From Roseivirga sp. (GTDB lineage Bacteria > Bacteroidota > Bacteroidia > Cytophagales > Cyclobacteriaceae): a DNA stretch of 64,000 bases. Under the pieces are notes generated by a model that saw only the letters and a program-made list of their open reading frames with translations, was not told the DNA's origin and did not search any database. This document shows positions 1 through 64,000 of this stretch, in pieces. A program made the position numbers and the translations under genes. Numbering within the stretch: the stretch's first letter is position 1; each line of letters opens with the position of its first letter. The stretch is taken from assembly GCA_029262895.1 (NCBI GenBank), contig JAJCYM010000020.1, positions 1 through 64,000 on the forward strand, written 5' to 3'.

Positions 1-270
1 TGTTGAACGATTCTTCCAAGTACCAGTATTTCACTAATCTCATATTCAAAAAGTCTAGCTGCTCATTACAATGCCAATCTAAGGTACGGCATATTTGTAA
101 ATCCTTATTGGCCTGCGTTTTTCAACCGTCTAATTTGTGCTAAGCTGGGCCGAGAACTTTGCTGTTTTTGATAAAATTTTCTCGTTTGTACTTTATGCTA
201 CATTACGGGCTTACCCAGAGGTCAAATTAGATGAATTAATCCTCCCAATCTCATTAATATTGATTGTAGA

Positions 271-288
271 TGTGACAAACCCGTCACA
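271..288. promoter_or_regulatory. Palindromic operator-like site TGTGAC-AAACCC-GTCACA upstream of the DUF5706-like gene
   Basis: Perfect 6-bp arms, ends 17 nt before ATG at 306; no known regulator assigned. Confidence 0.4.
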
Positions 289-305
289 CAAATTCTTATC
301 ACAGC

Positions 306-926
306 ATGAGCAATCACGAAAATATTAAACTTAAGGACCAGCTATTAATGCAAGAATTAGGTGTAGACAAAGACGAACTCAAAAACCTTAAGAAAAAGCT
401 CTCTAAAGTTGAACCAAGGGCTGAACGCGGAACTGAGACCCTTTTCCGACTTACCTCCAAAAACCACTATACGCTAAACACAATGGTGGACAGGAAGGCC
501 AACATCATGATTTCAATGAATGCGATTATTATGTCAATAATCATAGGCACGGTAATGAATGAATTGGATTCAGACCCTCACCTGGTTTATCCCGTGATTA
601 TGATACTAATTACAAATCTTGCCTCCATTGCCTATGCCGTTCTGGCCACAAGACCTGATTTGACTCACGGAGATGCCCGTGAAGGTGCTGGTCTTTTGTT
701 TTATGGAAACTTTAATGACCTGGATGAAGAAACTTATGTGGCAGGAATGCAAAAACTGATTTATAGTGGAGACGCCCTATATGATGCCATTTCAAGAGAC
801 ATTTACAACTTAGGTAAAAGACTCAAAATCAAGTTTGGCTACTTGAGAAAGTCCTTCAACATATTTACTGTGGGACTTGTTCTTTCGGTATTGGCATTTA
901 TCATTTGCCATGTGTTCTTTACCTGA
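306..926 (+). CDS. Pycsar-effector-like (DUF5706/PycTM) membrane protein
   Basis: Motif 'RLTSKNHYTLNTMVDRKANIMISMNAIIMSIIIG' plus C-terminal TM helix, typical of the DUF5706 family. Confidence 0.7.
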   Translation: MSNHENIKLKDQLLMQELGVDKDELKNLKKKLSKVEPRAERGTETLFRLTSKNHYTLNTMVDRKANIMISMNAIIMSIIIGTVMNELDSDPHLVYPVIMILITNLASIAYAVLATRPDLTHGDAREGAGLLFYGNFNDLDEETYVAGMQKLIYSGDALYDAISRDIYNLGKRLKIKFGYLRKSFNIFTVGLVLSVLAFIICHVFFT

Positions 927-1100
927 TTAATGATTTTGGAGCAAATTTTTGATTCAATTAAGTGGTTTGATCCTTTCAACATTTATACCCCATCCGATAT
1001 ATTTTGTCTTTTGATCTGAAATCCTTGTCTCTATAGAATAATTTTGACCAATGAATTTTTTTAACTTGATAGTAGTTACTTAGCAGCAAAGCCAATTCTT

Positions 1101-4100
1101 ATGTACAGACTCAAACTAACTCTCTTACTTCTGACTATAATATCGCAACAAGTGGTATTTGGATTTCAGAATAGTAATGACCCCATTCATTCGATTTTTT
1201 TGATAGGTGATGCCGGGGAGCCTGATGAGAACCCTGTGCTTGTGGCGCTAAAGCGTGAGTTGGCCAAGGTTGGAGATAAGGGAACAGTCGTGTTTTTGGG
1301 CGATAACATTTATCCCAAAGGACTTCCACCAGTTGGACATGAACTGCGGGCAGCCGCGGAAAAGGCAATTGATGGGCAGATCAATGCAGTCAAAGATTTT
1401 CAAGGTCATAAGTTCTTTATCCCTGGTAACCACGACTGGGCTCAGGGAAGAAAATATGGCTGGGATTGGCTGCAATTGCAGGAAAAATATGTAGAAGATG
1501 CCTTGGACAGCCAGGATGTTTTTCTACCCTCCAGAGGTTGCCCCGGCCCGGTTGAAGTTAACTTGACCGACCAAATCACACTAGTGGTTATCGACACCCA
1601 ATGGTTTCTGCATAAAGGTAAAAAGCCAGATCAAGGCTCGGATTGCGGGGTAACTTCATTGACAGAGGTAGCGGTTTTACTTCAGGATATTCTTGAGCGC
1701 AATGCGCATAAAAAAGTAATTGTGACTTCACATCATCCAATGTACACCTACGGTATTCATGGTGGTGTATTTGGCATTAAGGATCATTTATTCCCTTTGA
1801 CAGCATCGGGCTCACTCAAAAATGCCTATGTGCCTCTACCTGTACTCGGTTCCATTTACCCGCTTTATAGGAAGTGGTTTGGCAATATTCAGGACAACAC
1901 ACATCCGGTTTATAAGCAATTCCGAAATGGCATGGTAAGCCTGATGTCGAAACATCCGGATATTGTGCATGCAGCAGGACATGAGCATGCACTTGAGCAT
2001 ATAGAAAAAGAAGGCATGAACTTTATTGTGAGTGGAGCTGGTGCTAAAAGCAACGCCCGAGTAAGACAAAAAGGTGCCGCTCAATATGCTTCGAATACCA
2101 TGGGATTCGCTCGGGTTGATTACTATGCCAACGGCAAAACGCAATTGACATTTCTGACCCCTGACGGTAATGGAGTAAAGTCTGTTTACACAAAGACCAT
2201 CTCCGAGAAACCCTTCCGACCAAGCCCTGAGGCCCTGGCAGCCAGATTTGCAAACATCAGCTTTGCCGGTAAAGACACTATTGCCCCTGCCAGTAATCAA
2301 TATATCGGTAGAACCAAGTTCCACAAAAGCTTGCTTGGTGAAAACTATCGCAAGGAGTGGGCAACTCCCGTTAGAGCACCGATGTTTGACATTGGCAGCA
2401 TCAAAGGTGGACTTACCCCAATAAAACGAGGTGGTGGTCATCAAACGATATCTCTAAGAATGGAGGCCAGTGATGGCAGGCAATATGTGATTCGGTCCAT
2501 GGACAAAAACCCCGCTTTGGCCTTGCCGCCAGAGTTAAGACAGACCTTTGTGAAAAATATTGTCCAAGACGGAATTTCCGCGTCACACCCCTATTCTCCT
2601 TTCATTGTGCCCACTCTGGCCGATGCTGCCGGGATTTACCATGCTAATCCTAAGCTTTACTTTGTACCTATGGATCCAAGGCTCGGGATTTATGCCAGAG
2701 ATTTTGCCAATACCCTGGTGCTCTTTGAAGAACGGGCCAACAAAAAGAACATTGATCAGGACTTTTTTGGAGCCGGTGATGATGTTAAATCCAGCCCTGA
2801 TCTCTATGAAACACTAAGAAAAGACAACGACAACCAAGTAGATGAGGTGTTTGTTGCACGAAATCGGCTATTCGATTTTTGGTTGGGCGATTGGGACAGA
2901 CATGATGACCAATGGCGCTGGGTTGAATATAAGGGCAAAGATGATGAGAAGACCTATCGACCCATTCCTCGGGATAGGGATCAGGCATTTTTCATTGGTG
3001 AAGGTATTTTTAAGCGAATCGCTGGTTCGAAATGGGCCCAACCATCCTTCAGAGGATTTGAAGATGACATTCACTATATGCCAGCCATGGGCTTTTACAG
3101 AATTCGATGGTTTGACAGATATTTCCTGCCTGAAGTGTCTCTGGAAGATTGGCTAGACCAAGCCAGAGAACTAAAAACTGCTCTGACCGATGAGGTGATT
3201 GAAAGTGCATTGAATGAGTGGCCTGAAGAAATCTATGCGCTAAGAGGTGATGAAATATCAAGAAAACTTAAAAACAGAAGAGACAATTTTGAACGCTATG
3301 CTAGGGATTATTACCTCTTGCTGGCCAAAGGGGTTGATGTGCGCGGCAGTGACAAAAGGGAGTTTTTTGAGGTAAAACGATTGGATGATGAGCAAACACA
3401 AGTAACTGTCTACAAAATCTCCAAGAAAGGGAAACGGGACAAAGTGCTTTACCAAAGAACCTTTAAGACTTCTGAAACAAAAGAAATCAGGCTTTTCGGA
3501 TTTGACGGAGAAGACGAGTTTGAAATTTCAGGAGATGTCAAAAAGAGTATCAAAGTCAGAATTATAGGCGGTGGCGATAAGGACATCATCACTGATAAAA
3601 GTACTGTTGCCTCAGGCGGAAAGAAAACGGTGGTTTATGATACCAAAACAGGAACTGAACTTACTGCCAGCAAAGAAACCTTGAATAGAACCACGGACAA
3701 AGATCCTGATGTCAATAAGTATGACATGGAGGCATTTAATTTTGACGCCAAAATGCCGCTCCTTTCTTTCAACTTTAACCAAGATGACGGAATTTTTCTG
3801 GGTGCAGGTAGCATAAAAACAAAACATGGTTTTAGAAAAGAGCCCTATGCCTCCAGACAGACTGTCTCATTTAACTATGCTTTTGCCACCTCATCTTATA
3901 ATTTGAGCTTTGCTGGTGATTATGTTGATGTTTTTGGAAGAACAGACTTCCTTTTAGATGTGGACATCAAACAACCCAACCATGTCAATAATTTCTTTGG
4001 ATTGGGGAATGAATCGGTTTATGATGAAGACCGTGAATTAAATTATTATCGCACTCGATTCCAGGAGATTAAAGTGAGCCCAACGCTCAAATTTAATATG

Positions 4101-4790
4101 GGATCTCATGGTGCTTTTTATCTTGGGCCAAGATTTCAAAATATCGAAATTGAAAATAGCCAGGATAGGTTCGTTGCTGACTTTGGTGTAAACAATCTCA
4201 ACCCGGTAAATCTATTCGAGACCAATACTTATGCAGGTGGGGCTATAGGTCTCAATTTTGATACCAGAGACAGTCCGGCAATTCCTAAAAAAGGAGTCAA
4301 GTTTTTCACCGAGGTCAGTTACCTGGGTGGCTTAAATGACAACTCTGCTAATAGCGGAAAATTATCAGGAGAGTTGGCCTTCTATTGGAGTTTTAAAGAA
4401 CCTTCCAGAACTACACTGGCTACCAGGGTCGGTTTCGAATATGCCTTTGACGACTTCGAGTTTTTTCAATCGGCAAGATTAGATGGGTTCAGTACACTCA
4501 GAGGTTATAGAAGGTTTCGTTTTGCCGGAGCCACTAGCTTTTATCACCAGCTAGACCTACGTATCAAACTTTTTGATTGGCAATCTTCATTTTTGCCCTC
4601 TGTAGTAGGCTTGGTTTTGTTTAATGATATCGGTAGAGTTTGGTTGCCAGGAGAAAACTCCAGTACGTTGCATCACGGTTATGGTGCAGGCCTTTGGATT
4701 GCACCTTTAAACTTCGTTGCCATTAACGTGCTATTCGCTAAATCGGAGGAAGAATTCACTCCATTAGTCAAATTCGGGTTTTACTTCTAG
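1101..4790 (+). CDS. Calcineurin-like metallophosphoesterase fused to C-terminal BamA/TamA-like outer-membrane beta-barrel
   Basis: Signal peptide; GDAGE, GDNIYP, GNHDW, HHPMY, GHEH phosphoesterase motifs; C-terminal 'DTRDSPAIPKKGV...GFSTLRGYRRFRF...VKFGFYF' surface-antigen barrel. Confidence 0.85.
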   Translation: MYRLKLTLLLLTIISQQVVFGFQNSNDPIHSIFLIGDAGEPDENPVLVALKRELAKVGDKGTVVFLGDNIYPKGLPPVGHELRAAAEKAIDGQINAVKDFQGHKFFIPGNHDWAQGRKYGWDWLQLQEKYVEDALDSQDVFLPSRGCPGPVEVNLTDQITLVVIDTQWFLHKGKKPDQGSDCGVTSLTEVAVLLQDILERNAHKKVIVTSHHPMYTYGIHGGVFGIKDHLFPLTASGSLKNAYVPLPVLGSIYPLYRKWFGNIQDNTHPVYKQFRNGMVSLMSKHPDIVHAAGHEHALEHIEKEGMNFIVSGAGAKSNARVRQKGAAQYASNTMGFARVDYYANGKTQLTFLTPDGNGVKSVYTKTISEKPFRPSPEALAARFANISFAGKDTIAPASNQYIGRTKFHKSLLGENYRKEWATPVRAPMFDIGSIKGGLTPIKRGGGHQTISLRMEASDGRQYVIRSMDKNPALALPPELRQTFVKNIVQDGISASHPYSPFIVPTLADAAGIYHANPKLYFVPMDPRLGIYARDFANTLVLFEERANKKNIDQDFFGAGDDVKSSPDLYETLRKDNDNQVDEVFVARNRLFDFWLGDWDRHDDQWRWVEYKGKDDEKTYRPIPRDRDQAFFIGEGIFKRIAGSKWAQPSFRGFEDDIHYMPAMGFYRIRWFDRYFLPEVSLEDWLDQARELKTALTDEVIESALNEWPEEIYALRGDEISRKLKNRRDNFERYARDYYLLLAKGVDVRGSDKREFFEVKRLDDEQTQVTVYKISKKGKRDKVLYQRTFKTSETKEIRLFGFDGEDEFEISGDVKKSIKVRIIGGGDKDIITDKSTVASGGKKTVVYDTKTGTELTASKETLNRTTDKDPDVNKYDMEAFNFDAKMPLLSFNFNQDDGIFLGAGSIKTKHGFRKEPYASRQTVSFNYAFATSSYNLSFAGDYVDVFGRTDFLLDVDIKQPNHVNNFFGLGNESVYDEDRELNYYRTRFQEIKVSPTLKFNMGSHGAFYLGPRFQNIEIENSQDRFVADFGVNNLNPVNLFETNTYAGGAIGLNFDTRDSPAIPKKGVKFFTEVSYLGGLNDNSANSGKLSGELAFYWSFKEPSRTTLATRVGFEYAFDDFEFFQSARLDGFSTLRGYRRFRFAGATSFYHQLDLRIKLFDWQSSFLPSVVGLVLFNDIGRVWLPGENSSTLHHGYGAGLWIAPLNFVAINVLFAKSEEEFTPLVKFGFYF

Positions 4791-4833
4791 GCTTAATCAT
4801 ACCAAATCAAATATGAATTGGTATCATAAGCCT
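4789..4833. terminator. Bidirectional intrinsic terminator-like hairpin between convergent genes
   Basis: AGGCTTAATCATACCAA ... TTGGTATCATAAGCCT inverted repeat occupying the interval between the two stop codons. Confidence 0.55.
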
Positions 4834-7800
4834 TAAACATCTGGAATTTCAACTTTGAAAGTGGTCCCTTTTCCAGGCTCACTTTCAAAGTTGACCGTTC
4901 CTCCGTGCATTTCAACAAATTGACGGACAATCACCAAGCCTAGTCCAGTACCTGCTATATCGCCCACGTTGCTGGCTCTTGAAAATGACTCAAAGAGTTG
5001 CTTTCTGTCTGCTACCGGTATGCCGATACCAAAGTCCTGAACATCAATCTGCACGGCTGTTTCGTGATATTTGACGGTCACCAGCGGTGCCTTTTTCCCA
5101 GTGGAATATTTAAAAGCATTACCTATCAAATTTGAAAGAACGTGACTAATGAGCTGACCATCTAAATTCAATTGCCTTTCTACGCCTTCCACCTTAATCT
5201 TCAAGACTCTTCCATCTGCGGTGTCCAGCGAATTATGCTCCATGGCTACTTGCTTAATAATGGCGGTAAGCGAAGTAATGTCCTTATTGAGTTGGGTTTT
5301 GCCCACGTCCAATCTACCAAGGGTAAATATGTCTTTTAGCAATGAATTCAGCCGGTTCAACTCCGATCTTATCCGCTCTACATGCTTGCCAATTTTCGAA
5401 GAGCTCAGCTCAGGAGAATTATCCATGTACATGTTGATTAGCTCGTTGCTGGATTGAATTGTAGTTAATGGGGTCCTGAATTCGTGAGAAGCCATTGAAA
5501 TAAAACTCGATTTTAGTTTGCTCAAGCTTCTTTCTTTTTCCATGGCCTTAATCCTTTCTGAAATGTCACGGGTTGATGATTGAAGGTATGCTATGTTGTC
5601 ATTGGAGTCCATGACGCAACTCAACACCGTCTCTACCCAAACCCAATCCCCATTCTTTTTTCTCACCCTATAAGATGCATTAACATTCCTGCCTTTAGTC
5701 TTAATAGTTTTGTTAACCACCTCCTGGATATACCGCACCTCTGTTTTATCTACCAGAGAGAAAGGGTTTAATTTGTAAAACTCCTCAGGTGGGTACCCAA
5801 AAAGTGCCTCACACGATGGGGAAAGAAAGAGGAACTCTCCATCCACATTTTGAAGACCAATGACATCCCCTGAATTTTCAGAAACAAGCTTATATTGTTC
5901 TTCCTTTTCTCGCAGCTTTCTTTCTGTAATGATTTTCTCAGTGATATCCGTTTTGGTTGATCGAATAAATATCGGCTCGTCCTTGTCATTGACAATAACA
6001 CCACCTTTCACTTCAACCCATCTCCATTCTCCACTCTTATGCTTAAATCTAAAGATTGCCTGACCCTTTTTCGACTTGCTGTCAATTGCCTCCTTCATCT
6101 CATCCACAATTTTGGGCAAGTCTTCAGGGTGAATAAATTCTGTGGTGTTTCTACCCAGAAGCTCCGCAACTTCATAGCCCATTGTATCTTTAACGGATGG
6201 TGAAAGGAACAAATAGTCACCATTCAAATCCATCAGGGTCACTATGTCATGTGAGTTTTCTGATATGAGCTTGTATTGCTCCTGGCTTTCGCGCAGCTTT
6301 TCTTCGGCCAACACCCTGTCATTAATGTCTCTGGTCGAAGTTTGTAAGTAGAGCATCTTTCCATTGGAGTCATAAACCGGGCCGGCCTTGGTCTCCAGCC
6401 AAATGTAATAGCCGCCCTTGCTGATGGCCTTAAAGCTTATTGTAGACACAATATCCAGGCCTCTGATTACCTTGAGCATAGCCACTGAAACCGCTCTAAG
6501 ATGATCTTTATGAATAACCTCGCTGAACTGCAATTGTTGCAGTTCCTCAGGTGTGTATCCCAAAATGTCCTGTACCGAGGGGCTCACAAATACAAATGCT
6601 CCATCCGGAGTTTGTAGACAAATACAATCACTCGAATGCTCAGAAATCAACTTGTATTTAGCCTCACTCTCTACCAGTTGCGACTCTGCCTCTTTTAAAT
6701 TTGTGATATTCGAAATAGACCCAACAATTCTCCTTGGTTTGCCCTCTTTAGTATATAGAATTCTGGCCTTTATAAATACGTAGACAATTTGACCATTAAG
6801 AGCGATCAGCCTGGATTCCATCGCGAAATCCTGGTTTTGTTCTTTAAAAAGGCCTTCTATGTTGGAGACATACTCGGCCTTATCTTCTTCAAGAATGAAT
6901 TTGGTTAACAGGTCCTCATCAAGTGGGTTTTCTCTTGGCTCGTGACCTAGACGATCCCAAAACTGAGGAGAGAGGTAGGAGTTTTTATACTTAAAGTCAT
7001 ACTCCCAAATAACATCATTGGTCCCTTCAACGGCCAATTTGTAGCGGTCATTACTGTTTTGTAGTTCCTTTTCCAGCTGCTTCCTTATAGTCACGTCCTG
7101 AAGCACGGTGATGTAAGCATCCTGATTCTGAAATTCCAAAGGCATGGTTGACGCATTTACCCAGAATAGCTCTTTGCGATTGTTTGAAAGCACTAATTCA
7201 TGATTTTGCACCATGCCCTCTTCGGCCAATTTTAACATGTAATCCCTTCGCCCCGCAGAATCCTGGTAAAATCTATACGCCTTCTCACCTAGAAATTCCG
7301 AAGGACTTAGACCAAACACCCTGAAAAGTACTTCGTTAACAAATAGCACATTGCCATTTTTTTTAGATGAAATAAAAACGGGATCAGGAAGCGAATCCAC
7401 TATACTTTTTAGCCTTTGCTGACTAGTTTCAAGTGTAAGTCTTGCCTTCCTTATTTCATCAATATCAATGGTAACACCATCAATCCTAATTGGCTTTTTA
7501 CCCTCAAAGCGAACACTGACTCGATCCAAAACATAGCGGAACTCACCACCTCCCTGATAAATCTTGTAAGTGTAGCTACCCGTTCCTGTGTCAAGCACCT
7601 TAAAAAGTTCTTCTAAAACCCGCTCTCGGTCTTGCTCATGGATGATACTCTGCCACTCAAGTATATTTTGAGGAATAGTTTTAATACTCTTGCCAAGAAA
7701 ACGGACTTTCGGATCATTTAAAAAATGAATACTGTAAGGCTCAACAGTCAAATCAATATACCATACCACCTCCGACAGGTTCTGAACTACTGCCGCATAG

Positions 7801-7865
7801 TCATTTATTTGTTCGTTCATCTGCACTATATTGTCAGTAGTATTCTCAAAAATGTTTTCCATCAC
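4833..7865 (-). CDS. Multi-PAS domain sensor histidine kinase
   Basis: Repeated PAS/PAC signatures ('SEHSSDCICLQTPDGAFVFVSPSVQDILGYTPEEL'), HisKA 'SMASHEFRTPLTTI', HATPase 'NLIGNAFKYS', 'GTGLGLVIV'. Confidence 0.92.
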   Translation of the reverse strand: MMENIFENTTDNIVQMNEQINDYAAVVQNLSEVVWYIDLTVEPYSIHFLNDPKVRFLGKSIKTIPQNILEWQSIIHEQDRERVLEELFKVLDTGTGSYTYKIYQGGGEFRYVLDRVSVRFEGKKPIRIDGVTIDIDEIRKARLTLETSQQRLKSIVDSLPDPVFISSKKNGNVLFVNEVLFRVFGLSPSEFLGEKAYRFYQDSAGRRDYMLKLAEEGMVQNHELVLSNNRKELFWVNASTMPLEFQNQDAYITVLQDVTIRKQLEKELQNSNDRYKLAVEGTNDVIWEYDFKYKNSYLSPQFWDRLGHEPRENPLDEDLLTKFILEEDKAEYVSNIEGLFKEQNQDFAMESRLIALNGQIVYVFIKARILYTKEGKPRRIVGSISNITNLKEAESQLVESEAKYKLISEHSSDCICLQTPDGAFVFVSPSVQDILGYTPEELQQLQFSEVIHKDHLRAVSVAMLKVIRGLDIVSTISFKAISKGGYYIWLETKAGPVYDSNGKMLYLQTSTRDINDRVLAEEKLRESQEQYKLISENSHDIVTLMDLNGDYLFLSPSVKDTMGYEVAELLGRNTTEFIHPEDLPKIVDEMKEAIDSKSKKGQAIFRFKHKSGEWRWVEVKGGVIVNDKDEPIFIRSTKTDITEKIITERKLREKEEQYKLVSENSGDVIGLQNVDGEFLFLSPSCEALFGYPPEEFYKLNPFSLVDKTEVRYIQEVVNKTIKTKGRNVNASYRVRKKNGDWVWVETVLSCVMDSNDNIAYLQSSTRDISERIKAMEKERSLSKLKSSFISMASHEFRTPLTTIQSSNELINMYMDNSPELSSSKIGKHVERIRSELNRLNSLLKDIFTLGRLDVGKTQLNKDITSLTAIIKQVAMEHNSLDTADGRVLKIKVEGVERQLNLDGQLISHVLSNLIGNAFKYSTGKKAPLVTVKYHETAVQIDVQDFGIGIPVADRKQLFESFSRASNVGDIAGTGLGLVIVRQFVEMHGGTVNFESEPGKGTTFKVEIPDV

Positions 7866-7970
7866 AGAAATGGCCTTAATTGATATTATTCACTATTTTT
7901 AAATTTACACAATAGAGTTAGTTAGCCAAAAACTCTGGGTCTTTCGCCATCACCTAAACATGATAACATA

Positions 7971-8747
7971 ATGAGTTTAATAACAAACGACTATACCAGT
8001 TTGCCTAGAATACTAATTGTAGAAGACGAGCCATTCATTGCCGAAAACCTTCAGGAAATGCTGAGCATATTCGGCTATGAGGATACTGAAATTGCTAATT
8101 CAGCCAATCAGGCTATAAAAGCCATTAAAACCAGCAGGCCTGACATGGTGCTGTTAGATGTAAAAATCAAGGGCGACCAGGATGGTATTGAACTTGGTGG
8201 AATTATCCAAAATCAGTACCAAATCCCCTTCTTATATATAACTTCTTATTCCGACAAAGAAACTGTTAACAGGGCAAAGCACACTCATCCACTTGGCTTT
8301 ATTGTAAAACCATTTACTAAGGATGATGTTTATGCAGCCATTGAGGTAGCCTTGTATAACAAGGGTAGAATAGCCTCTGGCGGAGGCAAGAACTCAGTCA
8401 ATGAAAACCCAAATGCCAATAGCAACGATTCCATTTTCGTCAAGAAGAAAACCCTGCTTGAAAAAGTGAAATACGAAAATTTGCTGTGGATAGAGGCAGA
8501 CGGCAACCACATTACCATACATGTGGATGATGGCAGAAGCTATACCATACGTAAGTCATTAAAAGAAATCACAGACAAGTTGCCGAAGGATCGTTTCCTA
8601 AGGGTGCATAAGTCATTTGTGGTTCAGGTAGATGCCGTGACAGCAATTGATTCGAGCAATGTGCATATGGGAGATCGGAAAATACCTATTGGGCGGTCGT
8701 ACTACAATGCCTTTACTGCCACACTCAATACTATTAGCGCGAGCTAG
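7971..8747 (+). CDS. LytTR-family response regulator
   Basis: Receiver 'ILIVEDEPFIAENL...MVLLDVKIKG...KPFTKDDV' plus LytTR 'ILWIEADGNHITIHV...LPKDRFLRVHKSFVV'. Confidence 0.92.
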   Translation: MSLITNDYTSLPRILIVEDEPFIAENLQEMLSIFGYEDTEIANSANQAIKAIKTSRPDMVLLDVKIKGDQDGIELGGIIQNQYQIPFLYITSYSDKETVNRAKHTHPLGFIVKPFTKDDVYAAIEVALYNKGRIASGGGKNSVNENPNANSNDSIFVKKKTLLEKVKYENLLWIEADGNHITIHVDDGRSYTIRKSLKEITDKLPKDRFLRVHKSFVVQVDAVTAIDSSNVHMGDRKIPIGRSYYNAFTATLNTISAS

Positions 8748-9667
8748 TTTCTATTGTAACTATAAATCACAGCCGGAATACCATCTCTTTCTTCACTCAC
8801 TGTATAATATCTGGAGCCATCCAAGGACCAGGCAATAGCCTCACCTTGCGGTTCAGGTGTATAGTTGAGGGTGGAAAACTCCTTTTGAAACGTTTCTTGG
8901 ATTAATTCATTCTTGCTTCTTTTCCAATAATAAACGCCTTCATAGGTTTTCATTAATATCTCAAGGCCATCTGCCGAAATATCGCCTCCCACAAAACTTG
9001 TGATTGGAATACTTGTTAAAAATTCGGCTGTATTTATTTCGGTTGTTGATTGTGGAAAGGGCAGCCTATAAACGTTGACTGCTTTTTCCCTTTTTGACAC
9101 AATGATGATGTCCTTTGTCAAAGGATCAATCATTAAGGTTTCGGCATCTCGAGACCCGTCAGGGTATTGATATTCAATTTTATCGAATGAGGTAAAAATT
9201 CCGTTGACCGAGCCCCCTCCTTCACTCAAATCAGGCTCTAGCGTTCTATAGATAATTACACTCGATCGCCTGGCAAAGTTATCCCCAATATCACCTACAA
9301 AAAGATAGTTCACCCCGGATACTGGTCCTGGACCAATTGCCAGGTCCTCCCAGTCAACATTATCAATATCTGGTAAAGTAAATGTCCCTTTACTCTCCCC
9401 TGAGGTTGACATTAGATAAAGAGCTGCTTCTCCTCCACTATCATTATGTGTCCAAAGAAAATCTTTGTTTGACCTACTGGCTGCCAGTCCAGATGCCTCA
9501 TCGATTATGTCCAGCTCCACAATCCCTGGTTTCAAGGGACCAGAAAACAACAGGCTGTCCTGCCGGATGCCGGTCAAAGGTGATCTGGAATTGCTTTGGC
9601 AGGATTCCAAACAAAAAACCGCAATCAACAGCAGGGCAGTTGGGAATAGCTTGAAGAATCTTATCAT
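8744..9667 (-). CDS. Predicted lipoprotein, beta-propeller-like hypothetical
   Basis: Lipobox-like 'FCLESCQSN'; 'DEASGLAASRSNKDFLWTHNDSGGEAALYL' recurrent in SdiA-regulated/propeller-like proteins. Confidence 0.6.
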   Translation of the reverse strand: MIRFFKLFPTALLLIAVFCLESCQSNSRSPLTGIRQDSLLFSGPLKPGIVELDIIDEASGLAASRSNKDFLWTHNDSGGEAALYLMSTSGESKGTFTLPDIDNVDWEDLAIGPGPVSGVNYLFVGDIGDNFARRSSVIIYRTLEPDLSEGGGSVNGIFTSFDKIEYQYPDGSRDAETLMIDPLTKDIIIVSKREKAVNVYRLPFPQSTTEINTAEFLTSIPITSFVGGDISADGLEILMKTYEGVYYWKRSKNELIQETFQKEFSTLNYTPEPQGEAIAWSLDGSRYYTVSEERDGIPAVIYSYNRN

Positions 9668-9754
9668 CAGAAATATTTATGAGGCAAACTCATTAGGGAT
9701 TAGAGAGCCTGGGCGCTCCTAAATTGAAAGAAAACAATCGAGTAGATTGAATGC

Positions 9755-10168
9755 CTATTTTAAACTGGCACGTACCTTTTTGACTTTATCTGGCTTAACT
9801 ATATCACCTTTATTTCCCCAGGAATTACGAATGTAATTGAGCACGTCAGCGATATCCTGATCATCCAGCCCAGTGGCAGGCATTTGTCCATTATATTTTT
9901 TGCCATTGACTTCAATCTCTCCACTAGAACCTTCAATCAGTTGTTGGATTGATCTATCCAGATCCTCCATTAAATAGTCAGACTTTGCTAATGGTGGAAA
10001 CACACCTCCAATACCCTGTCCTTCAGAAAGATGACAAGCCAGGCAAACACCATCGTATACCTTTTTTCCATCTTCCATACTCTTTTTCAAAGTGGCATCC
10101 TGAACATTGAATGAAACAGATATGACCATTATGGCCAACAAGGCGAATGTGAGTTTAATTTTCTTCAT
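9755..10168 (-). CDS. c-type cytochrome
   Basis: Signal peptide; heme motif CLACH; downstream 'GQMPATGLDDQDIADVLNYIRN' with distal Met. Confidence 0.85.
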   Translation of the reverse strand: MKKIKLTFALLAIMVISVSFNVQDATLKKSMEDGKKVYDGVCLACHLSEGQGIGGVFPPLAKSDYLMEDLDRSIQQLIEGSSGEIEVNGKKYNGQMPATGLDDQDIADVLNYIRNSWGNKGDIVKPDKVKKVRASLK

Positions 10169-10250
10169 GAAAAGGGTCTTTACAATTTTCGTACCGACAA
10201 TGTATTAATAGCTGTAGGATTAATCAACAGAAATCATGTGTAAGCCTAAC

Positions 10251-11483
10251 TTAAAAATCAAGAATCACCTGTTTTCTGGTGAGGTCCTCCATAGTTTCCC
10301 GTTCTCGAATAAGTCTGGCCTCACCATTATGAATCAATACTTCGCAGGGCCTAAATCTGGAATTATAGTTAGAAGCCATACTGAAACAATAAGCTCCGGC
10401 ATTCTTTACGGCAATTAAATCACCTATGTTCACCTCGGCCATTTTCCGATCGCTGCCGAATGTGTCCGTTTCGCAGATGTATCCAACCACGGTGTAGATT
10501 CGCTCTTTGCCACCAGAATTAGAGAGGTTGATCATTTCATGATAAGCATCATACATCATTGGCCTAATGAGATGATTGAGGCCAGAATTAACGCCAACAA
10601 AAACCGTGGCCGGTGTCTCTTTGACCACATTAGCCTGGGTAAGTAAATAGCCCGCCTCGCTCACCAGGAATTTCCCCGGTTCAAACCATAACTCAAGATC
10701 TTTGCCATAGCCAGCACAAAAGGATTTGAAAGCAGCCGATATTTTGCTTCCAACCTCCTCCATATCTGTAGTAATATCTCCTTCTTTATAAGCAACCTTA
10801 AAACCACTTCCTAAGTCCAGAAAACCAAGGTTTTCAAACTTTTTGGCCACATCGAACAAAATGTTGGCAACGGTCAGGAATACTTCCGCATCCAAAATGT
10901 CGGACCCGGTATGGATATGTAGTCCGCGAACATCAATTCCATATTCCTTGACTGTATCTAGAATTTTGTCCAAATGATAGACAGATATTCCAAATTTAGA
11001 TCCTGCATGGCCTGTAGATATCTTCTTATTGCCTCCTGCCATCACATGTGGGTTCAGGCGAAGCCCAATAGGTATGCTACCCCCAAATTTCTCTCCAAAT
11101 TGTGCAAGGATTGAAAGGCTGTCCAGATTAATCTTCACCCCTAGGGCTACTGCCTCTTCTATTTCTTCTAAGGCAACACCATTGGGAGTGTAAAGAATTT
11201 CTTGGGGCTGATAGCCAGCCATTAGTCCCAAATATACCTCTTGGATCGAAACACAGTCCAAATCAGAACCATAGCTTCTGAGCAACTTTAAGATAGAAAT
11301 GTTAGTCAAGGATTTGGCCGCAAACTTAATTTTCAAGTTTACATCTCCAAACGCCTGCGAAATGACCTCATACTGCTTTTTGATCTTTTCAGCATCATAA
11401 ACATAAGTGGGTGTGCCAAACTGTTCGGCCACTTCTTTAAGTTTAACGCCCTGTACCTGATATTCTCCTCCAATCAATTCCAT
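10251..11483 (-). CDS. lysA: Diaminopimelate decarboxylase
   Basis: PLP fold-III motifs 'KFAAKSLTN', 'HIHTGSDI', 'EPGKFLV', 'CETDTFGSDR'. Confidence 0.92.
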   Translation of the reverse strand: MELIGGEYQVQGVKLKEVAEQFGTPTYVYDAEKIKKQYEVISQAFGDVNLKIKFAAKSLTNISILKLLRSYGSDLDCVSIQEVYLGLMAGYQPQEILYTPNGVALEEIEEAVALGVKINLDSLSILAQFGEKFGGSIPIGLRLNPHVMAGGNKKISTGHAGSKFGISVYHLDKILDTVKEYGIDVRGLHIHTGSDILDAEVFLTVANILFDVAKKFENLGFLDLGSGFKVAYKEGDITTDMEEVGSKISAAFKSFCAGYGKDLELWFEPGKFLVSEAGYLLTQANVVKETPATVFVGVNSGLNHLIRPMMYDAYHEMINLSNSGGKERIYTVVGYICETDTFGSDRKMAEVNIGDLIAVKNAGAYCFSMASNYNSRFRPCEVLIHNGEARLIRERETMEDLTRKQVILDF

Positions 11484-11521
11484 AGCCGATAATTGAGCGG
11501 CAAATATACATTTTGAAAAAC

Positions 11522-11556
11522 AAAAGAGGAAGCAACTATTGGTTGCTTCCTCTTTT
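11522..11556 (-). terminator. Intrinsic terminator of the upstream T9SS-cargo gene
   Basis: Perfect 15-bp stem AAAAGAGGAAGCAAC/GTTGCTTCCTCTTTT with 5-nt loop, T-rich after the stem on the minus strand. Confidence 0.85.
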
Positions 11557-11581
11557 CATAAAGTTTACCTTAATAAAGATC

Positions 11582-12631
11582 TTATTCAATAATCACTCGT
11601 TTGGTGAGTGAACTGTTGTTTTGAATTACCTGAAGAATATAAATTCCTTTTCTTTTGCCAGTCAAGTCTACTTTGAAAGAGTATTCTCCTGAAGCCAACT
11701 GGTCTGATTTATCATAAACCACACCTCCGTCAGGGTTGATCACTTTTACCTGCACAGGGCTATCGTTTCCAGTACTCACATCAACAGTAAATCTGCCGTT
11801 GCTTGGGTTTGGATAGAAACTGATGTCTCTGATTTCCAACTCATCCATTTTATCGGCACCAACCTTCTGTTTGTCTGCTTCCCTTGCAGAGCGCACAAAG
11901 ACCTTGACTCTCGAAATTACTTTGAATCCATCTTCATCATCCTCATCACCTGATCGAAAGTGGAAAATTCTTCCATTATCGTCCCAATCACCAAAGTCCA
12001 GATCAAAATCGAAATCAAACTTATCCATTTGCTCACGTAGCCTCTCTCTCAATGATTCAATGTCTTCAAAATCATCACCATTAAAATGAAATGATTTGCC
12101 TCGATTACCAAAATTAAAGTTATGTCTTAGGGAATCTATGTGTATTCCGAAATCATCGTCATCAAAATTGAAACTAAAGCCATTACCGAAATTTCTGAAG
12201 TGATTCCTAAAATTGGAACGCAGGGAATCCGCATCAAAATTGAAGAATATGGAGTTACCCTCATCATCATCGTCATCAAAGCCATTTCCGAATCCTTTTC
12301 TGATAAAGAAGTTGCTTCCATTGGAACGGAAATTGAGGTTGCCCTTGCCAAAGCTCAGGTCATCCACATTTACACCATACTCTTCCAAGTCAGGGTCATC
12401 CGCTATAGCCTCATAGCTATCATATGTCTTTTCAAAAATCTTAGAATCGTCACCACTTTTAGTAACAATCTTAAGTTTCACCTTTCCTCCGTCAAGTGTG
12501 GTGAATGAAATTGATCTGCTCTCATTAACTGATCTGTCCTGCGCAGTTGCAAGCATTCCGAGACCAACCAGAATGTTTAATGCGAAAATCAGGAGTATTC
12601 TTGTTGCGTTGTTTCTTGTCGACCTATCCAT
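11582..12631 (-). CDS. Asp/Phe-rich secreted protein with T9SS type A C-terminal sorting domain
   Basis: Signal peptide; low-complexity 'SFNFDDDDFGIHIDSLRHNFNFGNRG'; CTD 'ISFYPNPSNGRFTVDV...GIYILQVIQNNSSLTKRVIIE'. Confidence 0.85.
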   Translation of the reverse strand: MDRSTRNNATRILLIFALNILVGLGMLATAQDRSVNESRSISFTTLDGGKVKLKIVTKSGDDSKIFEKTYDSYEAIADDPDLEEYGVNVDDLSFGKGNLNFRSNGSNFFIRKGFGNGFDDDDDEGNSIFFNFDADSLRSNFRNHFRNFGNGFSFNFDDDDFGIHIDSLRHNFNFGNRGKSFHFNGDDFEDIESLRERLREQMDKFDFDFDLDFGDWDDNGRIFHFRSGDEDDEDGFKVISRVKVFVRSAREADKQKVGADKMDELEIRDISFYPNPSNGRFTVDVSTGNDSPVQVKVINPDGGVVYDKSDQLASGEYSFKVDLTGKRKGIYILQVIQNNSSLTKRVIIE

Positions 12632-12687
12632 AGTTTTACCTTTAATTTGCTCGTTTACGAAAGTATTTATTTAATCAACTGGCTCGT

Positions 12688-12728
12688 GTTAAACCAGAGT
12701 TAAAACATGTTAATTTTTGTTAAACCAG
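12688..12728. promoter_or_regulatory. Array of four phased GTTAA direct repeats, candidate OmpR-family regulator binding site
   Basis: GTTAA at 12688, 12699, 12709, 12719 (periods 11, 10, 10) in divergent intergenic region. Confidence 0.6.
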
Positions 12729-12751
12729 GTACTTACACCTCATTATTAAAG

Positions 12752-12759
12752 TACTTTTG
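12752..12759 (+). promoter_or_regulatory. Candidate Bacteroidota -7 element TACTTTTG for the kinase gene
   Basis: Matches TAnnTTTG; ends 4 nt before ATG at 12764; no convincing -33 element seen. Confidence 0.4.
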
Positions 12760-12763
12760 ATAT

Positions 12764-14347
12764 ATGAGTCACAGGCGAATCAGATGGTTAATTGGGTTGC
12801 TAAGCGCAGCCATGACCGGTTTGATCATTTTCCAGTTTTACTGGATGAGCGATGTTATTCAGGTCAATAAGGAACGCTTTACTCAGAATGTTCAGGGTGC
12901 TTTAAACGAGGTCACTGGCAAGCTAGCCAGGCAAAACGACATCAACTTTCTTCAGCAGGACATGAATGAGATGGTGCCTTACGGCATGGAGCGTATGAAT
13001 GCCATCAGAGACAGCGCTATTGCGTTTAATAGAAATGTTGACAACCGCCAACCTACTTTTCCACCTCAGGATTTCTTCGATCTCAGCACCTTCAAATTTG
13101 AATTCGATGAGGCAACCAATCAGATACAGATATTTTTTGATCTCAGGGGGCTTCAGAACCCTGGGGTTAGAGGGTCAGATCAATCTGCTTTCCAAAACCA
13201 GAGGCAACGACAACTACGGCTAGAACAGCAAATGGCAAGAAGACTGGATGACATGAAGCGTTCGTGGACAGACCATTTGGTGGGTAGTGAAAACGTTTTT
13301 ACCAGATTCAGCCCCGTTTTACTAGATACGCTGTTAAAAATAGAATTCAAGAATAGAGGTATCGCTCTGGACTATGATTATGGCATCATTCAGCAGGGTT
13401 CTGATAAACCGACCTTCATGAATATTGAGAATCAGGACAGTCAAGAAGGCATTCAAAATTCAACGCTCAAAGCAAATCTGTTCCCGATGGATTTGATTCA
13501 AAAAGACTACTACTTGTCAATTTTCTTCCCGAGCCAAAAAAACTTCCTGCTGAAGCAAGCCCTATTACCTCTGTCTGCTTCAGGGCTTCTGATGTTGGTG
13601 GTTATAGGCTGTTTTGCTTATGCCATTATGGTAATTCTAAGACAAAAGAAGTTGTCTGAGATCAAAACTGATTTCATCAATAACATGACCCATGAATTCA
13701 AAACCCCAATTGCCACGGTATCATTGGCAACAGAGGCACTGCTTGATGATGACCTTAAGTCAAGCAAGGGTTTAATTGATCGATACGTGAAGGTCATTCA
13801 GGAAGAAAATAAACGATTAGGTGCTCAGGTGGAGAAGGTGTTGCAGATCGCAAGTCTTGATAAAAAGGACTTTGAGCTTAAGTTTGACAATACTGATGTG
13901 CATGATATTATAGCTGGAGCTATTGTCAACATCGATCTGATGGTAGAAAAACGTGGTGGAAAGGTGACCAGCCAACTTCTGGCCTCCAACCCAATTGTAG
14001 AAGCCGATCAGGTTCACCTGACAAACATCATCAACAATCTTCTGGACAATGCCAATAAGTATACCAAAGAGGCTCCTGAAATTCACATCAGAACCGAAAA
14101 TATTTCAACTGGACTAATCATCAAAATTTCTGATAATGGAATTGGCATGACCAAAGAAGCGATTGAGAAAATCTTTGACAAGTTCTTTAGAGTTTCTACT
14201 GGCAATGTTCATGATGTAAAAGGTTTTGGCCTGGGTTTGTCGTATGTCAAAAATGTTGTGGACATGCACCAGGGGGAAATATCTGTAAAAAGTGAGGTTG
14301 GCAAAGGGAGCACATTTAAAGTATATTTACCTTTCACACATGTCTAA
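12764..14347 (+). CDS. Two-component sensor histidine kinase
   Basis: Two TM segments flanking a sensor region, 'NNMTHEFKTPIATVSLA' HisKA, 'NLLDNANKYTKEAPEI', 'GFGLGLSYVKNVVDMHQG'. Confidence 0.92.
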   Translation: MSHRRIRWLIGLLSAAMTGLIIFQFYWMSDVIQVNKERFTQNVQGALNEVTGKLARQNDINFLQQDMNEMVPYGMERMNAIRDSAIAFNRNVDNRQPTFPPQDFFDLSTFKFEFDEATNQIQIFFDLRGLQNPGVRGSDQSAFQNQRQRQLRLEQQMARRLDDMKRSWTDHLVGSENVFTRFSPVLLDTLLKIEFKNRGIALDYDYGIIQQGSDKPTFMNIENQDSQEGIQNSTLKANLFPMDLIQKDYYLSIFFPSQKNFLLKQALLPLSASGLLMLVVIGCFAYAIMVILRQKKLSEIKTDFINNMTHEFKTPIATVSLATEALLDDDLKSSKGLIDRYVKVIQEENKRLGAQVEKVLQIASLDKKDFELKFDNTDVHDIIAGAIVNIDLMVEKRGGKVTSQLLASNPIVEADQVHLTNIINNLLDNANKYTKEAPEIHIRTENISTGLIIKISDNGIGMTKEAIEKIFDKFFRVSTGNVHDVKGFGLGLSYVKNVVDMHQGEISVKSEVGKGSTFKVYLPFTHV

Positions 14348-15047
14348 ATACAAGTTACTTGTCGTAGAAGACGATCCCAATCTCGGTCAAATTCTGAATG
14401 AATATCTTTCCCTTAAAGGTTACGAGACTACACTCTGCCGTGATGGAGAAGAGGGGGTAAACATGTTCAAACGAGAGCAGTTCAATCTTTGCCTGTTTGA
14501 TGTAATGTTGCCAAAAAAAGATGGCTTCTCCATGGCCAAGGAAATACGCAGAGATGACAAGGAGACACCCATTATCTTCCTAACTGCCAAGTCGATGAAA
14601 ACCGATACAATTGAAGGTTTTAAAATCGGGGGTGATGATTATATCACCAAGCCATTCAGCATGGAGGAATTGCTGCTAAGAATACAGGCCGTTTTAAGAC
14701 GAACTGTGGACAAAAATCCTCAATTCTCAGATCAGAAGGTTTTCGAATTCGGCTCTTTTCACTTCGACTTTGACAAACAAATGCTGAAAGGCCAGGTTGG
14801 AGAGACTAAGTTAACCTCTAAAGAATCCGAACTGCTTCGATTGCTCTGTCTGCACATCAATCAACCCCTTGACAGATCTGTGGCCCTCAAGCTCATTTGG
14901 AGAGATGATAGCTATTTCAATGCAAGGAGCATGGATGTTTATATCGCCAAACTCCGAAAACTATTAAAACCGGATGAGAACATTCAGATCATTACGCTCC
15001 ATGGGTCAGGCTTCAAACTGATCACTGATGCAAAATCAATCGGATAA
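14340..15047 (+). CDS. OmpR-family response regulator
   Basis: Receiver 'LLVVEDDPNLGQIL...LCLFDVMLPKKDGF...FLTAK' plus winged-helix C-terminus; start MSKYKLL overlaps the kinase stop by 8 bp. Confidence 0.92.
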   Translation: MSKYKLLVVEDDPNLGQILNEYLSLKGYETTLCRDGEEGVNMFKREQFNLCLFDVMLPKKDGFSMAKEIRRDDKETPIIFLTAKSMKTDTIEGFKIGGDDYITKPFSMEELLLRIQAVLRRTVDKNPQFSDQKVFEFGSFHFDFDKQMLKGQVGETKLTSKESELLRLLCLHINQPLDRSVALKLIWRDDSYFNARSMDVYIAKLRKLLKPDENIQIITLHGSGFKLITDAKSIG

Positions 15048-15182
15048 CAGATTTTGAAATCCCCTGCAAACTTGTTAATTTATTCGTCCTTGCGGATAAT
15101 AGTTAATAAATACCCCGCTTAATTTTTTGGATTAGAAATTACTACTTTTGGCTCCCCCAGAAAGTGGTGTTTATGCTTTACT

Positions 15183-15902
15183 ATGATTGAAATTGTACCG
15201 TCCATATCCATCTTGAATGGCAAGATAACCAGGCTGAAACAGGGAGATTATTCTGACGAAACTGTTTATAAGGATAGTCCTGTAGACCTGGCCAGAAAGT
15301 TTGAAGATTGTGGCATTACAAAAATTCATTTGGTAGACCTTGATGGCGCCAAAAAGGGGTCCCCGGTTAACTACCATGCACTGGAAGCAGTCTCTAACTA
15401 CACTAAGCTGAAAATTGATTTTAGTGGAGGAATTTCTACTGATGGTGATATCAGCAAAGCTTATGAATATGGTGCGCATTCCGTAACAGCCGCCTCAGTG
15501 GCTATAGAAAATCAGAAGTTATTTGCATCATGGCTGCTCTCATACGGCAGAGAGAAGATCACTTTGGGAGCCGATGTACTGGACAAGAAGATTGCAATTA
15601 AGGGTTGGCAGAAATCAACTGATATCGATCTTTTCGAACATATCAATTATTACTACATGCGTGGCCTCAAATATGTGAAGACCACAGATATTGCTAAAGA
15701 CGGAATTTTGGAAGGGCCTAATTTCGAATTGTACCAGGAAATTGCTTTAGAATTTCCTGACATACATCTGATGGCCAGTGGAGGTGTACGTTCGGTTGAT
15801 GACATCATACACTTAGATAAGGTTGGGGTAAAAAGTGTAATCTTCGGAAGAGCGTTTTACGAAGGCAAATTGACTCTGGACGATATCAAAAGTTTAGCCT
15901 AG
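15183..15902 (+). CDS. HisA-like (ProFAR isomerase family) TIM-barrel protein, divergent active site
   Basis: 'KIHLVDLDGAKKGSPVNYHALE', 'KTTDIAKDGILEGPN', 'MASGGVRSVDDI', but N-terminus VPSISILNGK instead of PAIDL-DGK. Confidence 0.8.
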   Translation: MIEIVPSISILNGKITRLKQGDYSDETVYKDSPVDLARKFEDCGITKIHLVDLDGAKKGSPVNYHALEAVSNYTKLKIDFSGGISTDGDISKAYEYGAHSVTAASVAIENQKLFASWLLSYGREKITLGADVLDKKIAIKGWQKSTDIDLFEHINYYYMRGLKYVKTTDIAKDGILEGPNFELYQEIALEFPDIHLMASGGVRSVDDIIHLDKVGVKSVIFGRAFYEGKLTLDDIKSLA

Positions 15903-15921
15903 AACTTTTTAATCAGGAATA

Positions 15922-18306
15922 TCAGAACTCCAGGTTCAATTTGAGACTCATATTACGACCTGTTTCATCAGCATAATATCTGAATCTATTCATATAGTCA
16001 CGATAGCTCGAATTAAGGATGTTGTCAACAGTAATGATTACCCCCAGCGTAGTTGAGGTATTTAGGGGTAACTTAAACCCGGCAGATGCATCAAGTACCA
16101 TATAGGCCGCAGGAGCATCTAAAATATCAAAGGTGGTACCGTTCAGTGCAAAAACATCCGAACCCAAAGACTTTACTAGTTCAATCTGCTGAATGGTAAT
16201 CGTTCTAGGAGCGTTCCTCTGTTTATTGACGCCAAGTGCGGAGAACGAAACAAATCCATCTTTAAATTTGTCACTTTCTGGCAATTTCAAATCAAAGCCG
16301 GTACGGATTCTATTTGCCGGGATATTGATCAATGCACTGTCATTCCCCTTATCTCTTGCCTGCAAAAAGGAAACTTTATTTACCCAATGGAGACCTTTGC
16401 TCAATTGAAGACTCAAGTCCAGATCAAAGCCAAAAAGAGTTGCATCCGTTTGCGTGTACCTAAAGATTGGAAACGCCCCTCGTGTGGTCAAGGTGATGTC
16501 CTCGGGCCTCAAATAAATATAATTGGTAATTACATTGTAATAAACAGAAGCATCCAGGCTGAAGCCTTCGCTGGTATGTTCCAAATTACTCACCCATTTG
16601 ATAGAACTCTCACTCTCCAGATCTTCGTTACCCTCTTCAATCGCAGCGGCACCGTGATGCAATCCATCGCTAAATAATTCGTTCACGTTTGGTGCTCTCC
16701 AGGCAGTTCCAATATTTGTCCTAAAATCTGTCTGCTCATCAAGTAAAAAGACAAATCCCAGTGACCCGGTTGTGTTGTTAAAGTCAAATTCGGGTCGAAT
16801 CAACACGTCATTCTCATCAAACTTTCTAATCTGATAATGTTTAAAATCGTGCCTCAAACCAAATTCCAACTCATACTTAGTTTGAACAAACCTGGTAATG
16901 AAATGACCTCCAAAAGTATAGTTGTCATAATTGGGGATTAGAGGAGTTACTCCAAGATCAAAGCGATTGTCGTTGACCTGATTCATATAAGTGAGACCTG
17001 CATCGCTCTTCCAATTGCCCCTTGCATTAATATCCAAATCCAAATCCAGGGAATGTGTATTCAAGGTCAGGGCAAGTGAAGGCAGGTTCGCTAAATCTCC
17101 TCTTCGAATATCAAATTCTTCACGCTGATTTTTTTGATACCCATACAACACTTTCAACTCTCCCAGTCGTTTCAATTCTGCGTGGAAAAATCCTTTGATA
17201 AGCTGATGGTTGATTACCTGTTTTGGCACGCCAATCTCATAACTAAAATCTTCAATAATGGCAGGTTCAGACCTCCCTACAGCATCCTGAAAGTCTGACG
17301 AGCTGCTGTTGTGCGCTGCCCTTAAGATTCCAACCTCCGAATCAAAATTGCTATAATATATCTCCGCTCCAATTCCAGTTTTATGATAGCCAACCCCCGC
17401 AGAAAAGTTCTCTTCGATAACACCAGTATTCGTCAGTCTGTAATTGGCAGCACGAGCATCACCACCTTTTTTATAAGTTCCCTGAAGTCTCCATCCTAGC
17501 CCCCTTATTCCTTTAACTCCACCTTCCAGATATCCTGAACCTGCATACATTCCATTGTTTGATGCTCCAATCAGATTAAACTGACCACCCAATCCCGGCT
17601 CCTTAGGTAGCTGCGGAGGGTTTACAAGTATTACTCCTCCTATGGCGTCAGATCCATATTTAACAGCTGCCGCACCTTTAATTAGAGATAAGTTAGTTGC
17701 CACAAACGGATCAATTTCAGGCGCATGCTCCTGGCCCCATTGTTGACCTTCCTGGCGAATGCCATTGTTTAAAATCAATATCCGGTTACTGTGTAAACCA
17801 TGTACAACAGGTTTTGCAATGGTAGGTCCTGTTTGCAATACATTGACTCCTGATATTTTTGACAATGCACTACCAAGGGTCTCTCCTCTGGATTGTTCCA
17901 ATTCAGTTTGACTCAACTCTGAGGTATTTAGGCTTGCTACTTCACCAATGCGCTCACCTTCAACAGTCACAGCCTCCAAATTGGTCACAGTCGGATCAAG
18001 CTTAACTTCAATGTCCAAATCGCTTTGATCCAATACCACTGATACTCTATAATCCTTGTACCCAATAAATTTGACAAGAAGCTCGAACGTTCCACTACAG
18101 ATTTGCTCTATAACAAATCTTCCTTGTGAATCGGCCACGGCAGATTTCTTTTCTTCAATTAATTGAAGTGTGGCGAAAGGAATAGCTTTTTGTGAGTCAG
18201 AAGATCTCACCACTCCAGAAAGCTTTAACTCACAATCATCAGATTGGGCTAAGGCCAAATTCGGAGCAACTACGAAAAGAAGTACAGCAACTACTTTTTT
18301 CAGCAT
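15922..18306 (-). CDS. TonB-dependent outer-membrane receptor, possibly metal-related
   Basis: CarboxypepD_reg N-terminus, plug 'VVHGLHSNRILILNNGIRQEGQQWGQEHAPEIDPFVA', C-terminal aromatic 'SLKLNLEF'. Confidence 0.9.
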   Translation of the reverse strand: MLKKVVAVLLFVVAPNLALAQSDDCELKLSGVVRSSDSQKAIPFATLQLIEEKKSAVADSQGRFVIEQICSGTFELLVKFIGYKDYRVSVVLDQSDLDIEVKLDPTVTNLEAVTVEGERIGEVASLNTSELSQTELEQSRGETLGSALSKISGVNVLQTGPTIAKPVVHGLHSNRILILNNGIRQEGQQWGQEHAPEIDPFVATNLSLIKGAAAVKYGSDAIGGVILVNPPQLPKEPGLGGQFNLIGASNNGMYAGSGYLEGGVKGIRGLGWRLQGTYKKGGDARAANYRLTNTGVIEENFSAGVGYHKTGIGAEIYYSNFDSEVGILRAAHNSSSSDFQDAVGRSEPAIIEDFSYEIGVPKQVINHQLIKGFFHAELKRLGELKVLYGYQKNQREEFDIRRGDLANLPSLALTLNTHSLDLDLDINARGNWKSDAGLTYMNQVNDNRFDLGVTPLIPNYDNYTFGGHFITRFVQTKYELEFGLRHDFKHYQIRKFDENDVLIRPEFDFNNTTGSLGFVFLLDEQTDFRTNIGTAWRAPNVNELFSDGLHHGAAAIEEGNEDLESESSIKWVSNLEHTSEGFSLDASVYYNVITNYIYLRPEDITLTTRGAFPIFRYTQTDATLFGFDLDLSLQLSKGLHWVNKVSFLQARDKGNDSALINIPANRIRTGFDLKLPESDKFKDGFVSFSALGVNKQRNAPRTITIQQIELVKSLGSDVFALNGTTFDILDAPAAYMVLDASAGFKLPLNTSTTLGVIITVDNILNSSYRDYMNRFRYYADETGRNMSLKLNLEF

Positions 18307-18328
18307 AGGACATGTGAAATAACATCTT

Positions 18329-18345
18329 TTGCAACACTATTGCAA
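18329..18345. promoter_or_regulatory. Fur-superfamily-like operator TTGCAA-CACTA-TTGCAA
   Basis: Perfect inverted repeat with N5 spacer, 22 bp upstream of TonB receptor start codon. Confidence 0.5.
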
Positions 18346-18384
18346 TTCGTTTTTTCTAAAAGGGTATATCAGGGGTAATTTTGG

Positions 18385-18771
18385 TCAGCCGTCAGTCGAA
18401 TCAACGAGCTTAAATTTGTAGAACAGGTAATAGATGAAATTAAAAGAGAGGTTGGACTGAGATTCTTCTGCCTTACTTTTTTCGGAACTTTCGACACTCG
18501 GTTTCTTAGAATCTTTTTCCAAGAGCGGCTCCGGAGTAGGTATTTTTGGAAAATTGATCTGTGGCATAGGGCCTACAGGTAAAACGTCAGACTGCCCACG
18601 AATTTCCTCCACTGAGCGTTCTCCATTATTCGGTATAGAATCCTTAACAATAACTACAGAAGTTTCTGATTTCTCTTGAATAATTTCGCCTTCTTGAGCC
18701 TGCATTATATGCGGGACACCAAACGCTCCGAGCGCTAAAAGCAAAATTGAATAAGAGTATCTAACTCGCAT
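18385..18771 (-). CDS. Hypothetical secreted protein
   Basis: Signal peptide from MRVRYSYSILLLALGAFG; ORF extension to 18810 unlikely. Confidence 0.55.
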   Translation of the reverse strand: MRVRYSYSILLLALGAFGVPHIMQAQEGEIIQEKSETSVVIVKDSIPNNGERSVEEIRGQSDVLPVGPMPQINFPKIPTPEPLLEKDSKKPSVESSEKSKAEESQSNLSFNFIYYLFYKFKLVDSTDG

Positions 18772-18899
18772 AGTTTGCCATTGAGGGCTATAAAAATAAC
18801 AAAAAAACACAAATAACTTAACGTCTTCATGTTTAAAATGTTCATTCTTTTGCGATTTTTGGTGTATAGCGCATCTTTGAACGTATAATAAGCAGTTTT

Positions 18900-19238
18900 A
18901 TGACACTGATTAGCTGGCAGGATTTCGAAAAAGTTCATTTGGTAGTAGGGACCATAATCGAGGTAATTGATTTCCCTGAAGCAAGAAAACCAGCTTGGAA
19001 GCTAAGGGTGGATTTGGGTGCTGAGTTGGGAATAAAAAAATCCAGTGCACAAATCACGGAGCACTATTCCAAAACCGAGCTTATGGGTAAGCAGGTAGTT
19101 TGCGTAGCTAATTTCCCTCCAAAACAAATAGGAAACTTCATGTCGGAAGTGCTGGTCACGGGTTTTCCTGATTCCGATGGAAACGTAGTGTTAGCAAGTC
19201 CTGATAAACCAGTGCCCAATGGTGGCAAACTCTTTTGA
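18900..19238 (+). CDS. csaA: tRNA-binding domain protein, CsaA-like
   Basis: 'DFEKVHLVVGTIIEVIDFPEARKPAWKLRVDLGAELGIKKSSAQIT' and 'GKQVVCVANFPPKQIG'. Confidence 0.88.
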   Translation: MTLISWQDFEKVHLVVGTIIEVIDFPEARKPAWKLRVDLGAELGIKKSSAQITEHYSKTELMGKQVVCVANFPPKQIGNFMSEVLVTGFPDSDGNVVLASPDKPVPNGGKLF

Positions 19239-21691
19239 TGGACGGAATCTTGGACTTTCAGAAATTGTCAGAAATTGTTGGCGGGTCAATCACCCAATTA
19301 CATTCCAACCATGAAATCAGCGATATCATAACTGATAGCCGAAAAGTCCATACCATTGGACTGCACTCGGTGTTTTTTGCTATAAATGGTATCCATCATG
19401 ACGGACATCTCTTTTTAGAGGATCTCTATAATAAGAATTTGCGAAATATTGTGGTTGAGAAGGAAATTGACTGGCATCAATTTCCGGAGGCTAACATTCT
19501 GGTGGTAGAAAATTCCATTCAGGCCTTGCAAAAACTTGCCACGTTTCATAGGTCGGAATTTCAAATTCCCGTTGTAGGCATCACTGGAAGCAATGCAAAG
19601 ACGATTGTCAAAGAATGGTTGTTTCAACTGCTCTCTGGCAGTTATGAAGTACTACAGAGTCCAAGAAGTTATAACTCTCAATTGGGTGTATCGCTTTCCG
19701 TTTGGCAACTGAACTCAGGACATGAGCAGGCCATCTTCGAAGCTGGCATTTCGACAGTTAACGAAATGCGACATCTCGAGACTATTATTAAGCCTACTGT
19801 TGGGATTTTTACCAATATAGGTTCGGCCCATGAGCAGGGATTTTCGTCTGTTGAAGAAAAGGTAAAGGAGAAACTTCAGCTATTTAAAACCAGTGAATTG
19901 ATCATTTATTGTCAGGATCATAAGCTGATTCATGATATGATAAATGAGTCATCACTTATCAATTGCCAATTGCTCTCATGGTCTTTCAATGCCGACAGTC
20001 CTATCAAAATAAAGACAATTAATGCCCGTCATTTTGAAATCAAATTCAACCAGAAGGTCTTAAGGCTTAAACTCCCATTTGCAGATAGGGCATCGCATGA
20101 AAATTTGTTCCATTGCATTAGCTACCTGTTGCATTTGGGTTTTGAAGAACCCAGGATTCAGGTTGCACTAAATCGACTAGAACCAATCAAAATGAGGTTG
20201 GCCTTAAAGCAAGGTATCAATGGTTGTTCCATCGTGGATGACACCTACAACAATGACCTTGTAGGACTGGAATTTGCCTTACAGTTTTTGCATTCTCAGC
20301 ATCAGCGTTCTTCTAAAACAGTCATACTTTCAGACATTCCTCAATCTTCATTAAGCCAAGACCTGCTCTATCAAAAGGTGGGTCAATTACTCAAATCACA
20401 AGGTGTAAAGAGGTTCATTGGAATCGGCCCTGAGCTTTATGCTCAAAAAGAAAAAATTGACATCCCCGGTGAATATTTCAATTCTACCGATTCATTTTTG
20501 AAAGACTTCAAAACCTTGGTATTTGAAAATGAAATGGTCTTGGTCAAAGGTGCGCGGGTTTTTGAGTTTGAAAAAATTGTTTCACAACTGGTAGAAAAAC
20601 TACATGAAACTGTTTTAGAAATTGATTTGGATGCGCTCACTCACAACCTCAATTTCTATCGAAACAAACTGAGAGCATCTACCAAATTAATGGTCATGGT
20701 AAAGGCCTTAGCCTATGGTAGCGGGAGTGCCGAAATTTCAAATCTATTGCAATTTCACAAGGTTGATTACCTGGCCGTGGCTTATACCGATGAAGGTGTA
20801 GAATTAAGAAAAAATGGCGTTCAATTGCCGGTCATGGTGATGAACCCTAAGAATGATCTGGTTAGGCTTTTGGAAAATGATTTGGAGCCGGAGGTATTCG
20901 GGCTATCACAATTGCAAAGGTATGTTGAAGAACTTAAACTTATTAATCAGGAATTAGGCGTTCATTTGAATATCAACACGGGCATGAATCGCCTGGGTGT
21001 AGATGCTGAAGAAATAGATCAATTGATCGAAGCTTTGAAGGTTTCCCCACAAATAAAGGTCAAGAGCATTTTCACCCACCTGGCTGGAGCAGACTCAACT
21101 GAGCACAGGGACTTCTCACTGCAGCAGCTTCATGATTTTGAGCCAATTGCTCAACAGCTAGAAAAAGCGTTGGGCTACAGCACCATCAAACATGCACTTA
21201 ATTCCGCAGGCATTTTAAGCTTTCCTGAGTATCAGATGGATATGGTAAGACTGGGCATTGGGCTGCACGGTTTTGACCCATCCGGGCATGCAAACGAGTT
21301 GTTCTCAGTCAGTACCCTCAAGACTATTATTTCCCAAATCCGCAAAATCGAAGAGGGTGAAACCATAGGTTATGGAAGAAAGGGAACAGCTACAAAAGAT
21401 TGTGTTATTGCTACTATTGCATTGGGCTATGCTGATGGATTTTCAAGAGCCTTTAGCGATGGAATTGGCCAAGTAATGATCAACGGAAATCTGGCAAATG
21501 TGATTGGGAATGTCTGTATGGACATGACTATGATTGATATCACGGGCATTGATGCTAAAGAAGGAGATGAGGTGATTATTTTCGGTAAAGAGCTACCGAT
21601 TCAACAGGTGGCCTCAAGTATAGATACGATACCCTACGAAATTCTGACTAGTGTGAGCAGTCGGGTAAAACGAATTTACTTTTCACATTAA
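19238..21691 (+). CDS. Bifunctional MurF (UDP-MurNAc-tripeptide:D-Ala-D-Ala ligase) / alanine racemase
   Basis: Mur ligase half 'VVGITGSNAKTIVKEWL' fused to alanine racemase half 'MVMVKALAYGSGSAEIS...NINTGMNRLGV...GNVCMDMTMIDIT'; ATG overlaps csaA stop. Confidence 0.92.
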   Translation: MDGILDFQKLSEIVGGSITQLHSNHEISDIITDSRKVHTIGLHSVFFAINGIHHDGHLFLEDLYNKNLRNIVVEKEIDWHQFPEANILVVENSIQALQKLATFHRSEFQIPVVGITGSNAKTIVKEWLFQLLSGSYEVLQSPRSYNSQLGVSLSVWQLNSGHEQAIFEAGISTVNEMRHLETIIKPTVGIFTNIGSAHEQGFSSVEEKVKEKLQLFKTSELIIYCQDHKLIHDMINESSLINCQLLSWSFNADSPIKIKTINARHFEIKFNQKVLRLKLPFADRASHENLFHCISYLLHLGFEEPRIQVALNRLEPIKMRLALKQGINGCSIVDDTYNNDLVGLEFALQFLHSQHQRSSKTVILSDIPQSSLSQDLLYQKVGQLLKSQGVKRFIGIGPELYAQKEKIDIPGEYFNSTDSFLKDFKTLVFENEMVLVKGARVFEFEKIVSQLVEKLHETVLEIDLDALTHNLNFYRNKLRASTKLMVMVKALAYGSGSAEISNLLQFHKVDYLAVAYTDEGVELRKNGVQLPVMVMNPKNDLVRLLENDLEPEVFGLSQLQRYVEELKLINQELGVHLNINTGMNRLGVDAEEIDQLIEALKVSPQIKVKSIFTHLAGADSTEHRDFSLQQLHDFEPIAQQLEKALGYSTIKHALNSAGILSFPEYQMDMVRLGIGLHGFDPSGHANELFSVSTLKTIISQIRKIEEGETIGYGRKGTATKDCVIATIALGYADGFSRAFSDGIGQVMINGNLANVIGNVCMDMTMIDITGIDAKEGDEVIIFGKELPIQQVASSIDTIPYEILTSVSSRVKRIYFSH

Positions 21692-21850
21692 TCAACCACC
21701 GCAGCCCAAGTTTTTCTTTAGCGGTACATTCTTTGGTAAACCTCCAAAATCAAAATCCTTGTCGTCCCATTTATCTTCCTTTTCTGCCTCCAATTTAGCT
21801 TTTCGTAGAGCCTCTTCATATTCTGTCTTCTTTGAGGTCTTGTTTTTCAT
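21692..21850 (-). CDS. Small hypothetical protein (52 aa) ending GCGG, absent from the ORF track
   Basis: Translation MKNKTSKKTEYEEALRKAKLEAEKEDKWDDKDFDFGGLPKNVPLKKNLGCGG*; abuts murF-alr stop. Confidence 0.6.
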   Translation of the reverse strand: MKNKTSKKTEYEEALRKAKLEAEKEDKWDDKDFDFGGLPKNVPLKKNLGCGG

Positions 21851-21905
21851 GTCTAATTAACTGTATTAACCTTTGAAAAATTCCAATTTTAGTTAATTTG
21901 AATGG

Positions 21906-23252
21906 ATGAATCTGAACATCCAGACTTTGGTGCAAAGACAATTTGATCAGGTGGACAATGCTCCTCTGGTGGTGTTCCGAATGCTCTTTGGTTTTCTGAT
22001 TTTTGTCGAATCCGCGGGTGCTATTTTCACGGGTTGGGTAAAGGAAACCTTTATTATTCCAGATTTTACCTTTACCATCATCGGGTTTGAATGGCTTCAA
22101 CCTCTGCCCGGTAGTGGCATGTATTTCTACTTTGCCCTTATGGCTCTTCTTGGCCTAATGGTCATGTTGGGGTACCAATATAGGCTCAGTATTGGCCTCT
22201 TCACACTTCTTTGGACAATTAGCTACTTCATGCAAAAGTCCAGCTATAACAATCACTACTATCTATTGATTTTGCTCTGCCTTTTTATGTGGTATGTACC
22301 TGCTCATGGCTACGCTTCACTGGACGCCCGCAGAAAAAATGCAGTAGTAAGCCTGACTTGTTCAAGATGGTGCATTAGCATATTCAAAATTCAATTGTGG
22401 ATCGTATTCAGCTTTGCTGCCATTTCGAAGCTTTATCCCGGGTGGCTTCAGGGTGATTTCATCGATTTCGTCTTTGTAGGAAAACAAAACTATCCTGTTA
22501 TAGGCCAGTGGCTACAGGAAAATTGGGTGCAAAAAGTAGTTGTTTATGGAGGCATCATTTTCGACCTAGTGATCATCTATTTTCTACTATGGAGAAGAAC
22601 CCGCAAGGTTGCCTTCGGTGTCACTGTTGTTTTTCATCTTTTTAATTCGGCAGTTTTTCAAATCGGGATTTTTCCATACCTGATGATTGCTCTTTGCATT
22701 TTCTTTTTTGATCCCTTTATCATCCGAAAAAAGTTTTTAAAGAAGAAGCCCATTAGCAAAACACTCTATTTTGAAAACGAAGTGCTGTCCGTTCGCAAGA
22801 AAGCGTTGTTATACCTCTTTGGCCTCTATTTCCTTATCCAATTTTGGCTTCCGCTCCGGCATCATTTATTTGCGGGAGATGTGATTTGGACGGAAGAAGG
22901 TCACAGAATGGCATGGCGCATGATGCTAAGAACCAAGGGAGGTAGTATTGATTTTTTGGTTAAAGATGTTGCCAATGATTCTACCTGGGTGGTTCAGCCG
23001 AGAACAGAACTGAACGCTAAACAGGTTTCTGCTATGGCCTCAAAGCCAGACATGATTTGGCAGTATTCCAAAAGGCTCAGGAAAAAATACCAGAAGCAGG
23101 GTATGCAAAATGTACAGATATTTGCCAGGTCAAGGGTCAGACTTAATGGCGGGCCTGCTTACCCCATCATTAATGAGAATCAGGATTTGGCAGCAGTGAA
23201 GTGGCAAAGCATGAAACATTCTGATTGGATTCTGAGCCCTGATGAACAATAA
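21906..23252 (+). CDS. HTTM-domain (vitamin K-dependent gamma-carboxylase-like) membrane protein
   Basis: 'APLVVFRMLFGFLIFVESAGAI', 'YNNHYYLLILLCLFMWYVPAHGYASLDARR', 'CISIFKIQLWIVFSFAAISKLYPGWL'. Confidence 0.82.
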   Translation: MNLNIQTLVQRQFDQVDNAPLVVFRMLFGFLIFVESAGAIFTGWVKETFIIPDFTFTIIGFEWLQPLPGSGMYFYFALMALLGLMVMLGYQYRLSIGLFTLLWTISYFMQKSSYNNHYYLLILLCLFMWYVPAHGYASLDARRKNAVVSLTCSRWCISIFKIQLWIVFSFAAISKLYPGWLQGDFIDFVFVGKQNYPVIGQWLQENWVQKVVVYGGIIFDLVIIYFLLWRRTRKVAFGVTVVFHLFNSAVFQIGIFPYLMIALCIFFFDPFIIRKKFLKKKPISKTLYFENEVLSVRKKALLYLFGLYFLIQFWLPLRHHLFAGDVIWTEEGHRMAWRMMLRTKGGSIDFLVKDVANDSTWVVQPRTELNAKQVSAMASKPDMIWQYSKRLRKKYQKQGMQNVQIFARSRVRLNGGPAYPIINENQDLAAVKWQSMKHSDWILSPDEQ

Positions 23253-23329
23253 GGATTAGTTTGTTTTGTTTATCCATTCACCGCTAGTAAATTGCCCTAG
23301 TTTTTAATTAATCTAAATAAAAAGAGAGG

Positions 23330-23551
23330 ATGAAAAGTTTGGCTGACCTAAAAGTCAGTGAAAAAGGGATTATCAAGAGCTTCTCAGACGAAGCCTTATC
23401 CGTCAAGCTTATAGAAATGGGTTGCCTTCCCGGAAGTGAAATTGAATTGAATTTTGCGGCACCCTTCAACGGTCCTCTTGCTGTAAAAGTAGCAGGGTAC
23501 CATCTCTCTCTGCGCAAGGAAGAAGCGCGTAGCGTTACACTGGAAGATTAA
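23330..23551 (+). CDS. feoA: Ferrous iron transport protein A
   Basis: FeoA SH3-like sequence 'LIEMGCLPGSEIELNFAAPFNGPLAVKVAGYHLSLRKEEA'; followed by feoB. Confidence 0.9.
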   Translation: MKSLADLKVSEKGIIKSFSDEALSVKLIEMGCLPGSEIELNFAAPFNGPLAVKVAGYHLSLRKEEARSVTLED

Positions 23552-23556
23552 ACCAA

Positions 23557-25668
23557 ATGTCGGACCAGAGCAAACCTAAAATAGCGCTTGTCGGTAATCC
23601 TAATTCTGGAAAGAGTACACTTTTCAACCTACTCACTGGTCTAAGTCAGAAAACCGGCAATTTTCCCGGAGTTACTGTAGACAAAAAAACAGGTACGTTT
23701 AAGCTTCTGGATGGAAGAATAGCTGAGGTTACTGATTTGCCCGGAACCTACAGCATCTATCCCAAGACACTGGACGAACAAATAGTTCAAGAAGTGTTTT
23801 TGGATAGAACGCATTCCCATCATCCGGACATGGCCATAGTGGTTACAGATGCCACCAACCTCAAAAGAAATCTGCTGCTCTTTACCCAAATTAGGGATCT
23901 GGGCATTCCCTGTGTGCTGGTTTTGAACATGTTTGACATCGTTCAGTTGCGCAAGGTGAAAATCGACCTTCGGGGCCTATCAATTGATTTGGGTGTCAAG
24001 GTACTCGCAACAAATTCACATTCAGGAGATGGAGTGCAGGCCCTGAAAAAAATAGTTTCTCAAGCCTTAATTTCAAGCAAAAGACCCTTTTATGATACCT
24101 ATCATTTGGCTTCAAAAACCATTGATGCCATTAAGGAATCTTTTGATCTGACTGAAAACTACCGCGCCTATCAATATGCGCAACAAACGGAGCGACTGAC
24201 TTTCCTGAGTGAGTCACAAAAGGAAGAGATTCGAGAGATCAAAAAGGAGAACAACTTTTATGATCTTCCTACTCAATCCCAAGAAACTATCGGCAGGTAT
24301 CAATTGATCTCCGATATTGTAGATCGAAACACTATCCAGCCCTCAGACAGTAACAAACGGACAATTTCAGAAAAAATAGATCGGATTGTTACGCATCAGG
24401 TGTTTGGTTACGCGGTATTCCTCGGTCTGCTCTTTCTCATATTCCAATCCATTTTTGCCTGGGCAGAGGGCCCAATGGACATTATTGAGGGGTCCATTTC
24501 CCAATTTGGCTCCTGGGTAAAAAGCAGCTTACCCGCGGGTGTTGTAAACGATCTAATCACGGATGGAATTATTGCTGGCTTAGCTGGCGTGCTGGTGTTC
24601 ATTCCGCAAATCGCCATTCTCTTTGCCTTTATCTCTCTGCTCGAGGAATCTGGCTATATGGCTCGGGCAGTATTTCTGATGGACAAATTGATGCGGAAAT
24701 TCGGTCTTAATGGAAAAAGTGTGGTACCCCTCATTTCCGGTATGGCCTGTGCCATTCCTGCAATTATGGCAACCCGGAACATCGAAAGCTGGAAAGACAG
24801 ACTCATAACAATTTTTGTAACCCCATTCATGAGTTGCAGTGCACGACTACCTGTATACACCATCCTGATTGGTTTGGTGGTACCAGAAGATCATCTCTTT
24901 GGTGTTTTTAACATTCAAGGCCTCGTGCTCATGGGCCTTTATTTGCTTGGATTTCTGGCAGCGGTAGTTTCTGCCATTGGGATGAAATATATGCTTAAGG
25001 TCAAGGAGCGTAGCTATTTCGTAATGGAACTGCCGGATTATAAGTTGCCACAATGGAAAAACGTGCTCCTTACAATTTATAGCAAGAGTAAGACATTTGC
25101 GGTGGAGGCTGGTAAGGTTATCATTGCTATTTCAATTATACTCTGGGTATTGGCTTCCTATGGTTCAGGAAACAACTTTAAGAATGCTGAAGAAATAGTG
25201 AGGTCCGAGCTACCTCAAACGGCTTCTCAGGAGCAATACGAAATCGCCCTGAGCGCTCATAGGCTCGAATATTCTTATGCCGGCCGATTTGGCAAGGCTA
25301 TTGAGCCAATGATTAAGCCACTTGGCTATGACTGGAAAATAGGCATAGCATTGATCACTTCATTCGCAGCAAGAGAGGTTTTTGTGGGCACAATGTCTAC
25401 CATATATAGTATTGGGGCCAGTGATGACGATGAAGTAAGCATCAGGGAAAAGCTACGGCAAGAGGTTGACCCCGAAACCGGGGAACCTGTCTATACCATG
25501 GCACTGGGGTTCTCACTTATGGTATTCTATGCCTTTGCAATGCAGTGCATGAGCACCCTGGCCATTGTTTATCGAGAGACCAAGGGATGGAAGTGGCCTT
25601 TAATTCAAATGGTTTACATGACGGCTGTGGCTTATCTCTCAGCCCTTGTCACCTACAATATCTTTTGA
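23557..25668 (+). CDS. feoB: Ferrous iron transport protein B
   Basis: G1 'GNPNSGKSTLFN', 'DLPGTYS', gate motifs 'SGMACAIPAIMATR', 'FMSCSARLPVYT'. Confidence 0.96.
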   Translation: MSDQSKPKIALVGNPNSGKSTLFNLLTGLSQKTGNFPGVTVDKKTGTFKLLDGRIAEVTDLPGTYSIYPKTLDEQIVQEVFLDRTHSHHPDMAIVVTDATNLKRNLLLFTQIRDLGIPCVLVLNMFDIVQLRKVKIDLRGLSIDLGVKVLATNSHSGDGVQALKKIVSQALISSKRPFYDTYHLASKTIDAIKESFDLTENYRAYQYAQQTERLTFLSESQKEEIREIKKENNFYDLPTQSQETIGRYQLISDIVDRNTIQPSDSNKRTISEKIDRIVTHQVFGYAVFLGLLFLIFQSIFAWAEGPMDIIEGSISQFGSWVKSSLPAGVVNDLITDGIIAGLAGVLVFIPQIAILFAFISLLEESGYMARAVFLMDKLMRKFGLNGKSVVPLISGMACAIPAIMATRNIESWKDRLITIFVTPFMSCSARLPVYTILIGLVVPEDHLFGVFNIQGLVLMGLYLLGFLAAVVSAIGMKYMLKVKERSYFVMELPDYKLPQWKNVLLTIYSKSKTFAVEAGKVIIAISIILWVLASYGSGNNFKNAEEIVRSELPQTASQEQYEIALSAHRLEYSYAGRFGKAIEPMIKPLGYDWKIGIALITSFAAREVFVGTMSTIYSIGASDDDEVSIREKLRQEVDPETGEPVYTMALGFSLMVFYAFAMQCMSTLAIVYRETKGWKWPLIQMVYMTAVAYLSALVTYNIF

Positions 25669-27141
25669 TCATTTGGGGGGCCTATAATTCAAGGGAAGCA
25701 TTTCAGAAAATCCGCCCCATGTCCACCAGCCCATATAGATTACATCATCAACATTGTTGAAATAGCCCGGATAGCTTAAAACTGGCTTCCTATTTCGAAA
25801 AGCAATCACTGATTTTTGAAACAAAGGCACAGAAGAAAAATCAATTCCCCCCGTTTGCTCATGGCTGATCAATGCCCGACCACTCCCCAAATCTATAGTA
25901 GATCGGGATTTCCGATCCGTGAATTCAAATTTGCTTCCCTTAGATTTATCTCTGAACATTTTAATGTAGTTCTCATCTTCGAATTCCCCCTGGTAGGTAA
26001 TCTCAATATCAAAATCGGACTTTAGTTGACGCTGAAACAAGTGATTTGTTCTTTGAAGTTTCAAAATCTCCCCAAGTTGTGGAACCGTGAGGGGAGAGGA
26101 GTACTCAGCAGTGGTGGAATCGTATCTCAGTAAATTCACTCTAAATCCCTCTTCAAAGGTCTTGCCATCCAACAACGCATGAAGGAAGTGCATGTCTGAT
26201 CCCAGATAGGCCGCTTTGCGCGCGGCTTCCCATTTGTTGTTTTTTCGTCTTGATTTGGGCTCCAGTTCCGTGAATCTCGCTTGACCCTTTCTGGTGACTA
26301 GTCCGTTTTCGAATTTGAATTCCTCCAATTGAAAGGACACGTCATAACCCATAGCCATGTTTTCAATAAGCAAAGGTTGATTAGCCGTGGCAGTATAATT
26401 CCTGGTAGAATCAGGCCCTGGGGTAAACTCCAATACATGGGGGTTTACAATTCTACAATTTTTAGCGTTCACTGATCTGCCCAAAAAATCTACTTTGAAT
26501 CTCTTCAATAAGTTCCTGTCCTGCCGATTTCTCTTTTTGCGGCTAGGTGCTGAAACAGTAAACTCACCTATCACTGTGATCTCCATTTCCAATTCAATTT
26601 GAATTGTATCACTTGATGTGGCTAGTGGGAATGGCTCAACATGAGGCTTATAGCCCACATGTGACACAATAAGTCTGGAGTCGAAATCAGGCACGTTGTC
26701 GATTCGAAAAAAGCCATAAAAATCAGTAGCATCACCTAAAGAACTATTGTCTATAAAAGCACTTGCAAACTGCAGGGGAACTTTGGTTGTGGCATCTATC
26801 ACCCTACCGATGATAGATTTTTCCGTAGGTGGCCTTTTCAGGATAACAATGTTTCCACTGACCTCCTTATAAAATAGGTTTTCAAGTTCAAGGAGATCAG
26901 TCAGAACCGCCCGGAGTGCAACATTAAAATACGTGCCGTTAATCTTAGTTCTGGGAACAATGTTGCTATTGTAGCTGAAATTGACCTGAGCCACACGACT
27001 GACGGTTCGCAAGGCCACGGGCAGGGAAGCATCATTAAATCTTACGGAAATACGTTTGTCAAGGATGGAAACATCCTGACCTTTTAGCAAGGGAATGAGA
27101 GTACAAAATAAAAGAATGCATACCGCAAGTCTTCGGGGCAT
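25669..27141 (-). CDS. STN plus carboxypeptidase-like regulatory domain protein, no barrel apparent
   Basis: 'ISVRFNDASLPVALRTVSRVAQVNFSYNSNIV' STN; 'IIGRVIDATTKVPLQFASAFIDNSSLGDATDFYGFF' CarbD; linked to fecR/ECF. Confidence 0.75.
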   Translation of the reverse strand: MPRRLAVCILLFCTLIPLLKGQDVSILDKRISVRFNDASLPVALRTVSRVAQVNFSYNSNIVPRTKINGTYFNVALRAVLTDLLELENLFYKEVSGNIVILKRPPTEKSIIGRVIDATTKVPLQFASAFIDNSSLGDATDFYGFFRIDNVPDFDSRLIVSHVGYKPHVEPFPLATSSDTIQIELEMEITVIGEFTVSAPSRKKRNRQDRNLLKRFKVDFLGRSVNAKNCRIVNPHVLEFTPGPDSTRNYTATANQPLLIENMAMGYDVSFQLEEFKFENGLVTRKGQARFTELEPKSRRKNNKWEAARKAAYLGSDMHFLHALLDGKTFEEGFRVNLLRYDSTTAEYSSPLTVPQLGEILKLQRTNHLFQRQLKSDFDIEITYQGEFEDENYIKMFRDKSKGSKFEFTDRKSRSTIDLGSGRALISHEQTGGIDFSSVPLFQKSVIAFRNRKPVLSYPGYFNNVDDVIYMGWWTWGGFSEMLPLNYRPPK

Positions 27142-27149
27142 TCCCCAAT

Positions 27150-28142
27150 TTACTCACTACAACTTATACCGGACAATTTTATTTTATTTTCTTGAGTCTT
27201 AGACGACTCTAAACCTGGAAAAGTGGCTTTTAGAATAGTTAATACTTCTTCCATGGTATTGTTATCAAAAGTACTTGTCACTGCGCAATTGGCCATTGCA
27301 TCGGTTATCTCAAACTCAACTAGATAAGCCTTCTCCAAATCTTCCAAGACTTCTGGCATTGGAGTTTCTACATAATCAAACTTACGCGTCCACCAGCCAC
27401 TGAAGTTCAAATTCAAGATTTCGCTCACTTCAATTTGGTTGCTTTCAACATCCAAGGTGGCCTTTTGACCTCCGGTTACCACAGTGCCTTGGTCAACCTC
27501 AGCCATCGCTGCAAAAGCCACGCTGCCTTCAGTCACGTTCAACTCAACCCTTTCATTGGGATAGGCTGTAATATCAAAGTTGGTTCCTAAAACCTGTATG
27601 CGAGAAGCACCCGTTTCAACCACAAATGGTAAGTCTTCATTTCGGGTTACATCAAAATTGGCCTCTCCAATCAAGGTCACAACCCTGTCGGTAGTGTTGA
27701 AATCTGCACTATAGGTAAGTTTTGAATTGGCATTCAATCTTACTATTGAGCCATCAGGCAATTTCAGTTCTTTCAAACCATTCTCAGAAGCCACCTCAAT
27801 AGTGCTTGGCTGCCCAGGAACATCTTTTACACCAGTAGCAACAAAATAGCCTGCAACGGCCAAAATCAATATTGTAGCGGCTATTTTCAAAAAGCTATAA
27901 GGCCTTTTTGGGGTCATTGGCACCACTTTAGATTCCTCCAAAGTCCGCTCTTTTACAGCCTCCCAGGCTGCAGTAGTGTCAAACGATATACTACTGTTCG
28001 GGGCATGAGTAAGCTGCCATACATTAAGGTATGCCTCAAAATCCCTACTAACCGCTTCATCAGCTGCCAATTGGGTTTCAAAAGAATTTCTCTCCTCCTC
28101 CGATAAATCATCGGCCAAATATTTGGCCATCAACTCTTCCAT
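27150..28142 (-). CDS. FecR-family anti-sigma factor
   Basis: 'ELKLPDGSIVRLNANSKLTYSADF...VTLIGEANFDV...PFVVETGASRIQVLGTNFDI'. Confidence 0.92.
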   Translation of the reverse strand: MEELMAKYLADDLSEEERNSFETQLAADEAVSRDFEAYLNVWQLTHAPNSSISFDTTAAWEAVKERTLEESKVVPMTPKRPYSFLKIAATILILAVAGYFVATGVKDVPGQPSTIEVASENGLKELKLPDGSIVRLNANSKLTYSADFNTTDRVVTLIGEANFDVTRNEDLPFVVETGASRIQVLGTNFDITAYPNERVELNVTEGSVAFAAMAEVDQGTVVTGGQKATLDVESNQIEVSEILNLNFSGWWTRKFDYVETPMPEVLEDLEKAYLVEFEITDAMANCAVTSTFDNNTMEEVLTILKATFPGLESSKTQENKIKLSGISCSE

Positions 28143-28222
28143 TGTCTTTTATTCTAAGTCCTAAAAATAACAACCAAGTTGTTTTTTCCCCTTACTCCAA
28201 CATTCACAGAATGTTAAAAAAC

Positions 28223-28768
28223 TTATATATACTCTTTAAGGCTCAGCCTCAACATCTTGAGTGCCTTGCCCATATGTACCTCTACTGTCTTTTTCGAAAT
28301 GTTCAATTCATCAGCTATTTCATGATACTTTTTACCCTCTTCCCGGCTCAGTCTAAATACCTTCTGGCATTGAGGTGGCAGTTCATTGATGGCATCTGCA
28401 ATTTTCTGTTGCAATTCAAAATCCGGCTGATGACTTATATAGGCCTTTTGAGCTACTTCGATCTTATCCTGCTTTCTGGCCACATAGTTTGAGACCACCT
28501 TTTGATGCTTGATGTAGTTCAAAGCTGTATTATAGGCTGTCTTGAACAGATATGATTTAAAACTGATATCCTCTCGGATCAGTTCTCTTTTCACCCATAA
28601 ATTGACAAAAGTGGTTTGAACTATTTCTTCAGTAGTGTCTTTATCTCTGATAATGCGCATGACGTAACGGCAGGTGGCGTCATAGTGCATCTCAAATAAT
28701 GTAGAAAACGCGCGCTTATCTCCACCAGCAAATGCAGCTAATATTTTAGCTTCTTCCTCTCTCGTCAC
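28223..28768 (-). CDS. ECF RNA polymerase sigma-70 factor, FecI-like
   Basis: 'DKRAFSTLFEMHYDATCRYVMRII...EIVQTTFVNLW' region 2, 'LPPQCQKVFRLSREEGKKYHEIADEL' region 4. Confidence 0.92.
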   Translation of the reverse strand: MTREEEAKILAAFAGGDKRAFSTLFEMHYDATCRYVMRIIRDKDTTEEIVQTTFVNLWVKRELIREDISFKSYLFKTAYNTALNYIKHQKVVSNYVARKQDKIEVAQKAYISHQPDFELQQKIADAINELPPQCQKVFRLSREEGKKYHEIADELNISKKTVEVHMGKALKMLRLSLKEYI

Positions 28769-28907
28769 GTAGTCTTAGTTATAGGTTTGAAACTTGAGCC
28801 ATGAAGATAAAAAGAAAATCCAAATAACAAGATCACCGACAAAACCGGACAATGCCTCTTCGAACTCAAAAAAAAATCTACATTAAACTAAAGTATAATA
28901 ACATCCA

Positions 28908-28915
28908 TATCTTTG
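28908..28915 (+). promoter_or_regulatory. Candidate -7 element TATCTTTG for mutS-like gene
   Basis: Matches TAnnTTTG, 39 nt upstream of GTG start. Confidence 0.4.
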
Positions 28916-28954
28916 GAATCTCGTAATAAAACGGAGCCTTCAACCTATTAATCA

Positions 28955-30751
28955 GTGAAGAAAACAAACAAGGAATTCGAGGATAGATTCATTCAGTTCA
29001 ATGACAAAAGTCTTGCTCTTAAAAAGCAGTATACTGAGCTTTCCTGGACGAGAGTGGTGACGTTTTTTATTGCCGCAATTCTGATAGTTATATCCGCAAA
29101 CAGCGACTCTTCAGCAGGGGTAATCACCGTTTCGGTTCTTTTCGTAATCGTATTTTTCACTTTGATGAAAAAGCACTCTACGGTAAAGAGAGAAAAAATC
29201 TTCCAGGAGGAACTCGCTCTCATTAATCAAGAAGAACTGCTTCGCCAAACTGGAGATTTAAGTTCGTTTGACCCCGGTTCGGAATTCATCCAGGCCGAAC
29301 ATCAGTATCATATTGACCTTGATATTTTTGGGAAAAACTCTCTTTTCCAATTGCTCAACAGGACTTCCACAGGTTTTGGGAAAACCATGCTTGCAAAATG
29401 GTTAAGCCAACCAGAACAAAAGGATGTAGTAGAACAGAGGAATGAAGCAGTCAAAGAATTGGGGCCAAAAATAGACTGGAGGCAAAATTTTGAGGCTTAT
29501 GGTCGATCCTATAAAGAAGAAGGCAACGGGGTTCAGAGCTTATTGGAATGGCTCAAAGAGGCCAACTCAATTCTGCCCAATAAATTTTATGGCAAGGCAA
29601 TCTTCATCTTTCCGGTTATTACTATCACAACACTTTTTCTTTGGCTGTTCGGTCTTGCACCGGTCGCTTTTTTCAGCTTGTCCATTTTGATTAATGTTGG
29701 CATACTCGCATCGGTTCAAAAACAGGCCAAGGATATTTATGACAAAACCGTAAAGAGTAATCAGGCCTTGAAGGCTTTCGAAAATCAGATACGACTAATC
29801 GAAGGCGAGTCTTTCGATTCCAAACTTTTAAGCTCATTGAGAGTGTACTTTATCAATGACAATATCAAGGCGTCCGCCAGTCTTAAAGAGCTGCAATTCA
29901 TTCTGGATAACCTACATAATAGGATGAACATGATGTATTGGGTCTTCAACATGGCGTTTTTGTTAGATGTAATTTGGCTTATCAAGGCTGAAAAGTGGAA
30001 AGAAAAAACCAAAGCCGACATTAAAGAATGGTTCGTTTCCATTGGAAAAATTGAGTGCCTTAACAGTCTTGCAGGTTGTCACCACGCCAACCCTGACTTC
30101 TCCTTTCCCAAAATGAGCCTTGAGCCATTTATAGTTAAAGGCACACAGGTTGGTCATCCGTTAATCAAACGCGAAAAGCGAATTTCCAATGATTTCGACT
30201 TTTCAGGAAAGGGCGGTATTTGCCTTATTACAGGCTCCAATATGAGCGGCAAAAGTACGTTCCTAAGAACAGTAGGCGTAAACACCGTGATGGCCATGAT
30301 GGGAGCTCCTGTTTGTGCGGAATCATTCGATATTTCCTATCTAAAGGTTTTCACCAGCATGCGCACTGAGGATGATCTGGAAGAAAGTGTTTCCTCGTTT
30401 TATGCTGAACTGAAGCGGCTTAAGCAACTTTTAGGCTCCATCAATAGTGAGGTACCTCTATTATTTATGGTGGATGAGGTGCTTAAGGGCACCAATTCTG
30501 AAGACCGTCATAAAGGTGCACACGCGCTGATTCGACAGTTGAATAAAACCGATGCGTTTGGCTTCGTTTCAACCCATGATATTGAACTGGGCAAAATCAC
30601 CAACGAGCTACAAGGCGTGAAAAACTACAGCTTTAACAGCATTATCGAAGGTGATGAAATCATCTTTGATTATACACTCACCGAAGGCATTTGCAAGAGC
30701 TTTAATGCGACTAAGCTGATGCAGAAAATGGGTATAGAAATTATTGAGTAA
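28955..30751 (+). CDS. Membrane-associated MutS-family ATPase
   Basis: MutS domain V 'LITGSNMSGKSTFLRTVGVN', 'FMVDEVLKGTNSEDR', 'FVSTHDIELG'; N-terminal and central TM pairs. Confidence 0.85.
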   Translation: MKKTNKEFEDRFIQFNDKSLALKKQYTELSWTRVVTFFIAAILIVISANSDSSAGVITVSVLFVIVFFTLMKKHSTVKREKIFQEELALINQEELLRQTGDLSSFDPGSEFIQAEHQYHIDLDIFGKNSLFQLLNRTSTGFGKTMLAKWLSQPEQKDVVEQRNEAVKELGPKIDWRQNFEAYGRSYKEEGNGVQSLLEWLKEANSILPNKFYGKAIFIFPVITITTLFLWLFGLAPVAFFSLSILINVGILASVQKQAKDIYDKTVKSNQALKAFENQIRLIEGESFDSKLLSSLRVYFINDNIKASASLKELQFILDNLHNRMNMMYWVFNMAFLLDVIWLIKAEKWKEKTKADIKEWFVSIGKIECLNSLAGCHHANPDFSFPKMSLEPFIVKGTQVGHPLIKREKRISNDFDFSGKGGICLITGSNMSGKSTFLRTVGVNTVMAMMGAPVCAESFDISYLKVFTSMRTEDDLEESVSSFYAELKRLKQLLGSINSEVPLLFMVDEVLKGTNSEDRHKGAHALIRQLNKTDAFGFVSTHDIELGKITNELQGVKNYSFNSIIEGDEIIFDYTLTEGICKSFNATKLMQKMGIEIIE

Positions 30752-30777
30752 ATTTGCCCGCATTCCAGCTTCAGCAC

Positions 30778-31917
30778 ATGTCTGCATTCTATCAAGATTT
30801 TAAATTAGGGGTTTTAGGAGGAGGTCAATTGGGCCGAATGATGATCCAATCGGCTATTGATTTCAACATTGATATTCACGTTTTGGATCCTGATCCAAAC
30901 GCTCCTTGTAAGTCTATTGCCACCTCTTTTCAATCGGGGAAACTCACAGATTTTGAGACCGTCTACAACTTTGGTAAAACCTGCGACCTGATTACCATTG
31001 AGATAGAAAATGTAAATACGGAAGCGCTTAAAAAACTCCAGGCCGAAGGAAAAAAGGTCTTCCCTCAACCTGAGGTCATTGAGCTTATTCAAAACAAAGT
31101 CAAGCAAAAGAAGTTTTACCTCAACAACTTTATCCCTACTGCACCTTTTGTGGAGACGGCAAACAGTGCTGAGGTCCGAAAACAACAGGGATTTTTGCCC
31201 TTTGTAAATAAGCTGGCCACTGAGGGCTATGACGGCAGGGGTGTTCAGGTCATCAAATCTGCTGATGATTTAGAAAAGGCATTTGACCAGCCCAGTTTTG
31301 TGGAAAAGCTAATTGACTTTGACAAAGAGATTGCTGTCAGTGTTGCACGTAATGAAGCTGGGCAGATCAGGACTTTCCCTACGGTAGAAATGGTCTTTCA
31401 CCCTGAAAAAAACCTGGTTGAATACCTGTTTTCACCTGCCTACATTTCTGATCAGGTGGAGCAAAAAGCACAGGAAATTGCCAAATCAATTATAGAAAGG
31501 CTTGATATGGTAGGTCTTCTTGCCATAGAAATGTTCGTCACAAAGGACGGGGACGTGTTGGTAAATGAGGTTGCGCCAAGAACACACAATAGTGGGCATC
31601 AGACTATTGAGGGTAACCAGACTTCTCAATTCGAGCAACACTTGAGAGCCATTCTGAACATGCCTTTGGGCAATACAGATGTGGTCATTCCCTCAGCCAT
31701 GGTGAATTTGCTTGGTGAAGAGGGGCATACGGGCTTGGCCAGATATGAGGGTTTGGATAAGATACTCAATACGGATGGGGTGCACGTACACCTCTACGGC
31801 AAGAAAATTACCAAACCATTCAGGAAAATGGGGCATGTTACTATCACCGACAATGATCCTTCCGGTTTAAAAGAAAAAGTTAAATTCGTACAGGAACACT
31901 TAAAAATCATCGCATGA
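30778..31917 (+). CDS. purK: 5-(carboxyamino)imidazole ribonucleotide synthase
   Basis: 'LGVLGGGQLGRMM', 'GYDGRGVQVI', 'NEVAPRTHNSGHQTIEGNQTSQFEQHLRA'; followed by purE. Confidence 0.96.
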   Translation: MSAFYQDFKLGVLGGGQLGRMMIQSAIDFNIDIHVLDPDPNAPCKSIATSFQSGKLTDFETVYNFGKTCDLITIEIENVNTEALKKLQAEGKKVFPQPEVIELIQNKVKQKKFYLNNFIPTAPFVETANSAEVRKQQGFLPFVNKLATEGYDGRGVQVIKSADDLEKAFDQPSFVEKLIDFDKEIAVSVARNEAGQIRTFPTVEMVFHPEKNLVEYLFSPAYISDQVEQKAQEIAKSIIERLDMVGLLAIEMFVTKDGDVLVNEVAPRTHNSGHQTIEGNQTSQFEQHLRAILNMPLGNTDVVIPSAMVNLLGEEGHTGLARYEGLDKILNTDGVHVHLYGKKITKPFRKMGHVTITDNDPSGLKEKVKFVQEHLKIIA

Positions 31918-32420
31918 GCAATCCACAAGTCGGTATTATTATGGGTAGCCAATCGGACCTTAAGGTCATGTCAGAAGCCGCCAAAGTGCTTGAAGAACTT
32001 AACGTTCCCTATGACCTGACAATCGTTTCAGCCCATAGGACCCCACATCGCATGGTGAAATATGCTGAAGCTGCACGATCAAATGGATTGAAAGTGATTA
32101 TAGCAGGTGCTGGCGGTGCCGCGCATCTTCCCGGAATGGTAGCCTCACTTACTACGCTTCCTGTCATTGGAGTACCGGTAAAATCGAGTAATTCTATCGA
32201 TGGCTGGGATTCTGTGCTTTCAATTCTGCAAATGCCGGGCGGTGTACCAGTAGCCACAGTGGCACTTGATGGCGCTAAAAATGCAGGTATACTGGCTGCT
32301 CAAATTATTGGAACCAATAATGTGGCCGTAGCCCAAAATTTGGCAGACTACAAACTGGCCATGCGTGAAAAAGTTGAAGACAGCATAGCATCAGTATCTG
32401 ACGGCAAATGGAAGGGCTGA
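31914..32420 (+). CDS. purE: 5-(carboxyamino)imidazole ribonucleotide mutase
   Basis: 'GIIMGSQSDLKVM', 'SAHRTPHRM', 'AGAGGAAHLPGMVA'. Confidence 0.96.
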   Translation: MSNPQVGIIMGSQSDLKVMSEAAKVLEELNVPYDLTIVSAHRTPHRMVKYAEAARSNGLKVIIAGAGGAAHLPGMVASLTTLPVIGVPVKSSNSIDGWDSVLSILQMPGGVPVATVALDGAKNAGILAAQIIGTNNVAVAQNLADYKLAMREKVEDSIASVSDGKWKG

Positions 32421-32462
32421 TTAACCAGGCCAGGAAATAGCCACTGAAGACCTTTCAAATAG

Positions 32463-32687
32463 TTAAATCTCGAATTCTACTTCTTTGCTCATCTCTGCAT
32501 AAAGAAAATCGAACCAATACTCATATTCGCTGAATTGGATACAGTCTTCAATCATCCGATCCTCAGATCTGATTTTGACAAAGCTGGTTTGAGGTAACCA
32601 ATTTTTCAATTTGAGCATTTGGTCAATTGGAAGTCGGCTTATCTGTACATAGCCTGCTCCTTGCTCGATATGTGGGTATGCCTTCAT
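32463..32687 (-). CDS. Hypothetical protein, 74 aa
   Basis: Non-overlapping ORF with plausible globular composition. Confidence 0.45.
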   Translation of the reverse strand: MKAYPHIEQGAGYVQISRLPIDQMLKLKNWLPQTSFVKIRSEDRMIEDCIQFSEYEYWFDFLYAEMSKEVEFEI

Positions 32688-32904
32688 CGCTTCACAATAT
32701 TAATTTCAATCTGAACGAAATGGGGAAACTGAAGATTATTTGATTGTTAATAATCCAGGTCCTGCATTTCCTAACTGTTAGAAGCTCTAAACCAGTGAAT
32801 TGTTACAGGCAAAGTCGATTTTATGAGTTAACTACCTCAGTACCCTTTTTTCTTTTTAGCTGTGCTTACATTATCTCTCAGTAACCGCTATTTGTGTTCT
32901 CGCA

Positions 32905-33400
32905 AACAGTTTCATAAGGGAGACCGGGTTTTAAGAGGTTCATCTGTTCGTTTGTGAAGACACAGACGAAAATATCTGCGACAGTAGGTTGGTTGCAATG
33001 AGATGTTCTGGCCCCAACTAAACCGTTCGTGAGGTGGGTTTTCTCCCATGAGGAAGACTTGAGTACCAAACTCGGTATTTCTTGTGTCTTCAGATAAAAT
33101 AGGAGCATGGGCACAATCAGTCCCTTAGGGACATAAAATGGGATAGAAATTAGATGTTGAATTTCGTTGTGCCGTAGGTACAACACATTATTTATCTTCA
33201 AGAGGAGGTTTAAAGGTCAAGCTTATGTACCTAAAGGCACAAAGGTTGTGTCTGGGGTATCTTTTACCAAAATATCGTCCCGATGGGACTTATTACTCAT
33301 CCTAATGACATCAATAGCTTTTATAAGGGAAACTAGTTTTGAAAGGTTCTTTAGTTCGTTTGTCTCCCCACAAACTAAGGCATCTGTAAAATGGGTTTTG
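32905..33400. repeat. Non-coding REP/MITE-like composite repeat element
   Basis: Four hyphenated palindromes at 33120, 33169, 33227, 33277 flanked by a degenerate direct repeat; no convincing ORF. Confidence 0.6.
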
Positions 33401-33404
33401 TGAG

Positions 33405-36400
33405 CTAATCACCCCCAGTGCCCTTTTTCTTCTTTTTCTTTTTGAAAAGGCCTTTAAGCACGTCCTCGGCTTTTTTCTTGGTGTTTTTCAGCTCAGTGCT
33501 TAGGCTATCTTTAGGGATTCCCAACTTATTGGTGAGCTTCACTGCAGCACTATCAAATTGGCTGTTCAAGGTAGATTTTGCGGAGTCCTTGAGCTGATCC
33601 ACCTTAGCATCCACCACCTTTTCTGCAGAGTCTTTAGCTGCCTCCACTTGCTCGGTCACCTCTTCCTTCACCTCCTCTTTCTTATCATCCACCTTGGTTT
33701 TGATTGAGGCCGTTACCGTAGAACCAAGACTTGAACCATCAGAAGAACGCACACCTGCCAGACCCACCTGAGGATCAGCATATGAGCCTTTAAGACTCAT
33801 ATCAAGTTTGACATCCGATCCAATCGCAGCTTTGTTATTAGTCAGGGAAGACAACAAACTGTTTAGCTGTGTGCCAATTTGACCAGCCGGTACATCCAGA
33901 CCTATCACATAATCCAGGCTGCCATCTATTCCTGTACTACCCGCTATTTCGGTTTCATAATTGCCAAGTTTGAGCTTAAATGGTTTTACGAACAGCCTGC
34001 CATCCTTAATTTCTGCGGACATTTTTACTTTGTCCAATGTAGCCGAAGAAATATTGGCCAGTTTGGATACTGACCCCAGTTCAGAAATGATGCCCGACTG
34101 CCCCAAGCTGGCTTCCAATACCTGAATAAGACCATTGCCCGTCAAGGATGAATAATCAGGCATCATATCTTCATTCAGCAAACCTGAAATGGAGAAATCT
34201 GTGTTGAACAGACCTGTCATCTTCTCGGTAACCGGAGCCATTTTCTGGATCATTGTTATACTCTGAAAAGCAGTTGGAATAGAGACACTGTTTACATCAA
34301 ACCCGAAATCAAATGATGGCTTTTCAGGGCGGCTGTCATATTTTCCATTCATTATTACAGTACCATTCAAGGCATTGAACTTGGCCCTGTTCAAATCCAG
34401 GGCACCATCCCTTACTATAAACTTCCCTGAAATATCATTCATGGCTAATTGGTTATACACCACCTCATCGATTCTCGAATCAAGGATGAACTCCACGTTC
34501 TCAGGAAGCCTGATCACCTCATAGGGTTCAGATTCTATTGTCTCTTCTTCAGATTCCTCTGTGGTCATCCACTCATTCACGTTGAGCACATCTGCTGTCA
34601 CATCCAGGTTTCCAGTCAAAGTTTCTTCATTTAGTGCAAAGCCCAGATAATTAGAGATGCTACCATTAAGACTATAATTAGTTTCACCCGCTTTGCCCTT
34701 CAAAGAATTGACCTCAATTGATCGAGTGGAAAAGGTGGTATTGGCTTCAGATATGGAATAAACCTGAGCCATACTCTCGTCCTCATATACAAAATTTGAG
34801 AGGGTCACTTCGCCTTTGGTCGGTAAATTTCTAAATCTTCTTGCCTCCACATCAGCCATGCTTCCGGATGACTTCAAATCTGCGATCATCATACCCTTTA
34901 TTGAGACACCTTCCATTGGGTAGAGCATCATTAGCTTCTCCAGGTCAAGTGTACCCTTTCCCTCAACATCCCATTTTGGATTATCAAGATTCTCAATGGT
35001 CGCCTTAGCTTCAAATGGTTGATTGTCCATTTCCATGCTTAATCGACTGACGTCAATTTTTGTATCATCCATTCTACCAGAGACATTTCTGACTCGAGAT
35101 GTGAGATTAATATTCTCTATTGGAGAAGGCAGCTCCGCATAGCGAATCAGTCCATTATCCAGCTGAATATTCATGTTAATAGCGGGAATGATGTTTCTGG
35201 CACTGTCATATTTCCCATTGGCACTAGCATCTATCTCAAGCAAACCACTTAGCTCAAGACCGTCTACAGGAATCATCTTACTAATATCTCCCAAGTTCAG
35301 TTTACCTTTCAGTTTGCTTTCAATGGGGTAATCTTTGAGGTTGAGCACCATTAGTGAAGCATCAAAGGGGTTACTACCAAAGTCCACATGCATTTGCTTC
35401 AAATCCACAGAAGTTTCTTCTACCACGCCTGAGGCATTCTTAACACTGAGATCTACTTGAACATTGGTGATTGATTCTGGTAAATCAGGATAATGGATCA
35501 TTCCATCTTTTACGTTCAAATCGAGGTTGAAACCTGGCATCTGCTCCTCGGAATAGGTGCCTCGAACATTACCAGAGAAGGCCACCTGACCGGCAGCTTC
35601 AATATCATCAAAACTCTCAGTGTAAGCCCCAGGGATTAGGGAAAACAGCTCTTTGAAGTCTGTGGAAGGGGATGAAAAACCAATATCCATTTTGTATCCT
35701 TCATCTAACATGGCAAAGGTTCCATCAATCGACAATGGAAATTTGTTGATTACAAATTCATTCTCTTTGAAGGTGTATGTCGAGTTAGGGAGGTCTATGC
35801 TCAATATCAGATCTATATCCAGGCTCTTATTCGCAACGTATTCTGCACCGTCATAGATTAGACCAACTTCATCAATAGTACCAATGGTTTTAAGGTCAAA
35901 AACTTCTGAGGCAAAGTCGCCCCTTCCTTTCAAATTAATACCTGATAGTTGATTGATTACGCCTGAGGCCTGGTCGTAGTAGACAAACTCTCCATCTGTA
36001 ATTGAAAACTTGTTGATACCAAAATCTACACTCCCTCCAGCCGATTCGGTTTCGGTAACCGGCTCCTCCGAAGGTTTGGCGATATCATAATTGGCCGCAC
36101 CATTTTCCAGCACCATAATCAGGAACCTGGGCGCATCCATGTCAACTCCTTTGATGGCTATTTGATCACCAAAAAGAATATCACTCAGGTTCACTCTTGC
36201 TTCCAGGTCACCTACATGTACCAAGGTATCTCCTTCAAAAATACCTCGACCTACAATTCCAAAATCTCCAAGTGAAACAGTAAAGTCGGGAAAGTTCTTG
36301 ATCATCGATAGACCAAACTTATCCACATCGAAATAAACCGTGGCTTCAGTCGCTTTCTCAAATTCCTGAACGATGATCTCTTTGATCTTGTCTTTAAAAA

Positions 36401-36473
36401 AGATTGGAACAAGCAAAATGGCTATGAACAAAAAGAGAATAAAGCCAACGATGATCTTAGCCAGTCGTTTCAT
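33405..36473 (-). CDS. AsmA-family (AsmA-like C-terminal) protein
   Basis: N-terminal TM anchor 'IIVGFILFLFIAILLVPIFF', repeated beta-rich AsmA-type modules, Lys-rich C-terminus. Confidence 0.85.
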   Translation of the reverse strand: MKRLAKIIVGFILFLFIAILLVPIFFKDKIKEIIVQEFEKATEATVYFDVDKFGLSMIKNFPDFTVSLGDFGIVGRGIFEGDTLVHVGDLEARVNLSDILFGDQIAIKGVDMDAPRFLIMVLENGAANYDIAKPSEEPVTETESAGGSVDFGINKFSITDGEFVYYDQASGVINQLSGINLKGRGDFASEVFDLKTIGTIDEVGLIYDGAEYVANKSLDIDLILSIDLPNSTYTFKENEFVINKFPLSIDGTFAMLDEGYKMDIGFSSPSTDFKELFSLIPGAYTESFDDIEAAGQVAFSGNVRGTYSEEQMPGFNLDLNVKDGMIHYPDLPESITNVQVDLSVKNASGVVEETSVDLKQMHVDFGSNPFDASLMVLNLKDYPIESKLKGKLNLGDISKMIPVDGLELSGLLEIDASANGKYDSARNIIPAINMNIQLDNGLIRYAELPSPIENINLTSRVRNVSGRMDDTKIDVSRLSMEMDNQPFEAKATIENLDNPKWDVEGKGTLDLEKLMMLYPMEGVSIKGMMIADLKSSGSMADVEARRFRNLPTKGEVTLSNFVYEDESMAQVYSISEANTTFSTRSIEVNSLKGKAGETNYSLNGSISNYLGFALNEETLTGNLDVTADVLNVNEWMTTEESEEETIESEPYEVIRLPENVEFILDSRIDEVVYNQLAMNDISGKFIVRDGALDLNRAKFNALNGTVIMNGKYDSRPEKPSFDFGFDVNSVSIPTAFQSITMIQKMAPVTEKMTGLFNTDFSISGLLNEDMMPDYSSLTGNGLIQVLEASLGQSGIISELGSVSKLANISSATLDKVKMSAEIKDGRLFVKPFKLKLGNYETEIAGSTGIDGSLDYVIGLDVPAGQIGTQLNSLLSSLTNNKAAIGSDVKLDMSLKGSYADPQVGLAGVRSSDGSSLGSTVTASIKTKVDDKKEEVKEEVTEQVEAAKDSAEKVVDAKVDQLKDSAKSTLNSQFDSAAVKLTNKLGIPKDSLSTELKNTKKKAEDVLKGLFKKKKKKKGTGGD

Positions 36474-36498
36474 AGCATTGAAAAGTTAAAAGGATAAC

Positions 36499-36506
36499 AA
36501 AGTTAT
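36499..36506 (-). promoter_or_regulatory. Candidate -7 element TAACTTTG for asmA-like gene
   Basis: Matches TAnnTTTG on minus strand, 25 nt before ATG. Confidence 0.4.
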
Positions 36507-36568
36507 TAAAATAACCCCTGAAGAACTCGATTATTTTAAATCTTCAACAATTGATGATGTAGGAGATA

Positions 36569-37108
36569 CTAGCGTTTTAGCCTTCTAATTTTCTTTGGGC
36601 CAAACCACAGCCATAGCCCCGAGAAAACCAGGACCAAAAGTCCTATTCCCAATGCATTCATAGAAATTAGTTTGAAGAATTCACTAATGATGGTGCCATC
36701 ATGGATGCTTTCAATCCAATCGGAATTCCGTTTGGCCACAGACAGCACTTCCAAAGAGGTGGCATCAAGCTGTGCTTCCCAACTGCCAGTATCAAAAATG
36801 ACCTTGGCGATGCCCTTGGTTGGCCGGTACTCAATTCGATCAATATTTGCTGATGTAAGCCCAAGTGAATCTACGGCTGCAATAGCCGCAGCACTCAATT
36901 CTTCTACCGACTTCCATTCTGAGGCATTCAGAGATATCCCTTTTTGGGTTGGGGGCTGCAAGACGTCAAAGTCCTTTTTCCAGGCAAGCAGAATGCCGGT
37001 AATTGCACTAATTATCACCAGCAAAGCAATGCTTATGCTGAAGTAGCGGTGCCACACTCTGTAGCCACGTACTGTTTTGGATAATTTGCTGACGTCTTTT
37101 CTACTCAT
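36569..37108 (-). CDS. PepSY-associated TM domain protein
   Basis: 'VWHRYFSISIALLVIISAITGILLAWKK' ... C-terminal TM 'LLVLVFSGLWLWFGPKK'. Confidence 0.8.
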   Translation of the reverse strand: MSRKDVSKLSKTVRGYRVWHRYFSISIALLVIISAITGILLAWKKDFDVLQPPTQKGISLNASEWKSVEELSAAAIAAVDSLGLTSANIDRIEYRPTKGIAKVIFDTGSWEAQLDATSLEVLSVAKRNSDWIESIHDGTIISEFFKLISMNALGIGLLVLVFSGLWLWFGPKKIRRLKR

Positions 37109-37172
37109 TCGAGACTGTATGTTTTCTCATCTCAACGCGCAATTATATGAAATTATATCAGTGTGGCAACCA

Positions 37173-38561
37173 CTATAACCACTTGAGGAGCAAATCGACA
37201 TATTTCTTGACCTTTTTAGTATATGGAGGGTAAAGGATTTTTAAGGAAGTAAGGCCAACTCTTTGACGCAAAATCGCTTTCTCATTTGAAAAGGCACGAA
37301 AACCATAAAAACCATGTGACTTGCCTATGCCGCTGTTGTTCACTCCGCCAAAGGGTAGATAATTGTTCGAGAAATGAATGTTGCCGTCATTCACACAGAC
37401 CCCTCCGGCACTGGTCTCTTTAAGCACCCTCTCTATACTTTGGCTGTTTCCGCTAAAAATATAAAGAGCCAAAGGTTTATGACCTGCGTTAATCCTGTTT
37501 ATGGCCTCATCGAGGTTTTGAAAAGGCAAAACTGGTAAAATGGGCCCGAAAATTTCCTCTTCCAACAACTTCATCTTTTCATCAACCCCTGTAAGCAATG
37601 TTGGAGAAATTCTCAATTGCCCTTCATTCAATTCGCCCCCGCATTCTATTTTTGCATTGTGCTCCAGGGCATCTTTCAGAAGGAATTTTAAATGATGAAA
37701 ATGTCCGCTATTAACTATACCCGCCATGTCGTCTAGATTTTCATCATACACGTATTTAATCTGTTCCTTCAAGACAGCAACAAACTCATCGTGCACTGCC
37801 TGATGCACTAAAATATAGTCAGGAGCAATGCAGGTCTGCCCACCATTGAGAAACTTGTTAAACACAACTTTCTCAGCTGCATCCTTCAGGTGAGCCGTTT
37901 CGTCAATAATATTCGGTGATTTACCACCTAGCTCCAGTGTCACCGATGTCAGATGCTTACTGGCAGCCTGCATTACTATTTTACCCACCTTTGGACTTCC
38001 CGTAAAGAAGATATGATCAAAGGGCAATGCCAACAATTCTGTTGATACTTCAAGGCCTCCCTCTAGAAGAAAAACCTCCTCCTTCTCAAAAATATCCTCC
38101 ACCATTTGCGCCATCAAGGCAGAGGTATGAGCGGTTATTTCGGAGGGCTTGAGAAAAACCGTATTACCTGCTGCAATGGCCGAAACCAGGGGAGAGATCA
38201 TAAGGCTGAAAGGATAATTCCATGGTCCGATAATCAAACAAACTCCCTTTGGTTCGAGTATTACGGATGATCGTGATCCAAATAATGTTAAGGGTGTTTT
38301 CACTCTTTTCGGTCTCATCCACCTCCTGAGATATTTTATGGTGTGATCAATTTCAGCCTTAACCAAATAGTACTCGGTAAGATCCGTTTCAGCGGCTGGC
38401 TTTTTAAAATCATTATGCAAGGCCTGCTGAAGCTCTATCCTGTGGTTCAGCAGCCAATTTTTGAGCACCTTGAGCTTGTCAATTCTTAAAGTGGCACTGG
38501 AAGCCCTGAGCTGAATTGCTCTTTGTTTGTGTAACTCAAAAACCGTTTGGAGCTGTGACAT
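37173..38561 (-). CDS. NAD(P)-dependent aldehyde dehydrogenase
   Basis: 'IIGPWNYPFSLMISPL', 'FFTGSPKVGKIVM', 'VTLELGGKSPNI', 'LNGGQTCIAPDY'. Confidence 0.95.
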   Translation of the reverse strand: MSQLQTVFELHKQRAIQLRASSATLRIDKLKVLKNWLLNHRIELQQALHNDFKKPAAETDLTEYYLVKAEIDHTIKYLRRWMRPKRVKTPLTLFGSRSSVILEPKGVCLIIGPWNYPFSLMISPLVSAIAAGNTVFLKPSEITAHTSALMAQMVEDIFEKEEVFLLEGGLEVSTELLALPFDHIFFTGSPKVGKIVMQAASKHLTSVTLELGGKSPNIIDETAHLKDAAEKVVFNKFLNGGQTCIAPDYILVHQAVHDEFVAVLKEQIKYVYDENLDDMAGIVNSGHFHHLKFLLKDALEHNAKIECGGELNEGQLRISPTLLTGVDEKMKLLEEEIFGPILPVLPFQNLDEAINRINAGHKPLALYIFSGNSQSIERVLKETSAGGVCVNDGNIHFSNNYLPFGGVNNSGIGKSHGFYGFRAFSNEKAILRQRVGLTSLKILYPPYTKKVKKYVDLLLKWL

Positions 38562-38739
38562 ATCTGAAGATCGGGGAAATCTAATGAATAATATGACACC
38601 TCGAAAGGACTCAGGACAAATGAGACCCTGTCGGTGAGTTCAAGAAACTTTATGGCCAGATTCTCCGTAATACTAAATCCCTGTATGGTGTAGAGGCTAT
38701 AGAAGGCGTTGAGAGTGGGGGGTAGATTGGTTTTGATTT

Positions 38740-38997
38740 AAGTCTGAATCAATTGGAAAGTCTGTAATACTTTAATTTTGCCTTATTCAACCACCAACAG
38801 GGGAGTTATGTTGAAGCCCTGGATATGATTACCGAGGCGATCATGATGTACAATTCATTAGAACACAAAGCATGATGCAATTTGTAATAAGCACGATATT
38901 AAGGAGTAAGAGGATTAGTGGTAATGAGAAGAAAAAATATCTGAAGCAATACGTCAGACAGGTTCAGAAAAAGCGATTAAGCCAAACCATTAAATAG
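38740..38997 (+). pseudogene. Decayed TPR-containing protein remnant
   Basis: Readable fragment LNQLESL*YFNFALFNHQQGSYVEALDMITEAIMMYNSLEHKA* then, in another frame, ISGNEKKKYLKQYVRQVQKKRLSQTIK*. Confidence 0.45.
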
Positions 38998-39000
38998 GCA

Positions 39001-41220
39001 CTACATACTCAGTATTGTAAATTCCACTCTTCTATTTAAAGCCCGACCCCTTCTCGAGCGATTCGAGGTTAGCGGAACTTCTTCACCATACCAAACAAAT
39101 CTAAGTCGGTTGTCTTCCACACCAAGCGTGGCCAATCCTTCACGAACAGCCTTGACTCTTCTAAACGAAAGGTCCACATTGTACTCCAAGGTGCCGTAGT
39201 TGTCTGTATGGCCTGCAAGCTCTACTATGGCAGTAGGATAGTCATTCATGAATTTTGCGAGGTTGCGCATTTCTACCCAAGACTGCGGTTTTAAAAGGTC
39301 TTTGTCAAAATCAAAGAACACATTTCTGATAATAAAGGAAGCGCCCGGAGCAGCCTTAACTACCTGGACATTCAAATTGATAGGTGGTGCATCTACGGAT
39401 TGTAAAACCGAATTTCTTTGTATTTCAGGTAGTCCTAATTCTCTACGCTGTGCGTTGTAAATTTCAAAAGTGTCTCTTCGTAGTGGCGGCAATGCCAAAT
39501 TGATCGCGACTCCTTTAATAATGTCTTCTGGCACTTCTATGGGCGCTCCTGTTTCGAGCTCGGCACTGTCCAAATCCAATCTATCCAGAGTAACCGCGTA
39601 AATATTAAGATCGGCCACATCCAAGAGGTCTATCGTAGAGCCAACAGGTATAAATCCAGGGATTTCGGCTCGGTAGCTGTAAATCTCGTCAGCAGGTAAC
39701 TCGATGCAATAGTCACCCCCCAAATCGGTACGTACGCGACCCACCTCAACTCCATCTCTTAACCTTGAAAACACCACTTCCGCATCAAGGGGTTGTCGGG
39801 TTTCCGGATCCACAATTCTTCCGCAAAGCGTAACCAACCTGAGTTGTTCAGTCACCAGGGGAAGAGTGAAGGTATGAATGTCCAAATCGTTGCCCTCTAC
39901 CTCTCTACAGAAATAGCCAAATGAACCATCCAGGGGCAAGAAGAGAAACATGTCGTCTACCTCAGTATTGAGTATTGGTCCAAGGTTCTCAGGTTCGGTC
40001 CAGCTTTGCCATGAATTATCAAGCCTTCGCGTCATAAAAACATCTTTTTTACCATAACCACTGAATCCGTTGGAAGTAAAGAACATGGTCTTTTTATCAG
40101 GCATTAGATAGGGCCCTTCTTCTTCTCCTGCCGTGTTAATTGTAGGGCCCATATGCATTGGTTCTGTCCACAGACCATCTCTTTGCAAAAAGCTTACGTA
40201 AAGATCTCGAAAGCCCTCTGTTCCACGCCCTTCCTCTGATATAAGTAAGATTTCACTATCAGCAGTAAGCCAAAAATTGACATTCTCATGCACATTCAAG
40301 TCATTGAATATCTTGAGGTTCTCCGGGTAGGTCCATTGGGTTCTGGATTGTCTTCGACTTTTGGCAATACCATACCTCATGCCCCCATTCAAATATTCAT
40401 TGCCTAGAATGATGAGCTCTTCAGACTCCAGAAGGAATGAGCTAATGAAGTTAGGGTCTATATTGTTAAGGGGTTCTCCAATGTTCTTGGCTTTGCCCCA
40501 GTCTTTGGTCTGATTGTCAAAATCAGAGAGCCAGATGTCTTCCAAATCATCTACCCCGCCAATGTTATCTTCATGACCCCGCCTACTGAAATAGAGGGTT
40601 TTCTTATCTCTGGTTAGCAAGGGTTTTATTTCCCTCACCTCGCTGTTTACCAAATCATTCAATCTGGTTACTACCAGCTTTGTGTTGATATTTGGCATCA
40701 GATTTATCTCGGCCTTAATCGAGTCACGAGAGTTGGAAATACCGATGGCATCAATCGCATTAAATCCATCAACCGCGCGCCCATCCACGACAATTTTGAT
40801 CGCCCCGACATTATAATCGGTAAGCTCCATAAAAATATATGACATGCGCCAGGGATCTCTTACCGGTCCTGGGGTCTGTTGAAATACCAGATGTTCATTG
40901 TCTCTTTCATCATACAAAAAAACCTGTCGAATCGCCCCTGGATTGTAGCTTTCGGCTATGGCCACCTGCATAATGGGCATGGGTAAATCGAAGCCTACCT
41001 TAATGTACTCTTCCGTATCATTTTTGAAGGCCGTCCATGCATTTGGATTGTCCCCACCGGAGGGCAGGATATTGGGTTTCTCCAATATTTGATCTGCCGA
41101 ATACTGTAACTCTGTAAGTTCTGTGGAATAGTCGATGACCCTTGCAGCCCATTGTACGGTTGTTTGGGCACGCAAGTCAAGGCAAAAGATTATCAGTAAA
41201 GAAATAATCCAGAATCTCAT
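39001..41220 (-). CDS. OmpA-family outer-membrane protein with PD40-like repeats and carboxypeptidase-regulatory-like domain
   Basis: 'PLLTRDKKTLYFSRRGHEDN', 'EEGPYLMPDKKTMFFTSNGFSGYGKKDVF', OmpA 'FDFDKDLLKPQSWVEM...VELAGHTDNYGTLEYNVDLSFRRVKAV'; start chosen at MRFWIISLL. Confidence 0.88.
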   Translation of the reverse strand: MRFWIISLLIIFCLDLRAQTTVQWAARVIDYSTELTELQYSADQILEKPNILPSGGDNPNAWTAFKNDTEEYIKVGFDLPMPIMQVAIAESYNPGAIRQVFLYDERDNEHLVFQQTPGPVRDPWRMSYIFMELTDYNVGAIKIVVDGRAVDGFNAIDAIGISNSRDSIKAEINLMPNINTKLVVTRLNDLVNSEVREIKPLLTRDKKTLYFSRRGHEDNIGGVDDLEDIWLSDFDNQTKDWGKAKNIGEPLNNIDPNFISSFLLESEELIILGNEYLNGGMRYGIAKSRRQSRTQWTYPENLKIFNDLNVHENVNFWLTADSEILLISEEGRGTEGFRDLYVSFLQRDGLWTEPMHMGPTINTAGEEEGPYLMPDKKTMFFTSNGFSGYGKKDVFMTRRLDNSWQSWTEPENLGPILNTEVDDMFLFLPLDGSFGYFCREVEGNDLDIHTFTLPLVTEQLRLVTLCGRIVDPETRQPLDAEVVFSRLRDGVEVGRVRTDLGGDYCIELPADEIYSYRAEIPGFIPVGSTIDLLDVADLNIYAVTLDRLDLDSAELETGAPIEVPEDIIKGVAINLALPPLRRDTFEIYNAQRRELGLPEIQRNSVLQSVDAPPINLNVQVVKAAPGASFIIRNVFFDFDKDLLKPQSWVEMRNLAKFMNDYPTAIVELAGHTDNYGTLEYNVDLSFRRVKAVREGLATLGVEDNRLRFVWYGEEVPLTSNRSRRGRALNRRVEFTILSM

Positions 41221-41312
41221 AGGTGAAAATTTGCCTATGTATTTACACATCATCAGCATGTAAAAATAATGATTTACGGCTAATTCTGCCGAGTAAATCC
41301 AAAAAACCCAAG

Positions 41313-43649
41313 TTAGTCAAGTGACCCATTTGAGAAAATTGTATAACCATAACTGAACATTAACCCGAGTCTTTTACCGTTTTGATCAAAGTAATTGAGC
41401 CTTAAAGTCAATGGCCCCACCGGAGTGTTGTAGACAAACCCAAACATTCCTGTAAATCTCAACTGGTCAAAACCCGTTTGGGTTATTGCCAGTTGATCTG
41501 TTCCTTCTGTAATTCTTTTCTGAGCCAGGAACCCATAAAGTTCCACCCGCATTTGTAGTGCATCTGAAAGTTTAAAAATGTGCTTCATACCAGACGCTAC
41601 ATAAGAATACGCTCTGTAATTGGGCAAAAAGTACGTTTTGGAATCAAACATTGGTTCAAAAGCACTGGCAATGTTCAAGCTCCCCTGATAGTTGGGCATA
41701 TTGGGTTGTGAGGAAAAAACAGACTCAAACAGCCAGCCCAAGACATAGTTTTTTGATATTTGACTATACTCTTCAAAGCTGGCTTTAATTCTCCACCAGC
41801 TTCTGTTGGCATTAATTTGAATTTCCGGACCCGGAGTATAAAGCACAGAAGTACTCCCAGGAAAGTAATGAGAGCTCGCATCAAAGTAATCGAGAGTGGA
41901 ATAAAATCTTGTACCTGCTGTTGGAAATTGTTTGGTATTCAAACTATTGCGCTCATAAGAGAGGTTAAGTTTGAAGCCCTCGAGATTCAACCTATCCAAT
42001 GTGGCAGTGGAGGCAATTTGCCTTGTATTGCTATAACGATCAACGTTGTTGAAATAACTCGCACTCATGCTGGTAACACTTCGTTGACCGGTACCAATGC
42101 CAAGCGTTACTCCCGCTTTTCTATCAATTTGTTCAAGAATAGTGGCCTGAATGTCATCATTTATCAAATCATCAGCGCTCAAAAAATCCCAACTATTATA
42201 AGCGAACTCAGGTTCAATAAAAAAGCGCGCTTTTGGATTAAAGTTCATCCGATTAGCCAATCGAAGTGATTCATAAAATGGGCCGGTGGAAAATGACAAA
42301 TGATAGGTATTCAAAAATCTCCCGAAACGATTGAGATTTAATCCTACTTGCAGTGTGCTTACCTCACGTGTAGATAGATTGCCTCCCAAATCGATGGATA
42401 GCGTACTTTTTGCTGTTGGTTTTAAGAAAAGTTCAAAGACGAAATACTGCCTCTCTGCATCATAACTGATGTTAGGGTAGACATTTTTGAAATATGGCTC
42501 TGAAACCAATTGAAAATACGCCTTACGAATTTCATCAATAGACAAAGTCTCATTTTCAAAACTGAAAAGACTCCTGACATATTGCTCCTGACTTGATTCA
42601 AAGCCTACCAAATCAGTCCTGCCAAAGGCATATGGTTGAAACTTTTGCCTGAACTCCGCTCGTGTCTCTTGCACCTTGCTTTGCAGTCTTCTGGTTTTCA
42701 CTTTGGCTTTGATATCCTTCATTTGAGACAGGGTTTCCTCATAACCCAATTGAATAAGTTCCTTGGCCAGCTTAAAATCCATTCCCGTTTTAGCAGTCAT
42801 ATCAGGTTCCAAAAAAATGTCTTTCTCATCAAGCTCCTGAGGGCTGCTTTTGTCCAGAAACAAAAACACCAGTGCCTCAGCCAACAAGCTTTCGTCATCT
42901 TCAAATGGATACCCTTCCGATCGCCTCGTCCCTACATTTGTTCCAATAATAATTGCTGGCTTAAAGGTTGATTTCATAATATCTACCGGGAAGTTGTTGT
43001 AAATGCCCCCATCGAACAAATATTGGTTTTCAAACTTTATTGGTCGATAAAAAAAGGGAACGGCCATGGAAGCTCTGGCGGCCTGAATCAGTGATCCTGA
43101 GTCCAGACTGAGCACCTTTTGGGTGAATACTTCGGCCGCCACTGCCCTATATGGCACAAATAGTTTATCGAAGTCAAATTGAGCAGACTGTGCTGCCTGA
43201 CCGAGATACTCGCTCAATACAAAGTTCAGAATCAGATCATTGGCCAAGGGTGAATTGATGGAAGCGCCCACCTTAGGGTCTAATAAAAGGTCAACTGTGA
43301 GTAAAGATGAGTTGTCTTGAGACTTAGTGTAGTTATACTGATACTTCTCTGTAGACTCCCCAGATACCCAACTCTGGAAAGCCGGACTGAGGGCCATTTC
43401 TTCAATTTCATCAGGACTCAAGCCCGCGGCATAAAAGGCACCTACTATGGCGCCCATTGACGTACCAACAATGTAATCGACTGGAATATCGTTCTCTTCC
43501 AAGGCTTTTAGTACGCCTATATGAGCCAGCCCCTTGGCAGCACCTCCGCTAAAAACCAATCCAATCTCCTGCGCCTTAATCGCACAGGAAAAACTCATTA
43601 AAATGGTCAAAAAGGTATATCGTACACTCACTCTTTCAATATAACGCAT
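41313..43649 (-). CDS. Patatin-like phospholipase fused to C-terminal outer-membrane beta-barrel (PlpD-like)
   Basis: 'IGLVFSGGAAKGLAHIGVL', 'GTSMGAIVGA', 'DGGIYNNFP', then barrel-type sequence; start MRYIER because the longer ORF runs through a terminator. Confidence 0.88.
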   Translation of the reverse strand: MRYIERVSVRYTFLTILMSFSCAIKAQEIGLVFSGGAAKGLAHIGVLKALEENDIPVDYIVGTSMGAIVGAFYAAGLSPDEIEEMALSPAFQSWVSGESTEKYQYNYTKSQDNSSLLTVDLLLDPKVGASINSPLANDLILNFVLSEYLGQAAQSAQFDFDKLFVPYRAVAAEVFTQKVLSLDSGSLIQAARASMAVPFFYRPIKFENQYLFDGGIYNNFPVDIMKSTFKPAIIIGTNVGTRRSEGYPFEDDESLLAEALVFLFLDKSSPQELDEKDIFLEPDMTAKTGMDFKLAKELIQLGYEETLSQMKDIKAKVKTRRLQSKVQETRAEFRQKFQPYAFGRTDLVGFESSQEQYVRSLFSFENETLSIDEIRKAYFQLVSEPYFKNVYPNISYDAERQYFVFELFLKPTAKSTLSIDLGGNLSTREVSTLQVGLNLNRFGRFLNTYHLSFSTGPFYESLRLANRMNFNPKARFFIEPEFAYNSWDFLSADDLINDDIQATILEQIDRKAGVTLGIGTGQRSVTSMSASYFNNVDRYSNTRQIASTATLDRLNLEGFKLNLSYERNSLNTKQFPTAGTRFYSTLDYFDASSHYFPGSTSVLYTPGPEIQINANRSWWRIKASFEEYSQISKNYVLGWLFESVFSSQPNMPNYQGSLNIASAFEPMFDSKTYFLPNYRAYSYVASGMKHIFKLSDALQMRVELYGFLAQKRITEGTDQLAITQTGFDQLRFTGMFGFVYNTPVGPLTLRLNYFDQNGKRLGLMFSYGYTIFSNGSLD

Positions 43650-43676
43650 AAAAAAAGCAGGACTTTCAGCCCTGCT
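43650..43676 (-). terminator. Intrinsic terminator downstream of M23 peptidase gene
   Basis: AGCAGGGCTGAAAGTCCTGCT hairpin followed by T-tract on minus strand. Confidence 0.7.
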
Positions 43677-43698
43677 CAAATTTCATCAATTATTCACA

Positions 43699-44991
43699 CT
43701 AATTGGCACTGGCGCTAGCCCTAACACTCTTGTCAGCCCATCCCTTAGGTATATCATCCAACTTCTTGTTCTGAAGCTCCCTAAGTGCTTCAAATTTATC
43801 TATGTGTGCAGGATCGATGGGATTTTCTGCGGGTAATTTCTCTTTGCGAAAATCAACCTGTTTTCCTCTTTTCCAAAATCTAAAGCAAAGGTGGTATCCT
43901 GTGGCCAGGCCCGTTTTACCTACATAGCCAATCACATCGCCTTTTCGCACGCGCTGGCCTTGTTTGAATTTGCCGAAACTAGACATATGTAAATAACCAG
44001 TGGTATAGGTGCCATTGTGCTTGATCTTAACCCAGTTGCCATTGCCATTAGTAAACCCTCTCGTAATGATTGTTCCATCAGCTGCAGCTCTAATTGGAGT
44101 TCCTTTGCTGGCAGCATAGTCAGTTCCTAAGTGAGGCGTCCTTCTTTTTAAAACCGGGTGATAACGCCTTGGATTGTAGTTAGAAGAAATGCGCGAGAAC
44201 TCTACAGGGTATTTGAGGAATGCGCGTTGAAGGCTTTCTCCAGATTCATCGTAATAGTCAATGCCACTTCCCGAATCATAGGCATAGGCCATATAAGAAT
44301 TTTTAACATGGTTGAATTCTGCACTGATCACCTCTCCAACGCCAATGGACTCTCCATCTACCATTCTGTCTTCATAAATTACCTTGAACCAGTCATTGCG
44401 TTGAATTGACCTGAAATCTAATTGCCAGCCAAATACATCCGCCACACGATTCACCAAAGCTGCACTTCCACCTTGTTCCCGAATAGATTGATCAAGGGTA
44501 GCAGTGATGCGTCCGGCCATTGTGCGTTCCACGATTTCCACTTCTCTTTCTTCCTTGTATATTTCAAGGCCATCAACAAATGAATACACCACGTACTCAA
44601 GGGCATTGGGCTCATAAATAAAATAGGCTGCTCTTTTTTCTGGTTCTCCTGAATAAAGCAACGTATACTTCTTCCTAGGTACCAGGTTTCGTACACTGAA
44701 CACCTTTTTTGACTCCTTGTCCAAATGGAATATCTCTTGACGGCTTACATTGTAAGGTGCCAGAATATCGGCAATCGTCTGATTTCTTTTGATTTTACCC
44801 TCGACAATTTCGAAGTCGGTAACATCAATGCCATAACGCATTTCCGGCTCCACCACTATGGTTTCAGCAACAACCTCGGGGGTTTCAATTAACTCAGGTA
44901 GAGGGCTGCGTTCCTTTCGGATCACAGAGAAGAGAATTAGCCCAGTCAGCACCACACCGATTGCAGCAATCCCTATTTTTCTTTGGTTCAT
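43699..44991 (-). CDS. M23-family peptidoglycan endopeptidase
   Basis: 'RTPHLGTDYAASKGTPIRAAADGTI', 'GYLHMSSFG', 'GYHLCFRFW' LytM motifs. Confidence 0.92.
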   Translation of the reverse strand: MNQRKIGIAAIGVVLTGLILFSVIRKERSPLPELIETPEVVAETIVVEPEMRYGIDVTDFEIVEGKIKRNQTIADILAPYNVSRQEIFHLDKESKKVFSVRNLVPRKKYTLLYSGEPEKRAAYFIYEPNALEYVVYSFVDGLEIYKEEREVEIVERTMAGRITATLDQSIREQGGSAALVNRVADVFGWQLDFRSIQRNDWFKVIYEDRMVDGESIGVGEVISAEFNHVKNSYMAYAYDSGSGIDYYDESGESLQRAFLKYPVEFSRISSNYNPRRYHPVLKRRTPHLGTDYAASKGTPIRAAADGTIITRGFTNGNGNWVKIKHNGTYTTGYLHMSSFGKFKQGQRVRKGDVIGYVGKTGLATGYHLCFRFWKRGKQVDFRKEKLPAENPIDPAHIDKFEALRELQNKKLDDIPKGWADKSVRASASAN

Positions 44992-45067
44992 CAGTTATTA
45001 TTTGACCTATTAAACGCCAAAATAACACTTTTTTGTTTGTTAAGGCCTGAGAAAATAAGTGAAGAGC

Positions 45068-47278
45068 TCAAATCTTCCGGTTTTTCAGCCTCAAACTGTT
45101 CAATACCACCGAAAGAGAGCTAAAGGCCATGGCGCCTCCGGCAATCATTGGATTGAGGAGAAAACCGTTCAGCGGAAACAAAACACCCGCTGCAATTGGA
45201 ATGGCAACAATATTATAGGCGAAGGCCCAAAATAGGTTTTGTCTCATGGTAGATCGGGTTTGTGCTGACAGTCGGACCAAATTAAGCACCTTGCCGATAT
45301 CCCCTTTCAGCAGCGTAACGTCTGCACTTTCCAAGGCTACATCCGTGCCGGTACTCATGGCGATACCTACATTGGCCTGGGCCAAAGCCGGTGCGTCATT
45401 GACCCCGTCTCCGGCAAATGCCACTTTCTTGCCACTGGCCTGAGTTGCCTTTACTATCTCAAGCTTGTCCTGAGGAAGAAGCCCTGCATGATATTCCGCG
45501 ATGCCCACCTCATAAGCTACATGGGCGCAAACTGCTTTATTGTCTCCAGATAGCATCACTACGTTGATATTCTGATTGGCCAACTGACTTACCAGCTCCG
45601 CTGAGCCTTTTTTGACCGTGTCATTCAGGCCAATTAATGCCAGTAGCTCTTTATCCCGGGCATAAGCCACAAGGGTCATTCCTTTTTTCAGAATTGTGGC
45701 AAGCGTCTTTTTTTGTGGTTCATCAAGTACCAAAGAACCGATTCCCCTTTCTCCCAGAACCGTGTATTTATGGTCTTCAACCAAAGCCTCAACACCCAAG
45801 CCGGGCAAGTCTTTGGTATTTTCTATGCCAAACGGTAAAATAGAATATTGCCTGTCCAGGTATTGGTTAACAGCGCTGGCTATGGGGTGCACAGACTTAT
45901 TTTCTATTCCGTAAAGAATACTTAAGTAAAGCAAGCTCTCGTCCGCTTCAAAGTAGGTCTCAAAATGCTGCACTTCCATTCTCCCCTCCGAAACGGTACC
46001 CGTCTTATCCAGGAATAATGTGTCAATTTGGGCAGCATTTTCCAGGGCAACCGCTTCCTTGATCAAAATGCCGTTGGAGGCTCCCTTGCCCACACCCACC
46101 ATGATCGCCATTGGCGTGGCTAGGCCGAGGGCACATGGGCAAGCAATGATCAAGACGGAAAAGGTATTTACAAAGGCATAGGTGAGCTGAGGCTCCGGCC
46201 CAAATATCTGCCAAACCACAAAGGTGAGTAGGGCCAATACAAGAACAACGGGCACAAAGATGGCCGCTATCTTATCCGCCAATTGCTGGGCTGGTGCTTT
46301 AGTCGCCTGAGCATCCGCTACTAGCTTAATAATGCCTGCGAGTAGTGTATTCTCTCCAATTTTGGTAACAAACACCTCCAGAGCACCATCAAGATTAATT
46401 GTTCCGGCAATTACGGCCTCTCCTTTTGCTTTCTGTATTGACTTTGACTCTCCGGTAATCATACTCTCATCTACCTGAGACTGCCCGCTGACCACCGTTC
46501 CATCCACTGGTATTTTCTCTCCAGGTTTCACCAATACCATATCTCCCACTTTCACAGTTTCTATCTCGACTTCACTTTGCACACCATCTTTGAGCAGTAT
46601 TACTTTTTTCACCTGCAGTTGATAGAGCTTTGCAATGGCATTTGAGGTCCGGCTTTTGGCCTTTTCTTCCAGCCATTTGCCCAAAAGAATAAAGGTTATG
46701 ATCACAACGGCAGACTCATAATAGACATGGCCCTCAAAGCCCTGTGCCTTCAACACATCAGGGAAGACTGTGTTGAACAAACTGAAGAGAAAAGCGGAGC
46801 CAGTACCAAAAGCAATAAGCGTATCCATGTTGGTGCTAAACCGCTTTAACTGCTTCCAGGCTCGGACAAAAAATTGCCTGCCTGACCATACTAGGACAGG
46901 TGTGCTCAAAACCAACAAGACATACTTCTTATAGAGAAAATCTCCTATGAACATAGAGAGCACGAAAACAATAGAGGAGAAAGCCAATGCGATAAAAAAG
47001 GTATTGCGCAATCCACTTTCATCGTCACCTAATTCATTCGAAACTGCATTTTCCTTTTTGGGTTTTAGTTCATATCCAACATCGGAAACCGCCTTTTGCA
47101 AAGACTCAAAGTCTATCTCACTGGTATTGAATGAAAGTTTGACGGAGTTTGTGACAATATTAACCCCTGCTTCTTCAACAGCGGGTTGCTCCTTCAGTGC
47201 CTTCTCCACCGTGGAAGCACAGGCTGCGCAATGCATACCTTCAATAGGATAAATGTCTTCTGACAACTCGGTTTTCAT
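45068..47278 (-). CDS. Heavy-metal translocating P-type ATPase, CopA-like
   Basis: HMA 'IEGMHCAACASTVEKAL', 'ACPCALGLATP', 'FLDKTGTVSEG', 'AFAGDGVNDAPALAQA'. Confidence 0.95.
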   Translation of the reverse strand: MKTELSEDIYPIEGMHCAACASTVEKALKEQPAVEEAGVNIVTNSVKLSFNTSEIDFESLQKAVSDVGYELKPKKENAVSNELGDDESGLRNTFFIALAFSSIVFVLSMFIGDFLYKKYVLLVLSTPVLVWSGRQFFVRAWKQLKRFSTNMDTLIAFGTGSAFLFSLFNTVFPDVLKAQGFEGHVYYESAVVIITFILLGKWLEEKAKSRTSNAIAKLYQLQVKKVILLKDGVQSEVEIETVKVGDMVLVKPGEKIPVDGTVVSGQSQVDESMITGESKSIQKAKGEAVIAGTINLDGALEVFVTKIGENTLLAGIIKLVADAQATKAPAQQLADKIAAIFVPVVLVLALLTFVVWQIFGPEPQLTYAFVNTFSVLIIACPCALGLATPMAIMVGVGKGASNGILIKEAVALENAAQIDTLFLDKTGTVSEGRMEVQHFETYFEADESLLYLSILYGIENKSVHPIASAVNQYLDRQYSILPFGIENTKDLPGLGVEALVEDHKYTVLGERGIGSLVLDEPQKKTLATILKKGMTLVAYARDKELLALIGLNDTVKKGSAELVSQLANQNINVVMLSGDNKAVCAHVAYEVGIAEYHAGLLPQDKLEIVKATQASGKKVAFAGDGVNDAPALAQANVGIAMSTGTDVALESADVTLLKGDIGKVLNLVRLSAQTRSTMRQNLFWAFAYNIVAIPIAAGVLFPLNGFLLNPMIAGGAMAFSSLSVVLNSLRLKNRKI

Positions 47279-47285
47279 ACCTTTT

Positions 47286-47293
47286 CAAAGGTA
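47286..47293 (-). promoter_or_regulatory. Candidate -7 element TACCTTTG for the P-type ATPase gene
   Basis: Matches TAnnTTTG; ends 7 nt upstream of ATG. Confidence 0.4.
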
Positions 47294-47329
47294 AGAACAA
47301 ACAGAATTAAGCCTTAGTGCCTTAAGTGA

Positions 47330-49327
47330 TTATCTCTTCTCAAATTCTGCCTTGGCACCATCGAGAAATTCAACAAAATTAGCAACACTGGCATCATAAG
47401 CCACAGGTTTCATAAGTGGCTGTTCGTTGGTGTCGAGCAATACATAATAGGGTTGGGCATTGCCATTGAATCTTGTGATCTGGAAATCAAAGTTCTGCTT
47501 GCCAATGGTTTTCTTAACCCTTCCATCAAATTCCGAAGTATACCATTCTGATTCGGGCAGGGTAGTTTTGTCATCGACATATAGTGCCACAATAACGAAG
47601 TCATTTTGCAGCCGTTTCAGGACTTCCGGGTCTGACCATACGTATTGTTCCATTTTTCGACAGTTTACACAACCATGGCCGGTAAAGTCTATGAAAATGG
47701 GTTTACCCTCTTTTTTCGCAAAGGCCACGGCCTGATCGTAATCGAAAAAGCCCTTTAACCCATGAGGTAGTTCCAGAAAATCAGCATATTTCACTTCACC
47801 GTTAAAGCCCTCAGGAGTCACATCATGCCTTTCGGTCACATCCTTTAATCCCAGGGTTTCCTGAAATGAGAAATCAGAAGACTTCTCCGGTGGCAGGTAA
47901 CCGGCCAACGCAGTCAATGGTGCATTGCCAAAACCCTGAAAGAGGTAAACAGCAAAAGCCATACTGGAAACAGCCACAATAAGTGCAAGAGGCTTAAGTC
48001 TTCGTTTCTTGTCGTCATGTGGAAATCTAATGACTCCAAGAAGGTATAGGCCAAGAAGAATTGCCAAAATGAACCATATGGCGATGTAAATTTCACGGTC
48101 AAGCAAACCCCAATGGTACGCCTGGTCAGCGACACTCAAAAATTTGAATCCAAGGCCTAGTTCAAGGAATCCAAGCACTACTTTGACCGAGTTTAACCAA
48201 CCACCAGATTTTGGTAGGTCTTTGAGCAATCCGGGAAAGAATGCAAACACCGTAAATGGTATGGCAAAGGCCGAGGCAAATCCAAGCATACCCACAACCG
48301 GCTTAATAAATGCTCCTTGAAAAGATTGAATCAGAACACTTCCCACTATTGGTCCTGTACAAGAAAAGGACACCAACACTAAGGTGAATGCCATAAAGAA
48401 CACACCCAAAAAACCTCCTTTTTCGGCTTTCTTGTCCATTCGATTGACAAAACCCGTTGGAATATTTATTTCAAAATAGCCAAAGAATGAAATTGCAAAA
48501 ATCACAAAGACCAGGAAGAAAATGGTGTTGGCTATTGCACCTGTAGCCAGATCATTGGCCAGTCCTACTCCAAAGAAGCTCGTGAAAATGAGTCCAACCA
48601 GGATATAGATAAATATGATTGAAAGCCCGTAACTGACCGCCTTTATTTTAGCCTGGCGTCTTGACTGAGAATTATTTGTAAAAAAAGCCACCGTCATTGG
48701 AATCATAGGAAAGACACAGGGTGTCAACAGCCCAGCCAATCCAAAGATAAATGCCGCTATAAAGAAGCCTAACAAAGAGCCACCATCGTCCTGAACCAAT
48801 AAGTGATTAAAACCATCTTCTTCTGTTGTGGTTCCAGCAAGATCGTCCCCTCCAGTTACTGAGATTAAATCAATACTGAATTCCTGATCCCCAGGAATAC
48901 ACAGGCCCGTAACGTCTGTACAGGTTTGGAAATCCAGCAAACCTGAAATTTCCAAGTCTTTAGAGAGTACCCTGATCTTCTGTCTGAACTCACCCTGACC
49001 TACAAAATAGGTCACATCAGCATCCCAAACCTTATCAAATTTTTCCTTAGCATTAACAGGTACCAAATCCCCAATCACCTCGAAAGATTTACTTTCATCA
49101 AAGGTTACCGTTGTAGGAATAGGCCCTATATCTTCGTCAATATCACTTGAATAGAGGTACCATTCGTCTATAATGTTGACTTTGAATATCAATTCAACTA
49201 CATCTCCCGTATTGACTTCGGTCTTTGAGACGTCAAAGGTCCAGGAGGTGGTTTTCCTCAATTGTGCCTGGCCAGTAAGGCTGATCAAAATCAGGACTAA
49301 GCTCAGAAGTACTCTTTTCATCTTCAT
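47330..49327 (-). CDS. Thiol:disulfide interchange protein DsbD-like (cytochrome c biogenesis TM domain plus thioredoxin domain)
   Basis: 'LAGLLTPCVFPMIPMTVAFF', 'SFSCTGPIVGSVLIQS', 'IFIDFTGHGCVNCRKMEQYVW'. Confidence 0.93.
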   Translation of the reverse strand: MKMKRVLLSLVLILISLTGQAQLRKTTSWTFDVSKTEVNTGDVVELIFKVNIIDEWYLYSSDIDEDIGPIPTTVTFDESKSFEVIGDLVPVNAKEKFDKVWDADVTYFVGQGEFRQKIRVLSKDLEISGLLDFQTCTDVTGLCIPGDQEFSIDLISVTGGDDLAGTTTEEDGFNHLLVQDDGGSLLGFFIAAFIFGLAGLLTPCVFPMIPMTVAFFTNNSQSRRQAKIKAVSYGLSIIFIYILVGLIFTSFFGVGLANDLATGAIANTIFFLVFVIFAISFFGYFEINIPTGFVNRMDKKAEKGGFLGVFFMAFTLVLVSFSCTGPIVGSVLIQSFQGAFIKPVVGMLGFASAFAIPFTVFAFFPGLLKDLPKSGGWLNSVKVVLGFLELGLGFKFLSVADQAYHWGLLDREIYIAIWFILAILLGLYLLGVIRFPHDDKKRRLKPLALIVAVSSMAFAVYLFQGFGNAPLTALAGYLPPEKSSDFSFQETLGLKDVTERHDVTPEGFNGEVKYADFLELPHGLKGFFDYDQAVAFAKKEGKPIFIDFTGHGCVNCRKMEQYVWSDPEVLKRLQNDFVIVALYVDDKTTLPESEWYTSEFDGRVKKTIGKQNFDFQITRFNGNAQPYYVLLDTNEQPLMKPVAYDASVANFVEFLDGAKAEFEKR

Positions 49328-49463
49328 TTATTACGGCTGGTTTTCATATTGGATGCACTTATATAATGTTAAGGCCTATCAACCCTACCACCCAATAACC
49401 GATTCCTTTCATGCAAGGTGCACTGCATTTATAAAATATCGGTACGAATGTCTGTTTCCGTAC

Positions 49464-50852
49464 CTATTTTGACATTTCAGCATAGTTTTTATAAAACTCC
49501 GGAATGGTCTCTATTCCTTTGAAGTAATTAAAAACTCCATAATGTTCATTTGGTGAATGAATAGCATCGGAGTCCAGTCCAAAACCCATCAACACCGTTT
49601 TCAATCCCAATATTTGCTCAAAAAGCGCCACAATAGGTATGCTGCCTCCACCTCTGAAGGGCACTGGCTTTTTGCCAAAAGTGGTTTCCATAGCCTTGGC
49701 AGCTGCAAGGTAGGCCGGAGAATCCGTTGGGGTCACGGCTGCCTGACCGCCATGATGTGGGGTCACCTTAACGCTAACAGAATCCGGAGCCATGGCTTCA
49801 AAGTGCTTTGTGAATAATGCCGTGATCTTATCAGGATCTTGGTTAGGCACCAATCGCATTGATATTTTCGCATAGGCTTTAGAAGCAATTACGGTTTTTG
49901 CGCCTTCACCCGTATAGCCGCCCCATATTCCATTTACATCCAGTGTTGGTCTTATGGAAGCACGCTCCATGCTGTTGTAACCTGTTTCTCCTTCTATATC
50001 GCTTAAGCCAATTGAATCCTTGAATTCCTGAAGGTCAAAAGGTGCTTCCGCCATGGCTGCCCTTTCCACAGCAGTGAGTTCGACTACGTCATTATAGAAT
50101 CCGGGAATGTTGATTTGCTGATCATCTGTTTTTAATGAGGCAATCATTTCAGCCAGAATATTAATTGGGTTCGGTACTGCCCCACCATAGAGTCCCGAAT
50201 GCAAATCCCTGTTCGGACCCGTAACTTCTACTTCCACATAACTCAACCCACGAAGCCCAACGGTGATTGAAGGTACATCATTGGCAATGATGCCGGTATC
50301 AGATACCAACACCACATTGGCGCTAAGCATGTCAACATTGTCTTTAAGAAATGTCTCCAGGTTGTCCGAGCCAACTTCTTCCTCTCCTTCAATAATAAAT
50401 TTTACGTTGCAGGCCAGCTGCCCTGTATTCATCATAGCCTCAAAGGCCTTGATGTGCATATAAACCTGCCCCTTGTCATCACATGACCCCCTCGCGAAAA
50501 TGGCGCCCTCAGGATGTATTTCCGTCTCCTTAATCACAGGCTCGAATGGAGGTGAATCCCAAAGATCAAGCGGATCAGGTGGCTGAACATCATAGTGCCC
50601 ATAAACCAAAATGGTAGGTAAATTCGGATCGACCAACTTCTCGCCATAGACAATGGGATGACCTGGGGTTTCGCAAACCTCCGCTTTGTCAGCTCCTGCC
50701 TCCAGAAGTTTGGCCTGAATAAAGCCCGCGGCTTTCAGCACGTCTTCCTTATAATTGCTATCCGCACTTACAGAAGGTATGCGCAGAAGATCAAGCAACT
50801 CTTCAAGAAAGCGATCTTTATTGGTATTTATGTATTGATTTAATTCGCTCAT
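49464..50852 (-). CDS. M20-family dipeptidase
   Basis: 'ILVYGHYDVQPPDPLDLWDSPPFEP', 'GSCDDKGQVYMHIKAFEAM', 'IEGEEEVGSDNL'. Confidence 0.95.
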   Translation of the reverse strand: MSELNQYINTNKDRFLEELLDLLRIPSVSADSNYKEDVLKAAGFIQAKLLEAGADKAEVCETPGHPIVYGEKLVDPNLPTILVYGHYDVQPPDPLDLWDSPPFEPVIKETEIHPEGAIFARGSCDDKGQVYMHIKAFEAMMNTGQLACNVKFIIEGEEEVGSDNLETFLKDNVDMLSANVVLVSDTGIIANDVPSITVGLRGLSYVEVEVTGPNRDLHSGLYGGAVPNPINILAEMIASLKTDDQQINIPGFYNDVVELTAVERAAMAEAPFDLQEFKDSIGLSDIEGETGYNSMERASIRPTLDVNGIWGGYTGEGAKTVIASKAYAKISMRLVPNQDPDKITALFTKHFEAMAPDSVSVKVTPHHGGQAAVTPTDSPAYLAAAKAMETTFGKKPVPFRGGGSIPIVALFEQILGLKTVLMGFGLDSDAIHSPNEHYGVFNYFKGIETIPEFYKNYAEMSK

Positions 50853-50954
50853 TCGTCAGTCATTAGATGAGCGCAATTTAAGAGAATTTGGAATAAACCG
50901 GGTCAATCTGAGCTTTTTGCCAAACCCTTCTACCGAACTTCTGTTTACAAATTA

Positions 50955-51998
50955 TCACTGTCCTTGCTCAACCTTATTGATAAACTCAAAAAAGGCCTTG
51001 TCGAATTGCTCCGGCATATCTCGCCAGAGCATCAATCCCAGGTTGTCAAATACCGTAGACGAAAAATTCTTCTTCTCAGAAATTTGCCAATCCTTCAATG
51101 AACCATATCCGGGATTTTGAAGTGATGCACTACTTAATCCCTGCGAATTTCCCTCAGACATTAGTTTCATCAGATTATTTCGAGAGAGGAAATTCGACAT
51201 GATGTGTACGGGGATTTTCACATTCTCTATTAAAGGGCCCAGATCATTTACCATATACTCAATAAAATACCGTTGCTCGATTACTATGGGCTGCCGCGCT
51301 TCCTTTAGTTTTAGTGCTGTTCCCAAGCTATCGTCTTGGGTAAAAAATTGCCCATTAAACATGTTTGAATGCCAGGTGTCCTCGCTCACGCCCTCCCAAA
51401 AGTCAATTGTTTTGACGAGGCGCTTTCGCTGTGCCTGTACATCATATAGTTTGGTTGAGTCCGCATTTTCGGAATTATACCACCTATAATAAGGGCTTCG
51501 AGAAACAAAAAGAGCCCCTTTTAGCAGGTCTGGATACTGGTCAATCATTTGCAGGGCTACGTTCACTCCTGCATACCAAACGGTCATTAAATAGGGCTTT
51601 TCATCAAAGTGGGTTTGAATATAAACCGCTAAATCCTCTTTGAATCTTGAATTCCAGGGCTGCGATTCAAAATCATCTGCCTGATCAGGCCAGGGATAGG
51701 CAGGAGTGCCACCCATACCCGGAGGGGTGATCACATGAAATTTTGCCTTCTCCCAGTTTCTCTCAATAAAGTCCTCATAAAAGTAGCTGCCGTGAGTATG
51801 TGAAGTAATAAGTATGATTGGGGTTTTTCCACTGCCATAGACTACAGCTTTTAGTGAATCGGTGTCTCCAACTAGAACAGTACCTGGCCTGTGGGCAAAA
51901 TTACTACCTGGTGCCTTATTTTTAGCCTGGGAAAAGCACAAAGAGCAGAGTATTATGCCCAAAAAGCATGATATCAAAAATCTATTCCATTTCAACAT
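50955..51998 (-). CDS. Secreted alpha/beta-hydrolase-like protein lacking canonical nucleophile elbow
   Basis: Signal peptide; 'TPIILITSHTHGSYFYEDFIE', 'LMTVWYAGVNVALQMIDQYPDLLKGALFVS' in elbow position. Confidence 0.6.
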   Translation of the reverse strand: MLKWNRFLISCFLGIILCSLCFSQAKNKAPGSNFAHRPGTVLVGDTDSLKAVVYGSGKTPIILITSHTHGSYFYEDFIERNWEKAKFHVITPPGMGGTPAYPWPDQADDFESQPWNSRFKEDLAVYIQTHFDEKPYLMTVWYAGVNVALQMIDQYPDLLKGALFVSRSPYYRWYNSENADSTKLYDVQAQRKRLVKTIDFWEGVSEDTWHSNMFNGQFFTQDDSLGTALKLKEARQPIVIEQRYFIEYMVNDLGPLIENVKIPVHIMSNFLSRNNLMKLMSEGNSQGLSSASLQNPGYGSLKDWQISEKKNFSSTVFDNLGLMLWRDMPEQFDKAFFEFINKVEQGQ

Positions 51999-52053
51999 AG
52001 CCGCTTTGGTTGATAAATCCCTGACAAGATATTTAACGGTTAGCGCTTGGATA

Positions 52054-52079
52054 GTTAAGCAGTGTTAATGAGTGTTAAT
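52054..52079. promoter_or_regulatory. Three phased GTTAA direct repeats upstream of the hydrolase-like gene
   Basis: GTTAA at 52054, 52064, 52074 (period 10, 10), 56 bp upstream of start at 51998. Confidence 0.55.
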
Positions 52080-52189
52080 ACCTAATCAACTCTTGCCTGA
52101 CTCGTGTAAATCCTTAGGTAATATAAGTAAGCTTCGAACATTTTCAAGCAAGGAAACAATGTATATTAGATACCATTGTTGTCGAATTA

Positions 52190-52675
52190 ATGGAAATACC
52201 AAAACTCAAAATGGATCGAATGCAGGATGTTAGAAGTTTAAAAAAATTAATTCCGAAGTCGTTTCTAATAATTGTCGCTCTGTGCATTTTTCTAGTGTCT
52301 TGCGAGATTTCCCACTCTGCACTTCAACCGACTAATAACAAAGGAGGCTACACAATCAAATTCAATAGTAGCACGAAAAACAGGTCGGTAAAAGACAGCA
52401 CGGTTATATACGGCCATGTGAAAGACGTTACTACAAAGGAGGGAATTTATTTGGCTAATGTTAATTGGTTTTGCGCCAATACCAGTTCTTCAATTGACGG
52501 CTTTTATAAAATGACTGTGCCTTCAGGCACAAGTCTAACTAGTTATTTGGTTTCTAAAGCTGTTGGCTACCGAACAGTCGAAACCGATACATTTCGAATA
52601 AATGCCGGAGATTCTATACGCTTAAACTTCTTTCTGCAGGCTGATCATCGACCAATCGTCCATTGTGATAACTAG
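52190..52675 (+). CDS. Predicted lipoprotein with single carboxypeptidase-regulatory-like domain
   Basis: Lipobox 'FLVSCE'; 'VIYGHVKDVTTKEGIYLANVNWFCANTSSSIDGFYKMTV'; start codon could be internal. Confidence 0.65.
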   Translation: MEIPKLKMDRMQDVRSLKKLIPKSFLIIVALCIFLVSCEISHSALQPTNNKGGYTIKFNSSTKNRSVKDSTVIYGHVKDVTTKEGIYLANVNWFCANTSSSIDGFYKMTVPSGTSLTSYLVSKAVGYRTVETDTFRINAGDSIRLNFFLQADHRPIVHCDN

Positions 52676-52803
52676 GGTCACATCTGCTCATCCTTAATCA
52701 CAACCAAAGGATTGGGGGTAAATGTTGATCAAGAGAGATAACATTGGTTTTCGGTGATCACGAAAAGGTGGTCGTGTATCCCACGAAATCTGTCTTGGTG
52801 AAA

Positions 52804-53571
52804 CTACTTCTTTTTAACAGATAGCAACTTCTCAATTCTTCTATCCAGAATGCTAACCAATGCACCGTTATACCCTTTTTGATAAAATGTCACCTTGCCT
52901 TCCTCGTTGACCAGAAAGTGGGTAGGATAGCCCGAAACATCATAAATACCAGCGAGGTTTCTACCGTTGGGGATAATCTCATAGTCAAAAGCCATGCGTT
53001 GCAAAAAGGGAATAAGTCTTTCTTTTGAATCCAGGGCGATCGCCACAAACTTTACATTTTGCCCCTTATATTTTTCTACTAGTTCGTTGAGTTCAGGCAT
53101 TTCCATAATACAGGGCTTGCACCCTATATACCAAAAGTTAATGGCCACCACACTGCCCTTCATTTCGGCCAAATTGAGCCCAATGCCATCCATGCTCATG
53201 GCAGCAAAATTTGGAGCCGGCTTGTTTTTCCAGTTGCCTGTTTTATCCATCGCCATAAACATGGCTAGTTTAGCCTCTTTTTCTTCTTCTGATGAGGCTC
53301 TGAATAGAACAGCTTTAGGGGTGCCGGCACTATCGCCATAAACTTCCATGGTGAAATCGGGACTGCCTACTAGGCGCATGGCCTCAACTGGATCGAGTTT
53401 TTCACCCTTTTGGGTATAAATGGGTAATGTGGTACTGATCCGTTTATCCTTAAGCTCCTCCTCAGTAAGCAAATGGGTCTTTTTAGGTAGAAATTTATAG
53501 GACTGTGCGTTTGCTGAAAGGGCTATGACCAATAAGCCTAAAACCATTATAAGGGAGGTCAATCTTTTCAT
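52804..53571 (-). CDS. TlpA/ResA-family thioredoxin-like protein
   Basis: 'APNFAAMSMDGIGLNLAEMKGSVVAINFWYIGCKPCIMEMPELN'; start taken at MKRLTSLIMVLGLLVIALSANAQ signal peptide. Confidence 0.88.
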   Translation of the reverse strand: MKRLTSLIMVLGLLVIALSANAQSYKFLPKKTHLLTEEELKDKRISTTLPIYTQKGEKLDPVEAMRLVGSPDFTMEVYGDSAGTPKAVLFRASSEEEKEAKLAMFMAMDKTGNWKNKPAPNFAAMSMDGIGLNLAEMKGSVVAINFWYIGCKPCIMEMPELNELVEKYKGQNVKFVAIALDSKERLIPFLQRMAFDYEIIPNGRNLAGIYDVSGYPTHFLVNEEGKVTFYQKGYNGALVSILDRRIEKLLSVKKK

Positions 53572-53608
53572 TTGCTTGCCAGCTTGAGATTTGAAGATAA
53601 TCAAAAGG

Positions 53609-56600
53609 TCAGAATCCGTCTCCTTCTTCTGTAGTCTTCTTTTTAAGGGTTTGGGAAGATTCATTCGCCATTAGCAATCGGTAAGGCTCGTCAAGGCCAT
53701 AGTACAGTTTCTGATAATTTGAGGCCCAAACCATAACCTCTTCTATGGTAGCTGCAAAATATGTGAATGCTCCGATTTTGGCTTTACCGACATTTGACTT
53801 GGTTAGAATCACGTTGTTAAAAGCGGGATTTGAAGAGAAGGTTGCCATACTCTGGCCATCGTGCCCGAAGTAATACCAGGTGCCATCCGTCATTTGCAAC
53901 AAGACATTGATAAAATCTCCTTCCGGGGTTTTTCTCATTTCAATAAAGCCATCCACTTCCATGTTTAAATCAACACTGCCTACGTTACTCAACCCTATTT
54001 TGCCCTCACTGTAAAAGGCTTTGTTTTGCTTTGACCACTTCATATTGGCTTTGGTAATTACCAAGTCCTTTAAGAGAAGTTCAGAAGTGTTAATCAATGG
54101 AGAATAGGAGTTCAGGTTCAGATTGTCCCAGTTTCGAGTCGCCTCATCTCCAATAATTTCGGCCAGTTTATATATAAGGTCTGATCTGTCGTCATGCGCC
54201 TTTTTTACGGCAAGCTTCTCACCCATCAACTTAAGGTCCGCGGCCATTAATGGAAAGGTCTCTGCGGGCAGCTCATAGTCAATGGTCATTAGGGCATCTA
54301 TCTCAAACGTAGCTGAATCAAGATTGCCAAAACCTATACCAGAGCCTTCGACTTTGATGCCCTTGTTATTTGCACCCACAAAGTTCATTTTACCTTCAAA
54401 ACCTACATTTTGCGTATCCTCATTGTAGGAGAACATGCTTCCGGCATAGGAAGATCCATTTAGTTTTTCTGGATTTTGGATTTTGAAAGCGCTGGTGTCT
54501 GCATCATAAGAGAGGTGCCCACCGCGAGGCACAAACAGATCTTCATCATCAAAGCCCCTCTTCTCAGTAATAAATGATAGGTAAATATCGCCCTGATTGA
54601 AGTGTAGCCCGGCCGTTAATTGGTCGCCACCTTCAGTCTTGGCATTGTCAAAATCAATGATTACTTCCTGAATATCATCGTTTGAAGCATATTCGATCCA
54701 AACGTTTTTTTCTTTCAGTTTAGCGAGGTTCAATTTCACTGCACCATCAAGTTCCAGTGCCTTACGATAGGCGTACATATGAACATCGCCTTTGAAGGTG
54801 AATCCTGGTGAGGGAACGATATTGTTAGTGGCAAGTACGCGACCACTAGATTTGGTGTACCTGCCATGCTCTTCGTCCTCTACAGTTTCAAAAGCGTTGA
54901 ACTTGATAGCGAAAGTATCCTGAACCGTGTTGATCAACTCATAAGTGCCTTCTCCATTAAATTCATTTCTGGAAACTATATTAATGGTTGCATCATACAA
55001 TCTATGATAAGCGTTGGCGGTATCGATAACAACTACAGCATTGGTAAGCGTGCTTATCTTCGAATTTTCCAGAATAAGTACCTCATTATCCTCCGTTGTA
55101 ATTCGTGCATCGGCCACTGTGATATAAGGAATGCCCTCCACCTTCAATTCAAGTTTATCTATATCATAGGTGGCCCCGGTAGCATTAAATGCCAGAGAAT
55201 CGAGGGCCTCGTTTGTCGTATAGAAAAATGATTGGCTGATATCTACAGTATCAGGCTTGTTCATCCGAATCACTTTTTCCTGAATGTCCCAGGTTGCGTT
55301 AGGTATAGAGGTTTTCACTTGGGCAAATGGAAACTCAAGGGCCGCCACCCCTGCCTGCTCTGGCTGGATTTCGGCAATTTGTGCCTCCAAATCATAATCC
55401 AGTTTAACATCGTCACCTGACATTATTGTTTCTCGGGGATTCTCCGGGCCAATTTCAAATAACGCGTTTCTGGCAGCAAACTTAGTTTCCGCAAAGCTCA
55501 ATTTTTCTGAGATGGTCATGGTACCATTCATGTCAAACTGTCCTCCACCCAAAAGGCCTGCTGAAGTGATTACCATTGTACCGGAGAAGTCAGCAATTGA
55601 GTCATACACCTGAAATGGATCGCTTAAAGTTTTGAGCTTCATGCTGTCCTTTTTGACCTGCCAGTTCATCTCATAATCTTTGAATAACACGGACGGAAAT
55701 GACGCCTCCCCCAGACTTCCAGGTCTCATTTCACCGGTTTTACCTTGTTTAGCATACAGCGAATCGAGATAGAACGTAGAGCTCTCAACTTCAAAACTAC
55801 TCGTGAGAAAATCAATTTGGCCAGTTGATGTAAGGCCATCAGAATTTAGGGTGATGTTATCATATATCTTGGCCGAAGTTCCATAGAGAGAATACCCTTC
55901 TTCAGGCACTCTGTGTGTAAATCCGAGAGAGTTGTCGTCATTGGCCAAAAGGCGGTCCTTAAAATCCGGAAAAACTCCCCCCGAGGTGAAGGTACCTTCA
56001 AAGGCCAATGTTGATGGGTCCGCATCAGCCGCACTGTCTAATTCAAAGGGTGGTACATCAAAAAATACAGTGCTGTCATAAGCACCTCCCAATACTGTAG
56101 GCTTATCAAAGTAAACCACGGCTCGTTTGTGAGAATTGAATATCGGAAATTGTGGAAATGATCTTAGCCCGGACTTGTTGTTTGCCTTATTAATCAGAAG
56201 CCTTCCAGAAGTATCAACCAGCTGATTGTCCAGCCTTTGTTTGTTTCCATTTTCATTCTCTACAAGCAATTTAATCGAGTCAATCTTAGGAAGGTCAACC
56301 AAAAAGCTATCATAATCGAAGGTGATTTGCTGTCCTATAAACTGGAAATTTCCTGCATTCATAGACCCATCAAAAACGATTTTCCTGTTTTTAAGAATAC
56401 TCACTTCCTGATTTGCAGGGGTAATTATCACGTCCAACGAATCACTCACATAAAAGCGTTCGACACCGCGCATCTTCAGCACGTTGTCCTTGACATAGAG
56501 CGTTGCGTTCGGGGCAGTCCCAATGATTGAGGGGATGATCATGTCATCATAATCCTTTTTATAAACCTGCGACAGATAATAATGAAAACCTTTGCGGGTG

Positions 56601-58300
56601 ATTTTTATGTCTCCGGTTGTCCCATTAAAGTCAATGAGTCCTGATTGCATTAAGTCGAACATCGTCTTACGCAACAAATCTTCCTGAATTTTGGTCTCAT
56701 CAAGAATGTCCAGCATTGAAAATTCTGCCATCCCGCTTTTTCGCGAATAATTAATAAGGATTAGCAGGGGGTGGAAATTGTGTAACCCCGATAAAGACTC
56801 AAAGCGATCACGTCTAAAATAGTCTCTGGATTCAATTACCACGGGTTTTTCCCCTCGAGCGGTAACCACAGAAATGTCGAGCGAATCTTTCATGATATCC
56901 CACTCCAGCATGTCTGCACTAATGTCCATGTTGAAATAGGACGAATTATAGGGCGTATTCTTGAAGCCACCTTTTGCAGCCTTTAGTCTTAAAAATGAAT
57001 TGTCTAACTCATACTCAAAAGAAACAGCAGGGTGGTAAATGGAGTCGTTGCCCTGGTAAATAATAACTGCGGCAACGCTCGCAGTAATGATAGAATCTGA
57101 CTCCTGAAAATTAAACAAGCCTGAGATTGCTTTAAAGCGTCTCTCACCATCTTTGAATCCTTCCAATATCGCGAGCTCGTCATAGGCTGAAGAGCTATAC
57201 AAATTGGACCCTCTTAGCGCAATACCTCCTTTGTAAGAAACTTCTCCTTTGCCCAAATTGGAAATGACAATGTTTGACTGATATGACTTAAATCTTGGAT
57301 AGCTAGTTGTTTTGTTTTTGCCACGGTCACCCGAGTATTCCATTACTCCTTTTACCGGTTCGCTTAATTTTTCGGGATAATGAAAAGTAACATTCTCTGC
57401 AGACAGTTTGCTTCTCGTTACGTCAAATGTGTATTTGTCCAGTTCAGCATACACGTCTGATCCGAGCACCTTAGTCCCTGACCAATCCATCTTACCTTTT
57501 TCTCCAACCCAGAGCCCGGATTCTATCACAATAGAACCAGAGGTTTCAGAAAGCAAAGTGGTATCTCCTCGATTGGCAAAAGCCAGGTCAATCCCCTCAA
57601 ATTCGATAACAGCCCCTTGAATTGGCGGCAGTATGATTTGCATGTCTCCAAGAGAAAAATCCTCAATGGGTGTATCGGCCTCCTCTTCGCCTGCCAATTC
57701 GCTTACAGATTTACCCACCTCATCCCAATTTATAGTTGACGTCTCTTCTTCGGCCTCCTCTTCGTCAAAAAGCGCTTCCTGATCTTCTAATTCGGCATTT
57801 TCATCAATAAATTTGAATTTATAGTTGCCTCTGCGGGTCTGCAATGTGTAAGCGTTGCTTTTGAAAAGTACATTCTCCTCTAAAAAAAGCTTCGAATTGC
57901 TGAGATACTTTGAGATGTCGTTACGGGCATATTTTTCAAGTACCTTCTGAGTAGTTTCAAGAAAGGCGGATAAATCTGCCCCCTGCATGTTCTGCACACG
58001 CACCCCTGCATTAACCGCAGAAAAGAAATTGAGAATTTGGGGTCGAACCTGAAACTTCTTTTCAACCATCTTCTTGGTGACGGCCATCACCTGTGCTTTT
58101 TGTTCTGCCGTAAAATTTTGTTGCTGCCAGAGTTCCTGAAACTGAACCCCTATGTTATTGGCTAGAATCTTTTGGACGCTGTTTCCAAATTCTTCTTCCT
58201 TTTCCGAAAATTGCAGATTTTGACCAAAAGCCGAAGGCATTGCCAAACAAGAGGCAATGAGAATTATAATGACCTTTTGGACCTTTTGCATTCGATTCAT
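53609..58300 (-). CDS. Giant (1563 aa) secreted protein of unknown function
   Basis: Signal peptide, uninterrupted long ORF, repetitive beta-rich 'FEGTFTSGG/FSGTMVITSAG/FKGDVHMYAY' segments. Confidence 0.85.
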   Translation of the reverse strand: MNRMQKVQKVIIILIASCLAMPSAFGQNLQFSEKEEEFGNSVQKILANNIGVQFQELWQQQNFTAEQKAQVMAVTKKMVEKKFQVRPQILNFFSAVNAGVRVQNMQGADLSAFLETTQKVLEKYARNDISKYLSNSKLFLEENVLFKSNAYTLQTRRGNYKFKFIDENAELEDQEALFDEEEAEEETSTINWDEVGKSVSELAGEEEADTPIEDFSLGDMQIILPPIQGAVIEFEGIDLAFANRGDTTLLSETSGSIVIESGLWVGEKGKMDWSGTKVLGSDVYAELDKYTFDVTRSKLSAENVTFHYPEKLSEPVKGVMEYSGDRGKNKTTSYPRFKSYQSNIVISNLGKGEVSYKGGIALRGSNLYSSSAYDELAILEGFKDGERRFKAISGLFNFQESDSIITASVAAVIIYQGNDSIYHPAVSFEYELDNSFLRLKAAKGGFKNTPYNSSYFNMDISADMLEWDIMKDSLDISVVTARGEKPVVIESRDYFRRDRFESLSGLHNFHPLLILINYSRKSGMAEFSMLDILDETKIQEDLLRKTMFDLMQSGLIDFNGTTGDIKITRKGFHYYLSQVYKKDYDDMIIPSIIGTAPNATLYVKDNVLKMRGVERFYVSDSLDVIITPANQEVSILKNRKIVFDGSMNAGNFQFIGQQITFDYDSFLVDLPKIDSIKLLVENENGNKQRLDNQLVDTSGRLLINKANNKSGLRSFPQFPIFNSHKRAVVYFDKPTVLGGAYDSTVFFDVPPFELDSAADADPSTLAFEGTFTSGGVFPDFKDRLLANDDNSLGFTHRVPEEGYSLYGTSAKIYDNITLNSDGLTSTGQIDFLTSSFEVESSTFYLDSLYAKQGKTGEMRPGSLGEASFPSVLFKDYEMNWQVKKDSMKLKTLSDPFQVYDSIADFSGTMVITSAGLLGGGQFDMNGTMTISEKLSFAETKFAARNALFEIGPENPRETIMSGDDVKLDYDLEAQIAEIQPEQAGVAALEFPFAQVKTSIPNATWDIQEKVIRMNKPDTVDISQSFFYTTNEALDSLAFNATGATYDIDKLELKVEGIPYITVADARITTEDNEVLILENSKISTLTNAVVVIDTANAYHRLYDATINIVSRNEFNGEGTYELINTVQDTFAIKFNAFETVEDEEHGRYTKSSGRVLATNNIVPSPGFTFKGDVHMYAYRKALELDGAVKLNLAKLKEKNVWIEYASNDDIQEVIIDFDNAKTEGGDQLTAGLHFNQGDIYLSFITEKRGFDDEDLFVPRGGHLSYDADTSAFKIQNPEKLNGSSYAGSMFSYNEDTQNVGFEGKMNFVGANNKGIKVEGSGIGFGNLDSATFEIDALMTIDYELPAETFPLMAADLKLMGEKLAVKKAHDDRSDLIYKLAEIIGDEATRNWDNLNLNSYSPLINTSELLLKDLVITKANMKWSKQNKAFYSEGKIGLSNVGSVDLNMEVDGFIEMRKTPEGDFINVLLQMTDGTWYYFGHDGQSMATFSSNPAFNNVILTKSNVGKAKIGAFTYFAATIEEVMVWASNYQKLYYGLDEPYRLLMANESSQTLKKKTTEEGDGF

Positions 58301-58361
58301 GACGTAGATTCAATGCGCCTATTTCTAGTAACGCATCAGGCGAAAGTTTCTTTGAATAAAT

Positions 58362-59192
58362 TTACACTTTCTTAAGCAAAAGTGCAGCCCATTCTTTTTT
58401 TGACGTCTGTTCAAGATGTTCCAGACCTAATGTTGACGTTAGATCCAAGATATCCTGAACGTCCTTTTCATAAAACCCACTAAGCAATAAACACCCCTCA
58501 GGATTCATTAAGGCTACATATCCCGGGATTTCATCCAATAACACGTTTTTGTTGATGTTGGCGATTATAACATCAAATTCTTGCGTGAGTTGTACGTCCC
58601 TGATGGCACCTTTTAATAGCACATCCACTTTTACATCATTCAACTCAAAGTTTTCAGACGAATTCTCAATGCACCATTCATCAATATCAGTGGCAGCTAA
58701 ATAGCTGGCGCCAAGTTTTGCAGCCATAATAGCCAAAATTCCCGTACCGGTTCCTACATCAAAAACTGCTTTGTTTTTATGATCAACCTTCAATTGCATG
58801 GCAAGCATTTGATGGGTCGTTTCATGATGGCCGGTCCCAAATGACATTTTTGGATTAACCACTACTTCATATTTGAACTTTGGATTAGGTTCGTGAAAGG
58901 TTGCCCTCACATAAATCTGCTCATCCACTTCAATGGGTTCATAGTTCATTTCCCACTCTTCATTCCAATTTTGCTTGGCAATTTTGTTAAGCTCATACCA
59001 AATTTTGGTCTGCTTTCTGTAGTTGTTAAACAGCTGTTGAAGGCCGGGATGACTAAAGCTCTCTTCGGGAATGTAGGCGTCAAAACCTACTTCCGTTTCC
59101 ACAAATGAGTCAAAATCCAACTGTGCCATTTCTGCGATTAGAATGTCCCTAAAGGACCCATCGCAATGGATTTTGATCTCGATAAAATTCAT
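58362..59192 (-). CDS. prmA: Ribosomal protein L11 methyltransferase
   Basis: 'PKMSFGTGHHETTHQML', 'VFDVGTGTGILAIMAAKLGA', 'DVIIANINKNVL'. Confidence 0.93.
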   Translation of the reverse strand: MNFIEIKIHCDGSFRDILIAEMAQLDFDSFVETEVGFDAYIPEESFSHPGLQQLFNNYRKQTKIWYELNKIAKQNWNEEWEMNYEPIEVDEQIYVRATFHEPNPKFKYEVVVNPKMSFGTGHHETTHQMLAMQLKVDHKNKAVFDVGTGTGILAIMAAKLGASYLAATDIDEWCIENSSENFELNDVKVDVLLKGAIRDVQLTQEFDVIIANINKNVLLDEIPGYVALMNPEGCLLLSGFYEKDVQDILDLTSTLGLEHLEQTSKKEWAALLLKKV

Positions 59193-59195
59193 TAC

Positions 59196-59957
59196 TCAAT
59201 AAGACTTGAGGATGTCCACGAAATCACGCGCCTTCAACGAAGCACCACCTATCAATCCACCGTCTACGTCAGGTTTGGAAAAAAGCTCAGGGGCATTTGA
59301 AGGTTTTGCGCTGCCTCCATAGAGAATGGTGATATCGTCTGCTACCGATTGACCATACTTTGAAGCCAAAAAGCTTCTGATAGTCTTATGCATTTCCTGT
59401 GCTTGATCAGAAGAGGCCGTCACCCCTGTGCCAATGGCCCAAATAGGCTCATAGGCAATCACCACGTTCAACATTTCGGCCGAACTCAAATGAAAGAGGC
59501 TTTCTTCTAATTGGTTGGTCACAAATGCGGCATGGTTACCCGACTCCCTAACCTCTAAGGATTCTCCACAACAGAAAATCGGATTCAGATTGCCTGCCAA
59601 AACAATGTCTACTTTGGCGGCCAATTGGGCATTGGTTTCATGGTAATATTCTCTTCTTTCGCTGTGACCCAATATGACATGGGTAACATCAATTGATTTG
59701 AGCATATCCACTGAAACTTCACCCGTATAGGCACCGGAAGCATGTTCGCTAACATTCTGGGCAGCCAAAAAGACCTTTTCGCTACCACTGACAATTTTTG
59801 CGACTTGTGACAAATGAACAAATGGCGTGCAAAGAATTGCCATGACGTCATCGTTGACCTCATCATTTACTATGTTCACTACTTCCGTGGCCAAAGCCAA
59901 TCCCTCATCAAGGGTTTTGTTCATTTTCCAGTTACCGGCTACAATTCGTTTTCTCAT
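59196..59957 (-). CDS. tpiA: Triosephosphate isomerase
   Basis: 'RKRIVAGNWKMNK', 'VILGHSERR', 'VIAYEPIWAIGTG', 'ILYGGSAKPSN'. Confidence 0.97.
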   Translation of the reverse strand: MRKRIVAGNWKMNKTLDEGLALATEVVNIVNDEVNDDVMAILCTPFVHLSQVAKIVSGSEKVFLAAQNVSEHASGAYTGEVSVDMLKSIDVTHVILGHSERREYYHETNAQLAAKVDIVLAGNLNPIFCCGESLEVRESGNHAAFVTNQLEESLFHLSSAEMLNVVIAYEPIWAIGTGVTASSDQAQEMHKTIRSFLASKYGQSVADDITILYGGSAKPSNAPELFSKPDVDGGLIGGASLKARDFVDILKSY

Positions 59958-59980
59958 TCTTAAGGGTGCTAATTTCGCCC

Positions 59981-60009
59981 CAAAGATAAATCATTCTATC
60001 TTAGATCAA
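59981..60009 (-). promoter_or_regulatory. tpiA promoter, TTG-N18-TATCTTTG
   Basis: Both -33 TTG and -7 TAnnTTTG with in-range spacing on minus strand. Confidence 0.55.
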
Positions 60010-60503
60010 TGGCCTTTGATTGGGAAGAAAAAAAGAAAAGAAAACGACTTGAACCAAAGGTGGCCAAGTTAAGGGCTGCAGACTATTGTGCCATTCAAGA
60101 GCGCTCTCAACAGCAGGTGCGCGACAAGTTATATACCTATGGTCTTCATGAAAATGAGGTAGAGGAATTGTTGGCTGATTTGATTATTGAGGGCTTTATT
60201 AATGAAGAACGTTTTGCAAGGGCCTATGCGGGTGGAAAGTTTCGAATCAAAGGCTGGGGCAAAAGAAAAATCATACAAGGCCTTAAGCAACACAAAATCT
60301 CCGATCGCTGTATTGGAAAAGGTCTGGAAGAAATACCTCAAGGAGATTATCTGGATACACTACTCAAGCATGCCAAAAAGAAATTTCCATCGTTGGAGGG
60401 CCAAAGTGAGTATTTCATCAAAGGTAAACTAACACAATACCTTACTATGAAGGGGTTTGAAGGTGATGATATTCGAGAAGTATTTCAAGAATTGTTTGAT
60501 TGA
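60009..60503 (+). CDS. recX: RecX-family regulatory protein
   Basis: 'ADYCAIQERSQQQVRDKLYTYGLHENEVEELLADLIIEGFINEERFARAYAGGKFRIKGWGKRKI'. Confidence 0.93.
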   Translation: MAFDWEEKKKRKRLEPKVAKLRAADYCAIQERSQQQVRDKLYTYGLHENEVEELLADLIIEGFINEERFARAYAGGKFRIKGWGKRKIIQGLKQHKISDRCIGKGLEEIPQGDYLDTLLKHAKKKFPSLEGQSEYFIKGKLTQYLTMKGFEGDDIREVFQELFD

Positions 60504-61675
60504 ACTCTCATCAAACCTTTTTGCCACAAGAAGAAATACCTTGCTCCCAGCAGTAGTAAGATTGGTATGAATGAAGTGGCATAAACCTGAAGGCCAAATA
60601 TCCAGACCAGCACCATCATAATAAGCAGAATAAAGAGCAATCGAATATAACTTCTTACCCACTTCGGAGGCTCTCTTTTGAGGATTAAAAAAGCTACATA
60701 AATATTAGGCAAAAAGGCCCAGAGAATATTGAGGTTGTTACGCATGCCATCATGGTCGGTACCAAACCAAAGAAAAAGCACGACTCCTCCGAGCAAGCCT
60801 GTAATCAACAACACTATAAAATCTAAAATTCTACTTCTCCTTTTGTTTTGGACATCACGGAGCGTTAAACCCAGCACTACTAATGCCAGAAAAGAAAAAA
60901 CAATGGTTGGTGTGAAAAATCCAACTTGCAGCTCACCATTCTGTGGGTCGTAAACCATCCGTGCGCTTTTGACTATAGGCTTGGTCACACCATTTTCGGT
61001 GATAGAGGCATTATCCAAGGAGCTCAAAATATAATCGGGTAAAAACATGTGCTCCTCAGCGGAGGCATTGGGATCAATTCGGGAACCGAGCGCAACGTCC
61101 ATTCCCATGCTGATCCAGGGCATTGGTCGGGTCTTGCTTCTGAGCAAATCTCTGAACGAGCTCGTCACCGTGAGGTATTCACCCGAAAAACTGATTTTGT
61201 CACCCAAAATGTTCTTCAATATATCCCGCATTTTAGTCGCACAATTGTCGAAGAAGAAGTCGTATTTGTACTTTTTGTTTTCGGGCTTTATGTTCCATTG
61301 CACGAATTCATAAACCTGTTGCTTCGAGGCTGAATCCAGGTCAAGTGTCTGTTCGTAAACCCATCTCTTATAATATTGATACTCTATCATGAATGTGTCG
61401 AAATCCTTAGCGTCCGCTTCATAAAGCAGCTTACCCATGGTGAATTTCAAATGGAAATTTGGGGTATCAAAATCGAAGCTTCCATAACCATAGGCCTTAT
61501 CAAAACCCCAAACGGGGTCTATAATGCGAATGGCATTGTGCCCGAACAGTGCGCTTAGATCTGAGCCAGGACCAACAGTAATGATGCTAATCTCCGCCCT
61601 ATCCGACAGCTTAAGGCTCTGGCCAAAAACAGTAAGAGGCAAAAGAAAAATAATCAGAAACAGCGTTTTGCGCAT
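60485..61675 (-). CDS. DUF4105 / Lnb N-terminal-like membrane protein
   Basis: 'ISIITVGPGSDLSALFGHNAIRIIDPVWGFDKAYGYGSFDFDTPNFHLKFTMGKLLY' plus C-terminal TM helices. Confidence 0.85.
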   Translation of the reverse strand: MRKTLFLIIFLLPLTVFGQSLKLSDRAEISIITVGPGSDLSALFGHNAIRIIDPVWGFDKAYGYGSFDFDTPNFHLKFTMGKLLYEADAKDFDTFMIEYQYYKRWVYEQTLDLDSASKQQVYEFVQWNIKPENKKYKYDFFFDNCATKMRDILKNILGDKISFSGEYLTVTSSFRDLLRSKTRPMPWISMGMDVALGSRIDPNASAEEHMFLPDYILSSLDNASITENGVTKPIVKSARMVYDPQNGELQVGFFTPTIVFSFLALVVLGLTLRDVQNKRRSRILDFIVLLITGLLGGVVLFLWFGTDHDGMRNNLNILWAFLPNIYVAFLILKREPPKWVRSYIRLLFILLIMMVLVWIFGLQVYATSFIPILLLLGARYFFLWQKGLMRVQSNNS

Positions 61676-61696
61676 AGACTCTTAAAACTAAAGGAT

Positions 61697-62797
61697 TTGA
61701 TACAAACTAAGGCTTCTCTTGTAGAAAAAAAGGGGCTAAATTTAATTCAAAACTTATCAAACCTAAACGAGCCTGTGAATCGCAACTTCCATGATGGCCT
61801 AAATTTCGTTGGCAAACTCACCCCACTCAGAATTTGGAATGCCATCCAGCTCACCGGAAGTTACCTTATTTCAAAGCTCACCAAGACGCCTTTTCATGCC
61901 GGAATGCCAACCAGCATCTCTCTGGAGCCAACCACATCCTGCAACCTGAGATGTCCTGAATGTCCAAGTGGACTTAGAAGTTTTACCCGTCCAACAGGTA
62001 TGCTTCAAAATGAGACCTATCAAAAAATCATTGACGAACTTGCTCCAAGGCTTAGCTATCTCATTTTCTATTTTCAGGGAGAGCCTTATTTAAATCCGAC
62101 ATTTCTAGAGCAGGTGTCCTATGCCACTAGAAAGAAAATTTATACTGCCACTTCCACCAACGCGCACTATTTGGATGATCAAATGGCAAAGCGCACAGTT
62201 GAATCCGGCCTGGACAGGCTTATCATCTCAATAGATGGTTCGACTCAGGAGACTTATGAACAATACCGAATTGGGGGTGATTTGGAAAAGGTGATTTCCG
62301 GCACCAAAAATATCGTGAAATGGAAGGAAGCCCTTAAATCAAAGACACCTCATGTCATTTTCCAATACCTGGTGGTAAAGCCCAACCAACATCAGTTAGA
62401 CGAAGTGCAGCAATTGGCCAAAACACTCGGAGTCAACGAAGTGGCATTCAAAACAGCTCAAATCTATGATTATGAGCATGGGTCAGACTTGATTCCTACC
62501 ATCGAAAAATATGCACGGTACAAAAAGGGAGTGAATGGCCAATGGCAAATCAAAAACAAGCTGACCAATCATTGTTGGAAAATGTGGCATTCCTGCGTGA
62601 TTACCTGGGATGGTAAGGTGGTGCCATGCTGCTTTGATAAAGACGCACACTATCAATTGGGTGACAGCCAACGGTCCGACTTTAAATCGATATGGAATGG
62701 GGAGGCTTATCGACAGTTTCGGGCCTCATTAATTCGATCAAGAAGCGAAATAGAAATGTGTAAGAATTGCTCGCAGGGTACAAAGGTTTGGGCTTAG
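61697..62797 (+). CDS. Radical SAM protein with SPASM-like C-terminal cluster domain
   Basis: 'SLEPTTSCNLRCPECPSG' (CxxxCxxC), 'CWKMWHSCVITWDGKVVPCCFDKD', 'CKNCSQG'; TTG start. Confidence 0.9.
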   Translation: MIQTKASLVEKKGLNLIQNLSNLNEPVNRNFHDGLNFVGKLTPLRIWNAIQLTGSYLISKLTKTPFHAGMPTSISLEPTTSCNLRCPECPSGLRSFTRPTGMLQNETYQKIIDELAPRLSYLIFYFQGEPYLNPTFLEQVSYATRKKIYTATSTNAHYLDDQMAKRTVESGLDRLIISIDGSTQETYEQYRIGGDLEKVISGTKNIVKWKEALKSKTPHVIFQYLVVKPNQHQLDEVQQLAKTLGVNEVAFKTAQIYDYEHGSDLIPTIEKYARYKKGVNGQWQIKNKLTNHCWKMWHSCVITWDGKVVPCCFDKDAHYQLGDSQRSDFKSIWNGEAYRQFRASLIRSRSEIEMCKNCSQGTKVWA

Positions 62798-62816
62798 GTA
62801 TAGTGGATTGCTGGAA

Positions 62817-63005
62817 GTTTACCAACTTTTTGAAAGTTGGTAAACGTTGGGATGTTGTGGTGGTACTCGGGGAGAAGTGAGTTCCTTCACTACGTTCAGG
62901 ATTAAAAGGTTTGTGGAGAAAGGGGGTTCAACTGAACGAGGCATCAACACCATCAGGTTTGCTCGTGACAGTCAAGATTGCCAACTATTTGGAAAGTTGA
63001 CAAAC
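62817..63005. repeat. Pair of REP-like palindromes flanking about 130 bp
   Basis: GTTTACCAACTTT-TTG-AAAGTTGGTAAAC (62817-62845) and diverged copy GATTGCCAACTATTTGGAAAGTTGACAAAC (62976-63005). Confidence 0.65.
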
Positions 63006-63026
63006 ATTGGGTTTGCTGGATAAAAT

Positions 63027-63200
63027 CTAACCCTTCAAGTGGCTCGGTAGCTTAACCGGTTTCTTTTGAAGGTCTTCAGGAGCGCAGGCATCACAGCCAC
63101 TGGAAGCACAGCCACTTTCGGCTTTGTATTGCTTCCAAAGGTTTCTCCCCATAAAGAAAAGGGCTGTTATAAATAATATGCCAATGATAATCTCCTGCAT
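63027..63200 (-). CDS. FeoB-associated Cys-rich membrane protein, 57 aa, absent from the ORF track
   Basis: Translation MQEIIIGILFITALFFMGRNLWKQYKAESGCASSGCDACAPEDLQKKPVKLPSHLKG*. Confidence 0.75.
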   Translation of the reverse strand: MQEIIIGILFITALFFMGRNLWKQYKAESGCASSGCDACAPEDLQKKPVKLPSHLKG

Positions 63201-63243
63201 TATGTGACTGTCAAAACGAGTAACAAGGGCCCAAAGTTCATAC

Positions 63244-64000
63244 TTATTTAGAATTCTTCCAATGTTGTTGGATAACTTTTAGCATTTCGGGATGTATGGA
63301 ATTGGCTGCGGCAATTTGGCGGCCAAAGAGAAAGTCTGTTCCTCCACTGAAGTCTGTGACCCTTCCGCCCGCTTCCTGCACAATCAAAGCACCGGCCGCT
63401 ACATCCCAAGCGTTGAGGTTGTACTCGAAAAAACCTTCAAAACGCCCACAAGCAGTATATACTAAATCGACTGCCGCGCTACCCATACGCCTTAGCCCAT
63501 GCGTTTTTTGCATCAAATCATTCAATATGGCTAGGTATTGAGCCATTTGTTCAAAATTGTAGTAGGGAAAGCCGGTCGCCAAAAGCGACTTATCCAGTGA
63601 ATCTATTTTTGACACTTCGATGGGCACATGATTCAAAAACGCACCTCCGCCTTTGGTACCATGAAAGCATTCATCTCGATTGATTTCATAGACCACGCCT
63701 AAAGCCAACTCATTCCTTTTCATCAGGGCAATAGAAATGGCGTAAACAGGCAAACCGTGGGTAAAATTTGTAGTTCCATCCAATGGATCGATGATCCAGT
63801 TGTAAATGTCGGATCGCTTATTCGAGGTTCCTTCTTCAGCAAAAAAACCAGCGCCCGGCAGCAATTTCTCTAAGCCATAAACCAATTGCTTCTCTGCCTC
63901 TTTGTCCACGTAGGAAACCAGGTCATTTAACCCTTTATATTCGACCTTATCACGATCGAATTTTCTGGACTCCTCACGAATGAAATCCCCTGTTTCTTTA
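63244..64000 (-). CDS. Inositol monophosphatase family protein, partial (runs off window end)
   Basis: 'EEGTSNKRSDIYNWIIDPLDGTTNFTHGLPVYAISIAL', 'NAWDVAAGALIVQEAGGRVTDFSGG'; frame stays open to 64000. Confidence 0.93.
   Translation of the reverse strand, partial: KETGDFIREESRKFDRDKVEYKGLNDLVSYVDKEAEKQLVYGLEKLLPGAGFFAEEGTSNKRSDIYNWIIDPLDGTTNFTHGLPVYAISIALMKRNELALGVVYEINRDECFHGTKGGGAFLNHVPIEVSKIDSLDKSLLATGFPYYNFEQMAQYLAILNDLMQKTHGLRRMGSAAVDLVYTACGRFEGFFEYNLNAWDVAAGALIVQEAGGRVTDFSGGTDFLFGRQIAAANSIHPEMLKVIQQHWKNSK

Follow-up and report, generated by a model that had tools for sequence, protein, structure and literature searches.

Four GTTAA half-sites between an rprXY-type kinase-regulator operon and a divergent exported gene very probably form a composite operator of the response regulator RprY, in which an ancestral autoregulatory pair is joined to a second pair serving the exported gene. 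This reading, drawn from sequence comparisons, concerns the array at 12688–12723 of the window, by which we mean the whole 64-kb stretch of DNA that was analysed. The half-sites occupy 12688–12692, 12699–12703, 12709–12713 and 12719–12723, and their starts are spaced with periods of 11/10/10. The features of the locus are listed below.

10251–11483, minus strand: lysA-like PLP decarboxylase gene, behind the exported gene in the window
11582–12631, minus strand: gene for the divergent exported Asp/Phe-rich protein, 349 aa, with a signal-peptide-like N terminus and a Por_Secre_tail domain
12658–12665, minus strand: −7 element TACTTTCG of the exported gene, separated by 22 nt from the outer half-site, without a −33 TTG
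12688–12703, no strand given: outer half-site pair, GTTAA at 12688 and 12699, period 11
12709–12723, no strand given: inner, kinase-proximal half-site pair, GTTAA at 12709 and 12719, period 10
12752–12759, plus strand: −7 element TACTTTTG of rprX, with 28 nt between it and the inner half-site and 4 nt between it and the ATG (12764)
12764–14347, plus strand: rprX, membrane histidine kinase (HisKA, HATPase_c), 527 aa, from domain matches and orthologs in the family
14340–15047, plus strand: rprY, OmpR-family response regulator, 235 aa, recognition helix FNARSMDVYIAKLRK, from NCBIfam

Identity of the locus and layout of the array

Domain searches confirmed the OmpR-type regulator, the kinase and the Por_Secre_tail of the divergent gene that an earlier note had proposed from the letters of the window. 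The regulator's best hit among 96 NCBIfam matches (18,950 models) was RprY NF051850 (322 bits, E = 1.4e-96, cut-off 370), and because the regulator is closest to RprY, the locus is named rprXY here. The two genes overlap by 8 nt, which fits the expectation for an rprX-rprY operon. In the window's exported protein, the Por_Secre_tail is a C-terminal sorting domain (E = 1.8e-12).

The GTTAA positions and periods in the earlier note were all correct. Read on the minus strand, the half-sites contain TTAAC in four of four cases and TTTAACA in two of four, and the outer pair, as TTAAC, points to the exported gene. The array has the direct repeats with a 10–11 bp period expected of an OmpR/PhoB-family operator. 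The minus-strand −7-like TACTTTCG was also found where it had been placed; its distance from the array, given earlier as 23 bp, is 22 nt (12666–12687). The full pattern, GTTAA-N6-GTTAA-N5-GTTAA-N5-GTTAA, matched once in the window and was absent from 100 dinucleotide-preserving shuffles. In the 5.79-Mb genome it again matched once, with no match for the reversed pattern.

Conservation of the inner and outer half-site pairs

Kinase orthologs were sought in 118 genomes of the window's family, which yielded 81 loci, 77 of them usable; the other four were left out as the stretch gave no usable kinase start. An exact GTTAA-N5-GTTAA pair lies upstream of the kinase in 76 of the 77 rprX orthologs, compared with 0–1 of 77 for each of seven scrambles of GTTAA. 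The sole ortholog without a pair next to the kinase is L208. There, about 700 bp more separate the array from rprX (1060–1845), and four half-sites still stand beside the exported gene. An RprY-like regulator with the helix FNARSMDVYI[ATS]K[LI]RK follows the kinase in 28 of the 29 loci that reach far enough, and this near-invariant recognition helix matches the invariant half-site, which we count in favour of RprY as the binder. Among relatives that include Pedobacter, Mucilaginibacter and Marinilabiliales, 12 loci were inspected by eye, and about eight of them have GTTAA pairs ahead of the kinase gene. The inner pair is predicted to be the ancestral autoregulatory box of rprXY.

The intergenic region is AT-rich, and the repeats could in principle reflect chance or base composition, or a structural element to which no response regulator binds. 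The controls exclude a chance origin: the pattern is missing from all 100 shuffles, control matches number zero in 296 genomes, the scrambled words are as rare as stated above, and register and spacing are strict. Conservation independent of the kinase operon, which would speak for a structural element, was not seen. We therefore regard either version of this explanation as extremely improbable.

Across the phylum, the exact four-site array occurred in 9 of 296 genomes and the reversed pattern in none. Eight of the nine arrays, including that of the window, are flanked by an rprX-like kinase gene on one side and a divergent exported gene on the other, and all eight have TAnnTT at 22 nt. The ninth (L263, 1501–1536) lies between two similar serine-protease-like genes and is unrelated to a kinase.

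The outer pair follows the exported gene. A homolog of this gene is found divergent and next to rprX in 24 of the 77 loci, including other genera; three of these (L204, L219 and L225), which gave no phmmer hit, were counted by position, signal sequence and N-terminal motif. In many genomes without the exported gene, the lysA-like gene is directly divergent to rprX. Every one of the 24 loci that have the exported gene contains at least three half-sites, and 22 of them have four in the 11/10/10 register (L239 among these, with one half-site mutated); the remaining two belong to sister species and have three half-sites each. Where the neighbour is lysA or another gene, 49 of 53 loci have two half-sites. 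The four loci that keep at least three without the exported gene are L183, L188, L205 and L230. A half-site is mutated in L188 and L205, and L230 has only three; on a quick tree, the sister loci of L205 and L230 carry the exported gene, and L183 clusters with a locus that does. The four exceptions would fit decay of the array after loss of the exported gene.

Half-site number and presence of the exported gene were strongly associated (Fisher's exact test with relatedness ignored, p = 4e-16). On the quick tree, 11 changes are needed for each of the two traits, and among independent pairs taken from its supported branches the two changed in the same direction four to six times and in opposite directions never; the corresponding sign test was borderline (median p = 0.06). 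The earlier note had staked its reading on conservation of the array in genomes that keep this neighbourhood, and orthologous loci retaining kinase, regulator and exported gene do keep the array, with its 11/10/10 register and 22-bp spacing to the −7 element. Its idea that one array controls both genes survives in part: the array is conserved with both, but it is composite, with just the outer pair tracking the exported gene. Since the inner pair accompanies the kinase and the outer pair accompanies the exported gene, the array is very probably the regulator's own site serving both.

The description of the divergent gene as T9SS cargo holds for the window's protein and for 17 of the 23 orthologous exported proteins, in which Por_Secre_tail was detected at E < 0.01, but does not extend to the divergent exported proteins of other families, among which no T9SS tail was found. 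Outside the window's family, the exported protein encoded at the divergent position is a repeat protein that is either different from the window's or related to it only remotely. In L264–L270, it is built of VTVTTxENGExxTxxxEGxEAExYL-type repeats, for which no convincing Pfam match was obtained. A profile comparison of the two exported families aligned 14 columns with a probability of 38%. The AlphaFold model of the window's exported protein had a mean pLDDT of 66.5, and its top matches were Ig-like DUF3244 proteins; the model and the structure matches gave no functional clue.

Promoter geometry and predicted mechanism

The rprX promoter has a −7 match of its own, TACTTTTG, which the earlier note had overlooked. 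Of 76 orthologs, 58 have a TAnnTTTG at 27–28 nt from the kinase-proximal half-site, and the gap between the −7 element and the start codon is 4 nt in 46 orthologs. A −7 box ending so close to the start codon suggests that the rprX transcript is leaderless or near-leaderless. On the other side, TAnnTT stands exactly 22 nt from the outer half-site in 19 of 23 exported-gene loci, while the next best distances account for two loci each. A genome search for TTAAC pairs 18–26 bp before a perfect TAnnTTTG returned only two matches; it was too strict, because the −7 element is often degenerate.

From this arrangement we infer the following mechanism. Phosphorylated RprY would bind as head-to-tail dimers to GTTAA half-sites spaced by one turn of the helix. 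The inner pair would serve the rprXY promoter, providing autoregulation, and the outer pair, helically spaced with the inner one, would serve the exported gene, whose −7 element lies 22 bp away without a −33 element. If all four half-sites were occupied, the promoters could be cooperatively coupled. RprY would most likely activate the two of them, and the exported protein, located in the envelope or at the surface, may act in the response to the signal that RprX senses or in feedback on it, as CpxP does for CpxRA. A Pfam search found no CpxP-type domain in the exported family.

It is also conceivable, with a clearly smaller probability than activation, that RprY binds the array and represses one or both promoters, through autorepression or as a divergent switch. 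For P. gingivalis RprY, a dual role as activator and repressor has been proposed (PMC3646045), and the array is near both promoters, in opposite orientation to them. The promoters themselves argue against repression: TTG was found 15–23 bp before the −7 element in only 8 of 58 rprX promoters and 1 of 19 exported-gene promoters, and a −33 TTG that is mostly missing at both is as expected for activator-dependent promoters; moreover, the half-sites lie 22 and 27–28 bp upstream of the −7 boxes and do not overlap them. Activation by RprY therefore remains our preferred reading.

Paralogous systems, known operators and implications

Twelve full-length OmpR-type regulators of the window's genome, each encoded next to a kinase, were compared. 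Eight of them form one clade (support 100/99) with SMDV in the recognition helix, a motif missing from the other four. All eight clade members belong to a kinase-then-regulator operon with a divergent gene, and most products of the divergent genes have a signal-like N terminus. Seven of the eight intergenic regions carry arrays in which three half-sites together match at 13 or more of 15 positions; that of the eighth member, on contig C29, contains scattered half-sites only. We take this coincidence of helix and array within the clade as support for RprY as the binder. A regulator-first operon outside the clade (C3) also has a 13-of-15 array. In the whole genome, looser three-half-site arrays gave 12 matches (9 sites), compared with none for the reversed pattern. 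The earlier note's picture of a self-contained module was not upheld. Seven further kinase-regulator operons (contigs C19, C21, C29, C44, C56, C90 and C101) have a like layout with a mostly exported-looking divergent gene; six of the seven have a TTAAC array, which suggests a module repeated in the genome, and arrays also occur at other envelope genes. The 22-bp rule does not hold for most of the paralogous arrays in this genome, a point against the main reading.

The window itself holds a second, three-half-site array at 52054–52078, GTTAAGCAGTGTTAATGAGTGTTAA, upstream of both an alpha/beta-hydrolase-like gene (50955–51998, minus strand) and a divergent small exported-looking gene (52190–52675). 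A regulon search with TTTAAC-N4-TTTAAC gave 12 genome sites versus 2 for the reversed pattern; none of the 11 sites examined had a clear −7 element at 22 bp, three overlapped reading frames, and no regulon is claimed from it.

Paralogs sharing RprY's recognition helix could also bind at 12688–12723. Taken further, one or more of them might be its main binders or share it, making it a node of cross-talk instead of an RprY-specific operator. The nearly identical recognition helices of the eight clade members and the TTAAC arrays at seven loci favour this view, as do spacers common to several arrays: TTAACACTCATTAAC recurs in the array at 52054, at the C44 kinase/GLPGLI-like locus and at C29:78895, and TTAACAGTAGTTAAC at C101 and C70. 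We nevertheless judge it improbable, given that the pair stays beside rprXY in 76 of 77 genomes and that spacers differ between paralogous loci, which suggests separate specificities. Binding by RprY itself remains the better account.

Operators of this kind are already known. Bacillus subtilis PhoP uses TTAACA repeats with a half-site and period near-identical to those of the array; it differs in phylum and in controlling a phosphate regulon. The Cpx operon is regulator-first, and Cpx differs from the window further in its half-site, in having two half-sites instead of four, and in its exported protein. The CpxR box of E. coli and Yersinia, GTAAA-N5-GTAAA in the cpxR-cpxP divergent promoter (PMC3158067), shares with the array, here by sequence alone, the placement of 10-bp-period direct repeats between the operon of an OmpR-family regulator and a divergent exported gene. 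E. coli ArcA sites hold between two and five direct repeats, spaced by roughly one helical turn, and four-repeat sites are read as two adjacent dimers, with cooperative binding at several promoters (PMC3798270); unlike the window's array, ArcA sites mostly have an 11-bp centre spacing, and they serve a global redox regulon. Within Bacteroidota, the kinase and OmpR-type regulator of Riemerella anatipestifer form one operon (PMC5399024). Its PhoP has the DAP-seq motif TTTAACA, binds upstream of its own operon and has GLPGLI genes among its direct targets (PMC9603813). It resembles the window's system in phylum, TTTAAC core, own-operon site, and envelope and GLPGLI targets, and may be an ortholog or paralog of RprY; neither repeat number and periods nor a divergent exported gene is described there, in contrast to the window's locus. 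The RprXY of Bacteroides and Porphyromonas is probably the same two-component system, judged by best family model, P. gingivalis being without RprX. We found no RprY binding motif in the literature searched, including the RprY papers. The PhoP, Cpx and ArcA precedents make the operator kind a known one; what appears to be new, judged by the literature searched, is its assignment to RprY, the composite structure and the connection with the exported gene.

We advance one generalization tentatively, giving it somewhat less than an even chance: throughout Bacteroidota, RprY-clade regulators may use TTAAC arrays between their own operon and a dedicated divergent exported partner, with half-site number tracking gain and loss of the partner and spacers separating seven or eight paralogous systems in one genome. 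In that case, RprX-type kinases would have a new class of feedback partners in the envelope, namely these exported proteins. RprXY is a two-component system widespread in Bacteroidota, and the footprint described here, which combines a precise predicted operator with the geometry of its promoters and with an exported partner gene inherited alongside it, makes its regulon and signal testable. The operators with four, three and two half-sites offer a natural series for how operators gain and lose targets.
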